NCBI RefSeq assembly: GCF_009909615.1
Contig: NZ_WWNE01000003.1
Span: 124,001 to 188,000 of the forward strand
Source: Acidiluteibacter ferrifornacis
Lineage (GTDB): Bacteria; Bacteroidota; Bacteroidia; Flavobacteriales_E; Vicingaceae
Direction of reading: 5' to 3'
DNA: 64,000 nucleotides
Shown: positions 1 to 64,000 of the stretch, piece by piece
Position numbering within the stretch: position 1 is the first letter of the stretch
Layout: each line of letters starts with the position of its first letter
The notes under the pieces: model-generated
Database searches by the model: none
What the model was told of the DNA's origin: nothing
What the model saw: only the letters and a program-made list of their open reading frames with translations
Translations under genes and position numbers: made by a program

Positions 1-800
1 CCTGCAGACTTACTATTTCTTGCACCACTGTGACAGTAATTACAATCAATTTTATTTTGCCCTGCATGCAATTGATGAGAAAATTTAATGGGCTGCTCTG
101 GCTGATAGTCAGTATAAACTCCGACATTCAAAGCGGCGTCCCATCCTGCCTTAGCCACCAACACAATCAAACCTAAAACCAGAAGCACTACAAATTTTCT
201 ATTTTTAGCACCCCAATCTAACAATGCAGACCACATATCTTTTTCGTCACCCGCAGCATCTTTGTCTACAACGGTAGCTAACGAATAATTCACTTTCCTG
301 AGGATTCCAATTACGATAATCAAAACCACTATCGCACCTAAGAAAATTAAATATGGACTAGTGGTTTCCGAAGAAACCTCAGCTCCCACAACCTCTGACG
401 AACCATCCGCAGTGGCAGCTGGAGCAGACGCAGCAGCGGCAGCACTTTCATCCACATAAGTAAAAATTGCTTTTATCTCCTCATCCGTAACTGGCTGAGC
501 AGGCATAATCACCTTATTAAACTTCTCGTACACAGCAATCGCATCTGCGTCTCCTGCCTTAATTAATTCTTGAGAATTTTTCACCCATTTAAGAATCCAA
601 GACATCTCATATTTTTCAGTAACCCCTTTTAAACCAGGACCTACTAAAACGCCTTCATTGGCATAATGACAAGAAGCACAATAAGATTTGAATAGTTTTT
701 CACCATCTTGAGCCTTAGAAATAGTTGCAGAAAGAGTCAACACTGCAAATAACAAACCGTATAACGTGTTTTTGATAGACCTTTGTGGAAATGCGTTCAT
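1..800 (-). CDS. actA: Alternative complex III ActA-type cytochrome c, N-terminal part
   Basis: The reading frame starts at the ATG ending at 800 and leaves the window at base 1, so about 266 N-terminal residues are present. It has a signal peptide (NTLYGLLFAVLTLSATISKA), a monoheme cytochrome c domain with CASCH and a later Met-Pro (VIMPAQ) as likely axial ligand, an Ala/Ser-rich linker, two membrane segments, then the start of a multiheme domain with a SHQLHA histidine and CNYCH. This second part matches the c7-like pentaheme subunit of alternative complex III, the quinol:electron-acceptor oxidoreductase that replaces cytochrome bc1 in many Bacteroidota. The N-terminal monoheme domain appears fused to it. 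The remaining act genes should lie beyond the left edge. The family call rests on the heme motifs and membrane layout only. Confidence 0.8.
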   Translation of the reverse strand, partial: MNAFPQRSIKNTLYGLLFAVLTLSATISKAQDGEKLFKSYCASCHYANEGVLVGPGLKGVTEKYEMSWILKWVKNSQELIKAGDADAIAVYEKFNKVIMPAQPVTDEEIKAIFTYVDESAAAAASAPAATADGSSEVVGAEVSSETTSPYLIFLGAIVVLIIVIGILRKVNYSLATVVDKDAAGDEKDMWSALLDWGAKNRKFVVLLVLGLIVLVAKAGWDAALNVGVYTDYQPEQPIKFSHQLHAGQNKIDCNYCHSGARNSKSA

Positions 801-1024
801 ATTTAAAGTATTACGTTTGTGTCGCAAAAATAAATGAATATTATATGCCGTTACGTGGCGCAAATTTATAAGAAACATCGTTTTTACCTTACTATTTGTA
901 GTGAAATTACATCTTCGAGACTTAATTTATAATGATTCTAAATAACTGTTAATTCTTGCAAAATTTACATTAATTTAGTTACTCGATTAAAAAGATATTC
1001 TACTGTATTTTTTTCCAAAGCACA

Positions 1025-1052
1025 TTTGTTTGGCATGAATTTTATAGGTTTG
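1025..1052 (+). promoter_or_regulatory. Bacteroidota-type promoter of the SPOR gene
   Basis: TTTG at 1025-1028 is followed after 16 nt by TAGGTTTG at 1045-1052, an exact match to the TAnnTTTG -7 element of Bacteroidota sigma factor. The spacer is slightly short. The ATG lies 14 nt after the box. Confidence 0.55.
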
Positions 1053-1066
1053 CACAAAATTTAGAT

Positions 1067-1531
1067 ATGAAAAAGATAGGACTGTTTATTAGCTCTGCAA
1101 TCATTGCTTTTAGCTTAAATGCTCAAACAAAAAATAATCAAGCAGAGGCTCCAGCTAAACTGAAACCTGCAAAATCAGTGAGCATAATAATAGAAAATCC
1201 ATCAATCCCTGCAGATTCAGGCAAAATAGAAGTTCAAGAAAATGTGAACGTTGGAATTTTAGTTCAAAAATACAACAGCACTAAGAAAGATGTGGGCTAT
1301 AGAGTACAAATTCATTCAGGTCTTGCCCGAATAGAAGCGATTAATGCTCAGAGTAACTTTTTAAAAATTTATCCGGATGTACCAACGTATTTAATCTATC
1401 AACAACCAAACTTTAAAATCAGAGTTGGTGACTTTGAAAATAGAATTCAAGTGTTGCAATTCTATGATGAGATGATTGGCGCTTTCCCTGGTTCATTTGT
1501 CATTAAAGACGATATTAATGCCAGTTTCTAG
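1067..1531 (+). CDS. SPOR-domain periplasmic protein
   Basis: A 154-aa exported protein with a signal peptide ending in FSLNAQ, a short low-complexity linker, and a C-terminal SPOR-like domain from about residue 75 (GYRVQIHSG ... FKIRVGDFEN). SPOR domains bind denuded peptidoglycan glycan strands, so a role at the cell wall or septum is likely, although no catalytic domain is present. It ends convergently with the PorE-like gene and the two stop codons overlap by 4 bp. The start at 1067 fits the signal peptide and the promoter just upstream. The partner of this protein cannot be told from the sequence. Confidence 0.75.
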   Translation: MKKIGLFISSAIIAFSLNAQTKNNQAEAPAKLKPAKSVSIIIENPSIPADSGKIEVQENVNVGILVQKYNSTKKDVGYRVQIHSGLARIEAINAQSNFLKIYPDVPTYLIYQQPNFKIRVGDFENRIQVLQFYDEMIGAFPGSFVIKDDINASF

Positions 1532-3492
1532 TTAATAGCAACTACCGTAAATTCTGTCCTTCTGTTTTGAGCTCGCCCTTCTTCCGTTGCATTTGACGCA
1601 ACAGGCTCATTTGCACCAAATCCTTTATAGCTCAAACGTGAAGAATCTATACCTTTCCCAATCAGATAGAGATAAACCTCCTTTGCTCGATTATTGGACA
1701 ATTCTTGATTTAACGCTGTTGAACCAACATCATCTGTATGACCACCAATCTCTACTTTAATGGCACTATTTCTATCTAAAAATTCCACCAATTTCTTCAG
1801 TTCAGATTTAGACTCAGCTAACAAATCGTATTTATTGGTAGCATAAAAAATATTTCTCAGTATAACCTTTTCCCCCACCTTAATTTTTTTCAATGCGATA
1901 TTCTTTTCATAAGGTCTATCGTCCTTTTTCTCTTTCAAAGTAAAGTTTTCAGAATAGAAAAGATAACCAGGCTTCGAAACGTTTAATGCATAATTTTTAG
2001 CCAATGGCAAGGCCACCAAAAAATCACCATTCTCTTGATCTGAGTATGAAGAAACAACTAATTCTTCATTCTCAAGATTATAGAGCTCAAACCTACTTCC
2101 TAAAGGCTGTCGAGTGTCAGCATCGATAACTTTCCCTGCTAAATAAGAGACCGTCTGAGGCTGAACACTTTTAGGTAACTCAAACTCATACAAATCCAAC
2201 CCTCCAAAACCTCCTTCTCGATCTGAAGCGAAATAAGCTTTTTTACCATCGGGAGAAATAAGAATAGAATTTTCATTTTTAAAGGTATTGATAGGATATC
2301 CTAAGTTCATAGGTATCCCCCATTCCCCCTTTTCATTTTTTCGTGCAATGTAAATATCCAATCCCCCCATTCCTAGGTGACCATTCGAAGCGAAATATAG
2401 CGTTTGTCCATCTGGATGAATAAACACTGACTCTTCATTTTTTTGAGTATTAATATGATCCGGCAATCTAACTGGCGTCTTCCAATATCCCTCATTATCG
2501 AGTTCAGAAACAAAAATATCACTGTGCGTATTGCCATTCCTTTCTTTTACACGTCTAATAAAGTATAGTGTTTTCCCATCCGCACTAAAAGAAGGTTGCG
2601 TCTCCCATGTTTTAGAATTAATTTCTGTTCCTAAATTCATTGGCTTATTCCATCGATTACCAACCCGTTGACTAAAAAACAAGTCACAACTTCCTAATCC
2701 TTTTCGTCCGCCCCCATATTCACCATAAAGTTCACATGCAGTAAAAATTAGCAATTGCCCGTCAGCAGAAAGAGATGGAGCCCCTTCATTATTCTCAGTA
2801 TTGATTGGTGAGCCAAGTGTTTTTGCTTCACCCCACTTCCCACTACTCCATTCACTTATATAAAAATCTTCGTTGTATTTTACTGGAGAATTCGGCTCTG
2901 GAAGTTGACGTGTGAAGAGCATTGTTGCTCCATCTACTGTTAAACTGGGAAAATATTCAGGATACGCCGAGTTTACTCCTTCCCCTAAATTGATTGGATT
3001 GAAAGGAACAGGGTTTTTAATTGCTTCCATAGCAAAGTTTAAACCATCGATTTTCTCGAAGGCATCATTTCTCATTTTTGAATCCGCAACAGGAGACTTC
3101 ATAAACTGTTGAAAATATTTCTCTGCTGCAACATATTCCCCTCGTTCTAATTCCAATTGTCCCACGAAGTATAGCGTGCTAGCAGCGAAATCCGGGTTAA
3201 TTTGAAGTGCCTTTTTAAAACTTTGAAGCGCCCCTTCATTATTCTTACTATCCACATAAACATACCCCATTAAAGTATACGCTTCCACGAAATTAGATTC
3301 TTTCTCTAACGCATCATTCAGTCTAGCAATAGCCTCAGGCAATTGATAATTTTGATAAAAAACCTTTGCTTCCTCAAAAAGTTTAATCGCTTTCTTATTT
3401 GTATGCGAGTAAGTAGAATTTTGAGCTATGCTAACTTGGCAAGAAATCATTATCATACTCACTAACAGAAAACTAATCTTTAGAATCTTCAT
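1528..3492 (-). CDS. PorE-like OmpA-family lipoprotein (TPR, beta-propeller, OmpA)
   Basis: This is a 654-aa lipoprotein. I place the start at 3492 (MKILKISFLLV), because it gives a proper signal peptide with a lipobox-like MISC; the longer frame to 3570 would run into queE. In order it has TPR repeats (about 30-150), a PD40/WD40-like beta-propeller with repeated LSADG, FSADGKTLYF and ISPDGKKAYF motifs (about 190-440), a carboxypeptidase regulatory-like domain (AGKVIDADTRQPLG) and a C-terminal OmpA peptidoglycan-binding domain with GGHTDDVGS and the NNRAKEV arginine. The same order defines PorE of the type IX secretion system, which anchors the machinery to peptidoglycan. Bacteroidota encode several paralogues of this shape, so identity with PorE itself is not proven. 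Confidence 0.8.
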   Translation of the reverse strand: MKILKISFLLVSMIMISCQVSIAQNSTYSHTNKKAIKLFEEAKVFYQNYQLPEAIARLNDALEKESNFVEAYTLMGYVYVDSKNNEGALQSFKKALQINPDFAASTLYFVGQLELERGEYVAAEKYFQQFMKSPVADSKMRNDAFEKIDGLNFAMEAIKNPVPFNPINLGEGVNSAYPEYFPSLTVDGATMLFTRQLPEPNSPVKYNEDFYISEWSSGKWGEAKTLGSPINTENNEGAPSLSADGQLLIFTACELYGEYGGGRKGLGSCDLFFSQRVGNRWNKPMNLGTEINSKTWETQPSFSADGKTLYFIRRVKERNGNTHSDIFVSELDNEGYWKTPVRLPDHINTQKNEESVFIHPDGQTLYFASNGHLGMGGLDIYIARKNEKGEWGIPMNLGYPINTFKNENSILISPDGKKAYFASDREGGFGGLDLYEFELPKSVQPQTVSYLAGKVIDADTRQPLGSRFELYNLENEELVVSSYSDQENGDFLVALPLAKNYALNVSKPGYLFYSENFTLKEKKDDRPYEKNIALKKIKVGEKVILRNIFYATNKYDLLAESKSELKKLVEFLDRNSAIKVEIGGHTDDVGSTALNQELSNNRAKEVYLYLIGKGIDSSRLSYKGFGANEPVASNATEEGRAQNRRTEFTVVAIN

Positions 3493-3505
3493 TCGTTTCT
3501 TTAAT

Positions 3506-4141
3506 TTAAGGAACATCAATATATTTATGAGATTGAACCGAAATTGTCCATTCGGGATTATTTTTAACATACTCTACCACAAATGGCATCATACTATCAG
3601 ATTTACTCCACTCCACCTGCAGGTACAATTTGCAATCTGCGTTTACTCTGGCCCGATGCTGCTCTGCCCATTTGAAATCATCTTTATTAAAAATGATTAC
3701 TTTCAATTCGTGTGCCAATTGATAAAACTCCTCTTGTGGTGGCTTATTTTTCTTTGGGGAAAGACAAATCCAGTCCCATTCGCCAGTGAGAGGAAAAGCT
3801 CCAGAAGTTTCCATAGCCAAATACTTGTTCAAGGATTTGAGCTGTTTGGTTAATGGATCTAAATTGTAGGTAACCGGCTCTCCACCAGTAATCACAACTA
3901 GGTCAGCCTTCCCATTCAAAGTAAGCTTACCGATTTCCTCAACATCCATCAGCGGATGATCCGAGGCTTCCCAGCTATCTTTCACATCGCACCAGTGGCA
4001 CCCTACAGTACATCCACCCAATCGAACAAAATAAGCCGCCTTACCGGACTGATATCCCTCCCCTTGAATGGTATAGAAATGCTCCATTACAGGAAGCAAC
4101 TGCCCTTTCACTACTAAGTCTTTTTGTTGTAGTCGATTCAT
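3506..4141 (-). CDS. queE: 7-carboxy-7-deazaguanine synthase QueE
   Basis: A 211-aa radical SAM enzyme that converts 6-carboxytetrahydropterin to 7-carboxy-7-deazaguanine in queuosine synthesis. The N-terminal HFYTIQGEG motif, the cluster-binding CTVGCHWC (CX3CX2C) and the C-terminal SVQSHKYIDVP are typical of QueE. The frame can be extended to 4231, but that would enter tRNA-Pro and the hairpin between them, so the start is taken at 4141 (MNRLQQKDL). It lies 13 bp upstream of the PorE-like gene on the same strand. No other queuosine genes are in the window. Confidence 0.92.
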   Translation of the reverse strand: MNRLQQKDLVVKGQLLPVMEHFYTIQGEGYQSGKAAYFVRLGGCTVGCHWCDVKDSWEASDHPLMDVEEIGKLTLNGKADLVVITGGEPVTYNLDPLTKQLKSLNKYLAMETSGAFPLTGEWDWICLSPKKNKPPQEEFYQLAHELKVIIFNKDDFKWAEQHRARVNADCKLYLQVEWSKSDSMMPFVVEYVKNNPEWTISVQSHKYIDVP

Positions 4142-4167
4142 AAATTGAAATGAGGCATCAAAGTAAC

Positions 4168-4197
4168 AAAAAAAGGTAGCAGCAGCTACCTTTTTTT
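4168..4197 (-). terminator. Terminator after tRNA-Pro
   Basis: GGTAGC (4175-4180) pairs with GCTACC (4185-4190) around a 4-nt loop, flanked by A7 and T7, so it could work in both directions. It lies between the 3' end of the tRNA and queE on the minus strand. Confidence 0.75.
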
Positions 4198-4207
4198 GTA
4201 AATATTG

Positions 4208-4282
4208 TCGGGACGAGTGGATTCGAACCACCGCTCTCGCGCCCCCCAGACGCGCACTTTAACCGGACTAAGCTACGTCCCG
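4208..4282 (-). tRNA. tRNA-Pro (anticodon GGG)
   Basis: Read on the minus strand this folds as a standard tRNA. The acceptor arm CGGGACG pairs with CGTCCCG, the anticodon stem CGCGT pairs with GCGCG around the loop CTGGGGG, and the T arm carries GGTTCGAATCC. The discriminator is A and CCA is not encoded. The anticodon GGG reads CCC and CCU proline codons. Confidence 0.93.
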
Positions 4283-4347
4283 TCAAGGGCACAAATTTAA
4301 ATAGCATAAATGTAAAATTCTAACAAAATCGATATTATTTAAATTGA

Positions 4348-4355
4348 TAAATTTG
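4348..4355 (+). promoter_or_regulatory. TAnnTTTG -7 element upstream of trxB
   Basis: TAAATTTG matches the Bacteroidota -7 consensus exactly, 40 nt before the trxB ATG. No good -33 TTTG is visible at the usual spacing. Confidence 0.4.
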
Positions 4356-4395
4356 GACTCTTGAAAAATTTAAAAATAATCCAATAACAAAAGAA

Positions 4396-5355
4396 ATGTC
4401 AGATACAAATTCAAACTCTAATACGGAACATGTTAAATGCTTAATTATTGGTTCTGGACCTGCAGGATATACCGCTGCTATTTATGCCGCTCGTGCTGAT
4501 ATGAAACCAGTTATGTATCAGGGATTGCAACCGGGTGGGCAATTGACAATAACAACTGAAGTAGAAAACTTTCCAGGTTACCCTGATGGAGCGAATGGTC
4601 CTGAAATGATGGTAGATTTTGAAAAACAAGCAAAAAGATTTGGAACAGACGTTCGTTTTGGCATGGCTACAGAGGTAGATTTTACAGGACCCATCCATAA
4701 AGTTATCATAGATGGCAATAAAACCATCACAGCGGATAGCATAATTATTGCAACTGGTGCATCAGCTAAATGGTTAGGGTTGGAATCAGAACAACGTTTA
4801 AACGGATTTGGTGTAAGTGCATGTGCCGTTTGTGATGGCTTCTTTTTTAAAGGGCAAGAAGTTGCCATTGTAGGGGGCGGAGATACTGCAGCTGAGGAAG
4901 CATCTTACTTAGCAAAACTCTGTTCAAAAGTAACAATGTTGGTGAGAAAAGATGAATTAAGAGCCTCCAAAGCAATGCAACACAGAGTTCTAAACACTCC
5001 AAATATTGAAGTTCTATTTAATCATGAAACTAAAGAAGTTTTAGGTGATAAAGGCGTAGAAGGCGTTAGAGTGTATGACAATTTAAAAGGAGAAGAAAAA
5101 GTAATTCCTGTAACTGGTTTCTTCGTTGCCATTGGTCACAAACCCAATACTGACATCTTTAAAGGCTGGTTAGAGATGGACAATGTTGGCTACTTAAAAG
5201 TAATACCAGGAACTTCTAAAACCAACATAGAAGGCGTTTTTGCATCAGGAGATGCAGCTGACAAAATTTACAGACAAGCCGTAACAGCTGCTGGGACAGG
5301 ATGTATGGCGGCTTTAGATGCAGAAAGATACTTAGCAGAAAAAGGAATTCACTAA
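4396..5355 (+). CDS. trxB: Thioredoxin reductase TrxB
   Basis: A 319-aa cytosolic flavoenzyme that reduces thioredoxin with NADPH. It has the FAD-binding GSGPAGYTAAIYAARA (about residues 20-35), the redox-active CAVC at 143-146, the NADPH-binding GGGDTAAEEA and the C-terminal FAD motif ASGDAAD followed by RQAVTAAGTG. Length and order fit the low-molecular-weight bacterial family. The gene stands alone on the plus strand, downstream of the divergent tRNA-Pro. Confidence 0.97.
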   Translation: MSDTNSNSNTEHVKCLIIGSGPAGYTAAIYAARADMKPVMYQGLQPGGQLTITTEVENFPGYPDGANGPEMMVDFEKQAKRFGTDVRFGMATEVDFTGPIHKVIIDGNKTITADSIIIATGASAKWLGLESEQRLNGFGVSACAVCDGFFFKGQEVAIVGGGDTAAEEASYLAKLCSKVTMLVRKDELRASKAMQHRVLNTPNIEVLFNHETKEVLGDKGVEGVRVYDNLKGEEKVIPVTGFFVAIGHKPNTDIFKGWLEMDNVGYLKVIPGTSKTNIEGVFASGDAADKIYRQAVTAAGTGCMAALDAERYLAEKGIH

Positions 5356-5467
5356 GTCCATACAACTATATTAAGAATAAAATCGTCTAAAGTGAGGAAT
5401 CGTAGTTATGATTCCTTATTTTTTTAATATTTTTATGGCCTTAAGAAGTCACATATTTAGATTTACT

Positions 5468-8400
5468 ATGAAAAAATTACTATCTATTTTTACAGTCCTA
5501 CTTGGAATTTCTGCAGTAGCTTACGCTCAAGTACCTGACCTCAAAGTCGAAGCATTAGTATCTCCCAGTGATGGATGTGCATTATTGATAAATGAACAAG
5601 TAACAATAAATGTAAAAAATGTTGGTGCAGCGCATGTGACAGGAAACGTTACTTATGGTTACTCTGTAGACGGCGGACCTCCTGTGATTCAATTTGTACC
5701 TGGTGAAAGCATTTTAGCAGGTGCAAACAAGGATTTTACCTTCTCAACAACTGTAGATTTATCAACAGTAAAAACGTATAATTTTAAATTGTGGGTTAAA
5801 GTAGCTGGAGATGTTAATATCTCAAATGATACACTAAAAAACCAGACAGTCACCAACTTAGTTTTACCATTTCCTTATCTTGAAGATTTTACATCGAGAA
5901 ATATAAATCAGAACACTAATGTTGGTCCAGGCTTTTTAATTACACCATCAGGTACAAACATATACAGCTGGTATGTTAGATCTTCCTCATTTTCAACTTC
6001 ATCAGGACCTAGTACGGATCATACTCCAACTGGAGCCACGAAGTTTCTTCAAATTAATGGATCTCCCGGAAATGTCAACAATTTCGCTGACTATGAAACT
6101 CCATGTGTAAATCTTCTTAATAATCAAACCCCCGTATTGAGTTTTTGGTATCATATGTATGGAAGCCACATGGGTAAATTATATGTATATGCTAAAAGTA
6201 CCCAATTCCCTAACTATGTACTTATTGATTCAATTGTAGGTCAACAACAAACCTCCCGAACGCAGGCTTGGAGAAGAAAAGTAATAGGATTAACACAGTT
6301 TGCAGGACAATATGCAAATATTAGATTTAGAGCTTTCAAAACCACAGCGGGTGCAAATGACAATATGGCTATCGATGACTTTGAGATACTTGATGCATTT
6401 CCTGGTCAAGGAGCCTTGACCAAAATTACTGCACCTGCTCCAGGTAATTGTAATTACAGTAGTTGTGACCAAGTACAATTTAGCTTTAAAAACGTAGGAA
6501 GAGATACACTATACTCTGTAACTGCGGAATATAGTGTAGATGGTGGTAGTCCTGTTCAGCAAACATTTCCGCTAACACTTGCTCCTTTTAAATCTAAAAC
6601 ATTAACTTTTACACAATGTGCCGACCTTTCAACATATAAGGTATTTAATATTTCAGGTAAAGTTATTTTAGCAACAGATATTGACACAACTGACAATATT
6701 TCAAGCATTTCTATTAATCATATCACCCCTATTACTGTTCCTTATGTAGAAACATTTGAAACCTTTAGTTTTGGTAATAATACCAGTGGAAATCATGTTA
6801 ACGGTTGGACAGCATCAACTGGCAACAATTCATTCAGCTGGACATTAAAATCTGGCACTTCTGCATCGGGATTAGCAGCAGGCGCAACAGGACCTCGATT
6901 TGATCACACTAGAGGCAATAACTCTGGAAAATACTTTCATACAGATGGTAGTAAAGGATTTCCAGGAGAAGAGGCAATTCTGGAATCTACATGTATTGAT
7001 TTCACTAATATCGTCGCTCCAAGACTCAAATACTGGTACCACCGTTTTGGGTTCGATATGGGTGACTTGTTTGTTTATGTTTCAACAGATGGACCTTGGA
7101 TAGCAGTTGACAGTTTGAAAAACAGTGATCAATCCAGTATTAACGATGCTTGGAAGGTTAGAACAGTTGATTTAACTGTTGCAAAAGGTAAACAAGCTAG
7201 AGTTCGCTTTGTGGGTAGAAAAGGATCAGGGTTTGCAACTAATATGGCTATTGATGACATATTTATTTATGATCTAACAGACATCGATATTGGACCTGTA
7301 AGAATGAGTAAGCCTGACACAAGTAAATTCACTTGTTACAACAATGATCAACCTGTAAAAGTAACTTTACAAAACTATGGCGCTCAACCAATAGACTTCT
7401 CCATAGACTCCGTATTGATTAAAGTATTTGTCACTAAAAATGGCACACCATGGGACACCGCTAGGTATGTTGTAAAAACAAATTCATCTAACCCTGGAGG
7501 AACCCCGCTTTTAACAGACCGAAGCACCGAAGTATCTTTTACAGGTTTTGATATGTCTGAAATTGGTGCAGACTACGGGTTTCTTGTTGTAACGAACATG
7601 CTATCCAATAGAGATACTGTACCCGGCACAGACACGCTAAGACCAGCCAATATTGTAACAAGAAGAAATCCCGGTGTAGCTTCAGCTAGTTCACTAACTG
7701 TTTGTCAAGGAACAGGTGTTGTCTTAACAAATACTAACTTTATTGGGGCAATTAGATGGCAAAGATTAAATGGAACAAACTGGTCGGATGACTTTGGTCT
7801 AACTAGAGATTCTGCGGTACATTTAGTTATTCCAACACTTCCTGTCAACCAATATCGAGCAAAAATTTGTGATTCAGTTTACTCAAATGTTTTAACTGTT
7901 AATGTTACCCAAGTACCTTCACCTACTCCTATTAACGACACCTTGTGTGGTCCAGGTACTGTGCAACTGAGCGCAAATGCCCCTGCAGGGATTACCAGAG
8001 TATTTTGGTATAATGACCCAACTACATCAGGTGTATTGACTTTTGGAAATAACTACAACCGATCTTTAAATGAAACTGACACATTTTATATTGCTTCCCA
8101 AAAAGACAGTTGTTTCTCCGCACCGAGAATACCAGTTATTGGAGTAATTGCATCATTTCCAGAAACAGGATACTCAGCAATGGATACTGTAATATGTAAT
8201 GACACTACATTCTATATAAATGGTGGAGCAAACATTGGCTTGAATGCTACCTATAAGTGGTCAAGTAATGATCCTACAGCAGACGGTAAGACTATTCAAA
8301 CTGTTGGAGTTGATCCAAAAAGGTTAAGTCTTAATACTAGATATTTCTATACAGTAGAATTAAATTCGAATGCAAACTGTAAAACTGTTGGCGATACGGC

Positions 8401-8701
8401 ATGGATTACAATTACGGACTCATGTAAAGTTGGCTTGAAAGAGAATAGTACAATTGGTAATTTATCAGTATTCCCGAATCCTACTAATGGTAACGTCACT
8501 CTCCAAATTGAAACAGATCAAGCTAATCAAGCAAGTTTGCAAATTATTTCAATGCGAGGTGAGATTATCTTTGAAGAGCCTTCATTCAATACTTTAGGTT
8601 ATACTAAGACTTTTGATCTAAGTAGTTACTCAAAAGGAATTTATTACATGAAAGTGATTTCAGATAAAGGAAGCATTGTGAAGAAAGTAGTTCTTCAGTA
8701 G
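5468..8701 (+). CDS. Large secreted T9SS cargo protein with MAM-like/choice-of-anchor domains
   Basis: A 1,077-aa protein. The start at 5468 (MKKLLSIFTVLLGISAVAYAQ) gives a clean signal peptide; the frame is open back to 5408. It begins with a CARDB-like beta domain (about 25-125), then two MAM or choice-of-anchor-J-like domains, each with a WYH(M/R) strand and a closing NMAIDD(F/I) motif (ends near residues 300 and 595) separated by another CARDB-like segment, then beta-rich regions. The last 80 residues are a type A T9SS sorting domain (SVFPNPTNGNVTL ... GIYYMKVISDKG). It should be exported by the type IX system and attached to the surface or released. No catalytic motif is visible, so an adhesin-like role is an inference. 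Confidence 0.8.
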   Translation: MKKLLSIFTVLLGISAVAYAQVPDLKVEALVSPSDGCALLINEQVTINVKNVGAAHVTGNVTYGYSVDGGPPVIQFVPGESILAGANKDFTFSTTVDLSTVKTYNFKLWVKVAGDVNISNDTLKNQTVTNLVLPFPYLEDFTSRNINQNTNVGPGFLITPSGTNIYSWYVRSSSFSTSSGPSTDHTPTGATKFLQINGSPGNVNNFADYETPCVNLLNNQTPVLSFWYHMYGSHMGKLYVYAKSTQFPNYVLIDSIVGQQQTSRTQAWRRKVIGLTQFAGQYANIRFRAFKTTAGANDNMAIDDFEILDAFPGQGALTKITAPAPGNCNYSSCDQVQFSFKNVGRDTLYSVTAEYSVDGGSPVQQTFPLTLAPFKSKTLTFTQCADLSTYKVFNISGKVILATDIDTTDNISSISINHITPITVPYVETFETFSFGNNTSGNHVNGWTASTGNNSFSWTLKSGTSASGLAAGATGPRFDHTRGNNSGKYFHTDGSKGFPGEEAILESTCIDFTNIVAPRLKYWYHRFGFDMGDLFVYVSTDGPWIAVDSLKNSDQSSINDAWKVRTVDLTVAKGKQARVRFVGRKGSGFATNMAIDDIFIYDLTDIDIGPVRMSKPDTSKFTCYNNDQPVKVTLQNYGAQPIDFSIDSVLIKVFVTKNGTPWDTARYVVKTNSSNPGGTPLLTDRSTEVSFTGFDMSEIGADYGFLVVTNMLSNRDTVPGTDTLRPANIVTRRNPGVASASSLTVCQGTGVVLTNTNFIGAIRWQRLNGTNWSDDFGLTRDSAVHLVIPTLPVNQYRAKICDSVYSNVLTVNVTQVPSPTPINDTLCGPGTVQLSANAPAGITRVFWYNDPTTSGVLTFGNNYNRSLNETDTFYIASQKDSCFSAPRIPVIGVIASFPETGYSAMDTVICNDTTFYINGGANIGLNATYKWSSNDPTADGKTIQTVGVDPKRLSLNTRYFYTVELNSNANCKTVGDTAWITITDSCKVGLKENSTIGNLSVFPNPTNGNVTLQIETDQANQASLQIISMRGEIIFEEPSFNTLGYTKTFDLSSYSKGIYYMKVISDKGSIVKKVVLQ

Positions 8702-8725
8702 GAAATAACACATATAAACAAAAAA

Positions 8726-8757
8726 GGCTCAATTCGAATTCGAATTGAGCCTTTTTT
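8726..8757. terminator. Bidirectional terminator between T9SS cargo gene and recJ
   Basis: An 11-bp perfect stem, GGCTCAATTCG (8726-8736) with CGAATTGAGCC (8741-8751), has a 4-nt loop. It is flanked by A on the left and T6 on the right, and serves the two convergent genes. Confidence 0.9.
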
Positions 8758-8772
8758 GTTTAAGAATAAACC

Positions 8773-10479
8773 TTACGTTTTAATATCCTTTAATAGTAAT
8801 TGAATATTCTTCTTTCCTCTCCATTCATTTTCATCAATTACATAGGCTATACTAAACGGTCGATCTAATATCTTATCGGCGAAATGAGCCATTTTAAATC
8901 CAATCGCATCTATTTTGGAATTCCCATCTTTTGACTTAAGAACCACCTTTAAATGATTCTCACCAACAATTCTAGTCGGTGCAGCCAAAACAACATTATC
9001 AGACTGAAAAACTGGCCTCATGTTCATCGGACCAAATGGTGCAAACTGTTTTAATACAGTGTAGAATTTATCCGTGATTTGTTCTAAATCTAATACTGCA
9101 TCAATATCAATCACCGGAGTTAACTGGTCTTCTGTTATTGTAGAACTGACATACTTTTCAAAGGCCTCAATAAAGTCATCCAACTTTTCCAATTTCATAG
9201 TTAACCCTGCGGCATACATATGCCCACCAAACTGCTCTAGATGTTCGCTACAGGCATCAATAGCATTATATACATCAAAACCCACTACAGATCTTGCAGA
9301 GCCAGTAGCCTTGCCATTTGACTCAGTCAAAACAATCGTTGGTTTATAATATGATTCGATTACCCTTGAAGCAACAATACCAATAACTCCTTTGTGCCAA
9401 TTCGGATTAAATAAAACAGTACTTCGCCTTTTTAACATTACAGGATCAGAACTAATAGATTCTAATGCTTCTTCTGTAATTCCTTTATCTAATTCTTTTC
9501 GTTCAGTGTTGTTATTGTTGACACCAGCACAGCACTTTTCTGCTTCTTCTAAAGAAGTCGTGATTAATAGTTCTACGGCTCTTAGACCAGACTCTATCCT
9601 ACCAGCCGCATTAATTCTGGGCGCCAACGTAAAAACAACATCAGTAATGGTTAGAGCATTCTTACGCAATTGAGCAGACTTAATCATGGCTGCTATTCCC
9701 GGACGAGGATTTGAGTTGATCCACTTCAATCCATAATGGGCTAAAATTCGATTTTCTCCAGTCATGTGAACAATATCAGCAGCAATACTCACTGCCAATA
9801 AATCAAATAAAGGATGTAATTCTTTAAAATCGATTCCTCTATTGATGGCAAAAGCCTGCATCAACTTAAACCCTACGCCACAACCACTAAGCTCCTTATA
9901 TGGATATTCACAATCAACTCTTTTCGGATCTAAAACTGCTACAGCTTTTGGAATGCTCTCTCCCGGTCGGTGATGATCACAGATAATAAAATCAACTCCT
10001 TTCTTTGTAGCATAATCTACTTTTTCAATTGCTTTAATCCCGCAATCCAATGCAATGATTAACGAAAACTCGTTATCTGCAGCATAGTCTATTCCTTGAA
10101 AAGATACTCCATAACCTTCTTTATATCGATCAGGTATGTAATAAGATATGTTTGTATAATATTTCGATAAGAATGAATAAACCAAGGAAACGGCCGTTGT
10201 TCCGTCTACATCGTAATCGCCATAAACCAATATGTTCTCTTGATTTGATATGGCTTCTTCTATTCGCTCTACTGCCTTTTCCATGTCTTTCATTAAAAAA
10301 GGATCATGGATATCTTCCAAAGATGGTCGAAAAAAATGTTTGGCGGCATCAAATGAATCTACACCCCTTTGAATTAAAACCTCAGTCAGCGTTTTGTCTA
10401 AATTATTGAGTTGCTGACTGAGCACATTTACTTGCTCTTTATCAACTGCTTTAAGTAAGTTCCATCTTATCTCATTCAT
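8773..10479 (-). CDS. recJ: Single-strand DNA exonuclease RecJ
   Basis: A 568-aa DHH-family 5'-3' exonuclease for single-stranded DNA, used in recombination and repair. Visible motifs are DYDVDGTTA (residues 88-96), LDCGI, CDHHRPGE (about 168) and, in the DHHA1 part, GRIESG and GGHMYAAGL. Length and order are normal for RecJ. The gene ends at a strong hairpin shared with the convergent upstream gene. About 35 bp separate its start from the end of the RlpA-like gene on the same strand. Confidence 0.95.
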   Translation of the reverse strand: MNEIRWNLLKAVDKEQVNVLSQQLNNLDKTLTEVLIQRGVDSFDAAKHFFRPSLEDIHDPFLMKDMEKAVERIEEAISNQENILVYGDYDVDGTTAVSLVYSFLSKYYTNISYYIPDRYKEGYGVSFQGIDYAADNEFSLIIALDCGIKAIEKVDYATKKGVDFIICDHHRPGESIPKAVAVLDPKRVDCEYPYKELSGCGVGFKLMQAFAINRGIDFKELHPLFDLLAVSIAADIVHMTGENRILAHYGLKWINSNPRPGIAAMIKSAQLRKNALTITDVVFTLAPRINAAGRIESGLRAVELLITTSLEEAEKCCAGVNNNNTERKELDKGITEEALESISSDPVMLKRRSTVLFNPNWHKGVIGIVASRVIESYYKPTIVLTESNGKATGSARSVVGFDVYNAIDACSEHLEQFGGHMYAAGLTMKLEKLDDFIEAFEKYVSSTITEDQLTPVIDIDAVLDLEQITDKFYTVLKQFAPFGPMNMRPVFQSDNVVLAAPTRIVGENHLKVVLKSKDGNSKIDAIGFKMAHFADKILDRPFSIAYVIDENEWRGKKNIQLLLKDIKT

Positions 10480-10516
10480 ACTTCAAAAATAAGGAACTGA
10501 ATAGAATATCTATCAA

Positions 10517-10939
10517 CTATTCTGCAATCGAATCCGGTACGATTTCTATTTCAGCCTCATTTGGTGGAGAAAAAATACACTCAATCAAAACACTTCCCAC
10601 ACCTTGATGAACCAGATCAATCTCTTTCGCGGCAGCTTTAGACAAGTCTATCATTCTGTGTTTTGAGTATGGACCACGATCATTAATTCTTACAATGACC
10701 GATTTGTAATTGGACAGATTGGTCACTTTTACCAATGTTCCAAAAGGTAATGACCGGTGAGCTGCAGTTAGCAACTCATTACTAAATACTTCCCCATTAG
10801 CAGTTTTCTTCCCTTCAAAACTTTTGGCATAAAACGAAGCCTTTCCTTTCATTGAACACGCTTCTATAGATACCTGAGCAGATGCCGTTCTAAAAACAAA
10901 AAAAATCATAAATACCAATGAAAACCTAATAATTGTCAT
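10517..10939 (-). CDS. RlpA-like double-psi beta-barrel protein
   Basis: A 140-aa exported protein: signal peptide ending ASAQ, then one RlpA-like domain with [29 protein letters not shown] and the NDRGPY motif holding the conserved Asp. RlpA proteins are septal lytic transglycosylases that cut denuded peptidoglycan, or structural relatives. There is no SPOR domain here, unlike E. coli RlpA. A TTG start at 10945 is possible, but the ATG at 10939 gives the better signal peptide. The gene is divergent from cysH with a very short shared upstream region. Enzymatic activity is not certain. Confidence 0.85.
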
Positions 10940-10961
10940 GTTCAAAAGGAGTCGTTATGTC

Positions 10962-10969
10962 TAATTTCG
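10962..10969 (+). promoter_or_regulatory. -7-like element immediately upstream of cysH
   Basis: TAATTTCG (7 of 8 to TAnnTTTG) ends 7 nt before the cysH ATG at 10977. A transcript starting there would have almost no leader. Confidence 0.35.
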
Positions 10970-10976
10970 TAACACT

Positions 10977-11639
10977 ATGAAGTTAGACATAACTGCAATT
11001 AAAAACAAGATTACATTTTATCGGGAAGCAGGCAAAAGAATGTTTTTGACATCATCTTTTCAAACACACAGCATTCCTTTATTGCATATCATTAGCCAGA
11101 TTGATAATAGCATCCCTATTTATTATTTAAATACAGGTTTTTTATTTCCTGAAACCATTTCATTCAAAGATGAATTGCAAGAATTATTAAACATGCCAAT
11201 GATTGGCCTCACATCGGGAGTGACTAAAATCAATCAAATGGATTCCGAAGGAAAGCTATTGTATTCTTCTGATCCTGATTATTGTTGTTTTCTAAACAAG
11301 ACTCAACCCATGGAGCCTATTTTGGCAAGCCATGACATTTGGATCAATGGTATTCGAGCTGATCAAAGTGCCGTTCGAAAAAACATGAAAGAGGAACAGC
11401 CTTCCAAATTTGGCTGCACACGATATCATCCCATATTGAATTGGGATGCTAAAATGATACATGCCTACCGTAAGGAGTATAACCTTCCTGCCCATCCCTT
11501 AGAGAAGGATGGCTACTTAAGTATTGGATGTGCTCCTTGCACCAGAAAATACATCGACACAGCCGACGAAAGAAATGGTCGTTGGTACGGACTGAATAAA
11601 ACTGAATGCGGATTACACACTGACTTAGCAACAAAATGA
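10977..11639 (+). CDS. cysH: Phosphoadenylyl/adenylyl-sulfate reductase CysH
   Basis: A 220-aa thioredoxin-dependent reductase giving sulfite in assimilatory sulfate reduction. The C-terminal ECGLH carries the catalytic Cys (C211). Two Cys pairs, C103-C104 and C185-C188, match the 4Fe-4S ligands of the APS-type enzymes (also found in bacterial PAPS reductases with a cluster), so adenylyl sulfate is the likely substrate. TSSFQTHSIPLL at the N-terminus fits the nucleotide-binding loop. Its stop overlaps the next gene's start (ATGA), indicating co-transcription with the epimerase-like SDR. Other sulfate-assimilation genes are absent from the window. Confidence 0.92.
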   Translation: MKLDITAIKNKITFYREAGKRMFLTSSFQTHSIPLLHIISQIDNSIPIYYLNTGFLFPETISFKDELQELLNMPMIGLTSGVTKINQMDSEGKLLYSSDPDYCCFLNKTQPMEPILASHDIWINGIRADQSAVRKNMKEEQPSKFGCTRYHPILNWDAKMIHAYRKEYNLPAHPLEKDGYLSIGCAPCTRKYIDTADERNGRWYGLNKTECGLHTDLATK

Positions 11640-12547
11640 GAGTACTAATAACCGGAGGAGCAGGATATATTGGAACAGAGTTGACTTATGCTCTAAACCA
11701 AAATCCATTAATTTCAGAGATTGTAATATATGACAACCTTTCACGCCCCAATCGAAATTTATTCATTGGACTTCAACCTCTTTCTGAAAAAGTAAAGTTC
11801 ATACATGGAGATTTATTGGATTCAAGGAAACTTAAAAAAGCCTTGATCGACATTGATGTAGTTTACCATTTAGCGGCAAAAGTAAGCACTCCCTTTTCTG
11901 ACCAACGTTCGCATGAATTCGAACAAGTAAACAATTGGGGAACAGCAGAATTAATTTATGCCATCGAAGAAAGCTCGGTTAAGAAACTGATTTACTTGAG
12001 TAGTGTTTCCGTATATGGGGCATCTGAAGAAATGGTAACTAAGGACACCATTCCGAATCCACAAACGTTTTATGGCATCACTAAACTAAGAGGAGAAGCA
12101 CACGTCAATCGAATATCAAATAAAATAGAAACTTCAATAGTGAGGTGTGGGAACGTGTATGGCTACAGCAAAAGTATGCGCTTTGATGCAGTCATTAATA
12201 AATTTATGTTTGATTCCAACTTCAGTTCAAAAATCTCTATTCATGGCGATGGAAAGCAATACCGATCGTTTATCCACATTGATAAGGTAACGGAAGTGTT
12301 ATCCAACTTAATACAAGATTCAAGTAATCTGGGAGTAAAAAACCTGACCGAACACAACTTAAGTGTGGTCGAAATTGTGGATCCTTTGAAAGAGATTTAT
12401 CCAGAATTGGAAATGGTTTTTGTGAACCAACATCTGAAACTAAAAGAAATAAGGGTAACCCCTGATGAAAAATTCAATCAGTTGATTACCCTTAATAAAT
12501 CTTTTAAAGAGGAATTGATCGACTTTAAATCTCGTTTTACGTTCTAG
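11636..12547 (+). CDS. NAD-dependent epimerase/dehydratase (extended SDR)
   Basis: A 303-aa extended short-chain dehydrogenase/reductase. The N-terminal TGGAGYIGTEL binds NAD, YHLAAKVS follows, and the catalytic set is Ser in YLSSVSVYG plus Tyr and Lys in YGITK. It resembles UDP-glucose 4-epimerases and other sugar-nucleotide enzymes, but the substrate cannot be read from the motifs. It is coupled to cysH by a 4-bp overlap, an unusual partner with no known metabolic link, and its 3' end overlaps hemE on the opposite strand by 11 bp. Confidence 0.8.
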   Translation: MRVLITGGAGYIGTELTYALNQNPLISEIVIYDNLSRPNRNLFIGLQPLSEKVKFIHGDLLDSRKLKKALIDIDVVYHLAAKVSTPFSDQRSHEFEQVNNWGTAELIYAIEESSVKKLIYLSSVSVYGASEEMVTKDTIPNPQTFYGITKLRGEAHVNRISNKIETSIVRCGNVYGYSKSMRFDAVINKFMFDSNFSSKISIHGDGKQYRSFIHIDKVTEVLSNLIQDSSNLGVKNLTEHNLSVVEIVDPLKEIYPELEMVFVNQHLKLKEIRVTPDEKFNQLITLNKSFKEELIDFKSRFTF

Positions 12548-13574
12548 CTGAATAAGCTCTTACGTAATCTGCTAATCGACGCACATTTTCTTCAGGAGTT
12601 CCTGGCAAGATACCGTGACCCAAGTTGAAGATATGACCGTTTCTTCCGCCTACACTATCTAATATAGCCTTTGTTCTTTGCTCTATTAATGACCATTCAC
12701 CAAACAACAATGTAGGATCTAAGTTACCTTGCACCGCAACACTGTGGTCTAAATCAGCCCAAGCTGCATTGATGTCAGTTTTCCAATCAATTCCGATTAC
12801 ATCTGGTCCAGTTTTTCTAAAATCTTGGAGTAAATGAGAAGTATTTGTTCCAAACAAAATAATCGGCACATCCGTTTTAGACTTTAACGTCTGCATCATT
12901 TTTTCCATGTGTGGATAAACATATTCTCTATAGTCCTGTACCGAAAGAATTCCTACCCAACTATCAAAAATTTGCAAAGCCGAAGCTCCACTTTCTTGTT
13001 GATACAATAAATAGTCTGTCATCGCAACAGTTAATTTATCCATCAACAAATGCCAATTGGCTGTTTGATTATACATGAATGCTTTCAACTTCGCATAGCT
13101 CTTAGAAGGGCCGCCTTCAATCATATAACTCGCTAAAGTAAAAGGAGCTCCAACAAACCCCAGACATGGTATATTTAATCCCTTTTTCAAAATTCCTAAC
13201 GCATCACCAGTATACTTCAAATCAGAACCCGGATCAATCGTTTTTAATCGATCGACATCTGCTTTAGACGCAATGGGATTGTGAATAACTGGGCCTACAC
13301 CGGGCTTATATTCAAAACTAATTCCCATTGGCTCCAATGGAATCATAATGTCTGAAAAAACAATCGCTGCATCCAATGCGAATTGGTTCACAGGAGAAAA
13401 TGTCACCTCAGCACAAACCTCAGGAATCTTACAAATATCTATGATGCTGTATTTCTTTTTTAGCTCTCGGTAATCTGCTTGATATCTTCCAGCTTGACGC
13501 ATAAACCAAACAGGAGTATGACTTACGTCTTCCTTTCTACACGCTCTTAAAAATGTATCGTTAAATGTTGTCAT
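12537..13574 (-). CDS. hemE: Uroporphyrinogen decarboxylase HemE
   Basis: A 345-aa cytosolic enzyme that removes four carboxylates from uroporphyrinogen III to give coproporphyrinogen III. The N-terminal PVWFMRQAGRYQADYRELK contains the substrate-binding Arg residues, and the GFVGAPFTLASYMIEGG signature and C-terminal FNLGHGILPGTPEENV are typical. It is the last gene of the minus-strand hem cluster, 4 bp after hemL. Confidence 0.97.
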   Translation of the reverse strand: MTTFNDTFLRACRKEDVSHTPVWFMRQAGRYQADYRELKKKYSIIDICKIPEVCAEVTFSPVNQFALDAAIVFSDIMIPLEPMGISFEYKPGVGPVIHNPIASKADVDRLKTIDPGSDLKYTGDALGILKKGLNIPCLGFVGAPFTLASYMIEGGPSKSYAKLKAFMYNQTANWHLLMDKLTVAMTDYLLYQQESGASALQIFDSWVGILSVQDYREYVYPHMEKMMQTLKSKTDVPIILFGTNTSHLLQDFRKTGPDVIGIDWKTDINAAWADLDHSVAVQGNLDPTLLFGEWSLIEQRTKAILDSVGGRNGHIFNLGHGILPGTPEENVRRLADYVRAYSART

Positions 13575-13578
13575 TGTT

Positions 13579-14865
13579 CTACTTTATAGATTGAATAGAA
13601 GCTCGTATTGCTTCTTTAATTTTTATTAGATCTGTATCACTTAAAGTGGCTGGTAAAAACCAAGATTCAAATTGTGATGGAGGAATATACATTCCATTTT
13701 CTGCCATAGCCCAAAAGAACTTAGCGAATTTTTTAGTGTCTGATGTTTGAGCAGTTTTAAAATCTACAACCTCTTCTTTGGTGAAGAAAGGATTGATCAT
13801 TGCACCAAAGCGATTCACTTTAACGTCTACTCCAAACTCCTTACCTGCATCTATAATACAAGCTTCAATTTCTGCAGCTTCCTTCTCAAACTTCTCATAA
13901 GGATTCAACTTTTTCAATTCTTTTAGAGTTGCTATTCCACAGGCCATTGCAATTGGATTACCGGATAATGTTCCCGCTTGATAAACTGGCCCCAAAGGAG
14001 CCACCATATTCATAATTTCGTTTCTAGCTCCGTAGGCACCTACTGGCATTCCACCACCAATTACTTTTCCAAGACATGTTATATCTGCAACGATATTAAA
14101 ATGATCTTGAGCTCCTCCAAACTTCTTTCTAAAGCCAGTCATTACCTCATCCACAACCAACAATATTCCATGAGCCTTAGTCAACTCACGCAATTCAGTC
14201 ATAAACTTTTGCTCTGGTACGACCACACCCATATTTCCTGCTACAGGCTCGATAAATATCGCTGCGATTTCATCAGGAAACTGGTTTATCAATTGCTTTA
14301 CACTTTCGATATCGTTGTACAAAGCAACCAGTGTATCTTTCACAGCTGCTTCAGGAACACCCTGACTTCCAGGCAAACCCAATGTTACTAATCCCGATCC
14401 TGCTGCTACTAACAATGAGTCAGAATGACCGTGATAGCATCCAGCAAATTTTACAATCTTATTTCTTCCTGTAAAGGCTCTTGCCAATCGGATAGCGCTT
14501 AAAACGGCTTCCGTTCCAGAATTCACAAAACGCACTTTATCTATTGATGGAAATGTGTCAGCTACCATTTCAGACAATACAATTTCATCTTCGGTAGATG
14601 CTCCAAAAGTAAACCCTCTATCAACTGCAGCTTTCACCGCATCTTTAACTGCAGGATTCCCATGACCTAAAATCATTGGCCCATAAGAACCAACTAAATC
14701 AATGTATTCGTTTCCGTCAACGTCGTAAATTTTAGTTCCTTCAGCATTTTTTATAAATAATGGATTTCCTCCAACTGAGTTAAATGCTCTTACCGGGCTA
14801 TTTACAGCTCCTACTAAGTGCTTTTGTCCTCTTTCGAAAAGTTGTTTGGATTTATCTAATTGCAT
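13579..14865 (-). CDS. hemL: Glutamate-1-semialdehyde 2,1-aminomutase HemL
   Basis: A 428-aa PLP enzyme of the class III aminotransferase fold that makes 5-aminolevulinate from glutamate-1-semialdehyde. It starts with SKQLFERGQKHLVGAVNSPVR-type residues typical of GSA aminomutase, and has VDEVMTGFR and the PLP lysine in LGKVIGGGMPVGAYG. Its presence together with glutamyl-tRNA reductase shows the C5 route to heme. It lies between hemB and hemE on the same strand, 46 bp after hemB. Confidence 0.97.
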   Translation of the reverse strand: MQLDKSKQLFERGQKHLVGAVNSPVRAFNSVGGNPLFIKNAEGTKIYDVDGNEYIDLVGSYGPMILGHGNPAVKDAVKAAVDRGFTFGASTEDEIVLSEMVADTFPSIDKVRFVNSGTEAVLSAIRLARAFTGRNKIVKFAGCYHGHSDSLLVAAGSGLVTLGLPGSQGVPEAAVKDTLVALYNDIESVKQLINQFPDEIAAIFIEPVAGNMGVVVPEQKFMTELRELTKAHGILLVVDEVMTGFRKKFGGAQDHFNIVADITCLGKVIGGGMPVGAYGARNEIMNMVAPLGPVYQAGTLSGNPIAMACGIATLKELKKLNPYEKFEKEAAEIEACIIDAGKEFGVDVKVNRFGAMINPFFTKEEVVDFKTAQTSDTKKFAKFFWAMAENGMYIPPSQFESWFLPATLSDTDLIKIKEAIRASIQSIK

Positions 14866-14911
14866 ATTTCTATTTCTTTAAAGGTGGCAAATTTATTCAA
14901 TTCACCACGAA

Positions 14912-15877
14912 TTAACCTCTATTTAAAACTCTTGCTGCTTCTTTAGCATGATAAGTAATAATGATGTCTGCTCCTGCTCGTTTTATCGACATTAGCTTTT
15001 CCATCATGACTCTTTCTTCGTCTATCCACCCATTTTTACCAGCAGCTTTCAGCATGGCATACTCTCCACTTACGTTATAAGCAGCAATAGGTACATCGAA
15101 ATTATTTTTCAAATCCCTGATGATATCCAAATAAGACAAAGCTGGTTTTACCATTATAATGTCTGCTCCTTCTTCAATGTCTATTGTAGCTTCTCGAATT
15201 GCTTCACTTCTATTTGCCGGGTCCATTTGATAGGTTCTTCTATCACCAAAAGAGGGAGCAGAATCAGCAGCATCTCTAAATGGGCCATAAAAAGCAGATG
15301 CATACTTTACGGAATATCCCATGATAGGGATTTGTGTGTAGCCATTTTCATCCAACTCATTGCGCAAAGAAGCTACAGTACCATCCATCATTCCAGATGG
15401 CGCCACCATATCTACTCCTGCTTTTGCATGAGCGATTACTTGTTTGTTTAAATTCAATAATGTTGGATCGTTGTCAACATCATTATTGTGAATAATACCA
15501 CAATGTCCGTGATCAGTATATTCACAAAAACAGATATCCGAAATCACGTAAAGTTGTGGATAGTTCTTCTTAATGAACCGAATAGCTTGAGGAATTATCC
15601 CATTTTCATTCATTGCCTCAGATCCAATCTCATCTTTTTCCAATGGAATAGCAAATAGAATTACCGATTGAATACCTAATTCTACCACCTCATCTAATTC
15701 TTCTGAAATTCTATCTAAAGAATACCTATAAATTCCAGGCATCGACTTTATTTCATTCTTTAGTCCTGGCTTTTCCTCAATAAATAACGGATAGATAAAA
15801 TCGTTTACCGAAAGGGTCGTTTCTCTGACTAGATTTCTAATCGCAGGATTATTACGTAATCTTCTTGTTCTAAACAT
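14912..15877 (-). CDS. hemB: Porphobilinogen synthase HemB
   Basis: A 321-aa 5-aminolevulinate dehydratase that condenses two ALA molecules to porphobilinogen. The zinc-site cysteines are intact in [13 protein letters not shown], so this is the Zn-dependent type. The substrate lysines are in MGYSVKYAS and [11 protein letters not shown]. It follows hemD with a 2-bp gap, which implies one transcript. Confidence 0.97.
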
Positions 15878-15879
15878 AT

Positions 15880-16632
15880 TTATATCTTTTTTATTGCCGC
15901 TATTAGCCCCTCCTCTGTATAAGGATTCGCCATAATAGTTGCAACAGATCCATATTTCTCTAAAACTTCGTTGGTCGATGGCCCAATGACAGCCAACTTT
16001 TCATCACCTAATTCAAGCTCATATCGCTCTAAGTGCTCATAGAAATTAGTCACAGCAGATCCGCTAAAGAATGTAATCCAATCCAATCGCTCTTTCAACA
16101 CTGTCTCTATTTCTCCTTTTGAATAAATTGGAGAATAATTCTCGTAAATCGGCAAAGTAATCACTTCTTGACATTGATCTTTCAACAATTCCACATATTC
16201 ATTGTTCGCTTTGGAAGACTGAGGGATTAAGATCCGTTCGTCACCAAAAATAGGCAATTGCTTGGCTAGCATCTTTGCGGTGTATTCTATAGGAACAAAA
16301 TTACTTCTGTATCCGATTTTTTCTAGAGCTGCTTTGGTGGTTTCTCCCACCGTTGCAATTCTTAAATCAGTTAGAAAGTGGACTTTGATGTTAAATTTTT
16401 CAATGGCTTCAAAGAAATAATTGACAGTATTCACACTTGTGAAAACGATCCAATTGATATTTTCTAAATCTTGAAGTTGCTTTTGAACATGAGACTGATC
16501 TTCAATTGGCCTAATTGCAATCATCGGTAGGGAGACACATTTAGCCCCTAACGATTCCATTTGTTTACTAAACGATTTGGTCTGGTGGCTTGCTCTGGTT
16601 ATGAGTATTTTTTTATTTTGAAGATGACTCAC
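15880..16632 (-). CDS. hemD: Uroporphyrinogen-III synthase HemD
   Basis: A 250-aa two-lobed synthase that closes hydroxymethylbilane into uroporphyrinogen III. HemD sequences diverge widely; [13 protein letters not shown] at the start, [28 protein letters not shown] and the [11 protein letters not shown] end fit the family, and the position inside the hem operon decides the call. The start codon is GTG at 16632, within the last 20 bp of hemAC, so the two are translationally coupled. A second HemD-like protein lies at 36097-36843. Confidence 0.9.
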
Positions 16633-18802
16633 CGATTGCCACTTTAGTTTTCTCTTCTAACTCAGCTTTCAATCGAACTGCTAAATCACGAGCAATTTGA
16701 ATGTAATTTACAGCTGGCCCTTTTTCTTCTCCCGAAACAAGGACACTGCCGTCTTCAGTTGCAAACATACCTTCAATGGTAATTTGCTCCTCATTTACTT
16801 GTGCATAAGCAGCTATTGGATAATTACATCCACCGCCTAAAGCAATCAAGAATTCTCGCTCAGCAAATGTAGCTATTTGAGTAGGTCCATGATTAAACTT
16901 CTTTATCAAGTCCATCACAAAACCACTTTCATCACGCACTTCTATCGCTAATGCACCCTGAGCTACTGCAGGCAATATATCCTTCGCGCTGAAAATATCA
17001 TTTGCTTTGTCAATCATTCCTAATCGATTGATTCCAGCATAAGCTAAAATAATGGCATCATAATCACCCTCCATCATTTTCTTAATTCGCGTATCTAAAT
17101 TTCCTTGAATAAATTTAGTCTCAATATCTGGACGCAATTTCTTCAATTGAATTTGTCTTCTTAAGCTTCCTGTTCCAATGATTGCTCCTTGACGCAGGTC
17201 TTCAAACTTTTCACCCTTCTTTGAAATAAGGATGTCTCGGACATCAGCACGATCTGAAATAGCTGCCAATTTAAGGCCACTTATATTTTCAATTGGTAAG
17301 TCTTTAAAACTATGTACTGCTACATCCACTGTTCCGGCTACTAAAGCTCGCTGAATAGCAGTAGTAAAAGCTCCCATCACTTCAATATTCCCATCATCCC
17401 CATTCGTTCGAATCACCTTAGTAACAAACTCATAGTCTGGCTGAAATCTCTTCAGTTGTTCGATTACTTGGTGTGTTTGCGTCAAAGCTAACTTACTTCC
17501 TCTGGTACCTACAATGACTCTCCTCTTTGGAACAGTAATTTCAACATCTTCTAATCCAAAAACTCGCTTAACGGTATGAATTGGATTATCTAACTCGTGC
17601 ATATTGTGAGACAATTCATGAATCACCTCCATCGGCTTTTTGGATATTTTTCGCACCATTCGATGTGAAAACTTCTCCAACAACTCTATCTGTGAAGGAG
17701 TCAAATCACCCATCTTCGGGAGTAACCAACTGAGCTCTGACTCTTTTACCTCTTGTAATTGATGCCAATACGCCTCTAAAACAGGAGAGGCCTTTCTATT
17801 GTAGTACCAACTTGTAAACTTTTGAACTTCCTCTTCTACTATTTCAGTTGCTTTAGGTATCTCGTCATGACGTTTCAACAAACTTTCGAAAGTCATTTTT
17901 TTGATATCATCAAGGTCGTACAAAGAAACTCCTTCAAGTGCTTTAAGCCCTGAGTTAAAATTACGTGGCAACCCAAAATCAATCAACAACTTGGGCTCGC
18001 TGGCTTTAAAAGCAAATTGTGCACGTGTACACTTACTATCGGTTAATGCCGCTTCACTCAACAGGTTCACCTCTCCTTGGGTTCCTCCAATAATTATATC
18101 TACTTGCCCCACATATCGATGCAAATACTTTATATCAATGGCTTCCCCATTCCATTCCTTCGCCATTTCACTGGCTCGCTCTAGGTTATGGCTGGCGATG
18201 TAAAGCTTCTTTACTTTCGTTCGATCGAGAATTGTTGCCACCAAATTGGCCATATTCCCGGTACCAACTACTAACAACGTACTATCTTCTAATTGATAGC
18301 CGTGATGTTCAATCAGTTCAAAACCAACAGTTGCTAGTGAAGCTGAATGACGACCAATATTGGTTTCTAATCGAGTTCTTTTACCTGTATGCACTGCATG
18401 ACGAATCATCTCGTCAAGCATTGGCCCAATGGTTTTCATTTTACGCGCTAACGCTAATGCAGACCTAATTTGACCTACAATTTGGTGCTCTCCAATTGCC
18501 TGAGACTCCAATCCTGCTGCAGTAGAAAACAGATTTTTAATTGCAATTTCGGTATCTGGAAGTACTGACAAATATTGAGAAAAATTTCCAAATCGCTTTA
18601 GATAGTTTTCTAAGCCATAATAATTGTCACCGAAAGCGTAGAGCGAAAGTCGATTACAAGTGGCAATTATAAATACTTCAGAATAGATTTTACGTAAGTC
18701 TTCTAACACTTGCATGATTTGTTCATCATTCAATGCCATCTGCTCCCTAACTTCTATAGGTGCAAATCGGTGACTTAACTCTACTCCGACAATTTTATCC
18801 AT
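16613..18802 (-). CDS. hemAC: HemA-HemC fusion: glutamyl-tRNA reductase plus hydroxymethylbilane synthase
   Basis: One 729-aa frame joins two usually separate enzymes. Residues about 1-420 are glutamyl-tRNA reductase: SHRFAPIEVREQ, the catalytic Cys in IIATCNRLSLY, AIGEHQIVGQIR, the NADP-binding LVVGTGNMA and a C-terminal dimerisation helix region. Residues about 425-729 are hydroxymethylbilane synthase, starting RVIVGTRGSKLALTQ, with AVHSFKDLP, GTGSLRRQ and the dipyrromethane-cofactor Cys in GGGCNYPI. All key residues are present in both halves, so both activities are expected. The start is put at the ATG at 18802; a TTG at 18808 is the alternative. It is the first gene of the hem operon. 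Confidence 0.95.
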   Translation of the reverse strand: MDKIVGVELSHRFAPIEVREQMALNDEQIMQVLEDLRKIYSEVFIIATCNRLSLYAFGDNYYGLENYLKRFGNFSQYLSVLPDTEIAIKNLFSTAAGLESQAIGEHQIVGQIRSALALARKMKTIGPMLDEMIRHAVHTGKRTRLETNIGRHSASLATVGFELIEHHGYQLEDSTLLVVGTGNMANLVATILDRTKVKKLYIASHNLERASEMAKEWNGEAIDIKYLHRYVGQVDIIIGGTQGEVNLLSEAALTDSKCTRAQFAFKASEPKLLIDFGLPRNFNSGLKALEGVSLYDLDDIKKMTFESLLKRHDEIPKATEIVEEEVQKFTSWYYNRKASPVLEAYWHQLQEVKESELSWLLPKMGDLTPSQIELLEKFSHRMVRKISKKPMEVIHELSHNMHELDNPIHTVKRVFGLEDVEITVPKRRVIVGTRGSKLALTQTHQVIEQLKRFQPDYEFVTKVIRTNGDDGNIEVMGAFTTAIQRALVAGTVDVAVHSFKDLPIENISGLKLAAISDRADVRDILISKKGEKFEDLRQGAIIGTGSLRRQIQLKKLRPDIETKFIQGNLDTRIKKMMEGDYDAIILAYAGINRLGMIDKANDIFSAKDILPAVAQGALAIEVRDESGFVMDLIKKFNHGPTQIATFAEREFLIALGGGCNYPIAAYAQVNEEQITIEGMFATEDGSVLVSGEEKGPAVNYIQIARDLAVRLKAELEEKTKVAIGESSSK

Positions 18803-18808
18803 CTGCAA

Positions 18809-19139
18809 TTAACCTCTAAAATAGTGGGCGCAAATTTAGCCATAAGTTAACAGATATAAAAAGGAATAGTTAAAATAGAATGATTATAAATTTTGGAAAC
18901 ATTTATCCTTGTTTTAGGTTTAAATTTCCAATATCAAAAGCAATGGATTTTTTATCAATTGTTGATAAAAAAAGCAGTCAAATTGCTGAACATTTAGAAC
19001 AGCAAGAGCCCAATATAAAAAGTCGAATGTTGATAAAAGAAACCTCATTTGCAACATTTGAGCGATATGACTTACTAAATTGCAATAGAAATTTTTGCAA
19101 CTATCCAGAAGTTGCACTCACTTTAACAACTCATTCAAA
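18809..19139. other. Intergenic region between hemAC and nrdJ
   Basis: A 331-bp divergent spacer holding the promoters of both genes. On the minus side TAAATTTG (complement of 18831-18838) matches the -7 consensus, 29 nt before the hemAC ATG. At 18948-18973 there is an 11-bp perfect AT-rich hairpin, and TGTTGATAA occurs near 18961 and again near 19028. An 87-codon frame (18880-19143) ends in an ATGA overlap with nrdJ, but its composition is not convincing. I see no B12-box and no riboswitch-like fold. Confidence 0.5.
18831..18838 (-). promoter_or_regulatory. TAnnTTTG -7 element of the hem operon
   Basis: Reads TAAATTTG on the minus strand, an exact consensus match, 29 nt from the hemAC start. 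No clear -33 TTTG is seen. Confidence 0.45.
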
Positions 19140-21752
19140 ATGAAAGAAATTGCTAAAAAAGAAGCAGTAGGCTTCGAGACTACTTCAGCCATGAACAACC
19201 CGGAAAACAACATCAAAACGCAGACCTATTCCTATGAAGAAGCAGTAGCAGGAGCAACCGCTTATTTTAAGAATGATGAACTTGCTGCCAACGTTTGGGT
19301 GAATAAGTATGCATTGAAAGATTCAGCTGGAAATATCTATGAATCTTCTCCTGATCAAATGCACAGAAGACTGGCAAGTGAGATTGCTAGAGTAGAGTCT
19401 AAATACAGCAATTCATATTCTTTTGATGACATTTATGAGGTATTAAAAGATTTCAAATACATCGTACCTCAAGGTGGTCCAATGACTGGAATTGGAAACA
19501 ACTACCAAATCGCATCATTATCAAACTGCTTTGTTATTGGCAACAAAGGAGTAGCTGATTCTTATGGTGGAGTAATGAAAATTGATGAGGAGCAAGTACA
19601 ACTAATGAAACGTCGTGGAGGAGTGGGTCACGATCTTTCTCACATTCGTCCTAAAGGTAGCCCTGTAATGAACAGTGCACTTACTTCTACAGGTATCGTT
19701 CCATTTATGGAAAGATACTCTAACTCTACCAGAGAAGTTGCCCAAGATGGAAGAAGAGGAGCATTGATGCTATCTGTTTCTATTAAGCATCCAGATGCAG
19801 AAGGTTTCATTGATGCAAAAATGGATGGGACTAAAGTTACTGGAGCCAACGTTTCTGTAAAGATAGACGATGACTTCATGAAAGCTGTAAAGAACAACAC
19901 TCCATATGAGCAACAATATCCGATAGACTCAAAAGACCCAGTATTTAAAAAAGATACTGACGCTAAGAAATTATGGGATAAGATCATCCACAACGCATGG
20001 AAATCTGCTGAGCCAGGAATTTTATTCTGGGACACGGTGATTAACGAATCTATTCCCGATTGTTATGCAGACCTTGGTTTCAAAACCGTTTCTACTAACC
20101 CATGTGGTGAAATTCCATTATGTCCATATGACAGCTGTCGATTATTAGCAATTAATTTATTTAGCTACGTTCAAAACCCATTTACTCCTGAAGCGAAATT
20201 TGACATGCCTTTATTTAAAAGACATACAGAAATGGCTCAGCGAATCATGGACGACATTGTGGATTTAGAAATTGAGAAAATTGATGCAATTATCAAGAAA
20301 ATCACAGACGATCCTGAGGTACTTGAAGTAAAAAGTACAGAGCTAAATCTTTGGAAAAAAATTAAACAAAAATGTATTGAAGGTAGAAGAACTGGTGTTG
20401 GTATTACAGCTGAAGGCGACATGCTTGCTGCCTTAAACTTGAGATATGGTACTGATGAAGCATTAAACTTCTCTGCTAAAGTTCATAAAAACTTAGCACT
20501 TTCTGCTTACCGTTCATCTGTAGAAATGGCTAAAGATAGAGGCGCATTCCCTATTTACGATTCTATTCGTGAAGAAAAGAACCCTATGATTAACCGATTG
20601 AAAGATGCCGACCCTGCCTTATATGCAGACATGGTAAAATATGGCCGTAGGAATATTGCTTTATTGACAATTGCGCCTACGGGAACCACTTCAATCATGA
20701 CACAAACAACTTCGGGTATTGAGCCAGTATTTATGGTATCATATAAAAGAAGAAAGAAGGTCAATCCAAACGATAAAAACAGCAGAGTAGACTTTGTTGA
20801 CGAAGTAGGCGATGCATGGGAAGAATACAATGTATTCCACCACAACTTTAAGACTTGGCTAGAGATTAATGGTTACGATTTAGCAGAAGTAGCAGCAATG
20901 TCTCAAGAGGAATTGAATCCAATTATTGAAAAAAGCCCATACTACAAAGCTACTGCAAACGATGTAGACTGGGTGAATAAGGTAAAAATGCAAGGTGCTA
21001 TCCAAAAATGGGTAGATCACTCGATTAGTGTAACAGTAAATGTTCCTAATGACTGTACAGAAGAAATGGTTAGTAAAATATACTTAACTGGATGGGAAAG
21101 TGGCTGCAAAGGAATTACTGTATACAGAGATGGATCAAGAAGTGGAGTACTAGTTTCTAACGATGAAAAGAAAAAAGAAGAGGAATCGATTTCTTTTACG
21201 GAAACTCAAGCTCCAAAACGTCCAAAATCATTGGATGCTGAAATCGTTAAGTTTAACAACAACGCTGAAAAGTGGATTGCCATTGTTGGATTATACGAAG
21301 GTCGTCCTTATGAAATTTTTACTGGACGTGCAGAAGACTCCTTCTCTATTCTGTCTCACGTAGAAAAAGGATGGGTAATCAGAAACAGAACAGATGACGG
21401 TAGAGCCAGATATGACTTCCAATACGAAGACAAAGATGGCTACAAAACGACTATCGAAGGTTTATCAAGAACGTTTAATCAAGAATACTGGAACTATGCG
21501 AAATTAATTTCAGGTGTATTGCGTCACGGAATGCCAATCGCATTTGTAGTAGACATGGTTTCTAATTTACACTTAAGCGAAGAAAGTTTAAATACATGGA
21601 AAAATGGTGTGGTAAGAGCACTTAAAAAATATGTTGCCGATGGCACAAAGGTATCTGGTCAGACTTGTCCTGGCTGTAACGAGGAAGAAGGTCTTGTTTT
21701 TAAAGAAGGCTGTATTACTTGTGAAAGCTGTGGATACAGTAAATGCGGATAA
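19140..21752 (+). CDS. nrdJ: Adenosylcobalamin-dependent (class II) ribonucleotide reductase NrdJ
   Basis: An 870-aa enzyme making deoxyribonucleotides with a B12-generated thiyl radical, which works with or without oxygen. It has ASLSNCFV with the first active-site Cys, the radical-site STNPCGEIPLC, the loop APTGTTSIMTQTTSGIEP, and a C-terminal Cys-rich tail (CPGCNEE ... CITCESCGYSKCG) that resembles the zinc-ribbon/redox tail of the long class II family. I chose the ATG at 19140, though MNNPENN at 19191 is also possible. No small subunit gene is nearby, as expected for class II. The cell must make or import cobalamin; no B12 genes are in the window. Confidence 0.93.
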   Translation: MKEIAKKEAVGFETTSAMNNPENNIKTQTYSYEEAVAGATAYFKNDELAANVWVNKYALKDSAGNIYESSPDQMHRRLASEIARVESKYSNSYSFDDIYEVLKDFKYIVPQGGPMTGIGNNYQIASLSNCFVIGNKGVADSYGGVMKIDEEQVQLMKRRGGVGHDLSHIRPKGSPVMNSALTSTGIVPFMERYSNSTREVAQDGRRGALMLSVSIKHPDAEGFIDAKMDGTKVTGANVSVKIDDDFMKAVKNNTPYEQQYPIDSKDPVFKKDTDAKKLWDKIIHNAWKSAEPGILFWDTVINESIPDCYADLGFKTVSTNPCGEIPLCPYDSCRLLAINLFSYVQNPFTPEAKFDMPLFKRHTEMAQRIMDDIVDLEIEKIDAIIKKITDDPEVLEVKSTELNLWKKIKQKCIEGRRTGVGITAEGDMLAALNLRYGTDEALNFSAKVHKNLALSAYRSSVEMAKDRGAFPIYDSIREEKNPMINRLKDADPALYADMVKYGRRNIALLTIAPTGTTSIMTQTTSGIEPVFMVSYKRRKKVNPNDKNSRVDFVDEVGDAWEEYNVFHHNFKTWLEINGYDLAEVAAMSQEELNPIIEKSPYYKATANDVDWVNKVKMQGAIQKWVDHSISVTVNVPNDCTEEMVSKIYLTGWESGCKGITVYRDGSRSGVLVSNDEKKKEEESISFTETQAPKRPKSLDAEIVKFNNNAEKWIAIVGLYEGRPYEIFTGRAEDSFSILSHVEKGWVIRNRTDDGRARYDFQYEDKDGYKTTIEGLSRTFNQEYWNYAKLISGVLRHGMPIAFVVDMVSNLHLSEESLNTWKNGVVRALKKYVADGTKVSGQTCPGCNEEEGLVFKEGCITCESCGYSKCG

Positions 21753-21778
21753 TTTTTTTCTATTACTACTTTTTAAGA

Positions 21779-21815
21779 AGCCTTCCCGATCGACTACTCG
21801 GGGAGGCTTTTTTTT
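21779..21815 (+). terminator. Terminator of nrdJ
   Basis: AGCCTTCCCGA (21779-21789) pairs with TCGGGGAGGCT (21798-21808), one G-T wobble, followed by a run of T. It is a strong Rho-independent hairpin. Confidence 0.9.
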
Positions 21816-21941
21816 GGGGTATTAAAATCTGAATTTTAAAATTGTAGGGTCGTTGCATGAAAAGACCCTACAATTTTCTATTTCCACAGACTAATTCTCT
21901 TCCAATTCCGTTTTCCCAAAAAGTTTAATCATCTTTGTGGT

Positions 21942-22109
21942 ATGCGATTTTTAAAATTCTCTTTCGGACTCATTATAATTGCCAGTTTGGGCTTAAGCGG
22001 TTGTAAAAGCACCAATGGATTACACAAACGCATGAAAAACAAATCCAAGAAAAAATGCGATTGCCCAGGATGGACGCTAGAAAAGCCAATCAAAAATTAC
22101 TGGATTTAA
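21942..22109 (+). CDS. Small 55-aa lipoprotein
   Basis: A 55-aa frame with a signal peptide and a clear lipobox (ASLGLSGC, Cys at 21), then a short basic stretch (KRMKNKSKKK) and a tail with CDCPGW and a C-terminal NYWI. Signal peptide, lipobox and a complete small frame in an otherwise open gap support it as real. A likely -7-like CATCTTTG ends 4 nt before the ATG. I do not know its function; the CxCP motif might bind metal or form a disulfide. It ends 1 bp before the stop of the convergent DnaE2-like gene. Confidence 0.75.
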   Translation: MRFLKFSFGLIIIASLGLSGCKSTNGLHKRMKNKSKKKCDCPGWTLEKPIKNYWI

Positions 22110-22110
22110 T

Positions 22111-25074
22111 CTACACATCTTCTACTTGCAAGTCATCTAGCTTTTGTAAATATGTTACCTCTACAGTGACATAACCAAATTCTTCCACTGTTTTTCCTTC
22201 GATTAAGTAACAGCCTTTTCCTCTAAATGGATAACGAGCTGCCACCGGCGGAAAATGAACGGTATCAATCCAATCGCCATTGGCATCAACGAAAGTTCCA
22301 AACTGCATCGTTTTCCGGCTCGTAGTCCGTGTATTTTTTATAGTGACCAAGTAACCAACCATCCGAACTTTCTTTCCAACTACACCATTCAACTGATTGA
22401 CGAAAGTCAGCCCTTCAGGCATCTTCTTCACCAATTCAAAAGGAGAACACAATGGAAATCCCAAAATTAATCGCTGATCGAGAACTTCTAACAACGGATT
22501 TTGATCCAACTTAGGTAATTGAAACTCCTTTACGGCTGGCCCAAATAAATCTCGTTTAGGTTGAGATTTTTTAGCCGTTCCCAATAATTGATGCACTTCC
22601 CACAATAATGCTTGTCGTGTTTTCCCAGAAAAACGAAATGCTCCAATTCGAATCAAAATGCGCAACTGCTCCACCGAAATACTCAATCGGTTCACAAAAT
22701 CTTTTAAATCGAGGTAATCTCCATTTTCATTTCGTTCACTCACAATTTTGATGGCTACGCGCTCTTCAAAATCTGTCATATGAATAAATCCCATGTAAAT
22801 ATCCTTCTCATTGTGTAACGTAGTTAAGTAATCGCTTTTATTGACACAGGGACCATGAATAATTGCTCCTTGTCGGCGAGCTTCCTGAAAATAAGCTTCT
22901 CGCGAATAAAATCCACCAAAATTATTGATTACTCCTACAATAAACTCATGCGGAAAGTGCGCCTTCAAATATAAACTCTGATAGCTCTCCACTGCATAGG
23001 ATGCCGAATGTCCTTTAGAAAAAGCATAGCCAGCGAAACTTTCAATCTGCAACCACACTTCATTGATGGTAGTTGATGGATATCCTTTAGTTGCACAATT
23101 GGCATAAAACTGATCTTTTACTTTTTGAAATTCTTCTCTAGAGCGAAACTTTCCAGACATTCCTCGTCGAAGCATATCAGCTTCTCCAAGTGTCAAACCG
23201 GCAAATTGGTGCGCTACTTTTATCACATCTTCTTGGTACACCATTACGCCAAAAGTCTCTTTCATCAACTCCTCCAAAATAGGGTGCGTCGGTTTTTCTC
23301 GCGGCATATTATTGAATCTCAAAATGTATTCCCGCATCATCCCAGACTTAGCTACACCAGGACGAATAATAGAACTCGCCGCTACCAATCCTAAATAATG
23401 ATCTACTCTCAACTTACGAAGCAACATCCGCATGGCAGGCGACTCCACATAAAAGCAGCCCATCGTTTGCCCTTCTCTCAACAGCGCCTTCACTTTTTCA
23501 TCTTCCTTAAATCGTTTTACGTCGTGGATGTCCAACGTGATGCCATGTCGCTTTTCTACCATTTCAGCTGCATCTCGAATATGCCCAAGCCCACGCTGAC
23601 TAAGCACATCAAATTTATACAAGCCAGCATCTTCGGCTTCCAACATGGAATAGTGTGTAATCGGAAAACCTTTGGGTGGCAAAGAAGTCGCTGAGAAATA
23701 ATGAATCGGTCGTTCTGCGATTAAAATCCCCCCTGCATGCACACTTAAGTGAGATGGAAATCCATGCAAGTAGGCCGCATACCGATAAATGAGCCGCTGA
23801 ATGTCGTCCAACTTTGTAGAAGTTGACGGCTCTTCCGCAAACCGATCTATCTCATTTTTTGGCAGCCCAAATACTTTTCCCAATTCTCGAATCACTGCTC
23901 GTTGCTGAAAAGTAGAATACGTAGCTACCAACGCCGTATGCTCCAATCCATATTTCTCAAATAAATACCGCGTCACATCATTCCGATCTTTCCACGAAAA
24001 GTCAATGTCAAAATCAGGTGGATTTTCTCGAAAAGGATTAATAAATCGTTCGAAATACAAATCCAATTCTATGGGATCCACATCGGTAATCAATAAGCAA
24101 TACGCTACTATGCTGTTGGCTCCACTTCCACGCCCAACGTAGAAATAACCCTTCTCCCGAGCGTAACGAAGCATGTCCCAATTGATCAAAAAGTAAGTTG
24201 CAAACCGCTGCTCGTTAATGACCTTCAATTCCTTTTCTACTCTTTCGAAAACGGCAGCCGAAGGGTTTTCATAGCGCAACTTTAAATTGTCATAGCACAG
24301 CTTTCGTAATAACGCCGTATCTTCTTCTGCCGACTGTCCAAACAATTGCTTGTTCTCATGAATGGTGTTGCTTTTACCCGTTCCTTTATAATTGAAATGA
24401 ATGCTACAGCTGTCGACTACCTTTATCGTGTTCTCTATAATTTGTGGAAACTCAGCGAATGCTTGAAGCAAGCCCTCTTTCGATAGAAAAGTTTGTTCTA
24501 AACTTCCTTCTTCCTCTTTCGGCAATTGACTCAACAACTTATTATTGTCAATGGCTCTTAACAACCGATGCGCATTAAAATCACGTTTATTCTGAAAAGT
24601 CGCCGTTTGCAAAATCACCATTTTGTCCAGTCGACTTTTCCATTTAGAAAATGGCAAACGGGTCAAATCAGACACCTTTACGCCAATCCATTCATGATTT
24701 GCCAATTCCCAATCGTAATCCACTACAGAAAACGGGTAAACAATAATCACATTCTTCATTTTGGGAGCTCGACCATTAAACGCTTGTTGTAAATGAAGGT
24801 GCTGACTCAACAGTCGATTTAATGCTAAGAAGCCTTCATTATTCTGTGCCAATCCGACAAATTGCTGCGCGACTCCATTTCTAAAATCAATACCTACTAT
24901 CGGCTTCAAACCCTCCTTATTGGTTAATCGAACCACATTTAGGCAAGCAGATGTATTGTTAATATCCGTCACTACTACTTGTTGGTAACCCAAAGCAACA
25001 GACAGTTCCACCAATTTTTTAGGCGATAGTGTACCGTATTTAAAACTGAAATAGGTGTGGTTGTTTAGCAACAT
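22111..25074 (-). CDS. dnaE2: Error-prone DNA polymerase III alpha subunit (DnaE2-like)
   Basis: A 987-aa C-family polymerase, shorter than the replicative alpha subunit and the size of DnaE2-type enzymes. The palm motif PPDFDIDFSW (about residue 355) holds the catalytic Asp pair, and GRGSGANSIVAYCL, HAGGI, MVYQEDV, ADMLRRGMSGK and FAGYAFSKGHSASYA are typical. The N-terminal PHP domain (about 1-65) has lost canonical metal residues (TDINN in place of TDHGN), which suggests no PHP proofreading. An OB-fold region ends the protein. It starts 2 bp after the Y-family polymerase gene, so the two form one operon. It is probably a translesion polymerase used after DNA damage. The replicative dnaE would be elsewhere. 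Confidence 0.88.
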   Translation of the reverse strand: MLLNNHTYFSFKYGTLSPKKLVELSVALGYQQVVVTDINNTSACLNVVRLTNKEGLKPIVGIDFRNGVAQQFVGLAQNNEGFLALNRLLSQHLHLQQAFNGRAPKMKNVIIVYPFSVVDYDWELANHEWIGVKVSDLTRLPFSKWKSRLDKMVILQTATFQNKRDFNAHRLLRAIDNNKLLSQLPKEEEGSLEQTFLSKEGLLQAFAEFPQIIENTIKVVDSCSIHFNYKGTGKSNTIHENKQLFGQSAEEDTALLRKLCYDNLKLRYENPSAAVFERVEKELKVINEQRFATYFLINWDMLRYAREKGYFYVGRGSGANSIVAYCLLITDVDPIELDLYFERFINPFRENPPDFDIDFSWKDRNDVTRYLFEKYGLEHTALVATYSTFQQRAVIRELGKVFGLPKNEIDRFAEEPSTSTKLDDIQRLIYRYAAYLHGFPSHLSVHAGGILIAERPIHYFSATSLPPKGFPITHYSMLEAEDAGLYKFDVLSQRGLGHIRDAAEMVEKRHGITLDIHDVKRFKEDEKVKALLREGQTMGCFYVESPAMRMLLRKLRVDHYLGLVAASSIIRPGVAKSGMMREYILRFNNMPREKPTHPILEELMKETFGVMVYQEDVIKVAHQFAGLTLGEADMLRRGMSGKFRSREEFQKVKDQFYANCATKGYPSTTINEVWLQIESFAGYAFSKGHSASYAVESYQSLYLKAHFPHEFIVGVINNFGGFYSREAYFQEARRQGAIIHGPCVNKSDYLTTLHNEKDIYMGFIHMTDFEERVAIKIVSERNENGDYLDLKDFVNRLSISVEQLRILIRIGAFRFSGKTRQALLWEVHQLLGTAKKSQPKRDLFGPAVKEFQLPKLDQNPLLEVLDQRLILGFPLCSPFELVKKMPEGLTFVNQLNGVVGKKVRMVGYLVTIKNTRTTSRKTMQFGTFVDANGDWIDTVHFPPVAARYPFRGKGCYLIEGKTVEEFGYVTVEVTYLQKLDDLQVEDV

Positions 25075-25076
25075 TT

Positions 25077-26261
25077 TTACCCTTTAAAACTCGGAACATC
25101 ATACTGCTTCACTCCTAATGCTATTGCTCTCGTCAGCGAGCTATCCCCAAAACGTTTCTTCATCCGATCGATCGCTTGATACAAATTAATCTGTTCCGAG
25201 GTATCCGAAAATAGATTAATCTGATACCCTCCATTTACTAAATGACTAAAGCGCACTCCAACCAATCGGAGCAACACGCGCCGCTGATACAATTTCAAAA
25301 ACAGCTCTTTTACTATTGCAATCAATTCATCGTCGTTGGCGGTATAAGGAATTGACTTTTGAGTGGTTTGTGTATCAAAATCTGAGTAGCGAACCTTTAC
25401 CGTTACGCAAGCCGTCAACTTTTCTTTCGTTCGTAATTTATAGGCCAACTTTTCCGTCATCGCGATAAGTGTACTGTTCAGCAACGCCATATCCGTAGTA
25501 TCTGTTGTGAATGTACGTTCAGCAGAAATTGATTTTTTCTCCGAATAAGGAATCACCGGAGAGTGGTCAATCCCCTGAGCTTTCATCCATATCGAATGCC
25601 CACTTTTTCCCAATACATTTTCCAACAGTTCCACCGGCATTTGCTGTAAAGTCAGCACCCGCTCCACACCCATATTTCGTAATAAATGATAGGTTTTAGC
25701 TCCTACTTGTGGGATTTTGTTCACTGTAAGAGGAGAAAGAAAACCTTTTTCCATCCCTCTTAAAACCTGTAGCTGCCCGTTGGGTTTGGATTCATTGGTG
25801 GCAACTTTAGAAACCGTTTTATTGGATGAAAATCCAAAAGAAATCGGCAGTCCAGTTTCTCGAATGATTCGCTGCCTTAATTCTGTCGCCAATTGATAGG
25901 CACCAAAAAAACGATCCATTCCTGTTAGGTCAACATAAAATTCATCAATGGATGATTTTTCATACATCGGAACTGACTCCGCCACTACTTCGGTTACCAT
26001 TTTAGAGTAATAACTATAACGCTCAAAGTCGCCTCCTAACACAATAGCATGTGGACATAATCGCTTCGCCATTTTCATCGGCATAGCAGAATGAATCCCA
26101 TATTTCCGAGCCTCATAACTACACGAAGATACTACTCCACGGTTGCCGCTTCCACCAATCAAAAGTGGCTTATCTTTTAGCTCACTATTTTGCAACACTT
26201 CAACCGATACAAAAAAGGAATCTAAATCTAGGTGTACAATATTTCTATCTACCTCTCTCAC
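25077..26261 (-). CDS. Y-family translesion DNA polymerase (DinB/UmuC-like)
   Basis: A Y-family polymerase with catalytic carboxylates intact: HLDLDSFFVSVE near the start and SSIDEFYVDLTG at about residue 104. PISFGFSSNKTVSKVATN and the little-finger region follow, then a likely beta-clamp binding motif QINLF close to the C-terminus. The start is uncertain. No ATG precedes NIVHLDLDSFF; GTG at 26261 (394 aa) is most likely, and TTG at 26318 would add 19 residues reaching into the GTCAA repeats. It is translated ahead of the DnaE2-like gene with a 2-bp gap. In many bacteria an ImuB or DinB protein works with DnaE2 in mutagenic repair. An imuA-like gene is not present here. Confidence 0.9.
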   Translation of the reverse strand: MREVDRNIVHLDLDSFFVSVEVLQNSELKDKPLLIGGSGNRGVVSSCSYEARKYGIHSAMPMKMAKRLCPHAIVLGGDFERYSYYSKMVTEVVAESVPMYEKSSIDEFYVDLTGMDRFFGAYQLATELRQRIIRETGLPISFGFSSNKTVSKVATNESKPNGQLQVLRGMEKGFLSPLTVNKIPQVGAKTYHLLRNMGVERVLTLQQMPVELLENVLGKSGHSIWMKAQGIDHSPVIPYSEKKSISAERTFTTDTTDMALLNSTLIAMTEKLAYKLRTKEKLTACVTVKVRYSDFDTQTTQKSIPYTANDDELIAIVKELFLKLYQRRVLLRLVGVRFSHLVNGGYQINLFSDTSEQINLYQAIDRMKKRFGDSSLTRAIALGVKQYDVPSFKG

Positions 26262-26271
26262 GTACTTTTTA

Positions 26272-26302
26272 TTTGTTGCTTTAATTATTTTTGCTATTTT
26301 TG
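26272..26302 (+). promoter_or_regulatory. Strong Bacteroidota promoter of the S24 repressor gene
   Basis: TTTG at 26272-26275, 19-nt spacer, then TATTTTTG at 26295-26302, an exact match to the TTTG-N19-TAnnTTTG consensus. The initiation site would fall inside the GTCAA repeat cluster just downstream. Confidence 0.7.
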
Positions 26303-26341
26303 ACAATAATAACGTCAATATTTCGTCAATAATTTAGTCAA
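26300..26341. promoter_or_regulatory. Operator-like cluster of GTCAA repeats
   Basis: One TTGAC (26300-26304) and three GTCAA half-sites beginning at 26314, 26325 and 26337 lie between the divergent repressor and polymerase genes. The first pair forms an inverted repeat with a 9-bp spacer; the direct copies are 11 and 12 bp apart, about one helical turn. The cluster overlaps the -7 box of the repressor promoter, as an autoregulatory operator would. Binding by the S24 protein is inferred from position. Confidence 0.5.
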
Positions 26342-26371
26342 AATAATTTATCAACTCCTAATTTTTAACAC

Positions 26372-27178
26372 ATGTATTTTGGTTCAAATATTAAATTACT
26401 CAGAAAGAGAAGAAAGCGATCACAAGAAGATGTTGCACAAGCAGTAAACATTAAGAGATCATCATTAAGCGGCTATGAACTAGGCACTTCAGAACCAAAC
26501 TTCGAAACATTACTAGCGTTCTCTGAGTACTTTAAAATCAGTACTGACAAGCTGTTAAAACTCGATTTAAATCGTGTTTCAGAGATGTACATGAGTCAAT
26601 TAGAAAAAGGTTTTGACATTGATATTACTGGAAGTAAATTGCGTGTGCTAGCCACTACAGTGAATAGCGAGAATGAAGAAAATATTGAGCTCGTTCCAGT
26701 GAAAGCGAAAGCAGGGTACACCACAGGATTCTCCGATCCAGATTTCATTAAAGTACTGCCAACTTTTCAATTGCCCTTTTTAACGAAAAACAGAAAATAC
26801 AGAACCTTTCAAATCAGTGGAGACTCTATGCCACCCGTTTCAGACAAATCATGGGTAACTGGAGAATTCGTACAAAACTGGGAATTGATCAAAAACGGAT
26901 ATCCATACATCGTAGTAACACAAGACGATGGCGTCGTTTTCAAAGTGGTATACAATCAAATGCATAAAAACCAAACACTACTACTTTGCTCCACTAACCC
27001 AGAATACAAGCCTTATGAAATTCATGTAAATGAAGTAGTTGAAATGTGGAAATTCGTCAATTATATCAGTTCAGAAATGCCTGAACCTAACCTTAGCCGC
27101 GATCATTTAGGAAATAGCGTGATGGAATTACAAAAAGAACTGATAGAAATAAAAAATACGTTGAGGGATAAGCAATAA
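26372..27178 (+). CDS. LexA/CI-like S24 repressor (XRE helix-turn-helix plus self-cleaving peptidase domain)
   Basis: A 268-aa regulator. Residues 5-60 are an XRE-type helix-turn-helix (LRKRRKRSQEDVAQAVNIKRSSLSGYELG). Residues about 105-230 are an S24 peptidase domain with a candidate Ala114-Gly115 cleavage site (KAKAGY), nucleophile Ser152 (ISGDSMPP) and general-base Lys191 (VVFKVVY); spacings are close to those of LexA. The C-terminal tail is helical. Proteins of this design are cleaved when RecA filaments form on damaged DNA. Divergent placement next to two translesion polymerases points to damage-inducible control of that operon and of itself. The role is inferred from domains and context. 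Confidence 0.85.
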   Translation: MYFGSNIKLLRKRRKRSQEDVAQAVNIKRSSLSGYELGTSEPNFETLLAFSEYFKISTDKLLKLDLNRVSEMYMSQLEKGFDIDITGSKLRVLATTVNSENEENIELVPVKAKAGYTTGFSDPDFIKVLPTFQLPFLTKNRKYRTFQISGDSMPPVSDKSWVTGEFVQNWELIKNGYPYIVVTQDDGVVFKVVYNQMHKNQTLLLCSTNPEYKPYEIHVNEVVEMWKFVNYISSEMPEPNLSRDHLGNSVMELQKELIEIKNTLRDKQ

Positions 27179-27276
27179 AAAAATAGTTGTTAAAAAATAA
27201 TAATTCGGTAATTTAGAGCCGTTAAGGCAACTTAATGTGCACTAAAAACGTCTACATAGACATAACGTACGATATT

Positions 27277-30200
27277 ATGAAACAACTATTTACACTATGC
27301 TTATCAGCAATGATAAGCCTTTCCTCACTATATGCACAATCAACACACACTCATACTGGTGGTCCAAGCAACTGTATTTCATCGAATATTCCGATGGATA
27401 TATTGCAACCAGATGGAAAAATTGTAACCGTTGTTTCAAAAGGAAACATGAACCATCATTGGACAGAAACAGTAGACGGTTATACCGTGGTAACAGTAAA
27501 TGATGCCTTCCAATATGCCACTAAAGTTGGAAACGACTTAGTAGGAACAGGGATATTAGCTCACAATCCCCAAGACAGACTTCCAAGTGAATTAGCAATT
27601 GTTAATGCTATTTCAAAATCACTACAACCAGTGATTCAAAACATTAAAAATGGTCCTTTAAATTACACCCCAACATCAAACAAAACATACCCTACAACAG
27701 GAACAGTGAATGTCTTAGCTCTGCTAATTGAGTATCCAGATTTAGGTAGCACCTATTCCAAAGCAGATCTAGACAGCTTATTGACTAGTGCTAATCACCA
27801 CAATGGGGATGGAAGTTTTAAAACTTATTACGCACAATCGTCATTTGGCCAACTTACTATCAATGTAGATGTAATGGGGTGGTATATGGCACAAAATGGA
27901 CATAAATACTATTCAGACAGTGCGGGAAGTTCAAGAGCGGCAAAACTGGCTAGAGAAGCAGTAGATGCTGCCGAGGTAGCAGGAGCTAACTTTGCCAATT
28001 ACGACAATGACAACGATGGAAGAGTAGACGGAATTTTAGTAGTACATGCTGGTCCAGGTGCTGAAACCAGTATTCCAAATAGAGATCGATACATTTGGTC
28101 TCACCGTTGGGTATTGAACGGAGGAAGTAGCGTACCGGGTGGTGGATCGGTAACTTATGACGGAAAAATCATTAATGATTACATGATAAACCCGGAAACA
28201 AGAGGTACATTAACCAATCCAAGATTAGTAGGTATTGGTGTTTTTGCTCACGAATTTGGTCATAATTTAGGTTTACCAGATTTATACGATACTGACCCAA
28301 GCAATGGAGATTCAGAAGGAATAGGCAACTGGGGATTAATGGCTGGCGGTGGCTGGCTTGGTGGTGAGCATCGTCCTATTGGGTTTTGCGCATGGGCAAA
28401 AGAAGAATTGGGTTGGATTACACCAACAGTCTTAGCAAGCAATGCAACAGGAACTTTCAGCATAAACCCAGCGAGCACTACTCAAAATGACGTTTATAAA
28501 ATCACGACTTCCAACCCATCAGAGTATTATTTATTAGAAAACCGACAAAAGGTAGGACGTGATTTAGAATTACCTGGACATGGATTAGCGATTTGGCACA
28601 TTAACACTAGTCGATTTGGGAACCAAGACGAAACGAATAAATTAGTAGACCTTGAAGAAGCAGACGGACTAAACGGGTTGGACAATGAAACCAACAGAGG
28701 AGATGGCGGAGATTTATACCCAGGAACTTCTAACAATACAGACTTTAACGACTCCTCTAATCCAGATTCTAAATTACAAAACAATTCAAGCTCTGGGTTA
28801 ATCATTAGAAACATTGCTGAATCAGGAACTACAGTGACTTTTGACCTAGGGGCCGCTTCATCAGCAGCTACTTGCTCAGGATTAACAACATTAACTGCTA
28901 CCACAGGATCTTTTGATGATGGAAGTGGCTTTTTAGCCAACTATGATGACAATCAAGATTGCTCATGGTTGATTCAACCTACGGGAGTTACATCAATTAG
29001 ATTAGAGTTTTTATCGGGCTTTTTTGATACTCAAGCTCCCGCTGACTCTGTAACCGTTTACGATGGGGCAAATGCAAGTGCTCCACGCTTAGGAACGTTT
29101 AGTGGAAACACAACTCCTCCAGTTTTAAATTCATCAGGAAATAGTCTATTTATTACATTTAAAACGGATGGCACTACAAATGCAGGAGGATGGCATGCAA
29201 TGTATACAACAACATCTAATCTGCCTACATGCAGTGGGCTTACCACTTTAACTGCTCAAAACGGAACATTTAGCGATGGTAGTGGCGCAAACAATTACAC
29301 CAACAACTTGGCTTGCGAATGGCTCATTCAGCCTGCAGGAGCAACTGCTATTGATGCCAACTTTCAAGGAATATTTGGAACTCAAGCCAATACGGATGTA
29401 ATAAAAATATACAATGGAACATCAAATACAGGAACTTTATTAGGAACCTTTAGCGGATCTACTAGACCTCCCAATACCATTACAGCCAATTCTGGATCTA
29501 TGTTTGTTGAATTCATAACCGATGGAAGTGTAGATGGATTGGGTTGGACCATTCAATATTCTGCTATACTTGGACCTCCAAAAACATGTAATGGAACAAC
29601 CAGCCTCACTGGAAACACAGGTAGTTTTAATGATGGTAGTGCTCAATTTAGTCAATATAGTAATAATGTAGATTGTTCTTGGTTAATACAACCTACTAAT
29701 GGTCAAAATATACAGTTGACATTTAATCGATTCAACACAGAAAATACCTTTGATGTTGTAACCATTTACGATGGAGCAACAACGACATCGCCAGTATTGA
29801 GGACTATTTCAGGTTTCCAGACTAGCATTCCTGCTATCAATAGTACAGGAGGCACAATGTTAGTAAAATTTACAACTGATGTAAGTGGCACAAGACAAGG
29901 ATGGGCGGCTGATTACATTACTGTTGCCCCACCTACCACCTGCAGTGGACAAAGCACTCTAACTGCACCATCAGGAACCATAACCGATGGTAGCCCTGCA
30001 TCAGGAAACTACACCAATAATCTAAATTGTTCTTGGTTAATACAGCCCATAGGAGCTACTTCTGTGACAGCAACATTCACAAGACTGGCCACACAATTGG
30101 GTAACGACCTTGTATCTATCTATGACGGCACCAATAGCTCAGCTACATTACTGGGCACCTTCAGTGGCACGACTTTACCCTCTGCTGTTTCTGGAAATTC

Positions 30201-33200
30201 AGGTAGCCTTTATATTGAATTTATCTCAGATGCAAGTATCAATAATACAGGATGGTCAATTGACTACACTTCAGTCGGGGCTACAGCATTTTGTGGTGGA
30301 ACTACAACTCTAACAGCTAATTCAGGCTCATTCTCAGATGGAAGCGGAAGTAGCTCATACAACAACAACACTGATTGCTCTTGGTTAATTCAGCCTGTAA
30401 ACGGTCAAAATGTAAGATTAGATTTTGACAATTTTAAAACGCAAAATAATACTGACTTGGTTACCATTTATGATGGGACAACCACCTCAGCACAAATTCT
30501 AAATACCTTTTCAGGAAGTACATTACCAAGCACTGTAAATAGCAGTGGAAACGCGATGTTAGTTAAATTTACCACCAATGCCACAGGAACTGATGATGGT
30601 TGGGATGCAAGATATACCACATTTACACCTACTACTACGTGCAGTGGTTTAACTAATTTAACTGCTAGTTCAGGCACCTTTACAGATGGCAGTGCCGCTA
30701 CAGCCAACTATTCAAACAATTTAAATTGCTCATGGTTAATTCAACCTTCATCTGGAGCTAACACCATCACTGTCAACTTCAATCGACTGAACACCCAATT
30801 TAACGCCGACGTAGTTACTATTTATGATGGCCCAAACAATAGCTCACCAATACTTGGAACTTATAGTGGTTTTTCAACTCCACCGAGTGTAACTTCAACA
30901 GGCGGTAGTGTATATATAGAGTTCAACACCGATGCAAACTTCAACCTACAAGGATGGGAAATCTCCTATACCTCAACAACTGGAGGAGGTTCAACCTTTT
31001 GCAGTGGAACTACCAACTTAACAGCGAACTTGGGAACCTTTTCAGATGGTAGTGGTTCTCAAAACTATGGAGACAACTCAAATTGTCAATGGCTAATTCA
31101 ACCAATAAATGGACAGCCTATCGAACTAACATTTACCAACTTTGCAACTGAACAAGGATGGGATGTTGTTAGAGTATATAATGGCACAACAACAAGTGCT
31201 ACCTTACTAGGAGCTTTCTCTGGCAATACATTGCCAGGCATAATCACAAGCTCTGGTGGTGCCATGTTAGTGACTTTTACCAGTGACATTTCAGTTACTG
31301 ATGCTGGATGGGATGCTTCATATCGAACCATCGGTGGTGGATTTTGTAATGGAACAACCACTTTAACTGCTAATTCAGGAACCTTTACAGATGGTAGTGG
31401 AAACCAAAATTATGGTGACAATGCAGATTGTAACTGGTTAATACAACCTACATCAGGAGCACAACCAATCACATTAAATTTCACAGCTTTTGCTACTGAA
31501 ACCACAAATGATTTTGTAGAAGTATTTGATGGTAGTACCAATACTGCACCATCTTTGGGTGTCTTCTCTGGTAACTCCATTCCTCCATCAATAACTAGCA
31601 CTGGTAGTAGCATGTTAGTTCATTTTTCTTCAGACAATAACAACATTTCTGGCACAGGATGGAGTGCAAATTATACCACGCCCATTCCAGGTGGAGTTGT
31701 AATGAATCCAGATACTGTATTTTTAACCGCAAATGCAGGTGCAAATGGATCATTTAATATAGTTACGAGTAGTAGCTGGACCATTACCGATAATGCTGCT
31801 TGGCTAGTAGTGGCCAATGTAAACGGAACAGGAAATTTATCCTCAAATGTATTGGCGCTAAGCTCTAATACAGGAGCAACAAGAATAGGAAAAGTATTAT
31901 GTACTGCCACCTCAGGCGCACATGACTCATTAATTGTAGTGCAAGCAGGAGGTACTGCCTCTACTTTATCAGTTAGCCCTAAAAATATTACATTAAATTC
32001 CCCAGCAAATAGCAATTCACCAGCAAATGTAACGTCTAATACAGCTTGGTTGGCAACAACTTCTGCAAGTTGGCTAACAGTATCTCCAAATTTTGGAACA
32101 GGTAATGGATCTGTAACCATAGAAGCCAACTCCGCCAACTCAGGTTCTGCTAGAAACGGAATTGTTGTATTTACCGACATTACTAACACTTTATTTGACA
32201 CAGTATTCGTCACTCAATCAGGGTCAGGACCCTATATAGATTTTGCTGCAGGCCCCATATTCTTAGCATCAGCATCAGGAAGTACCAATTCTGTTTCATT
32301 ATCAAGTAATGTCAACTGGACAATTACAAATACAGCAACATGGCTAAGTGTATCCCCGTTAAGTGGCAGCAACGTGGCATCAATCTCCCTTAACTCTCTT
32401 TCAGCCAATACTTCTGGCGCTCCCAGAAGTACATGGATTTATGCGACTGACGGAACATTAATAGACTCAGTTGAAATTATTCAAAGAGATGGTTCAGTTC
32501 CAAACTTTAATTTAACATTATCTAAAAGCATAATAAACTTAGCACCACCAAGTGGAAGCAATGACTTTTTTGATGTCACTTCCAATGTTAGTTGGAGCTT
32601 CAGTGGTGTTCCAGCATGGTTAACCATTAACCCTACTACAGGTTCGAACAATGCTACAATTTCCGTAGTAGCCAACTCAGTAAACAATACTGGAAGCATG
32701 AGGACGGCGACGATAACTGCAAGCACTACTACACCCGGTGTAGCACCTAAAGATATCGTCATCAATCAAATTGATGGAAGCTCACCATATCTAAGTGCTT
32801 CAGTAGACACCATTGTATTAGGTCAATTACAAGGAAGCACAAATGCATTTGATGTATTAGCCAATGTAAGTTGGACTATACAAGAAAACATAACGTGGCT
32901 TTTAATGGGGCCTAAAACAGGAACAAATGATGCGCGAATTACAATTCAAGCAGGAAGTGCCAACAATACGACTTCAGCCCGCTCCGGAAACTTAACCATA
33001 AGTTCTGCAGGATTACCTAATAAAATCGTTCATGTAGTTCAGTTAGGAACTCTTGCTACTTTAGATGTAAGTAAAACTCTAGTTAGACTGGCAGGAGACT
33101 CAGCAAGTATGAATACTTTTAGTGTATTGGGCAACAGTACCAATTGGACCATTACTGGAACATCTAATTGGTTAGAGATTTCACCGAATAAAGGTTCTTA

Positions 33201-33609
33201 TACTACTCAAATTAGTTTAAAAGCCAAAACGGCAAATCCTGGTGCTCCACGTTCGGACACACTATATGTTACAGCTTCAGGATCAACAACCAAGACTGTT
33301 ATAGTAACTCAAGACAGCCTTCAAACTATTGGCATAATGGAAAGCAGTATTGCTGAAGGAATGAAAGTATATCCGAACCCAACACTAGGTTTAGTAAACA
33401 TTGAGGCGAATAGCAACAGGAATATTAATGATTACAACGTAAGAGTGACCAATATAATGGGGGCTATGGTTAATCCTAACCTTCAAACACTTTCCTCCAA
33501 TAAGATTAGTATAGACCTAACGGGAATGGTAAGCGGAATTTACTTTGTAATTATTGAAAATGGTAAAGACAGAGTAGTTAAACGAGTTTCTCTACTGGAA
33601 TCGTTTTAA
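27277..33609 (+). CDS. Giant secreted M6-family metalloprotease with 8 CUB and 6 BACON-like domains
   Basis: A 2,110-aa protein. The start at 27277 gives the signal peptide MKQLFTLCLSAMISLSSLYAQ. An immune-inhibitor-A-like M6 peptidase domain follows, with the zinc motif FAHEFGHNLGLPDLYD at about residue 324 and Ca-like DNDNDGRVDG upstream. Eight CUB domains begin near residue 533, each about 117 aa with C(S/N/G)G, FSDGS-like, CSWLIQP and VTIYDG motifs. Six BACON-like domains follow (W(T/S)I ... WLxVSPxxGS ... VTQ). The last 80 residues are a type A T9SS sorting domain (VYPNPTLGLVNIEA). It should be exported by the type IX system as a surface or released protease with many binding modules. 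Host or prey protein, mucin or polysaccharide binding are possible, but the substrate is unknown. Confidence 0.88.
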   Translation: MKQLFTLCLSAMISLSSLYAQSTHTHTGGPSNCISSNIPMDILQPDGKIVTVVSKGNMNHHWTETVDGYTVVTVNDAFQYATKVGNDLVGTGILAHNPQDRLPSELAIVNAISKSLQPVIQNIKNGPLNYTPTSNKTYPTTGTVNVLALLIEYPDLGSTYSKADLDSLLTSANHHNGDGSFKTYYAQSSFGQLTINVDVMGWYMAQNGHKYYSDSAGSSRAAKLAREAVDAAEVAGANFANYDNDNDGRVDGILVVHAGPGAETSIPNRDRYIWSHRWVLNGGSSVPGGGSVTYDGKIINDYMINPETRGTLTNPRLVGIGVFAHEFGHNLGLPDLYDTDPSNGDSEGIGNWGLMAGGGWLGGEHRPIGFCAWAKEELGWITPTVLASNATGTFSINPASTTQNDVYKITTSNPSEYYLLENRQKVGRDLELPGHGLAIWHINTSRFGNQDETNKLVDLEEADGLNGLDNETNRGDGGDLYPGTSNNTDFNDSSNPDSKLQNNSSSGLIIRNIAESGTTVTFDLGAASSAATCSGLTTLTATTGSFDDGSGFLANYDDNQDCSWLIQPTGVTSIRLEFLSGFFDTQAPADSVTVYDGANASAPRLGTFSGNTTPPVLNSSGNSLFITFKTDGTTNAGGWHAMYTTTSNLPTCSGLTTLTAQNGTFSDGSGANNYTNNLACEWLIQPAGATAIDANFQGIFGTQANTDVIKIYNGTSNTGTLLGTFSGSTRPPNTITANSGSMFVEFITDGSVDGLGWTIQYSAILGPPKTCNGTTSLTGNTGSFNDGSAQFSQYSNNVDCSWLIQPTNGQNIQLTFNRFNTENTFDVVTIYDGATTTSPVLRTISGFQTSIPAINSTGGTMLVKFTTDVSGTRQGWAADYITVAPPTTCSGQSTLTAPSGTITDGSPASGNYTNNLNCSWLIQPIGATSVTATFTRLATQLGNDLVSIYDGTNSSATLLGTFSGTTLPSAVSGNSGSLYIEFISDASINNTGWSIDYTSVGATAFCGGTTTLTANSGSFSDGSGSSSYNNNTDCSWLIQPVNGQNVRLDFDNFKTQNNTDLVTIYDGTTTSAQILNTFSGSTLPSTVNSSGNAMLVKFTTNATGTDDGWDARYTTFTPTTTCSGLTNLTASSGTFTDGSAATANYSNNLNCSWLIQPSSGANTITVNFNRLNTQFNADVVTIYDGPNNSSPILGTYSGFSTPPSVTSTGGSVYIEFNTDANFNLQGWEISYTSTTGGGSTFCSGTTNLTANLGTFSDGSGSQNYGDNSNCQWLIQPINGQPIELTFTNFATEQGWDVVRVYNGTTTSATLLGAFSGNTLPGIITSSGGAMLVTFTSDISVTDAGWDASYRTIGGGFCNGTTTLTANSGTFTDGSGNQNYGDNADCNWLIQPTSGAQPITLNFTAFATETTNDFVEVFDGSTNTAPSLGVFSGNSIPPSITSTGSSMLVHFSSDNNNISGTGWSANYTTPIPGGVVMNPDTVFLTANAGANGSFNIVTSSSWTITDNAAWLVVANVNGTGNLSSNVLALSSNTGATRIGKVLCTATSGAHDSLIVVQAGGTASTLSVSPKNITLNSPANSNSPANVTSNTAWLATTSASWLTVSPNFGTGNGSVTIEANSANSGSARNGIVVFTDITNTLFDTVFVTQSGSGPYIDFAAGPIFLASASGSTNSVSLSSNVNWTITNTATWLSVSPLSGSNVASISLNSLSANTSGAPRSTWIYATDGTLIDSVEIIQRDGSVPNFNLTLSKSIINLAPPSGSNDFFDVTSNVSWSFSGVPAWLTINPTTGSNNATISVVANSVNNTGSMRTATITASTTTPGVAPKDIVINQIDGSSPYLSASVDTIVLGQLQGSTNAFDVLANVSWTIQENITWLLMGPKTGTNDARITIQAGSANNTTSARSGNLTISSAGLPNKIVHVVQLGTLATLDVSKTLVRLAGDSASMNTFSVLGNSTNWTITGTSNWLEISPNKGSYTTQISLKAKTANPGAPRSDTLYVTASGSTTKTVIVTQDSLQTIGIMESSIAEGMKVYPNPTLGLVNIEANSNRNINDYNVRVTNIMGAMVNPNLQTLSSNKISIDLTGMVSGIYFVIIENGKDRVVKRVSLLESF
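28873..31680 (+). repeat. Eight tandem CUB-domain coding repeats
   Basis: The repeats start at the first Cys codon at about 28873, 29230, 29587, 29941, 30292, 30640, 31000 and 31345, giving periods of 345-360 bp. Each unit keeps a Cys pair about 35 residues apart and the motifs SWLIQP and YDG. The DNA copies have diverged, so it is an old domain array, not a recent tandem duplication. Confidence 0.85.
31700..33321 (+). repeat. Six tandem BACON-like domain coding repeats
   Basis: Six units of about 85-92 codons share a W(T/S)I strand, an (A/T/N)(A/S)WL core, a GSxxxxISL turn and a final VTQ or VQxG strand. BACON domains are common in Bacteroidota surface proteins and are thought to bind carbohydrate or mucin or act as spacers. 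Confidence 0.75.
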
Positions 33610-33630
33610 GAAATAAACTATATAACTACA

Positions 33631-33666
33631 AAGCGTCCAACTCACCAATAGTTGGACGCTTTTTTG
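33631..33666 (+). terminator. Terminator of the M6 protease gene
   Basis: AAGCGTCCAAC (33631-33641) pairs perfectly with GTTGGACGCTT (33651-33661), followed by T residues. Confidence 0.9.
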
Positions 33667-33681
33667 TTGTAATACAGTACT

Positions 33682-33718
33682 AAAAAAGCCCTCAACCGTT
33701 ATTCGGCTGAGGGCTTTT
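33682..33718 (-). terminator. Terminator of the acyl-CoA dehydrogenase gene
   Basis: AAAAGCCCTCA (33684-33694) pairs with TGAGGGCTTTT (33708-33718). The T-run is on the minus strand, so it ends the minus-strand gene. Confidence 0.85.
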
Positions 33719-33738
33719 ACATTATAAATTAATACTAT

Positions 33739-34929
33739 TTATTTTCCATCGTTTCTAAAGGAAGGGATTCCTGTAATATCCATTCCAGTAATTAATAAAT
33801 GAATATCATGTGTTCCTTCATAAGTCACCACTGACTCTAAATTCATCATATGTCGCATAATGGAATATTCACCAGTAATTCCCATTCCACCATGAATTTG
33901 ACGCGCTTCACGAGCTATCTTTAGTGCCATTTCCACATTATTTCTTTTGGCCATAGAAATTTGAGCAGTCGTCGCTTTACCTTCGTCTCTTAAAACACCT
34001 AATCTCCATGTTAACAATTGAGCTTTAGTGATCTCCGTAATCATTTCAGCCAATTTCTTCTGAACCAACTGGAAGGATGCAATAGGGCGATCAAATTGGA
34101 TTCTTTCTTTGGAATAACGCAACGCTGAATCATAACAATCCATAGCAGCACCAATTGCACCCCACGCAATTCCATAACGCGCGGAATCAAGGCAGCTCAG
34201 TGGAGCTCCTAAACCTGATCGACCTGGCAATAAGTTCTCTTTTGGAACTTTTACATTATCAAAAACCAATTCCCCTGTAATAGAAGCTCGTAACGACCAT
34301 TTCCCTTTAGTTTCAGGAGCTGTAAATCCTTCCATTCCTTTTTCAACTAAAAGACCGTGTATCCTACCCTCTTCATTCTTAGCCCAAACTACAGCCACAT
34401 CTGCAATAGGTGAATTTGTAATCCACATTTTGGCTCCATTAAGTAAGTAATGGTCTCCATTGTCTTTAAAATTTGTAATCATTCCACTAGGGTTAGAACC
34501 ATGATCAGGCTCTGTCAATCCAAAACAACCTATCATCTCACCCTTGGCCAACTTTGGCAAATACTTCATTCGCTGTTCTTCTGACCCATACTTCCAGATT
34601 GGATACATTACCAAAGAACTTTGAACAGATGCAGCAGAACGAATACCAGAATCTACTCTTTCTAATTCTTGCATAATCAAACCGTAAGTGATTTGATCTA
34701 AACCTGCACCACCATATTGTTCAGGAATATACGGCCCAAAAGCTCCGATCTCAGCCAATCCCGGGATGAGCTGTTTCGGATACTCAGATTTCTGAGCGAA
34801 ATCTTCTATTATAGGACTAATATTGGCTTTGGCGTACTCTCGAACAGTATCACGAATCAACTTTTGTTCATCGGTATAAAGCTCATCCAATTGGTAATAA
34901 TCAGGAGCTTGGAATCTATCTGTAGACAT
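33739..34929 (-). CDS. gcdH: Glutaryl-CoA dehydrogenase-like acyl-CoA dehydrogenase
   Basis: A 396-aa FAD enzyme of the acyl-CoA dehydrogenase family. The C-terminal TYEGTHDIHLLITGMDITG carries the catalytic Glu and matches glutaryl-CoA dehydrogenases, which oxidise and decarboxylate glutaryl-CoA to crotonyl-CoA in lysine and tryptophan breakdown. GCFGLTEPDHGSNP and MWITNSPIADV are the flavin-domain motifs, and RQIHGGMGI is conserved. The start is placed at 34929 (MSTDRFQ); the frame is open to 34965. The gene is alone, with its own terminator and an upstream TAATTTTG box. Another short or branched acyl-CoA substrate cannot be excluded. Confidence 0.85.
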   Translation of the reverse strand: MSTDRFQAPDYYQLDELYTDEQKLIRDTVREYAKANISPIIEDFAQKSEYPKQLIPGLAEIGAFGPYIPEQYGGAGLDQITYGLIMQELERVDSGIRSAASVQSSLVMYPIWKYGSEEQRMKYLPKLAKGEMIGCFGLTEPDHGSNPSGMITNFKDNGDHYLLNGAKMWITNSPIADVAVVWAKNEEGRIHGLLVEKGMEGFTAPETKGKWSLRASITGELVFDNVKVPKENLLPGRSGLGAPLSCLDSARYGIAWGAIGAAMDCYDSALRYSKERIQFDRPIASFQLVQKKLAEMITEITKAQLLTWRLGVLRDEGKATTAQISMAKRNNVEMALKIAREARQIHGGMGITGEYSIMRHMMNLESVVTYEGTHDIHLLITGMDITGIPSFRNDGK

Positions 34930-34952
34930 ATCTATATTTTTGAATAGTGACA

Positions 34953-34960
34953 CAAAATTA
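34953..34960 (-). promoter_or_regulatory. TAnnTTTG -7 element of the acyl-CoA dehydrogenase gene
   Basis: Reads TAATTTTG on the minus strand, 23 nt before the start at 34929. Confidence 0.45.
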
Positions 34961-35037
34961 ACCAATCTTAATCGAAAGAGTTCATTTTAAACTGCGAATA
35001 AAACGACTTTCAATGTAATCGGTTCAATTTATCGGCT

Positions 35038-35045
35038 TAATTTTG
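35038..35045 (+). promoter_or_regulatory. TAnnTTTG -7 element of the DUF4271 gene
   Basis: TAATTTTG, an exact consensus match, ends 16 nt before the ATG at 35062. Confidence 0.45.
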
Positions 35046-35061
35046 AACAAATTTTTATTTT

Positions 35062-36048
35062 ATGATACCGCAGCAATTGATAGACACGAATAATGTCGCT
35101 GTACCGTTTGTGACCCCACCTACGGTTGACGACAGTGTTATCAATACTGAGACTAAAAAAGATAGCGTAAAGAAACCTTCGAAAAAGACAACCAAAAAAG
35201 CAATTTCTCAGCCAGCTAAACCCATAGAAAGTGAAGCGATCTCATCTATTTTTTCCAACACAACCACCTCACTATCATTAGATAGCATCAACAACCAACC
35301 AATCAACAAGTATAAAGAGTTTAATTTAGACTCAATCAATACTTTAATGAATTTTTCATCAGGCTCCACTGAATACCAATCCTACAAAGTGGGTAAGAGA
35401 TATGAAAAGCCTGCCTACATAGATTTTCAATTATATATCCTGCTTTTCGCCGTTTCTTTGATTGGTTTTACTAGGGCTTTTAACAGAAAGCGATTCAATG
35501 AATACCTCATCTCTTTTATTAGTAGAAATGGTTCCATCCAAATTACACGTAATGAAAAAGTATATACTCACCGAGCGAATTTGCTATTACTATTAGCTTA
35601 TGTTAGTATTACTTCTTTATTAATTCTTCAAATAATTGAATTGGTTGAAATCAACTATGGATGGGGAGCATTCCAGCTTTACCTGTTGATTGCATTCGGG
35701 GTTATTTTAACTTACGGTATAAAAATTCTTATTCATAAAACGCTATCCTTAATCCTAGGTTATAAACAAGCTGCTGAAGAGTTTATATTCAATATTATAT
35801 TGTACAATCTGGCAAGTTTATTTCTTTTATTGCCATGTTTGCTCCTCTCCTCATATGGCCCGACACAATATCAAGTTCAAGCTTTAAGTGTTTCCTCTAT
35901 CATTATACTGATTTCCATGGCCATTCGACTGATTAGAGGAGTCCAAATTGGAATATCTCATCAAATAAATTTCGTTTATTTATTTTTGTATCTTTGCACC
36001 CTTGAAATTTTACCGTTAATAATTGTTTCAAAATTGCTATTTTTTTAG
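35062..36048 (+). CDS. DUF4271 integral membrane protein
   Basis: A 328-aa protein with a polar N-terminal region of about 120 residues (Lys/Thr/Ser-rich) and about seven hydrophobic segments from residue 125 on. Layout and the neighbour order (HemD-like, rnpA, yidD, S41 protease) fit the DUF4271 family of Bacteroidota, whose function is unknown. It is not homologous to anything I can assign a reaction to. It lies 48 bp before the HemD-like gene and probably shares its transcript. Confidence 0.7.
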   Translation: MIPQQLIDTNNVAVPFVTPPTVDDSVINTETKKDSVKKPSKKTTKKAISQPAKPIESEAISSIFSNTTTSLSLDSINNQPINKYKEFNLDSINTLMNFSSGSTEYQSYKVGKRYEKPAYIDFQLYILLFAVSLIGFTRAFNRKRFNEYLISFISRNGSIQITRNEKVYTHRANLLLLLAYVSITSLLILQIIELVEINYGWGAFQLYLLIAFGVILTYGIKILIHKTLSLILGYKQAAEEFIFNIILYNLASLFLLLPCLLLSSYGPTQYQVQALSVSSIIILISMAIRLIRGVQIGISHQINFVYLFLYLCTLEILPLIIVSKLLFF

Positions 36049-36096
36049 TCAAATTTCTAATTAACAATACCTTATTAACTTAAAAACCTAATCCCC

Positions 36097-36843
36097 TTGA
36101 AAGTAAAAACTATTTTAGTTTCTCAACCAAAGCCGGATACTGACAAGTCTCCTTATTTTGATTTATCAGAAAAATGTAAGGTGAAAATAGATTTCAGACC
36201 GTTTATTCATGTTGAAGGAATCGCATCTAAAGACTTTAGACAAGACAAAATCAACATCTTAGACCACACTGCTATCATTTTAACAAGCAGAAATGCAGTA
36301 GATCACTTCTTCAGAATCTGTGAAGAGTTAAGAATTACTGTACCTGACACCATGAAGTATTTCTGTATTTCGGAATCCACAGCATACTATTTACAAAAGT
36401 ATGTAGTGTATAGAAAAAGAAAGATTTTCCACGGAAGACAAACTTTTGCAGACTTAATGGAATTAATTAAGAAGCACAAAGGAGAGAAGTACTTATTACC
36501 GTGTTCGGACATTTTGAAACCAGACATTCCTGAGTTATTGAACAAAAACAATATTAATTACACATCAGCTACATTATACCAAACCGTGTGTAGTGATTTG
36601 TCTGATTTAGCAGATGTAAATTACGACGTATTGGTTTTCTTTAGTCCTGCTGGTATTAAATCATTGTTTCAAAACTTTCCAGAGTTCAAACAAAATGATA
36701 CTCGTATTGCAGTCTTTGGATCAACTACAGCAAAAGCAGCTGAAAGTGCTGGCTTGAAGATAAACATTGCAGCACCTCAACCTGAGGCTCCTTCTATGAC
36801 TATGGCATTAGAACAATACATTAAAAAGACAAATAAAAAATAA
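36097..36843 (+). CDS. Second HemD-like (uroporphyrinogen-III synthase family) protein
   Basis: A 248-aa protein with the two-lobed HemD layout: VSQPKPDTDKSPY at the start, AIILTSRNAVDHFF, YLLPCSD, VLVFFSPAGIKSLF and AVFGSTTAKAAESAGL. It starts with TTG at 36097; no ATG fits. A better-placed HemD lies in the hem operon (15880-16632), so this copy may have another role or be redundant. It has a basic C-terminal tail. It sits between DUF4271 and rnpA and is followed by a terminator. Confidence 0.75.
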   Translation: MKVKTILVSQPKPDTDKSPYFDLSEKCKVKIDFRPFIHVEGIASKDFRQDKINILDHTAIILTSRNAVDHFFRICEELRITVPDTMKYFCISESTAYYLQKYVVYRKRKIFHGRQTFADLMELIKKHKGEKYLLPCSDILKPDIPELLNKNNINYTSATLYQTVCSDLSDLADVNYDVLVFFSPAGIKSLFQNFPEFKQNDTRIAVFGSTTAKAAESAGLKINIAAPQPEAPSMTMALEQYIKKTNKK

Positions 36844-36861
36844 TTTTATTATCTAGAATAG

Positions 36862-36897
36862 AAAAAGAGGCCGGTCAAAGACTTGCCTCTTTTTTTG
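36862..36897 (+). terminator. Terminator after the HemD-like gene
   Basis: AAAAAGAGGC (36862-36871) pairs with GCCTCTTTTT (36885-36894), followed by more T. Confidence 0.85.
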
Positions 36898-36911
36898 TTT
36901 CTTTACACAAT

Positions 36912-37301
36912 ATGTCTTCATTAAAATTCCATAAAAAAGAAAGGCTTTCAAGTCGTGCAGAAATCGACTCCTTGTTCAAATCAGGAAAGTCCTTTGTGGA
37001 ATTCCCATTCAAGGTTATACATCAAAGTGTGCCCCATACAGAAAACAACTTATCGGAGATAGGAGTATTAATAACAATTCCGAAAAGAATTTATAAAAAG
37101 GCGGTAGATAGAAATCTATTGCGAAGACGCACAAAAGAAGCTTATCGCTTGCATAAATCATCATTATACAAGGCATTAGAAAAGAAAGAAATCAAACTAA
37201 AACTAGCTTTAATCTATATTGGTCCAAAGCCAATGAACTATAATGAAATCTCCTCTAAAATAATCTTAATTTTAAACCGTTTGATAACGTTATATGAATA
37301 G
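36912..37301 (+). CDS. rnpA: Ribonuclease P protein component
   Basis: A 129-aa basic protein that assists the RNase P RNA in tRNA 5' maturation. [15 protein letters not shown] at the start, [17 protein letters not shown] and the RNxxxRRRxKEAYR signature are typical. It overlaps yidD by 8 bp, the usual rnpA-yidD pair. The rpmH gene that often precedes it is not here. Confidence 0.95.
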
Positions 37302-37530
37302 ATTATTCAGCCATATTTTCATCGTTCTTATTCGGTTCTATCAATACACTATTTCACCAATATTAGGAGCTAACTGTAGATACAGTCCTACTTGCTCAGA
37401 ATATAGTGTAGAAGCCTTCAAGAATCATGGTGTCTTCAAAGGCTTTTATTTATCGACCAAAAGAATAATCAGTTGCAACCCGTGGGGCGGTCATGGATAT
37501 GATCCTGTTCCAAAAAAGTTTAAATTCTAA
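37294..37530 (+). CDS. yidD: Membrane protein insertion efficiency factor YidD
   Basis: A 78-aa protein with the family motifs [22 protein letters not shown] and [12 protein letters not shown]. It is attached to the inner membrane and helps YidC-dependent insertion. It overlaps rnpA and is followed 3 bp later by the S41 protease gene. Confidence 0.95.
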
Positions 37531-37533
37531 AAC

Positions 37534-39198
37534 ATGAAAAAGATTAAAATAGCAATTATTGCAGGTGCTGTAGCCATCTCAGGTTTTGTATCGTTTGGTT
37601 TTGTAGACAATTATTTTGAACTCTCTAAAAATCTAGACATTTTCGCTACACTTTATAAAGAAGTGAATACTTACTATGTAGATGAAACTAAACCAGGAGA
37701 GTTGATGAAAACGGGAATTGATGCGATGTTGAAATCATTGGATCCATATACCAACTTCATTCCTGAATCTCAGATAGAAGACTTCAAATTTATGACTACA
37801 GGTCAGTATGGTGGAATTGGAGCATTGATTCACAAAGATGGAGACCATGTCGTAATTTCTGAGCCTTATGAAGGCTTTCCAGCCTACAATGCTGACCTTA
37901 AAGCAGGTGATATCCTAATAGAAGTGGACGGTAAAAAAGTGAGTGGCAAATCTACTAGTGAAATAAGCGAAGCTTTGAAAGGTCAACCTAATACAGTTGT
38001 AAAATTATTGATTGAAAGGCCAGGAACCAAAGGCAACTTAAACATCGATTTAACTAGGAAAGAAATCAAAATTGATGACGTCCCTTATGCAGGAATGTTA
38101 AATGAAAAAGTTGGATACATCAGATTAACTAGCTTTACCCAAACAGCTTCCAAACAAGTAATCGATGCTTTGAATAAACTGAAAAAAGAACACAATGCAC
38201 AATCTATCGTTTTTGATTTAAGAGGAAATGGAGGTGGATTGTTAAATGAATCCATTAACATAGTAAATGCATTTGTCCCTAAAGGAACTATGGTGGTTCA
38301 AACCAAAGGAAAAATTAGTGAATGGGATGCTACTTATAGAACACTTAACGCTCCGGTAGATACTGAAATCCCGGTCGTTGTATTGGTAGATGATCATTCT
38401 GCTTCTGCATCAGAAATCGTTTCAGGTTCTTTACAAGATTTAGATCGAGCAGTAATTGTAGGAGATCGGACATTTGGAAAAGGATTAGTACAGCAAACTA
38501 GAAGATTGAGTTACAATGCTCAACTAAAAGTTACCGTAGCAAAATATTATATACCAAGTGGAAGGTGTATTCAAAAAATTGATTACGCGCACAGAGACAA
38601 AGATGGAGATGCTCCGATAGTTGCCGACTCCCTTATTGTACCTTATAAAACTTTAGTAAACAAGAGAACAGTTTATGATGGAAAAGGAATTAATCCTGAC
38701 ATAAAAGTAGAAGAAAGAGACGCTAGTAACATCACGGCCGTGCTTGTAACCAAGTATCACATATTTGATTATGCTACCCAATATCGTTTAAATCATGAAA
38801 GTATAGCCCCTGCTTCGGAGTTTCATCTGACTGACAAAGAGTATGACGATTTCATTGCCTACTTGAGTGACAAAAATATTACTTATGAAACAGAAACAGA
38901 AAAGCAGTTAAAAAAATTAAAAGAAGTAGCTACTAAAGAAAAGTATTTCCAATTGGCTGATGAAGAGTATAAAAGTCTAGAAGATAAACTTGTTTTAGAT
39001 AAAAGCGGCGATTTAATGAAGTTTAAAGATGAAATAAAAGAAATATTGGAAAACGAAATTATTTCGAGATATTATTTCCAAAAAGGTAGAATACAAGCTT
39101 CTTTAAATAATGACCCAACTGTATCTAAAGCTATAGAAATCTTGGGCAATAAGGAAATATATACCGGAATATTGAAAGGCACATACACCAAAAACTAA
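37534..39198 (+). CDS. S41-family C-terminal processing peptidase (CtpA-like)
   Basis: A 554-aa periplasmic serine protease anchored by an N-terminal signal or membrane segment (IAIIAGAVAISGFVSFGF). A PDZ domain (about 85-170, GGIGALIHKDGDHVVISEP) precedes the S41 core with catalytic Ser in DDHSASASEIVSG and Lys in TFGKGLVQQ. A C-terminal helical extension of about 170 residues follows. Such proteases trim or degrade envelope proteins from the C-terminus. It continues the rnpA-yidD transcript with a 3-bp gap. Confidence 0.9.
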   Translation: MKKIKIAIIAGAVAISGFVSFGFVDNYFELSKNLDIFATLYKEVNTYYVDETKPGELMKTGIDAMLKSLDPYTNFIPESQIEDFKFMTTGQYGGIGALIHKDGDHVVISEPYEGFPAYNADLKAGDILIEVDGKKVSGKSTSEISEALKGQPNTVVKLLIERPGTKGNLNIDLTRKEIKIDDVPYAGMLNEKVGYIRLTSFTQTASKQVIDALNKLKKEHNAQSIVFDLRGNGGGLLNESINIVNAFVPKGTMVVQTKGKISEWDATYRTLNAPVDTEIPVVVLVDDHSASASEIVSGSLQDLDRAVIVGDRTFGKGLVQQTRRLSYNAQLKVTVAKYYIPSGRCIQKIDYAHRDKDGDAPIVADSLIVPYKTLVNKRTVYDGKGINPDIKVEERDASNITAVLVTKYHIFDYATQYRLNHESIAPASEFHLTDKEYDDFIAYLSDKNITYETETEKQLKKLKEVATKEKYFQLADEEYKSLEDKLVLDKSGDLMKFKDEIKEILENEIISRYYFQKGRIQASLNNDPTVSKAIEILGNKEIYTGILKGTYTKN

Positions 39199-39210
39199 TT
39201 CGCAAATTTC

Positions 39211-40800
39211 GTGTTGAAAACTGGGCTTTTTAGGTGGAAATATTGGAACCATCAACTTCTTTATTTCTTTGGAATAATGGTGTTGATGGCAGGGTTGCCG
39301 TGGTCAAATTTTTTAATGAGCCTTGGACAATTTATTTTACTTGGCAACTGGATTCTAGAATTTAACTTCAAAGTCAAACTTCAAAAGTTCGCCAACAATC
39401 GACTTTTACATATCCTGCTTTTATTATATGCTATTCACTTAATTGGACTATTCTGGACAACTGATTTTCAATATGCCATGAAGGACCTGAGAATCAAACT
39501 GCCGCTTCTCTTTTTGCCTATTGTTTTTTCAACGGCTATTCAATTTTCAAAAAAGTCGTTTAATCAGCTTATTGATTTATTTATATTTTTTGTCACCATT
39601 ATCACATTTGTGAGCTTTTACAAATTCCTGAATGTAGAAAATATAGAGTTATACGACAAGCGTGATTTGTCCATTAACATTAGTCACATTCGGTTTAGTT
39701 TGTTGATTTGTCTAGCCTTATTTTATTCATTGTATAAATTTTATAAGAATAAGAGCTATAAAAAAATAGGTTATTTACTCCTGAGCTTCTGGCTTATGGG
39801 TTTCCTCTTTATTCTCGAATCATTTTCGGGTATCGTAATTCTCTCTATCATCCTTCCAATTGTTGTTATATTTTACGCATGGAGAATTAATAATCCCATT
39901 AAACGTTATCTTTCTTTAGGATTTATTGTAGCTTTCTCAATTAGTATACTATCTATTGTAATATGGAGAGTTAGTGTTTATCAGTTTAGCCCTGTACCTA
40001 ATCAAAAAATGTATCCGCACAGTATAAATGGTAATTATTTCCATAATGATACACGACCTTCTGAAAATAGACATCAAGAAAATGGATACTACATTTATAG
40101 AAACATTTCTTACGAAGAAATTGAACGGGAGTGGAATAAACGCAGTGATTTAAGCTATGATGGCAAGGACAAACACAACAACCCTCTTCACATTACTTTA
40201 CTTCGCTTCTTGACTTCAAAAGGTGGGTTTAAAGACTCTTTGGCCATTGCACAACTAACAGATGAAGAAATTCACGCGATAGAAAATGGAGTTGCAAACA
40301 TCAACTATTTAAAACATCCGCACATTTCGCGAATCGATAAAATTATTTGGGAGTTTGATACCTATTCAAAGGGTCTAGGAACGAATGGACACTCCGTTGC
40401 TTCTCGAATCGTTTATTGGAAGCAATCCTTAAAATTAATTAATGAAAACCTTTGGTTTGGAGTGGGTACTGGAGATATTGAAATGGCATTTCAAAAAAGC
40501 TATGAAGAAAGTGATTATGCCTTAAACAAATCTTTTCAACTAAGATCTCATAACCAATACCTTTCCTTTTTAGCCACATTTGGAATCTTTGGCTTTCTAT
40601 TTATTGCTTTTTCCATGCTCTACCCTATTAAAATTGCATTGAATTATAAAGACTACTATTACCTTGTATTTATAGCTATTGCAATGCTTTCTATGATTAA
40701 TGAGGATACCTTAGAAACACAAGCAGGAGTGACTTTCTTTGCTTTCTTTAATTCTTTTTTATTGTTTGCTAGAAATTATCTACCTAAAACGGAACGATAA
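39211..40800 (+). CDS. O-antigen ligase family membrane protein
   Basis: A 529-aa protein with about ten to twelve membrane segments and a large hydrophilic loop (about 270-415) before the last three segments, as in the Wzy/WaaL O-antigen ligase family. The loop ends with VYWKQSLKLINENLWFGVGTGD and RSHNQYLSFLATFGIFG, the family's conserved His/Asn-Gln region. It likely joins or polymerises surface polysaccharide in the inner membrane. The start is GTG at 39211 (TTG at 39214 is an alternative). It overlaps the convergent GT4 gene by 25 bp. Confidence 0.8.
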   Translation: MLKTGLFRWKYWNHQLLYFFGIMVLMAGLPWSNFLMSLGQFILLGNWILEFNFKVKLQKFANNRLLHILLLLYAIHLIGLFWTTDFQYAMKDLRIKLPLLFLPIVFSTAIQFSKKSFNQLIDLFIFFVTIITFVSFYKFLNVENIELYDKRDLSINISHIRFSLLICLALFYSLYKFYKNKSYKKIGYLLLSFWLMGFLFILESFSGIVILSIILPIVVIFYAWRINNPIKRYLSLGFIVAFSISILSIVIWRVSVYQFSPVPNQKMYPHSINGNYFHNDTRPSENRHQENGYYIYRNISYEEIEREWNKRSDLSYDGKDKHNNPLHITLLRFLTSKGGFKDSLAIAQLTDEEIHAIENGVANINYLKHPHISRIDKIIWEFDTYSKGLGTNGHSVASRIVYWKQSLKLINENLWFGVGTGDIEMAFQKSYEESDYALNKSFQLRSHNQYLSFLATFGIFGFLFIAFSMLYPIKIALNYKDYYYLVFIAIAMLSMINEDTLETQAGVTFFAFFNSFLLFARNYLPKTER

Positions 40801-41897
40801 ACAGCTAACGTTTTTTCCGCAGTAGCTGCCTTTGAGTGTGTGGCTAAAATTTGCTTAGCTCCAGCTATTAATTGTTGCTGAAGGGCAGCATTATCTAACA
40901 GTCGATCTAATCCAAGCGATAAACACTCGGAGTCAAATACAGGGCATAACAATCCGCTTTTTTCAGGATGAACAATCTCGGGAATACCTCCAGCAGCTGT
41001 CGCCACCACAGGAACCCCTTGTGCGAAAGCATCCAAAATAGATGTTCCTAAACCTTCCGTTTTTGAAGTAATAAGAAATACATCTAAATCACCTAAAATT
41101 TCAGGAACATCATTTCGGAAACCTATAAATGACAGATTTGCTAAACCTTTTCCTCTTGCGTAATTTTTGATTTCTTCCTCCAATGGACCGTTCCCAATGG
41201 CTACAAAGTGGCAATCTTTTCTTTTCTGATTGAGCTTAACTGCTACATCAATAAAGGTGAAATAGTCCTTGTGATCAGCCAATGCAGAAGTATTACCAAT
41301 TAAGAATTTATCTTTAACGCCAATCAGCTCCTTTAATTTTCCTGGTACATGTGTGTTTTCAAATCGAGTCAAATCAATTCCTGAATGTACGGTTACTAGT
41401 TTGGATTGATCTGTTATGTCCTTTGCAGTAATTTCTTTGATTTTATCGGAAACACATACAATCTTAGCCACTTTTGAATGATTGTATTTATAGAATGAAC
41501 TCTTGCTTTTTCCTACAGAAAAATCAACTCTGCGACTGACAATAATTGGAGTTTTGTTCTTCCACAATGCTGCCGCGATTATGGCATAAGTATGTCCGTG
41601 TGCATCGTGCGTATGAATCAAATCTATATCAATCTTCTTGCAAATACTCTTGATTCTTTTGGCAAAAAAAGGATCAACTCCACTTCGCTTTACCTGACTG
41701 ACAAATTGATGTCCTTTTTCTCTGCAGTAGGCTTCCATCTTGGAATCCTTCACGCACAAAATAATTTGCTCTACTCCTTTTTGATCAAGCTCCTCATACA
41801 AATACGCCAACTGCTGTTCGCCACCTCTCCAGCTTTTAGCAGTAGAAATGTGCAATATCTTGATTGGGTCATTGGTGATTTTAAATTGGCTTTTCAT
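40776..41897 (-). CDS. Family 4 glycosyltransferase
   Basis: A 373-aa GT-B fold enzyme. ILHISTAKSWRGGEQQ at the N-terminus is an acceptor-domain glycine-rich loop, HTHDAHGHTYA follows, and the donor site has SKTEGLGTSILDAFAQGVPVVAT with the conserved Glu. It likely adds a sugar to lipid A core or O-antigen in the cytoplasm. It overlaps the GT2 gene upstream by 17 bp (co-transcribed) and the O-antigen ligase-like gene convergently. Donor and acceptor sugars cannot be read. Confidence 0.85.
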   Translation of the reverse strand: MKSQFKITNDPIKILHISTAKSWRGGEQQLAYLYEELDQKGVEQIILCVKDSKMEAYCREKGHQFVSQVKRSGVDPFFAKRIKSICKKIDIDLIHTHDAHGHTYAIIAAALWKNKTPIIVSRRVDFSVGKSKSSFYKYNHSKVAKIVCVSDKIKEITAKDITDQSKLVTVHSGIDLTRFENTHVPGKLKELIGVKDKFLIGNTSALADHKDYFTFIDVAVKLNQKRKDCHFVAIGNGPLEEEIKNYARGKGLANLSFIGFRNDVPEILGDLDVFLITSKTEGLGTSILDAFAQGVPVVATAAGGIPEIVHPEKSGLLCPVFDSECLSLGLDRLLDNAALQQQLIAGAKQILATHSKAATAEKTLAVYRSVLGR

Positions 41898-42645
41898 GGT
41901 TCAATTGATTCAATTTAAAATACTTTAAATATACAGCATAAGCCGAAAGTTTAGCTATCAAAAATCCAGCCTTCCCATCTAAAAATCCTTTGTGAATCAG
42001 GTAGATTTTAATGAATCGAGCAATGGGTTTATACCACATTTTTAGCGCAGCTCCTTTTTTCCCTTTTTGGTGCATCATATTAGCCGAAATAGTAGAGAAT
42101 TTATCAATCTGTTTCCGATGATCGTCTATGGTATAATAGGAATAGTGCAATAAATCTCCTTCTAACTTTCCTGTTTTTACACCATTTTTGACAATAAACC
42201 TATCGTGCGGATTCTGTCCACCCCAATCACCTGATTGTTTCGTAAATAAACGTGTTTTCGTATCCGGATACCAACTAGAATGATGCACCCAAGTGCCACA
42301 ATAATTGGTCAACCGATTCATGGCGTAAGCTTCATATTGCCAATTTTCTTTTGCCTTTTGAATAGACGCTGCTAGTTCTGGTGTTAAGGCCTCATCAGCA
42401 TCTAACGATAGTACGTAATCAAAACTAGCGATTGATTTTGCCCAGTTTTTTTGCTCAATGTGTCCATCAAATTTGTGCTCTACAAATCGAGCACCTTTCG
42501 CTGTCGCGATTTCCTTGGTGCGATCAGTAGAAAAAGAATCCACCACCAACACCTCATCAGCGATAGACAAAACAGAATCGATGCAACGACCGATGTTTCG
42601 CTCTTCGTTGAATGTAATGATGACAACCGACAGTTGAATGACCAT
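41881..42645 (-). CDS. Family 2 glycosyltransferase (WaaE/KdtX-like)
   Basis: A 254-aa GT-A enzyme with SVVIITFNEERNIGRCIDSV, DEVLVVDSFSTDRT and the metal-binding SLDADE motif, followed by NRLTNYCGTWVHHSSWYPDTKTRLF. This matches the LPS core glucosyltransferase group (WaaE/KdtX). The start is put at 42645 (MVIQLSV), since the extra residues to 42672 are not family-like. It is the first gene of a two-gene operon with the GT4. Confidence 0.85.
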   Translation of the reverse strand: MVIQLSVVIITFNEERNIGRCIDSVLSIADEVLVVDSFSTDRTKEIATAKGARFVEHKFDGHIEQKNWAKSIASFDYVLSLDADEALTPELAASIQKAKENWQYEAYAMNRLTNYCGTWVHHSSWYPDTKTRLFTKQSGDWGGQNPHDRFIVKNGVKTGKLEGDLLHYSYYTIDDHRKQIDKFSTISANMMHQKGKKGAALKMWYKPIARFIKIYLIHKGFLDGKAGFLIAKLSAYAVYLKYFKLNQLNHEKPI

Positions 42646-42743
42646 GGAGAATAATTTACAGCAAAATAACAATTAATGCATGAAAGTAGAATCTTATCGG
42701 TCCAAATAAGTTGGTAAAAAAGGTTATTTGCTAACTTCGTAGC

Positions 42744-43415
42744 ATGGGAAAATTGTATTTGGTGCCAACGCCTATCGGTAATTTGGAAGACATGACATAC
42801 CGTAGTGTTAGAATACTGAACGAGGTAGACGCGATTTTGTGTGAAGACACACGAACTTCTTCACGTTTGTTGCAGCACTATGGCATTCAAAAAAGATTAA
42901 TTTCTCATCACCAACACAATGAGCACAAGGCAGTAGAAAAAGTAATCGAGCATTTACAAAATGGAGAAACCATCGCATTGATCACTGATGCAGGAACTCC
43001 TGGCATTTCTGATCCAGGCTTTCTATTAACAAGAGCTTGCGCTGAAGCAGACATCGAAGTGGAGACACTTCCCGGTGCTACCGCTTTTGTTCCTGCTTTA
43101 GTAAACTCAGGATTGCCTTGTGATAAATTCTGTTTCGAAGGATTTTTACCACATAAAAAAGGCCGACATACTCGATTGACTCAGCTTGCCGAAGAAGAAA
43201 GGACGATTGTATTTTATGAGTCGACTCATCGTATTGTGAAATCCTTATCACAAATGGCGGAATATTTTGGCGCAGAGCGAAAAGCGTCTGTTTCTAGAGA
43301 ATTAACTAAAATGCACGAAGAAACGGTCCGAGGAACATTGACGGAATTGGCGCAATACTACACCGATCACATTAGTAAAGGTGAGTTTGTCGTGGTGGTT
43401 GGTGGAAAAGAATAG
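42744..43415 (+). CDS. rsmI: 16S rRNA 2'-O-ribose C1402 methyltransferase RsmI
   Basis: A 223-aa SAM-dependent enzyme of the tetrapyrrole-methylase fold that methylates C1402 of 16S rRNA. Motifs are YLVPTPIGNLEDMTYRSVR, CEDTRTSSRLL, LITDAGTPGISDPG and FYESTHRI. A short form without the extra C-terminal domain. A TAACTTCG box (42732-42739) ends 4 nt before the ATG, so the mRNA may be nearly leaderless. Confidence 0.95.
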   Translation: MGKLYLVPTPIGNLEDMTYRSVRILNEVDAILCEDTRTSSRLLQHYGIQKRLISHHQHNEHKAVEKVIEHLQNGETIALITDAGTPGISDPGFLLTRACAEADIEVETLPGATAFVPALVNSGLPCDKFCFEGFLPHKKGRHTRLTQLAEEERTIVFYESTHRIVKSLSQMAEYFGAERKASVSRELTKMHEETVRGTLTELAQYYTDHISKGEFVVVVGGKE

Positions 43416-43729
43416 GTTGGGGTTTTACTTTTCAATCTGTATTTCAATTATTTATATTCTTATATTTAGTTTCGTTAATAAAACAAACATCTCTTTCGAA
43501 TTAATTAGGTTTTTGATTTATAAAAACCACTTTTAGGACAAAATGACCTGAAAAATACTTCATATTTGCCTAATTATGCCGAAGAGTACAGACCCCATCT
43601 GAGCTGGGCGTTCGATGCACAGTAAGGTTTCTATCAGTTGATTGTCGTCTTTGCTAACTTTTTATAGATTACCTATCTAAGCATATACTTTACACGATTA
43701 TTACACCTTTACAACAAGAAAAAGACACT
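43416..43729. other. Intergenic region between rsmI and the TIMP-like gene
   Basis: 314 bp between convergent genes. It holds a weak AT hairpin (GGTTTTT/AAAAACC near 43508-43528) and a GC-richer island at about 43567-43625 that reads as YAEEYRPHLSWAFDAQ then stop in one frame. This may be a leftover of a lost gene; I cannot name it. No RNA gene is recognised. Confidence 0.4.
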
Positions 43730-44215
43730 TTATTTTTTAATAGGATAAATTCTTTCAGGATCTTCTTTACCCTCTTGTTCTGATAATCTCGTAAGCAATT
43801 TTAAATCTTCTACTTGAAGGTTGTCTATTTTAAGAGTCCCATCACATTTCGATGTTTTAAGAAAATAACAATCACTAGCATCAGTAAATATCAAGTATTT
43901 TACTCCTTCTACAAATGGAATATCGCAAGACGTTTTATAATTAAAAAGAGTCAAAATTCCCCCCTCGACATTCCTTCCAGCATTTTTATAAATTTTATTT
44001 ATCTTAATTGAAGAATATCCTAAAATAAGATTGTTATTTCTAATTTCAGAATCACAGTTTACTAACTCTACAGTACCAATAAATACATGACTTGCTTGCT
44101 TAAAACTTTCCTCTAGATTATTTATTTTCGAACAATCGCAACTCAATAAGTCATTACAAGATAATAAGCAAATTACAAAAAAGAAGAGGTAATTTATTTT
44201 TCTAATTGCAACCAT
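43730..44215 (-). CDS. Secreted TIMP/NTR-like protein, possible metalloprotease inhibitor
   Basis: A 161-aa exported protein. The signal peptide (YLFFFVICLLS) is followed by two cysteine sites, C20 (lipobox-like LLSC) and a C26-D-C28 start. After CDC come HVFIGTVELVN, SIKINKIYKN and further cysteines (C91-type SCDIPF, DCYF, SKCDG). A Cys-x-Cys N-terminus, a VFIGTV strand and a KxYK strand are the pattern of the TIMP/NTR OB fold, in which the amino-terminal Cys chelates the zinc of metalloproteases. The neighbour upstream is a fragment with an HExxH motif whose stop overlaps this start, so an inhibitor or immunity role is an attractive inference. Similarity is by eye only and the protein could be a lipoprotein of other function. 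Confidence 0.55.
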   Translation of the reverse strand: MVAIRKINYLFFFVICLLSCNDLLSCDCSKINNLEESFKQASHVFIGTVELVNCDSEIRNNNLILGYSSIKINKIYKNAGRNVEGGILTLFNYKTSCDIPFVEGVKYLIFTDASDCYFLKTSKCDGTLKIDNLQVEDLKLLTRLSEQEGKEDPERIYPIKK

Positions 44216-44430
44216 AATATTGTTTTAATACATGAGTTTTATAAATATCAGAAACATTATTGAATGTTGGATGATTTTTTTTGTACTGTATAAGCTCCAG
44301 GTTCTCTGAAAGTAAATTTACCGTTTGGTGTTCCATTTACATGACCAAAATACTCATGAGTGAATACACTGGCAACATTCCCTGAATGTGTCATAACTGA
44401 ATTTACTTGCCCCCCTATTCTTAAAGTGAT
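44202..44430 (-). pseudogene. Orphan frameshifted fragment with HEYFGH metallopeptidase motif
   Basis: On the minus strand a coherent reading starts after a stop at 44431-44433 (ITLRIGGQVNSVMTHSG), passes FTHEYFGHVNG (HExxH at 44341-44358) and FTFREPGAYTVQ, then needs a frame change at an A8 run (44275-44282) to continue as KKNHPTFNNVSDIYKTH and LKQYYGCN to a stop at 44202-44204. The stop overlaps the first codons of the TIMP-like gene. It looks like the C-terminal end of a larger gene, perhaps a polymorphic toxin tip, with its N-terminus lost. Without the shift the first frame stops at 44257. The toxin idea is an inference. Confidence 0.5.
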
Positions 44431-44573
44431 TTAAATGTGTACAGATTTCAATAATTGTACTATTTATAATACCACGTATATAATTAATATTTAACACCCT
44501 AACACAAGACCTAACAAACTTTAAAAATGAGTTAGGTCCTTTAAATCTCCAAATAACATATTAGCTCCCCCTA
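44431..44573. other. Residual non-coding stretch upstream of the HExxH fragment
   Basis: 143 bp with a hairpin GACCTAAC (44508-44515) / GTTAGGTC (44531-44538) and, on the minus strand just after the amidohydrolase stop, a short coding-like run GGANMLFGDLKDLTHF before a stop. It may hold more debris of the same lost gene. The hairpin lacks a proper T-run. Confidence 0.3.
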
Positions 44574-45875
44574 TCAATTCACTTCCAACCCATACTTCTT
44601 CATGTACTTTTCGTACAATTCCCGTTGATGACTGCTTAAATCAATTGTTTGACCATTTACAAAAGCAATCGTTACATTATTGGTTTTCATGTCCAATGCA
44701 TCGCCTTTGGAGACAAACAAAGTCGCTAGTTTTCCAATTTCTATGGAGCCTACTTGTTTTTCGATTCCTAGTATTTTAGCTGCATTCAATGTAATACTTG
44801 ACAACGCTTCTTCTTTGTCTAATCCATAAGCAGCAGCTGTACCGGCATAAAATGGCAAATTTCGTGTTCCCATGGCTTGCATGCGACCATCGTTTTGCAA
44901 ACAGAACAACACTCCTGCTTCTTTCAATAAAGCAGGCAAACGGTAAGGTTGGTCAACAGCATCATCTTTGCGTAAAGGCAACTCATGCACTCTTCTCAAC
45001 ACTACTGGAATGTTGTAGTCTACCAACAAATCAGCTACTAAAAGCGCATCATAAGCACCTACCAATACTGGTTTCTTGATTTCTTGCTCTCGAATAAAAT
45101 AAATGGCTTCAGACAATTCCTTTGCCTTATCAGCATGAATAAAGACTTTTTTATTCCCTTTGAACACTTCACGCATGGCTTCAAATCTCAAATTCTTTTC
45201 CAAATTAAAGTCTGACTTTGAGTAGGCTTTTGCATTTAAAAAGAAAGTCTTCAACTCCTTTACTTCCGTCAGATAGTTTTTATTCTCAAAATAAATAATG
45301 TCTCCATTTTCCCATTTAGAAGAATAGACAGAAGGCCAATTAATGTGAATAGCATCGTCAATTTTCAACACAGCATCTTCCCAATTCCATCCATTCAAAC
45401 TAAAAATAGAAGAAGTTCCTGAAATCCGACCACCTTGAGGCGTAGATTGAACAATCAAAACACCGTTGGAACGAACGGTTGGAATAATTTTAGAATCGGT
45501 ATTGTACGCCACCAAACTTCTCACTTGTGGTGTAATACTTCCCACTTCATTGTTGTCTCTCGTGGCTCTTGCGGCATCTATTTCTACCAATCCCAACACA
45601 TTGTTTGGAGAAATAAACCCAGGATAAGAATGTTGTCCATACATCCGAATTACGGTATCGTAAGCATTGGTATCCAATCGATAATCTTGGGCACTCATCA
45701 CCAAATTAATGGTCGTTCCTTTGATTCCAATGGCCGAATTTTTAATCACGTCGCCATTACCAATGTGAGCCGTCGTTCCTAAAATCAGCGTGGATCGTTC
45801 ATTCTTGTTCTGTGCATTCAACACAAATACACCACAAATAGTGAAGATTGATAAAATGGTTTTAATTGATTTCAT
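44574..45875 (-). CDS. Secreted amidohydrolase-family protein lacking the HxH motif
   Basis: A 433-aa exported protein; the start at 45875 (MKSIKTILSIFTICG) gives the signal peptide. The fold matches the imidazolonepropionase-like amidohydrolases: the N-terminal beta part, GQHSYPGFISPNN where an active enzyme has GLIDxHxH, and the C-terminal ITLNAAKILGIEKQVGSIEIGKLATLFV. The first metal-binding His pair is missing (PNN) and the usual SD near the end reads ND. It may be a non-catalytic partner of the larger amidohydrolase just upstream, with which it overlaps by 14 bp. Substrate unknown. Confidence 0.75.
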   Translation of the reverse strand: MKSIKTILSIFTICGVFVLNAQNKNERSTLILGTTAHIGNGDVIKNSAIGIKGTTINLVMSAQDYRLDTNAYDTVIRMYGQHSYPGFISPNNVLGLVEIDAARATRDNNEVGSITPQVRSLVAYNTDSKIIPTVRSNGVLIVQSTPQGGRISGTSSIFSLNGWNWEDAVLKIDDAIHINWPSVYSSKWENGDIIYFENKNYLTEVKELKTFFLNAKAYSKSDFNLEKNLRFEAMREVFKGNKKVFIHADKAKELSEAIYFIREQEIKKPVLVGAYDALLVADLLVDYNIPVVLRRVHELPLRKDDAVDQPYRLPALLKEAGVLFCLQNDGRMQAMGTRNLPFYAGTAAAYGLDKEEALSSITLNAAKILGIEKQVGSIEIGKLATLFVSKGDALDMKTNNVTIAFVNGQTIDLSSHQRELYEKYMKKYGLEVN

Positions 45876-48800
45876 ACCCTTCGTCCTCCATACTTTCACA
45901 TTCATACAATTGCTTTTCTTTTGCTTCTGGTTTCTTCGTTTTCTCTCCCTTCTTCTTCGCCTCTATCATTTTCTGAACCAGTCGCTCTCGTTCAGTACTT
46001 ACCTTTTTTCTCAACTCTTGATCTCTTTCTGCATCGTAATAACAAACGCCATCAATAATGGTCTTTTGAACTTTAGAATACACCGACAACGGATCTCCAG
46101 ACCAAACCACCAAATCAGCATCCTTTCCTTCTGCAATGCTTCCCATGCGTCGGTCTAAATGAAGCATTTTTGCAGGGTTTAAGGTCACAAACTTCAATGC
46201 ATCTACCTCACTCACGTTTCCATATTTCACTGCCTTCGCTGCTTCTTGATTCAATCGTCGCCCCATTTCAGCATCATCAGAATTGAATCCAGTGGTTACG
46301 CCCATCTGGTTCAATATTGACCCATTGTATGGAATGGCATCGTTTACCTCAAATTTATATGCCCACCAATCAGAGAATGTAGAACCGGCGGCTCCGTGCT
46401 CCTTCATTTTGTCGGCCACTTTATAGCCTTCTAAAATATGTGTAAACGTATTGATTTTAAAACCCATCGAATCGGCTACATGCATCAGCATATTGATTTC
46501 CGACTGCACATAAGAATGACAAGTGATGAATCGTTTTTTATCCAAAATTTCCACCAATGTTTCCAACTCCAAATCTTTTCGTGGAATGCTCATTTCTTTT
46601 CGGTCGCGATTGTTTTTAGAATTGTACAGTGTCCAATTGTCTTTATAAGTTTTTGCACGAATAAAATCATCGTAATACACTTGCTCCACTCCCATTCTTG
46701 TTTGTGGGAAACGTACTTTCCGTTCATCACCCCAATTGGATTGCTTCACATTTTCTCCCAACGCAAATTTGATAAACCCGTCAGCAGAATCAATTTTCAT
46801 CACCTCAGGAGTTTCGCCCCATTTCAACTTAATGATAGCACTTTGTCCACCAATTGGATTGGCCGAACCATGTAATAATTGAGATGCGACTACTCCCCCA
46901 GAGAGTTGACGGTATATGTTAATGTCATCCGAATTAACTACATCGCCAATAGAAACCTCAGCAGTATTGGCTTGTCCACTCTCGTTCACTCCTCGGCTAA
47001 TCGCAATGTGTGAATGTTCATCGATAATACCAGAAGTAATGTGCATACCTTTGGCATCAAACTCTTCTACTTCTGGCGCTTTTTTACGGAAAATGATGCT
47101 TAAATCCAACTTTGGGCCGATTTTGTGAATCTTCCCATCAATCACCAACACATCGGTTTCTCTTAAGATTCCTTTACTTTCATTTGTCCAAACCGTTGCA
47201 TTCCGATAAATGACATTTTTTGCAACTGGCTTTATTTCTGATCCAAAAGCCATATTCGGATACCAAACAGGTCCATGGGTCATCACCTCTGAAGAATCTT
47301 TTTTCTTTTCGGTTATAAACTCCTTCTTTTTGATAGCGCCCCACTTCACCCAGTCACCTTTGGTAGAGATCGCATTCCCACTCCAAATTCTACTTTTGTC
47401 GTCACTCACATGTCCGCTTAGGCGAATTACTTCCTTACTGCCTTTACTTGCAAAAGCCAACGAAACTTGATTTCCTTTTAATACAATAGTGCATGGCTTC
47501 GAAGAGTCCTCACTTTTTATTTTTGCCGTTAGCTTATCCAATTCACCTTCTACAGTCAAGTCATACTGCATAATTCCTTCGATGTTGATACTATACGTAC
47601 CTCGGATATCAATATTGGTTCTGTCACTAATGATGTGTGGCTGACCTTCTACCCAGTTCTCATACACAATGGATTTCTTATCGAAAATAGAAGCGGAAGT
47701 AATGATGAAATTAGCAGGATTGCCTTTCTTCAACGTCCCATCGGTGTATTTTAAATTCAAGATTTGAGCTGGTGAAGTCGTAATTGCCGCCAAAGCTGCA
47801 TCTTTTGATAAACCTGCACGAATCGCTTTACGCCAATTCGTTAAAAACTCTGATTGACTTTCTAACCCATTCGCTGTAAAGCAAAAAGGAACCTCAGCTG
47901 CTTTTAGCATGGACGCGTTGAATGGCGCCATTTCCCAATGTTTCATCTCTCCCAATGACACATTCATGGCATCATAAGGGTTTTCTACATCGTAAGCCAT
48001 CGGAAAATTCAATGGTAAAATGAAAGCAGAGTTCAACGCTTTTATTTCGTCTACTCTTTTATACTCATCTCCATTTCCTTTGATGATGAATTTAAAATCA
48101 AACTCTTTCGCAATTTTATCCGCCCTCAAAGCAGACAAATAACTATCAACTGAAATGACTTTAGGAAGCGCTTTCGTTCGGTTAACATTCTCTAAAGTTA
48201 TGTTGTATTCTTTTGTCCCCAACCGATTTTCATACCATTGAGCATCGTAAAATGTTTGACGTATCAAAGCAATAATTCCCATTAAAGAAGACGGATAGGT
48301 TTGCTTAGAGCTACCTTTATCAAAAGATAACGAAGTGAACACCTCACTCTGCTCCAAGGACTCATTGGGACTTTCTAACCCTAGAGAAACCAATGCGGCA
48401 GTTCCTCTAAAAATTCCATCTTGTTGATGAGTAGCCACTACTCCAAATCCATTCTTTCTTAATTCCTTGGCTTTATCGTGTTCGATATTAAAACCCTCAA
48501 AAGCTTTATTCTCCGCCTTTACTGCCTCGTTCCAATTGTATGCGCCCTCTTTTTTGGATTCCAATTGCGGTGAACCTGACTTTTTATTCTTTTCAGAGTC
48601 ATTCTGAATTCCATAATCTGAATAAATATCAATGAAAGAATGATAAATAAATGCTCCTTTTAAGTCATAAATCACACTTGATTTAGGAATAGAAATATCT
48701 TTACCAACGGCCTCGATTGTCCCATTTTTAACCAATAATGTAGCCTTCTGCAACACCTGCCCTGGAGCCACAGTTATAGTAGCATTCGTAAAAGCGATGT

Positions 48801-48903
48801 AATTATTGTTAGGATTTCTATTTCCATTGACTGGGAAGGTAGATTGAGAAAAAACCGCATGACTAGAAATTACAGCAAATATAAGCAGGTATAAAAACCT
48901 CAT
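45862..48903 (-). CDS. Two-module secreted amidohydrolase
   Basis: A 1,013-aa exported protein with signal peptide (MRFLYLLIFAVISSHAVFSQ) and two amidohydrolase modules. The N-terminal module (about 35-420) has FIDIYSDYG (90-98) in place of the metal-binding IDxHxHxG and seems inactive. A linker beta domain (about 440-550) follows. The C-terminal module (about 565-985) keeps GIIDEHSHIA (about 630), TCHSY, FTHILEGYK and TGFNSDDAE, so it should be a metal-dependent hydrolase; LNPAKMLHLDRRMGSIAEGKDADLVVW ends it. A Lys-rich tail closes the protein. It is co-transcribed with the shorter amidohydrolase gene. Cyclic amides or peptides are possible substrates; not known. Confidence 0.8.
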   Translation of the reverse strand: MRFLYLLIFAVISSHAVFSQSTFPVNGNRNPNNNYIAFTNATITVAPGQVLQKATLLVKNGTIEAVGKDISIPKSSVIYDLKGAFIYHSFIDIYSDYGIQNDSEKNKKSGSPQLESKKEGAYNWNEAVKAENKAFEGFNIEHDKAKELRKNGFGVVATHQQDGIFRGTAALVSLGLESPNESLEQSEVFTSLSFDKGSSKQTYPSSLMGIIALIRQTFYDAQWYENRLGTKEYNITLENVNRTKALPKVISVDSYLSALRADKIAKEFDFKFIIKGNGDEYKRVDEIKALNSAFILPLNFPMAYDVENPYDAMNVSLGEMKHWEMAPFNASMLKAAEVPFCFTANGLESQSEFLTNWRKAIRAGLSKDAALAAITTSPAQILNLKYTDGTLKKGNPANFIITSASIFDKKSIVYENWVEGQPHIISDRTNIDIRGTYSINIEGIMQYDLTVEGELDKLTAKIKSEDSSKPCTIVLKGNQVSLAFASKGSKEVIRLSGHVSDDKSRIWSGNAISTKGDWVKWGAIKKKEFITEKKKDSSEVMTHGPVWYPNMAFGSEIKPVAKNVIYRNATVWTNESKGILRETDVLVIDGKIHKIGPKLDLSIIFRKKAPEVEEFDAKGMHITSGIIDEHSHIAISRGVNESGQANTAEVSIGDVVNSDDINIYRQLSGGVVASQLLHGSANPIGGQSAIIKLKWGETPEVMKIDSADGFIKFALGENVKQSNWGDERKVRFPQTRMGVEQVYYDDFIRAKTYKDNWTLYNSKNNRDRKEMSIPRKDLELETLVEILDKKRFITCHSYVQSEINMLMHVADSMGFKINTFTHILEGYKVADKMKEHGAAGSTFSDWWAYKFEVNDAIPYNGSILNQMGVTTGFNSDDAEMGRRLNQEAAKAVKYGNVSEVDALKFVTLNPAKMLHLDRRMGSIAEGKDADLVVWSGDPLSVYSKVQKTIIDGVCYYDAERDQELRKKVSTERERLVQKMIEAKKKGEKTKKPEAKEKQLYECESMEDEGYEIN

Positions 48904-49022
48904 TAGGATCCAATTTAAGTTTTGAAAATGAAGGCTAAATTAAGAAAAGTAACCATGAAGCCATTTTGAAAAACGCTTTTTACATGTCGTTTTCATTACC
49001 TTTGAGATTTAAATTTTTGACT

Positions 49023-49472
49023 ATGGAAATGATATTGATGATTCACTCGCTTTTGCGCTATGTTATTTTGATTTTATTAGTATTTACCATTATTAAGGCG
49101 TTTGCCGGATGGTTTGGAAATAAAGAATATACCGCTTCAGATAACAAATTGAGCTTATTTACTTTTATCAGTGCTCACCTGCAATTAGTAGTGGGGTTAG
49201 GAGTATATTTCATGAGCCCAGTTGTAAAAGCCGGAATGAGTGATATGGCCGCCGCAATGAAAGAACCAGTTTTGAGGTTTTGGACTGTGGAGCATATATT
49301 ATCAATGATTGTAGCCATAGCTATTATCACCCTAGGACGCATTATGAGTAAAAAAGGAACCACAGATGCAGCGAAGCACAGAAGAATTGCCATTTATTAT
49401 CTATTGGCATTGGTGTTGATTTTCTCTGCTATTCCATGGCCTTTCTCAGCAGTAGCTCGTCCTTGGTTTTAA
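49023..49472 (+). CDS. Four-helix inner membrane protein of unknown function
   Basis: A 149-aa protein with four membrane segments (about 5-25, 45-65, 85-105 and 125-140). The start at 49023 (MEMILMIHSLLRYVI) replaces the longer frame from 48966. Histidines sit in or next to the helices (IHSLLRY, FISAHLQ, TVEHIL, AKHRRI), reminiscent of b-type cytochrome-like helix bundles, but no heme-binding family can be named. It precedes hflX by 25 bp and may share a transcript. Confidence 0.65.
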   Translation: MEMILMIHSLLRYVILILLVFTIIKAFAGWFGNKEYTASDNKLSLFTFISAHLQLVVGLGVYFMSPVVKAGMSDMAAAMKEPVLRFWTVEHILSMIVAIAIITLGRIMSKKGTTDAAKHRRIAIYYLLALVLIFSAIPWPFSAVARPWF

Positions 49473-49497
49473 CCAAATAAATGACTATTTTCTTTAC

Positions 49498-50688
49498 ATG
49501 AATCTATACGATACGATTGAAAAAAAAGATGAGACTGCTATTTTAGTAGGAGTTATCACTCAAGAACAAGACGAAGCAAAAGTAGAAGAATACCTAGACG
49601 AATTGGCCTTTTTAGCCTTGACTGCTGGAGCTACTGAACATGCCCGTTTTACCCAAAAAATAACCAAACCAAACCCAAAAACATTTGTGGGTGCAGGTAA
49701 GTTAGAAGACATAGCGGCCTACGTCAAAACGCACGATATTCAAATGGTGATTTTTGACGATGAGTTGAGTCCTTCTCAATTGAGAAACATAGAGAATGCA
49801 CTAAACACCAAAATACTAGATCGAAGCAATTTAATCTTAGACATTTTCGCAAAACGGGCACGAACGGCTGAAGCTAGAACTCAGGTTGAATTAGCTCAAT
49901 ACGAATATTTATTACCTCGATTAACTAGAATGTGGACTCACCTTTCTCGTCAGAAGGGGGGAATTGGTATGCGTGGACCAGGAGAAACGGAAATTGAAAC
50001 AGACAGACGTATTATTCGTGATAAAATCTCATTATTAAAAGATAAGCTCAAAAAAATAGATAAACAAAAAGCGACGCAGCGAAAAGGTCGTGAGCAAATG
50101 ATTAGAGCCGCATTAGTTGGGTACACCAACGTTGGTAAATCCACTTTAATGAATTTATTGACAAAATCAGATGTATTTGCGGAAAATAAACTTTTTGCCA
50201 CTTTAGACACGACAGTTCGAAAGGTAGTAGTAGGAAATTTACCGTTTCTACTTTCAGATACTGTCGGATTTATTCGGAAGCTTCCTCACCATTTAGTAGA
50301 TTCATTTAAATCCACTTTAGATGAAGTTAGAGAATCTGATGTATTGATCCATGTGGTAGACATTTCTCACCCCAACTTTGAAGATCATATCAACACGGTA
50401 AAAGAAACTCTAAAGGACCTTAACTCGTTAGACAAGGCAACCATTATGATTTTTAATAAAATTGACGCCTTTACGTATGTAAAAAAGGATGAGGATGATT
50501 TGACTCCAAAAGTGAGGGAGAATTATTCTTTAGAAGAGTTGATGAAAACTTGGATGGCGAAAGAAAACTATCCTTGCATCTTCATTTCAGCTGAAAAAAA
50601 GATAAACATTGATGGTTTACGAGACCTTCTTTACGAAACAATCAAGGACCAACACTTAAAGATTTATCCACACCGACTACTTTACTAA
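49498..50688 (+). CDS. hflX: GTPase HflX
   Basis: A 396-aa ribosome-associated GTPase that splits stalled or stressed ribosomes. The N-terminal HflX domain (TAGATEHARFTQKITKP, FVGAGKLEDI) is followed by a coiled linker with RGPGETEIETDRR and the G domain: GYTNVGKSTL (G1), LDTTVR, DTVGFIRKLPHHLV (G3) and NKID (G4). Order and length are normal. Confidence 0.95.
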   Translation: MNLYDTIEKKDETAILVGVITQEQDEAKVEEYLDELAFLALTAGATEHARFTQKITKPNPKTFVGAGKLEDIAAYVKTHDIQMVIFDDELSPSQLRNIENALNTKILDRSNLILDIFAKRARTAEARTQVELAQYEYLLPRLTRMWTHLSRQKGGIGMRGPGETEIETDRRIIRDKISLLKDKLKKIDKQKATQRKGREQMIRAALVGYTNVGKSTLMNLLTKSDVFAENKLFATLDTTVRKVVVGNLPFLLSDTVGFIRKLPHHLVDSFKSTLDEVRESDVLIHVVDISHPNFEDHINTVKETLKDLNSLDKATIMIFNKIDAFTYVKKDEDDLTPKVRENYSLEELMKTWMAKENYPCIFISAEKKINIDGLRDLLYETIKDQHLKIYPHRLLY

Positions 50689-50742
50689 ATAGCCAACCTT
50701 TTTCGAAAGTATTCGACAAGGATATGTTATGGTGTTATAATA

Positions 50743-52563
50743 CTATGCGAACGTCTGTAAATCCGTCAGTTTTTTATACACACCATTCTGTGCAATTAAA
50801 CCATCGTGCGTACCTCTTTCGGCTACTTCTCCATCTTGCATCACTATAATTTCATCGGCATGCTGTATGGTAGACAACCTGTGTGCAATTACGATTGACG
50901 TCCTATTCTCCATCAATTTATACAAGGCATCTTGCACTAACTTTTCAGACTCCGTATCTAATGCTGAAGTGGCTTCATCCAAAATCATAATTGGGGGGTT
51001 TTTCATTACTGCTCTAGCAATACTGATGCGCTGTTTCTGTCCTCCAGAAAGCTTTCCTCCTCCATCACCTATATTGGTATGATAACCATCAGGCATTTTT
51101 TCGATGAATTCATGTGCATTTGCAATCTTAGCTGCTTCTACAACTCCTTCCATTGTTGGATTCTCTATTCCTAAAGCAATGTTGTTAAAAATCGTATCGT
51201 TGAATAAAATTGATTGTTGAGAAACAATCCCCATCAACGATCTTAAATCTTTGATTTTATAATCTGTTATCGGATGACCATCTAACCAAATCGCCCCACT
51301 CTTTGGATCGTAAAATCTTGGAAGTAAATCAACTAAAGTAGACTTACCACCTCCAGACTGACCCACCAACGCTATAGTCTTTCCTTTTTGAATCTGAATA
51401 TTCACATTTTTCAATACCTCCGTATCACCATATGCAAACGTCAAATCTTTATACTCGATTTTATCTTGAAATCCCGCAATACTTATCGCATCAGGTTTTT
51501 CATTAATCTTGTTTTCAGCATCCAACACCATATCAATACGCTCTGTTGACGCAGCACCTTTCTGAATGTTGTAATACGCCGATGAAAGTGATTTTACAGG
51601 ATTTAATAGTTGAGAGAAAATAATAATGTAGCCGATAAAGTCACCACCACTAAATTTTGCAGCTGGGTCTAGCACCATATTTCCACCATACCATACCAAA
51701 GCCACCATTACAATAGAGCCTAAAAACTCACTCAATGGAGAGGCCAAATCACGTTTTCGAAACATTTTCAACATGGTCAAATTATACTGACCATTAATGG
51801 TATCAAATTTTTCATTGGCAGAAGCCTCGGCATTAAATGCTTTTAATATTCTCAATCCTGTCAACGTTTCTTCAACATTCGACAACAACTCTCCCATTTT
51901 AATCTGCAGCTTAGAAGAAGTACGTTTTAAACTCTTACCCACTTTGCCAATAATGAGCCCACTAATAGGAAGTAATACTAGAGAGAACAAAGTTAGGTTC
52001 GCATTCATGCTAATCATTATTCCAAGAGACAAAATAATAGAAATCGGATCTCTGAAAAGCATTTCCAACGAGCTCATGATTGACCATTCAACTTCTTGAA
52101 CATCTCCTGTAATTCGGCTGATAATATCTCCTTTCTTTTCTTCTGAATAAAACGAAAGTGGTAGCACCAATATTTTTCTATAAATAGATCTTCGAATATC
52201 TCTCACAACCCCACTTCTAATATTGGCCATAAAAAATCGACTTAAGTATCCAAATACATTTTTCAAGAAAAACAAAATAGCAACTGTTAAACAAATAAAC
52301 AGTAAAGCGCCTCGTTGACCATACTCTACAATAAACGGTTGCATTCTATAATTAAATAACGCTTTAATATAGTCTGCGCTCAACTCAAAACTTGGCTGCA
52401 CCAATACTGGCTCAACATCTCCAAATAATAGATTTAAGAATGGAATAAAAGCCAAAAGCGACAATAAGTTAAAAAACACCGATAAAATATTGAATCCTAT
52501 ACTGAATAAGGCTACTAATTTATAAGGTGCTAAGTATTTTCCAATTTTGAGTAAACTCTTCAT
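50743..52563 (-). CDS. MsbA-like ABC exporter (fused membrane and ATPase domains)
   Basis: A 606-aa half-transporter with six membrane segments (about 15-310) and an ATPase domain: Walker A GQSGGGKST, signature LSGGQKQR, Walker B IMILDEATSALD and the switch His in IAHRLST. It would act as a homodimer. The family contains the lipid A flippase MsbA as well as drug and peptide exporters; nearby sugar transferases make a lipid or LPS role plausible. The glycosyltransferase-like gene (52571-53521) ends 7 bp before it on the same strand. Confidence 0.88.
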   Translation of the reverse strand: MKSLLKIGKYLAPYKLVALFSIGFNILSVFFNLLSLLAFIPFLNLLFGDVEPVLVQPSFELSADYIKALFNYRMQPFIVEYGQRGALLFICLTVAILFFLKNVFGYLSRFFMANIRSGVVRDIRRSIYRKILVLPLSFYSEEKKGDIISRITGDVQEVEWSIMSSLEMLFRDPISIILSLGIMISMNANLTLFSLVLLPISGLIIGKVGKSLKRTSSKLQIKMGELLSNVEETLTGLRILKAFNAEASANEKFDTINGQYNLTMLKMFRKRDLASPLSEFLGSIVMVALVWYGGNMVLDPAAKFSGGDFIGYIIIFSQLLNPVKSLSSAYYNIQKGAASTERIDMVLDAENKINEKPDAISIAGFQDKIEYKDLTFAYGDTEVLKNVNIQIQKGKTIALVGQSGGGKSTLVDLLPRFYDPKSGAIWLDGHPITDYKIKDLRSLMGIVSQQSILFNDTIFNNIALGIENPTMEGVVEAAKIANAHEFIEKMPDGYHTNIGDGGGKLSGGQKQRISIARAVMKNPPIMILDEATSALDTESEKLVQDALYKLMENRTSIVIAHRLSTIQHADEIIVMQDGEVAERGTHDGLIAQNGVYKKLTDLQTFA

Positions 52564-52570
52564 TAGTCAG

Positions 52571-53521
52571 TTATTTGAGTATAAGTTTCCAATTTTTAAA
52601 ACCAAAATAGTGTTTCCCACCATTAAGATTACGTTCTAAAAATGAGATGATTCTATATTTTAATTTCTCGTGTTTGAACTTTGGCCTATCTGGACGTTTC
52701 ATTGTGGTATAATTCAGTTGATGCCCCCATGAAAAATCTTTCATTTTCTCTTTCATCACCTTTGGATGAGTTCCTTTAAATAAAGGCAGGTGCTTTAAAG
52801 GACCATAATCAAAACTAGCTTCTTGATTTTCATAGATAGCGTCTACTGTTTGCTTGTCTTTATAAGCTGAATCCATTGCTTTTTTCTTACTCTGCATGTA
52901 TTCTGGTGGTCGGACCCAGCCGTAGTGAAAGATATAAGCATCTACTGCTGCAACATTCAAAGCATACGCTTCTTCCTTAGTTCGATAGTTTTTTCCATCA
53001 AAATTCTCAATCCGTTTAAATGATTGAGCATCACCAAAAGAATGGATATTGGGGAGATTCCTAACAATTCTCACTTCATTTTGATACCATCCATGGTGAT
53101 TGATATAATGATCATAGTCTGCAAAAAAATGTCGGTATTTAAACAGCAACCCCTCCACCTTTTCATTGTGCAACAATTCTTCGCATCGCGATTTGATTTT
53201 TGGCAAATCATCTTCATGAACTACTTCATCGGCTTGTATGTAAAACAACCAATCTCCCGAGCAGTGTGACTTTGCAATATCTGTTTGGTGAGCATACTCT
53301 GTTCCGTGCGGAAATGCTTTTAAATCCCATTCAGTTTCAATAATCTTAATTTTGGGAGAATTGATGCTTTCTAAAAGCTCCCTTGTATTATCATCTTCAT
53401 CTCCCTTACCGAGAGCAACTACAAACTCATCTACAATGGGTAAAATAGATTGAATCGATTCGCAAATCGGATAATACAACTTGGACACATTTCTAGTAAA
53501 AGTAAAGCCGCTAATTTTCAT
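52571..53521 (-). CDS. Glycosyltransferase-like protein (GT2 type)
   Basis: A 316-aa GT-A-like protein. It begins MKISGFTFTRNVSKLYYPICESI, has DEFVVALGKGDEDDNT, the metal-site-like YIQADEVVHEDDL, HHGWYQNEVRIVRN and HYGWVRPPEYM. This resembles GT2 proteins with a DxD-like motif but a divergent first loop. The start is 53521 (MKISGF). It is read just before the MsbA-like exporter and probably shares its transcript. Donor and acceptor are unknown. Confidence 0.75.
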   Translation of the reverse strand: MKISGFTFTRNVSKLYYPICESIQSILPIVDEFVVALGKGDEDDNTRELLESINSPKIKIIETEWDLKAFPHGTEYAHQTDIAKSHCSGDWLFYIQADEVVHEDDLPKIKSRCEELLHNEKVEGLLFKYRHFFADYDHYINHHGWYQNEVRIVRNLPNIHSFGDAQSFKRIENFDGKNYRTKEEAYALNVAAVDAYIFHYGWVRPPEYMQSKKKAMDSAYKDKQTVDAIYENQEASFDYGPLKHLPLFKGTHPKVMKEKMKDFSWGHQLNYTTMKRPDRPKFKHEKLKYRIISFLERNLNGGKHYFGFKNWKLILK

Positions 53522-53624
53522 TAAAATCAAACAAATTGATAATCGGTTCAAAGTTATTCATTCCATTTCATATGGTTTGCCCAACTATCTTTCTAATGTA
53601 AACATATATTCATAATTCATTTGA

Positions 53625-53632
53625 TAACTTTG
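53625..53632 (+). promoter_or_regulatory. TAnnTTTG -7 element directly before rbfA
   Basis: TAACTTTG, an exact consensus match, ends 4 nt before the rbfA ATG at 53637. Transcription would start at or next to the start codon, so the mRNA may be leaderless. Confidence 0.55.
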
Positions 53633-53636
53633 CACC

Positions 53637-53975
53637 ATGGATAGCTTAAGACAAAGTAAGGTAGCCCGATTACTTCAAAAAGAAATCGGTGATATTTTTA
53701 TCAAAGAATTTAAATCCCCTCTTCCGGGTGTAATGATCTCTATCACTCAAGTAAGAGTAAGCCCGGACCTTGGTGTAGCAAAGGTTTACGTAAGTTTATT
53801 TCCATCAAAAGATAAAAAAGAAGCGCTAGAAACTTTACGGAAAAAGACCTCAGAGGTAAGGGGATTTCTTGGAAACAGGGTGGCCAAACAACTCAGAATT
53901 GTGCCTGAAATTATTTTTTACTTGGATGATTCTTTCGATTATGCTGAGAAAATTGACCAACTGTTGAAGAAGTAA
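53637..53975 (+). CDS. rbfA: Ribosome-binding factor A
   Basis: A 112-aa KH-like protein for 16S rRNA maturation in the small subunit. RQSKVARLLQKEIGDIF, VMISITQVRVSPDLGVAKVYVS and the C-terminal VPEIIFYLDDSFDYAEKID are typical. Its stop overlaps the ATG of the methyltransferase gene by one base. Confidence 0.95.
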   Translation: MDSLRQSKVARLLQKEIGDIFIKEFKSPLPGVMISITQVRVSPDLGVAKVYVSLFPSKDKKEALETLRKKTSEVRGFLGNRVAKQLRIVPEIIFYLDDSFDYAEKIDQLLKK

Positions 53976-54808
53976 TGCCGTTACTCAACATTATAAAAAC
54001 CGAAAATGAGGAAGAAAAAGTATGGTTGGGTCAACAAATTGGCCGGTCTACTTTCCTGAGAAAAGGCTTTCACCTCTTATCTAATTTCTTAATATTAAGA
54101 AGTTGGTACATCCGAAAAGCTATAAAAGATTGGGCTAAGAATGCCCCTTCCGATGTCAATATTTTGGATTTAGGATCTGGGTTTGGACAGTGTGCTTTTT
54201 ACCTTTCATCATTAAATCCAAAATGGAATATTTTTTCATTGGATATCAACAGAGATAAAGTATGTCAATGCAATTCGTTTTTCAATGAAATTGGCAGACA
54301 GAATGTTGTTTTTAGAACTGCAGACATTCAAGATTATGTTCAAGAAGAAGCGTATAACCTCGCTTTATCAATTGATGTTTTACACTACATTGAGGATGAC
54401 AGAGCTTTACTTGACAACGTTTATCGGTCTTTAAAGCCTAATGGAACTATTTTAATCTCGGTTCCTACATGTTACTCAGAATTTGATTTATTCCCGATTC
54501 GCTCACAAAAATCTACTTTGACACCGGTAAGAAGAGGATATAAAAAATTAAAGCTATTGAAAAAAGTGAAAGATGCTGGATTTAAGGTTGAGTACTCCTC
54601 TTTCACCTATGGTAAAGCAGGAAAGTTGGCTTATAATTTATCCATCCTTTTTCCCCTAAAAGTTCTACAATTATCTAAAATATTTGCGATCATACTCCCC
54701 TTTTATTTGATTATCTTTCTACCCATTTCTCTTTTGCTCAACGTATTTGATATGTTAATCAAAAAGACAAGAGGAGAAGGCATCATTATTAAGGCCGTTA
54801 AGGTATAA
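53975..54808 (+). CDS. SAM-dependent methyltransferase with C-terminal membrane segment
   Basis: A 277-aa class I methyltransferase. Motif I is VNILDLGSGFGQCAFYL, NIFSLDIN holds the acidic residue of motif II, and YNLALSIDVLHYIEDD matches motif IV. The C-terminal hydrophobic stretch (IFAIILPFYLIIFLPISLLL) suggests it sits at the inner membrane, so a lipid or polysaccharide substrate is possible. It is translated directly after rbfA. The substrate cannot be read. Confidence 0.8.
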   Translation: MPLLNIIKTENEEEKVWLGQQIGRSTFLRKGFHLLSNFLILRSWYIRKAIKDWAKNAPSDVNILDLGSGFGQCAFYLSSLNPKWNIFSLDINRDKVCQCNSFFNEIGRQNVVFRTADIQDYVQEEAYNLALSIDVLHYIEDDRALLDNVYRSLKPNGTILISVPTCYSEFDLFPIRSQKSTLTPVRRGYKKLKLLKKVKDAGFKVEYSSFTYGKAGKLAYNLSILFPLKVLQLSKIFAIILPFYLIIFLPISLLLNVFDMLIKKTRGEGIIIKAVKV

Positions 54809-54828
54809 TACACGATTTATACAACCCA

Positions 54829-56031
54829 TTGAATTTACCGTTACATATCGCCCGTAAATATCTTTTTTCGAAAAAAACGAAAAACATCATTAACATCATT
54901 TCTTGGATTTCGATGTTAAGTATTGGGGTTGGAAGTCTAGCACTAATTGTGGTTCTTTCAGTTTTCAATGGTTTACAATCACTCGTGGAATCCATGTATG
55001 AATCTTTTGAACCGGACATTAAAATTACGGCTTCAAAAGGAAAAACCATCGACCTTTCGTTGTTCCCCTTAGAGGAGATAGAACAAATGGAAGGAGTGAT
55101 TCATTACTCAAAAGTCATAGAAGAAGTTGTTGGAGTAAAGAATGGAGAAAAGCAATGCATCGCTACCATTAAAGGAGTTGAAGAGTCTTTTCTAGACATG
55201 TCGAATTTAGATAGTGTTTTAGTAGATGGATCGGCTGTCCTAAAAAGCAATGGTATAAATTATGCCATTGTTGGATACGGAATCGCAGTTCGTTTATCAA
55301 TGTATCTTCAGAGTGGAGAAAACCTCAGTATCTACATCCCCAAACGTGGAAATGTAAGCTCGCTCAACTTAGCTTCTGCATTTACCTTCAAGCAAATTAC
55401 ACCTTCTTCTATCTTTTACATCAATCCTGATATCGATGATAAATATATCGTAGTCCCATTGGAGTTTATTCAGTCGTCTTTGGATTACGAAAATAAAATC
55501 ACTTCTTTGGAACTCAGTATTGCTAGCAAAGATCAACTTGCAGTTATTCAAGAAAGGCTTCAGCAGAAACTAGGTGATGAATATAAAGTAGAGAACCGAT
55601 ATGAAATGAATGCATTGCTCTACAAAACTAATCAAGCTGAAAAGTGGATTACTTTTATGATTCTTGCCTTCATTTTATTGATTGCTGCTTTTAACATTCT
55701 ATCTTCTCTAACCATATTAATTATGGACAAAAAAGAAGACATAAAAGTATTGAGAAGCATGGGTGCCAGTAAGAAACTCATTCAGAAAATCTTTTTCACA
55801 GAAGGAATTTTGATTAACCTAATTGGAGCAGGTGGTGGACTACTATTAGGTACTATTATTTGCTTGATTCAACAACACTTTGGCATTTTGAAACTTTCAG
55901 GCGGAATTGTTGAATACTATCCAGTAGAATTGCAAGGTTTAGATTTTATCCTAATCTTATTCACTGTAATACTAATCGGAGGTCTTTCTTCTTACCTTCC
56001 TGTTAAAGTATTGACTAAAAAACTACTGTAA
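54829..56031 (+). CDS. LolC/E-like FtsX-family permease
   Basis: A 400-aa membrane protein: one N-terminal helix (IINIISWISMLSIGVGSLALIV), a large periplasmic domain (about 45-260), and three C-terminal helices with the DIKVLRSMGASKKLIQKIFFTEG coupling segment. This is the LolC/LolE layout of the lipoprotein-release ABC transporter. No ATPase gene (LolD) is adjacent. The start codon is TTG at 54829, as the family N-terminus NLPLHIARKYLFSKK begins there. Confidence 0.85.
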   Translation: MNLPLHIARKYLFSKKTKNIINIISWISMLSIGVGSLALIVVLSVFNGLQSLVESMYESFEPDIKITASKGKTIDLSLFPLEEIEQMEGVIHYSKVIEEVVGVKNGEKQCIATIKGVEESFLDMSNLDSVLVDGSAVLKSNGINYAIVGYGIAVRLSMYLQSGENLSIYIPKRGNVSSLNLASAFTFKQITPSSIFYINPDIDDKYIVVPLEFIQSSLDYENKITSLELSIASKDQLAVIQERLQQKLGDEYKVENRYEMNALLYKTNQAEKWITFMILAFILLIAAFNILSSLTILIMDKKEDIKVLRSMGASKKLIQKIFFTEGILINLIGAGGGLLLGTIICLIQQHFGILKLSGGIVEYYPVELQGLDFILILFTVILIGGLSSYLPVKVLTKKLL

Positions 56032-56112
56032 TACCGATTAACTTCTAAGCTCTATTTTTAATTGCAGTTGTGAAAATCGAAGTATTAAACGGCAATCAAA
56101 ATCATCCCACTC

Positions 56113-56151
56113 AACGTTATAATTAGCTTGGTATTTACTACTTATAACGTT
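56113..56151. terminator. Possible hairpin between LolC-like gene and dusB
   Basis: AACGTTATAA (56113-56122) pairs perfectly with TTATAACGTT (56142-56151), with a 19-nt loop, between convergent genes. It is AT-rich and lacks a long T-run, so terminator function is uncertain. Confidence 0.35.
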
Positions 56152-57149
56152 TAATTAGATAACATTCCCTCGGCTGCATAATGCGCCTTAATCGCTTCAA
56201 AAACTTCGAATAATTCTTTTTGTTCGTCGAGAGTCACTAATTGCATTCTAAATTCTTTGAAATGCGCAATCCCCTTAAAATAGTTGGTGTAGTGACGTCT
56301 CATTTCCATGATACCATTCCGTTCCCCTTTCCATTTGATGGACATTTCTAAATGGCGTCTTGCAGCTTCTAAGCGCTCATTAAATGTTGGTGCAGCTAGA
56401 TGCTCAGCAGTCGCTAAAAAGTGCTTTATTTCTCTAAAAATCCATGGATAACCGATACTCGCACGACCAATCATTACGCCATCTACTCCAAAGCGCTCTT
56501 TGTACAACTTTGCTTTTTCTGGAGAATCAATATCCCCATTCCCAAAAACAGGAATATGCATTCGTGGATTGTTTTTCACCTCTGCAATTAAGCTCCAGTC
56601 GGCTTCTCCTTTATACATCTGCTTTCGTGTACGACCGTGGATAGAAATTCCTTGAATTCCCACATCTTGTAATCGTTCTGCAACTTCGACAATGTATTTC
56701 GTATTGTCGTCCCAACCCAATCTGGTCTTTACAGTAACTGGCAAATTAGTAGACTTTACGATTTCGGCAGTCATGCGCACCATTTTAGGAATATCTTGTA
56801 AAATTCCGGCACCAGCACCTTTACAAGCGACTTTCTTTACCGGACAACCGTAATTGATGTCAATAATATCAGGATTGGCGGCAGCTGTCACTTCTGTTGC
56901 TTGCTTCATGGATTCAATATCATTTCCGAAAATTTGAATTCCAATTGGTCGCTCATATTCAAAAATATCTAACTTTTGAACACTTTTTACAGCGTCTCTA
57001 ATTAAGCCCTCAGAAGATATAAACTCTGTATACATCAAATCTGCACCTTCTTCTTTGCATAGTGCACGAAAAGGCGGATCACTTACATCCTCCATTGGAG
57101 CAAGTAATAAAGGGAAGTCCCCGAGTTCTATATTTCCTATCTTTGCCAC
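56151..57149 (-). CDS. dusB: tRNA-dihydrouridine synthase DusB-like
   Basis: A 332-aa FMN enzyme that reduces uridine in the tRNA D-loop. LLAPMEDVSDPPFRALC, INYGCPVKKVACKGAGAG with the catalytic Cys, VKTRLGWDD, SIHGRTRKQMYKGEADW and GNGDIDSPE are the family motifs. The start is GTG at 57149. Which Dus subgroup and uridine position it serves is not certain. Confidence 0.93.
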   Translation of the reverse strand: MAKIGNIELGDFPLLLAPMEDVSDPPFRALCKEEGADLMYTEFISSEGLIRDAVKSVQKLDIFEYERPIGIQIFGNDIESMKQATEVTAAANPDIIDINYGCPVKKVACKGAGAGILQDIPKMVRMTAEIVKSTNLPVTVKTRLGWDDNTKYIVEVAERLQDVGIQGISIHGRTRKQMYKGEADWSLIAEVKNNPRMHIPVFGNGDIDSPEKAKLYKERFGVDGVMIGRASIGYPWIFREIKHFLATAEHLAAPTFNERLEAARRHLEMSIKWKGERNGIMEMRRHYTNYFKGIAHFKEFRMQLVTLDEQKELFEVFEAIKAHYAAEGMLSN

Positions 57150-57189
57150 TTAATATTTTTTACAAAATTACTAAATCAATTACATCCTT

Positions 57190-58113
57190 TTGAAAACATT
57201 CCAAGATATCGTTTCCAAGCTTTTAATCCTTCTGGGAATTTGCTTAGTTGCAGGGAGCGTCATTTCGTTATTGAGCATTTTTTTAGTCCCATATATTTTC
57301 GATATTCCATCTGATAGTGCCCAAGATATATTCAATCATGCATCCAACCCAATGTATATCGGCGCATTGAAATTTATCCAATTATTTAATTCTATTGGAT
57401 TATTCGTCATTCCTCCATTTTTGTATGTCCTCTTCATCAAAGAAAAGCCTTTAGAGTTTTTGAACCTCAAAAAATCAGTCCACATCAGAACCCTAATTTT
57501 TCTTGGCCTGATTTACGTGATTAGTATTCCTGCTATGGAATGGTTAATTACGTTCAATAGCAAACTAGATTTACCCGACAGTTTAATACAGCTAGAGCAA
57601 TGGATGAAAGCAGCAGAAGAGCGTGCTGCAGAGGTCACAAAAGCATTTTTAGCCATGAATGGAATCGGTGACTTGGTCATCAATTTAATCATCATTGCTG
57701 TTATTCCTGCGATTGGCGAGGAGTTATTGTTCCGTGGAGTTTTACAACGACAAATCAACATCTGGAGTAAAAATGGACACCTAGCCGTTTGGGTTGCCGC
57801 CTTTGTTTTTAGCGCCATCCACTTGCAATTCTACGGCTTCTTACCTCGACTTATACTGGGTGCCCTTTTCGGTTACTTTTATTTGTGGAGCAATAACTTA
57901 TGGGTACCAATTATTGCGCATTTCATCAACAATGCATCTGCTGTGATAATTAGCTACTACATGGGCTCCCCTGAAACGGACATTCAATTGGAGGCTATGA
58001 ATAGAGATGGTAGTGAAATGTATTTGATTATTTCGTTAGTTGTATTGTTCTTAACCTTGAAACGTTTTCGAGAGAATTTACGGGGAGAAATAGTGCATAA
58101 AGAAATTGAGTAA
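57190..58113 (+). CDS. CPBP-family intramembrane metalloprotease
   Basis: A 307-aa membrane protein with about eight hydrophobic segments. The CPBP/ABI motifs are present: GEELLFRGVLQRQ (EExxxR), FSAIHLQFYGFLPRLILG with FxxxH, and IIAHFINNASA (HxxxN). These are Rce1-like glutamate proteases in the inner membrane; bacterial substrates are mostly unknown. The start codon is TTG at 57190. Confidence 0.88.
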   Translation: MKTFQDIVSKLLILLGICLVAGSVISLLSIFLVPYIFDIPSDSAQDIFNHASNPMYIGALKFIQLFNSIGLFVIPPFLYVLFIKEKPLEFLNLKKSVHIRTLIFLGLIYVISIPAMEWLITFNSKLDLPDSLIQLEQWMKAAEERAAEVTKAFLAMNGIGDLVINLIIIAVIPAIGEELLFRGVLQRQINIWSKNGHLAVWVAAFVFSAIHLQFYGFLPRLILGALFGYFYLWSNNLWVPIIAHFINNASAVIISYYMGSPETDIQLEAMNRDGSEMYLIISLVVLFLTLKRFRENLRGEIVHKEIE

Positions 58114-58275
58114 AACCAAAAAGCTTGTAATGAACATTATTAGAAATAAGCCACTTGGAAGATTAATTTCTATCTATAAAAACGCCCCCCTATGTTTATA
58201 TTAAAAAGCATGCCGAATAAATAAATTCAAAAAGCACATGTTTTTATCCATAAAATACGCGATCAAAGGTATATT

Positions 58276-58306
58276 ATAAAACCTAAGTTGGTAGCTTAGG
58301 TTTTAT
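58276..58306. terminator. Hairpin downstream of the small exported protein gene
   Basis: A 12-bp perfect stem ATAAAACCTAAG (58276-58287) / CTTAGGTTTTAT (58295-58306) with a 7-nt loop, between convergent genes. The internal T4 of the minus-strand arm may serve as a weak terminator. Confidence 0.5.
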
Positions 58307-58326
58307 GAAAAAAAGAAGATTTTAAA

Positions 58327-58599
58327 TCATTGAGGGACTACTTTACCTGAAGATTTGGGTTTCTCAGCATCCACTTCTTTTATTAAATCATCAATTGCTC
58401 TACTTTTTTCTTCGTTCCTCCTCTCCTCTTCAGCTTTCCTTTGTTTTGCAACTGCCTCATCATTTGCAGCCTTTTCTTTTGCCGCTTTTGCCCAAGAGTC
58501 TTCTACAACTTTTTGCGATGCTTCACTTGGGTTTTGATTTTGTCCAACAGCTATTATCGAAAATGATAACATAGCTGCTACGAATATTACTTTTTTCAT
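58327..58599 (-). CDS. Small exported Lys/Glu/Ala-rich helical protein
   Basis: A 90-aa protein with a signal peptide ending IIAVGQ and a mature part rich in Ala, Lys and Glu that is likely one long helix or coiled coil (about 30-75), then a PKSSGKVVPQ tail. I do not recognise a family. The signal peptide and a downstream hairpin suggest a real gene. Function unknown. Confidence 0.6.
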   Translation of the reverse strand: MKKVIFVAAMLSFSIIAVGQNQNPSEASQKVVEDSWAKAAKEKAANDEAVAKQRKAEEERRNEEKSRAIDDLIKEVDAEKPKSSGKVVPQ

Positions 58600-58660
58600 A
58601 ACTTTTATTTTTTCTAAAGATATTCTAACATGAATAAAATTGCAAATATCTCACCATAAA

Positions 58661-58700
58661 TACCTGAATGTAAGTATGAACAATTACTTACATTCAGGTA
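58661..58700. repeat. 15-bp perfect inverted repeat
   Basis: TACCTGAATGTAAGT (58661-58675) and ACTTACATTCAGGTA (58686-58700) form a perfect 15-bp stem with a 10-nt loop. It lies between the small exported protein gene and fumC's terminator. No T-run follows on either strand, so it is not a classic terminator. Confidence 0.7.
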
Positions 58701-58789
58701 TGTTTAAGGTAAAAGAAGAACGTTATTAATAAAATACTTGAAAACTAAATAAAGCTACAACTGCTTGTTCACGTAGACAAGCATAAACC

Positions 58790-58828
58790 AAAAAGCCTCC
58801 AAGAACATAAAATTCTTGAAGGCTTTTT
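58790..58828 (-). terminator. Terminator of fumC
   Basis: AAAAGCCT-C-CAAGAA pairs with TTCTTG-A-AGGCTTTT with one internal mismatch and a 7-nt loop. A/T runs lie on both sides; the minus strand gives GGCTTTTT. Confidence 0.8.
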
Positions 58829-58845
58829 AAATATCCTAAATTGGA

Positions 58846-60246
58846 TTAACTCAAAGAGCCAATCATATCTTCTGGTTTCACCCACTGGTCAAATTGATCA
58901 GCTGTTAGGTAACCCAAATTGATTGCTTCTTCTTTCAAAGTCGTACCATTTTCATGGGCCGTTTTTGCAATTTTAGACGCTTTGTCGTATCCAATATGTG
59001 TGTTCAAAGCAGTCACCAACATTAATGAGTTGTTCAAGTTTTTCTTAATGTTAGCATAGTTTGGTTCGATACCTACTGCACAATTCACATCAAAAGAAAC
59101 ACAAGCATCACCAATTAAACGGGCAGACTCTAATAAGTTTTTCGCCATCATTGGTTTGAACACATTCAATTGAAAGTGTCCATTCATTCCACCTGTGGTT
59201 ACTGCTACATCATTTCCTACTACTTGTGCACAAACCATTGTCAATGCTTCACACTGCGTGGGGTTTACCTTACCTGGCATGATAGAAGAACCTGGCTCAT
59301 TCGCAGGAATATTAATTTCACCAATTCCACATCTAGGTCCTGAAGCCAACAAACGAACATCATTTGCAATTTTCATTAAGCTAACAGCCAATTGCTTCAA
59401 TGCTCCATGCGTTTCAACCAATGCATCATGTGCAGCTAAAGCTTCAAATTTATTTTCGGCAGAAATAAATGGCAAACCGCTAAACTCAGCAATCTTTTTT
59501 GCCACTAACTCTGCATACCCTTTTGGCGTATTAATTCCTGTACCTACAGCTGTTCCGCCTAATGCTAATTCAGCCAAATGTGGCAATGTATTTTTCAATG
59601 CTTTTAGCCCATGATCCAATTGAGAGACAAATCCAGAAAATTCTTGACCTACTGTCAGCGGAGTGGCATCCATTAGGTGAGTTCTACCTATTTTCACTAC
59701 ATCCATGAAATCTTTTGAAATTCTATCCAAAGTATTTCTCAACTGCTCCACTCCTGGAATCGTAGTTTCTACCACCATTTTATAAGAAGCGATGTGCATT
59801 CCTGTTGGGAAAGTATCGTTAGAAGATTGCGATTTATTCACATCATCATTCGGGTGAATCATTGTTTTACCTTCGCCCAGTTTATTTCCTGCAATAACGT
59901 GTGCTCTGTTAGCAATCACCTCATTGGTATTCATATTTGATTGTGTTCCAGATCCAGTTTGCCAAACTACCAAAGGAAATTGATCATCTAATTTACCTTC
60001 TAAAATCTCGTCACAAACTTTTGAGATTAAGTCTCTCTTCTCTGTATTTAATACCCCAAGCTCACAATTAGTATGAGCTGCTGCCTTTTTCAAATAAGCA
60101 AAACCTCTTACGATTTCAATCGGCATGGTTTGCTTAGAATCGCCAATTTTAAAATTATTACGAGATCTTTCTGTTTGAGCTCCCCAATATTTATCAGCTG
60201 GAACTTTCACTTCACCCATGGTGTCTTTCTCTATTCGGTAATCCAT
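58846..60246 (-). CDS. fumC: Class II fumarate hydratase FumC
   Basis: A 466-aa TCA-cycle enzyme interconverting fumarate and malate, without an iron-sulfur cluster. It has [33 protein letters not shown] with the conserved His, and the superfamily signature [13 protein letters not shown]. Length is normal. The gene is alone with its own terminator. Confidence 0.97.
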
Positions 60247-60325
60247 TTTTATTGTATTTTTTATGATTTGAAGGTTACTATTCTTAAAAATTGATTAAAA
60301 TTGCAGTCACAAAAGAAATCAAATT

Positions 60326-60466
60326 ATGTTTACAGGAGGATTTTTACTTTTCTTAGCCATTTTTGGCCTCGCGTTTTGGGTATTAATATTCTTATCTGCA
60401 TTTGCTCTTCCTTATGCAATCACTATGTTCGTGATTGAGAAATTGAAAGGCAAAAAAGCAGAATAA
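60326..60466 (+). CDS. 46-aa single-span membrane protein
   Basis: A 46-aa frame starting at 60326 (MFTGGFLLFLAIFGLAFW), mostly one or two hydrophobic segments, ending in a basic tail (EKLKGKKAE) that would face the cytoplasm. It fills the gap between divergent fumC and arsC. Membrane-like composition and basic tail support it; I know no family or function. Confidence 0.5.
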   Translation: MFTGGFLLFLAIFGLAFWVLIFLSAFALPYAITMFVIEKLKGKKAE

Positions 60467-60473
60467 GCTACTT

Positions 60474-60812
60474 TTACAGCAATTCTAATACATTTTCAGG
60501 TGGCCTTCCTAAGACCGCCTTGTTTCCTTTTACCACAATTGGTCGTTCAATTAGCTTTGGGTTTTCCAACATAATTGTAATCCACTCATCTTCTGTGAAG
60601 TTCGAATTCTTAAACTTTTCTTTATAAACTGCTTCTCCTTTTCTAAGGAGTTGAGAAGGTTGAATGTGTAATTTAGATAAAATCAACTTTAACTCCTCTC
60701 GAGTTGGAACCTCTTTCAAATACTCCACGACCTCTACATCTACGCCTGCATTTTTTATCAAGGCTAGTGTTTCTCTACTTTTTGTACATCGTGGATTGTG
60801 ATAAATTTTCAT
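60474..60812 (-). CDS. arsC: ArsC-family glutaredoxin-dependent arsenate reductase-like protein
   Basis: A 112-aa thioredoxin-fold protein. YHNPRCTKSRETLALI holds the reactive Cys (C9), and the C-terminal RPIVVKGNKAVLGRPP supplies the conserved Arg residues. Arsenate reduction is the family activity, although many members in clusters without other ars genes, as here, have uncertain roles. It lies 9 bp downstream of prfB on the same strand. Confidence 0.88.
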   Translation of the reverse strand: MKIYHNPRCTKSRETLALIKNAGVDVEVVEYLKEVPTREELKLILSKLHIQPSQLLRKGEAVYKEKFKNSNFTEDEWITIMLENPKLIERPIVVKGNKAVLGRPPENVLELL

Positions 60813-60821
60813 AGTTTATTT

Positions 60822-61914
60822 TTATTTTCCGCCTCCATACTCCATTAAGTAGGCCTTGATAAATGGATCCAAATCTCCATTCATTACATTATCTACATTG
60901 GAGGTTTCGTGGGCAGTTCTGACGTCTTTTACTAATTTGTAGGGATGCATTACATAGTTTCTAATTTGAGAACCCCACTCAATTTTTTTCTTTTCAGATT
61001 CAATTTCAGCCCGCTTCTCTAACTTTTTACGCATCTCTATCTCATACAATTGCGATTTTAACAACTGCATGGCTTTTTCCTTATTTCCTAATTGTGACCT
61101 GGTCTCGGTATTGTCAATTACAATTCCTGAAGGCTTGTGGTGTAATCGAACCCCGGTTTCTACCTTGTTCACATTTTGTCCACCAGCACCACCAGAACGG
61201 AAAGTATCCCAAGTAATATCGGCAGGATTAATATTAATTTCTATTGAGTCATCCACCAAGGGATAAACATATACCGACACAAAAGAGGTGTGTCGTTTTG
61301 CATTACTATCAAAAGGTGAAATCCTCACCAACCGATGAACGCCATTCTCTCCTTTCAAGTAGCCATATGCAAATTCTCCATCTACTTCTAGGGTTACAGT
61401 CTTCACACCAGCCACATCGCCTTCTTGAAAATCTAACTCCTTCACTTTGCAATTATGCTTCTCTGCCCATTGAAGATACATGCGCATTAGCATTGAGGCC
61501 CAGTCACAACTTTCAGTTCCACCGGCTCCTGCAGTAATTTGAATTACAGCACTCAACACATCTTCTTCCTCGCTCAACATTTTCTTGAACTCCAACTCCT
61601 CTACTGCAGCAGTTGCTTTATCAAAAGCTTGCTTTAGTTCAACCTCTGTTGCTTCTTCTTCTTTATAGAATTCATAAATTACTTGCAAATCGTCTACAGC
61701 TGCCTTTGATGAGCTGTAACCATCTGTCCAAACCTTTTGATCACGGATTTGTTTCAGAAATTTTTCTGCAGCTTTAGGATCATCCCAAAATTCAGGTAAT
61801 TGAGTTCGCTGCTCGTCTTCCGCAATTTGAATTAATTTGTCATCAATGTCAAAGATACCCCCTTAGCGCTTCCACACGCCCAACAAGCTCTTTGATGTTA
61901 TCTTGAGTTACCAT
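60822..61914 (-). CDS. prfB: Peptide chain release factor 2, with programmed +1 frameshift
   Basis: The full protein (363 aa) needs two frames. The first starts at ATG 61914 ([19 protein letters not shown]) and reaches an in-frame TGA at 61851-61849. Upstream of it is the SD-like AGGGGGT, and the shift site is CTT-TGA-C. Skipping one base at 61851 continues in the second frame to 60822. This is the classic RF2 autoregulation: when RF2 is scarce, the ribosome slips past the UGA. SPF (RISPFDSN) for UGA recognition and GGQ ([12 protein letters not shown]) for peptide release are intact. A consensus -7 box (61940-61947) lies upstream. Confidence 0.97.
61849..61866 (-). promoter_or_regulatory. RF2 programmed frameshift site
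   Basis: Minus-strand AGGGGGT, a 3-nt gap, then CTT-TGA-C. It matches the conserved bacterial prfB recoding signal. Confidence 0.95.
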
Positions 61915-61939
61915 ATAGGTCAGTTAGTAAATGAAAGCC

Positions 61940-61947
61940 CAAAATTA
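61940..61947 (-). promoter_or_regulatory. TAnnTTTG -7 element of prfB
   Basis: Reads TAATTTTG on the minus strand, 25 nt before the prfB start. Confidence 0.5.
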
Positions 61948-62015
61948 AGCCTTATCAATGAATTTAAATGGCTAAATAGTTGTTATTTTAGCAATATAAT
62001 TTCTACCCTATTTAA

Positions 62016-62606
62016 ATGCCAACCCCAGAAGAAAGACGTGCGCTGAGGAGAATAAAACGAGTCTTGGTTCAGGAGCAATACCGCAGGAATCCGCCGACAA
62101 AAGCACCAGAAAGAAAGGATAATATGGAAACCATTCATATCATTATGGTTCTTGCCTTTTTTATTGGATTAGGCATGATTGTCATCTTTGCCAGCGAAAC
62201 CGTTATCTCTATTTGGGGAATTACGAAAATTTTTGCTTTCTTCCTTTCCATCACTCTGCTGATACCCATTAAATGGTACCGAAAAAAGTTAACGATGAAT
62301 GTTTATGAATTTTTCTTGCTTAGCTTATTGGGGTACGCTCCTTTTCTCACGGGATTGATTTTCACAGTTAATTATATAAATCGGTCAAACTTTCACGTGG
62401 AGAAGTATCCCATTGAGTCTATCGAAAGAGGAATTTATTTTTCGGACATCATCTTAAAGAATGATACTTTAAGCGAATACGCCATCCTAACAAGCTTCGA
62501 CAATAGAGATTCAACGTTTTATATAGGTAGAAAGCAAATGCGATATGAATTTAAAGATGGAGGCTTAGGTCTGAAAATCCTTCTCGACAAACGAGCTACT
62601 CCTTAA
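62016..62606 (+). CDS. Membrane protein of unknown function
   Basis: A 196-aa protein with a basic N-terminal cytoplasmic part (about 1-35, rich in Arg), three membrane segments (about 40-62, 68-85 and 97-120), and a C-terminal beta-rich extracytoplasmic domain of about 70 residues. I do not recognise the family. It overlaps recX convergently by 11 bp. Confidence 0.6.
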   Translation: MPTPEERRALRRIKRVLVQEQYRRNPPTKAPERKDNMETIHIIMVLAFFIGLGMIVIFASETVISIWGITKIFAFFLSITLLIPIKWYRKKLTMNVYEFFLLSLLGYAPFLTGLIFTVNYINRSNFHVEKYPIESIERGIYFSDIILKNDTLSEYAILTSFDNRDSTFYIGRKQMRYEFKDGGLGLKILLDKRATP

Positions 62607-63087
62607 AAAGTTCATCTAAAATTTCGATAATTAGAGCGCTTTCATATCCTTTTTGAGCAGCAGTTCTATATAGCTTGCCTTTTAGCTCGAACTGTTCGTT
62701 TTTATCCAATTCTTTGAGAGATTCTGGCATCTTTTTAACAATAACCTTCTCTAGTGTTTTTTTATAGTCTTCTAATTTTATCTGTTCAAAAGCCTCTAGT
62801 ATTAACGAGTCACTGATTTTGTGAAACTTCAATCCTTGACGAATCTTTATTCTCCCCCATCCCTTTACATTAAACTTCCCTCTGGCATAGGCCATCGAAA
62901 ACCGTTTATTTGATACAAACTTTGAATCTATCAAATCATCCAAAACTTTATCGATGATCTTTTGATCGGCTCCCCACTCTTTCATTTTTCGTTCCATTTC
63001 TACCTCACTTCGCTCTCTATACAAACAAAACTTTTGAGCCTTGTCTAAAACTTTTTCTAGCGTTAATGGGTTTTGAAAATGATTCAT
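62596..63087 (-). CDS. recX: RecX-family regulator of RecA
   Basis: A 163-aa helical protein of three-helix repeats. LEKVLDKAQKFCLYRERSEVEMERKM and DKVLDDLIDSKFVSNKRFSMAYARGK are typical RecX motifs, as is GWGRIKIRQGL. RecX binds the RecA filament and limits its activity. The start is placed at 63087 (MNHFQNP), since the longer frame to 63216 would run into the divergent MFS gene. Confidence 0.88.
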   Translation of the reverse strand: MNHFQNPLTLEKVLDKAQKFCLYRERSEVEMERKMKEWGADQKIIDKVLDDLIDSKFVSNKRFSMAYARGKFNVKGWGRIKIRQGLKFHKISDSLILEAFEQIKLEDYKKTLEKVIVKKMPESLKELDKNEQFELKGKLYRTAAQKGYESALIIEILDELFKE

Positions 63088-63153
63088 CGAATGGGTAATA
63101 GTAACTTTGCTCAAATTAACAGAAATCGATATTAAAATCGGCATAATTTCAAA

Positions 63154-64000
63154 ATGAAAAATAAAAAAGCATTGTATGCCTTGTTGACTGCTAATGCGAT
63201 TTCTCAATTTGCTCAAGGGATAAGTATGTTGGCCATTCCCTGGTACTTTGCAAAGCAGTTAGGCGAAGCCTCCTTTTTTGCTACTTTCTATGCCATAGCT
63301 ACATTCGCAACTCTATTTTGGGGATTATACGCAGGAACATTGATTGACAAATTCCCACGAAAAAACATCTTCATCGGTCTTTGCTTAGTGAGTTTTGCTG
63401 TTTTAGCATCAGTCTCAGGCTATGGCTTTATTGCAGGGGAAGTACCTATGACATTAGTCGCTTTGGTATTTTGTTTTACTATTTTCAATTACAACATCCA
63501 TTATCCAACTTTGTATGCTTTTGGACAAGAGATAACGGAAAAAGAAAACTACGGCAAGACCAACTCTCTACTTGAAGTTATTGGTCAAACAACCAATGTG
63601 CTTTCAGGAGCTATGGCCATCGTTTTGATTGAAGGAATTAACACAAGTATATTGGGGTATACAATTCAAATAGAAGCATGGAGCATTCAAAAAATATTTG
63701 CGCTAGACGCAAGCACTTATCTATTAGCAATGGCTTTGATAAAAAGTATTAAGTATATACCAACGGTCGAAAAAGTAGCTATTTCTAAGGAGAATGCATG
63801 GGTAAGGCTCAAAGAAGGAGTACAATTTTTAAAAGCGAATCCATTAATCTTTGTGTTTGGCAATGCATCCTATACTGTATTTATTTTTGTATTGGTCTCT
63901 ACGCATCTATTGTGGCCCATGTATATCGACCAGCACTTACACGTAGACGGAGACATTTATGCCACTACCAAAGTACTCTATGCAATTGGGGCGGTCGTTT
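63154..64000 (+). CDS. Major facilitator superfamily transporter, N-terminal part
   Basis: The frame starts at 63154 (MKNKKALYALLTANAISQ) and is still open at the right edge, giving about 282 residues. At least six membrane segments are visible, with the MFS loop-2-3 motif GTLIDKFPRKN. The layout fits the MFS exporters; the substrate is unknown. It is divergent from recX with a short shared upstream region. Confidence 0.8.
   Translation, partial: MKNKKALYALLTANAISQFAQGISMLAIPWYFAKQLGEASFFATFYAIATFATLFWGLYAGTLIDKFPRKNIFIGLCLVSFAVLASVSGYGFIAGEVPMTLVALVFCFTIFNYNIHYPTLYAFGQEITEKENYGKTNSLLEVIGQTTNVLSGAMAIVLIEGINTSILGYTIQIEAWSIQKIFALDASTYLLAMALIKSIKYIPTVEKVAISKENAWVRLKEGVQFLKANPLIFVFGNASYTVFIFVLVSTHLLWPMYIDQHLHVDGDIYATTKVLYAIGAVV

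Follow-up and report, generated by a model that had tools for sequence, protein, structure and literature searches.

Repressor and polymerase operon

The locus raises the question of whether a self-cleaving repressor encoded opposite two mutagenic DNA polymerases is a switch for its immediate neighbours only, or whether it governs a wider SOS response that includes recA. From a comparative analysis of the window (the whole 64-kb stretch of DNA analysed) and of related genomes, we consider it quite likely that the locus lies at the heart of a small SOS system, one of the type run by the non-canonical LexA proteins of Bacteroidetes.

The repressor gene (26372-27178, plus strand) encodes a protein of 268 amino acids, in which an HTH of the P22-c2/lambda-CI type (residues 3-65) precedes an S24 self-cleavage domain (Pfam HTH_3, 1.2e-14; Peptidase_S24, 6e-7), and the canonical winged-helix LexA N-domain PF01726 was absent from its Pfam matches at E 0.001. 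A scripted residue check placed the cleavage site at Ala114-Gly115 (in VKAKAGY), with Ser152 in GDSMPP and Lys191 in VVFKVV, as the original prediction had it. All of these residues were invariant in 17/17 aligned repressors of groups A, B and C plus L023, and again in the 32 rows of a second repressor alignment, the window's own protein being counted in both. In a modest structure model (pLDDT 66.8, pTM 0.41; residues 84-135 of low confidence) the domains matched the P22 c2 N-domain and the LexA C-domain, P22 c2 being the closest to the repressor N-domain among solved structures; since the model is modest, the geometry of the cleavage loop is not argued from it. The marks of a non-canonical Bacteroidetes LexA were thus found together, namely a CI-type HTH (PF01381) with an S24 domain (PF00717), the Ala-Gly site, the Ser-Lys dyad and, as far as sequence can tell, one dyad operator common to the repressor's own promoter and SOS genes. 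This supports the assignment of the protein as a self-cleaving, LexA-like repressor of that type, which we call group A.

The Y-family polymerase on the opposite strand (25077-26261, minus strand) is Pol IV-like, with IMS (4.8e-47) and IMS_C domains, a match to Pol IV structures at 1.4e-68 and matches to Pol IV models. Its reading frame reaches a TTG at 26318 (25077-26318, 413 aa). GTG 26261 is the more likely start, because the stretch between the two codons overlaps the operator described below and the match to L005, one relative from the window's genus, begins only past that stretch; the intergenic region is accordingly 26262-26371. The active-site motifs LDLDSFF and SSIDE can be read from the sequence, which argues that the protein is not an ImuB. 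It also carries a QINLF clamp-type motif and a RecA-NT-like C-terminal stretch which is in register but weak, its score being reached by 80 of 2000 shuffles.

Two base pairs separate this frame from that of a second DNA polymerase III alpha subunit (22111-25074, minus strand; 987 aa), DnaE2-type of Bacteroidetes, which contains the PDFDIDF catalytic motif and PHP, DNA_pol3_alpha (9.9e-67), finger and HHH_6 domains, and aligns to solved alpha subunits. Genes, strands, domains and coordinates therefore bear out the predicted operon, divergent from an S24 repressor. The label 'DnaE2-like' holds in the sense of a second alpha subunit, as the main DnaE, about 31-33% identical, is encoded elsewhere in the genome (on C18); it does not hold by the NCBIfam error-prone model PRK05672, which scores 482.7 (cut-off 939), below the general DnaE model PRK05673 (554.9, itself under its cut-off of 1002). 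No imuA was seen between or before the two polymerase genes at the locus, nor in the relatives' stretches read as ORF starts. With no third gene in the operon, the view of the locus as lacking imuA was upheld.

Operators in the shared promoter region

The best matrix site for both genes is the predicted operator O1, GACAATAATAACGTC (26302-26316), a GAC-N9-GTC dyad scoring 20.8 bits, which itself belonged to the matrix training set. Its pattern, GACNNWWWWWNNGTC, matches once in the window, at O1, where 0.59 matches are expected by chance, so that the support for O1 comes from relatives. The second-best site, predicted operator O2, GTCAATAATTTAGTC (26325-26339), is a degenerate dyad of 10.3 bits centred 23 bp from O1; the tandem O1-O2 pattern, written after the site was seen, has one match in 64 kb against a chance mean of 0.02. 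A first impression from the window, a direct-repeat operator built of TTGAC repeats, was given up, as in relatives the repeating unit proved to be a dyad of 15 bp, at a spacing of 22-23 bp. Neither GGA-N5-TCC nor CTAA-N5-TTAG, both published operators, was present upstream of the repressor, be it in L163 and L164, from the window's genus, or in the window's own sequence as read there.

Bacteroidetes promoters follow a -33/-7 consensus. A candidate of this type, TTTG-N19-TATTTTTG (26272-26302, plus strand), the last base of which is the first base of O1, is the probable promoter of the repressor gene. A sigma-70-type promoter scan found a single match, at another place in the region, which does not exceed the number in shuffles, and an Rfam search gave nothing useful.

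Among 46 family genomes, the same 46 being returned by an order-level search, 13 contained a group-A repressor. In the three genomes of the window's genus, repressor and polymerase are divergent neighbours; in other genera 6-10 kb lies between them or they occupy unconnected loci, and each still retains a site of its own. Within 40 bp of the best site, the second-best one was found 22-23 bp from it in 13/13 repressor promoters and in 11/11 untruncated polymerase promoters (a twelfth, L059, is cut), and such second sites are often weak, with matrix scores of 0.2 to 16.5 in the untruncated promoters. The site takes the form GACRA-N5-TYGTC in Vicingaceae and about GATTA-N5-TMRTC in Crocinitomicaceae. 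Three polymerase loci (L057, L060, L077; genomes G037 and G014, without group A) showed no GAC-N9-GTC site and were left out, and 12 of the 80 named loci (L163-L174) match family genomes and are not independent of them. As for the recurrence of the gene order, for which a survey had been proposed, a divergent Y-polymerase lies within 150 bp in 6 of 29 repressor relatives sampled across the phylum. In G003 and G040 no such polymerase pair accompanies the repressor and the recA site described below.

The recA operon and the reach of the regulon

We scored the promoters of the bcp-recA operon with a matrix of 23 distinct sites, taken from repressor and polymerase promoters only. All 12 promoters (8 obtained by protein homology and 4 by pattern search) scored 13.5-22.0, a level reached by 0/205 control upstreams (maximum 10.3; 40 of 245 controls holding known sites had been left out), and recA immediately followed bcp in each of the 12, at a gap of 4-32 bp. 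These promoters have a single strong site, GAT- instead of GAC-armed in L157, and in the window's own genome the site GACGAAAAAATCGTC begins 32 bp before bcp. Not counted were L159 (no site), L160 (partial) and L161-L162 (paralogs without recA). All 11 group-A genomes with an identified bcp, the own genome included, had the site, as did 1 of the 24 relatives that could be evaluated and gave no group-A match, that one being 66% complete (5 of 29 loci had no evaluable bcp upstream). In G032 (84% complete) and G036 (66%) the site stands at bcp with no group-A gene detected. For the more distant relatives, 30 of the 80 named loci were taken and recA was located in 27. Here GAYnA-N5-TnRTC occurs upstream of bcp or recA in 19/27, against 11/292 control upstreams, and the other 8 have no site by this pattern there.

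A strict operator pattern gave 42 match rows in 11 genomes, some being one palindrome on two strands, and most of the examined matches besides the repressor, polymerase and bcp sites fell inside ORFs. A site recurring in g10 genomes (L118, L139, L140, L145) lies within an ORF of 249-252 aa and was taken as coding conservation. This search yielded no additional conserved target; as the pattern also misses the own-genome bcp-recA site, it does not show that other targets are absent, and the regulon is not fully mapped.

A purely local switch, in which the repressor controls itself and the adjacent polymerases and another LexA runs recA, would fit the small number of strict matches genome-wide, which did not exceed the reversed control in 10 of 11 genomes (G038: 4 versus 1). 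It would also fit the finding, on checking for another lexA, of a second LexA-like paralog (group B) with CTAA-N5-TTAG operators in the genome. However, tandem CTAA sites occur only in this paralog's own promoter, in 2/10 genomes, and single ones are too many to judge (105 in the own genome versus 163 for the reversed control), which makes a single-site search uninformative for a group-B regulon. Against a local switch there is also the bcp-recA site itself, which recurs with the repressor, holds up with held-out and negative controls and is mostly absent from relatives without a detected copy of the repressor. We therefore regard a local switch as improbable; the repressor is probably a LexA over itself, recA and mutagenic polymerases. 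The proposal of a locally controlled, damage-induced module stood as regards a LexA-like repressor over polymerases and was too narrow as regards 'local'. Its suggestion that the module stands in for a general LexA regulon pointed in the right direction, with recA, repressor and polymerases as targets, but these three are all that were found and a second LexA-like paralog is present.

Paralogs and the change of recA regulator

The paralog could itself be the protein which binds the GAC sites. Of the 13 group-A genomes 12 also encode group B, as does G032, where the sites are present but no A gene was detected, so presence and absence alone cannot tell which protein binds. But the promoters of B genes carry CTAA-N5-TTAG while those of A genes carry GAC-N9-GTC, and the presumed recognition helices differ (IKRSSLSGYE versus INRPKIGSYE in the A versus B alignment). 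Furthermore, A and B form separate clades with support of 98 each, CTAA-bearing homologs of other families joining the B side (the tree with these homologs left out 19/103 rows, for the most part near relatives of those retained), and the sites of the A gene and of recA drift similarly in Crocinitomicaceae. Binding by group B thus appears a shade less probable even than a local switch, and we retain group A as the likely binder.

In nine other Vicingaceae genomes CTAC-N5-GTAG stands directly at recA, and group-C repressor genes carry the same dyad in their promoters. Together with the CTAA paralog, this suggests a change of recA regulator in some genera. We give an even chance to the fuller reading that recA control passed between LexA-like paralogs within Vicingaceae and that group A is a third operator class of Bacteroidetes LexA. 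If true, these genomes would document a LexA regulon passing naturally from one regulator to another, with a third paralog, of the CTAA type, retained.

Proposed mechanism

According to our model, a repressor dimer would occupy the pair of 15-bp GAC-N9-GTC-type sites between the two transcription units and silence both the repressor gene and the operon of Y-polymerase and DnaE, and the like site upstream of bcp-recA would place recA under the same repressor. Upon DNA damage, RecA filaments would provoke self-cleavage at Ala114-Gly115 through Ser152 and Lys191. This would derepress recA, the repressor gene itself and the two translesion polymerases, which may work as a pair without ImuA, RecA perhaps taking over its role. 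Comparative sequence shows the genes, the catalytic residues, the conservation of the sites and, against controls, the site at recA; operator binding, RecA-stimulated cleavage, damage induction and mutagenesis are ascribed to the window's proteins by analogy with published relatives.

The repressor might instead answer another signal, such as oxidative stress, with self-cleavage not driven by RecA, bcp being a peroxiredoxin gene. Every self-cleavage residue is kept, however, the remaining targets are SOS core genes, and the non-canonical LexA proteins characterised in Bacteroidetes (Sanchez-Osuna et al. 2021) bind their operators and respond to mitomycin C (PMC8565304); this reading is unlikely, marginally more so than binding by group B. 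A prophage remnant, a phage CI repressor next to captured polymerases, is hardly credible in spite of the likeness of the N-domain to P22 c2, since neighbours of the repressor locus (an SLC12-type permease and a PIF1-like helicase) recur in several genera and 0/86 matching phage records cover 80% of the repressor. An SOS repressor thus remains the favoured reading.

Comparison with known systems

UmuDAb of Acinetobacter and some HdiR of Streptococcaceae are reported to control only themselves and adjacent polymerases, and HdiR of S. thermophilus cinA-recA as well (PMC8565304). Like the window's repressor they are S24 proteins that repress error-prone polymerases and fall outside canonical LexA, but they belong to other S24 repressor lineages. 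With the imuA-imuB-dnaE2 cassette the locus shares LexA-type control of a Y-family protein and a second DnaE, and it differs in lacking imuA and in a Y-polymerase that keeps its active site. The PolY2 + DnaE2 pair of Bacteroidetes, without ImuA (Timinskas & Venclovas 2019, PMC6511836), is closer: an apparently active Y-polymerase with a second DnaE, a RecA-NT-like C-terminus and no ImuA or ImuB-C were all found here, the likeness being one of description rather than of sequence comparison. Compared with that pair nothing in the window's operon is clearly different; it faces its repressor.

The SOS response was thought absent from Bacteroidetes before the non-canonical LexA was described in 2021, with two main operator types, GGA-N5-TCC and CTAA-N5-TTAG, a further published TTAC-N5-GTAA, and in Elizabethkingia a position opposite an error-prone polymerase (PMC8565304). 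Group A shares with these proteins the CI-type HTH, the S24 domain with Ala-Gly, Ser and Lys, an extra C-terminal helix and the existence of paralogs and, judged from its sites, regulation of dinB(-dnaE) and, for several species, also of recA through N5-spaced dyads (PMC8565304). The kind of repressor is therefore already known, and so is the kind of polymerase pair (PMC6511836). What this analysis adds is the operator and its reach, a description of this control site not having been found in the literature. It is none of the three published motifs and comes in pairs 22-23 bp apart; group A forms a clade separate from CTAA-bearing homologs and, judged by its operator, falls outside both published clusters. 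The operator group spans Vicingaceae and Crocinitomicaceae and offers a testable regulon of repressor, recA and a two-polymerase mutasome without ImuA. As the recA regulator seems to differ among related genera, the model of LexA turnover by paralogs (PMC8565304) becomes directly testable here.

Repressor and polymerase genes of the window

ORF reading placed all three genes where the original prediction had them, namely a group A repressor (26372-27178, + strand) with a CI-type HTH and an S24 domain (Pfam), a Y-family polymerase opposite it and a second DNA polymerase III alpha subunit 2 bp behind the polymerase. The repressor contains Ala114-Gly115, Ser152 and Lys191, which were invariant in the aligned sequences of two alignments (17/17 and 32/32). 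The closest named relatives are Vicingaceae bacteria AH-660-G13 (98%) and M30B7 (97%), and the window is accordingly assigned to Vicingaceae, Flavobacteriales. The Y-polymerase carries the active-site motifs and a QINLF clamp-type motif; its stretch resembling the RecA N-terminus is weak, the score being reached by 80 of 2000 shuffles. PDFDIDF is kept in the alpha subunit. The main DnaE of the genome (3.5 Mb, 22 contigs, 99.9% complete) is on contig C18, and a further Pol IV-like gene is on C19. Above the Pfam cut-off the S24 family matched two places in the genome, the window repressor and a second LexA-like paralog at C16:507052-507825.

Directly behind the repressor lies a 2124-aa secreted protein (27235-33609, + strand) that carries, besides an M6 peptidase, eight CUB stretches and BACON domains, plus a tail for type IX secretion, and large ORFs with signal-like starts likewise follow the repressor in four fetched loci (L084, L085, L086 and L089). 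Elsewhere in the window, a single 731-aa ORF (16613-18808, - strand) fuses glutamyl-tRNA reductase and porphobilinogen deaminase domains.

A pair of predicted operators

TTGAC-type direct repeats were suggested as the operator by the window alone, and comparison with relatives resolved the unit as a 15-bp GAC-N9-GTC-type dyad. Of 46 family genomes, 13 have a group A ortholog (74-98% identity), the genome of the window being one of them. Repressor and polymerase stand face to face in the window's genus (3 genomes). In other genera they lie 6-10 kb apart (G013, G029, G030 and G038) or the repressor is elsewhere; away from the polymerase it often has an SLC12-type permease and a PIF1-like helicase as neighbours. 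Where the genes are separated, each has a site pair of its own. Within 40 bp of the best site, the second-best was 22-23 bp away in 13/13 repressor and 11/11 untruncated polymerase promoters. The three pairs from the window's genus, which have one region in common, are counted in both sets, and a twelfth, cut polymerase promoter (L059) is left out. Second sites scored 0.2 to 16.5 bits in the matrix, best sites 15-22.

In the window the predicted operators are O1 (26302-26316), the best matrix site, and O2 (26325-26339), the second site of the pair. O1 starts on the last base of TTTG-N19-TAnnTTTG, which by its consensus is the probable repressor promoter. O1 by itself does not exceed chance in 64 kb (0.59 expected); support for the operator comes from the relatives. 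Another genus (L023 / L090, genome G014) likewise shows a repressor-polymerase-dnaE arrangement, with a 38% repressor; the stretch in between has no GAC site and instead a longer, different palindromic stretch around GTTTAA.

Predicted operator upstream of bcp-recA

In 4 genomes of 3 genera, a strict operator pattern search led to a site in the intergenic region ahead of bcp, a peroxiredoxin gene divergent from nth; recA directly follows bcp in the window's own genome. A search of 16 genomes by protein homology matched bcp in 14, and we scored upstream regions with a matrix trained on repressor and polymerase sites only (23 distinct). The bcp promoters scored 13.5-22.0 in 12/12, control upstreams (n=205) peaking at 10.3, and recA lay on the same strand 4-32 bp after bcp in 12/12. 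A group A repressor was detected in 11 of the 12 genomes with a bcp site, the one without being G032 (84% complete). G014, which has no group A repressor, has bcp-recA (L159) and no site. As a negative control we took the 32 family genomes without a group A hit (recA in 29, evaluable bcp upstream in 24): a site was present in 1/24 (G036, 66% complete), and the other 23 scored <=6.5. For more distant relatives, 30 of 80 named loci were chosen and 27 of them yielded recA; upstream of bcp or recA a drifted dyad, GAYnA-N5-TnRTC, stood in 19/27 vs 11/292 control upstreams; similar drift was seen in repressor promoters, such as GACTAATTATTAATC in Crocinitomix catalasitica. The "locally controlled" of the original prediction understates the module's reach, a predicted site being present also at bcp-recA.

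In L158 (own genome, C22), recA stands behind bcp, divergent from nth, an arrangement through which oxidative and DNA-damage responses are possibly linked.

Other repressor groups and recA

The promoter of paralog B, which is present in 12/13 group A genomes, carries CTAA-N5-TTAG sites, the motif published for Bacteroidetes LexA (PMC8565304). The paralog at C16:507052-507825 (L041, L002) has three such sites in its promoter; the gene divergent from it encodes 88 aa and shows a weak resemblance to DUF1883 that stays under the Pfam cut-off. In quick trees with several long branches, groups A, B and C separated among 74 repressors (98, 98 and 100); when 29 phylum-sample homologs were added and 19 rows omitted, homologs of other families that bear CTAA sites grouped with B (support 87) and A stood apart (92).

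Group C promoters bear CTAC-N5-GTAG in 7/14 cases, most others having one-arm variants. Of 25 evaluable recA upstreams from genomes without a group A hit, nine have the same motif immediately before recA (L275, L276, L277, L279, L280, L286, L287, L288 and L298). It occurred in 18 of 1722 120-bp tiles (29 recA loci of these genomes, both strands), the number expected if each of the nine sites at recA is counted once per strand. A group C repressor is present in eight of these nine genomes, none being seen in G018 (71% complete). These patterns suggest control of recA by A in some genera and by C in others; possibly recA changed hands between repressor groups. Among the 16 recA upstreams without CTAC, an A site lies at the bcp of L274 and a CTAA site at the recA of L284, and the remaining 14 are explained by neither pattern.

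Proposed mechanism

Through the shared operators the repressor would shut both divergent units, as the sequence conserved here suggests. After DNA damage, RecA-stimulated self-cleavage of the repressor would release them, and recA as a putative regulon member would close the loop. For cleavage and induction this proposal follows PMC8565304, according to which relatives bound their operators, mitomycin C induced their genes, and self-cleavage was deduced from conserved residues.

Comparison with known systems

In the literature searched we found no account of the GAC-type operator class, of the site at recA or of these families; the supplements of PMC8565304 may hold related motifs, and the portion of its text available has no mention of Fluviicola, Owenweeksia, Crocinitom, Vicinga or Cryomorphaceae. 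A Francisella paper (PMC13148647), in the part available, cites Bacteroidetes LexA work in general terms only. The gene order, for which the original prediction had proposed a survey, does recur: a divergent Y-polymerase lies within 150 bp of 6/29 repressor relatives in the phylum sample, and anywhere in the fetched stretch in 11/29. Among named group A-like loci the divergent order within 500 bp was seen in 4/80, a number of these loci ending at contig ends. In Bacteroidetes, Timinskas and Venclovas described two apparently active polymerases paired in this way, with neither ImuA nor ImuB-C, and suggested RecA in place of ImuA (PMC6511836); the window's polymerases match that account. Both the repressor family and the polymerase pair have thus been described before as kinds. 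We regard the original observation as sound: it concerns a known kind of module with a new operator variant, whose predicted reach, to recA, goes further than the original prediction had it.
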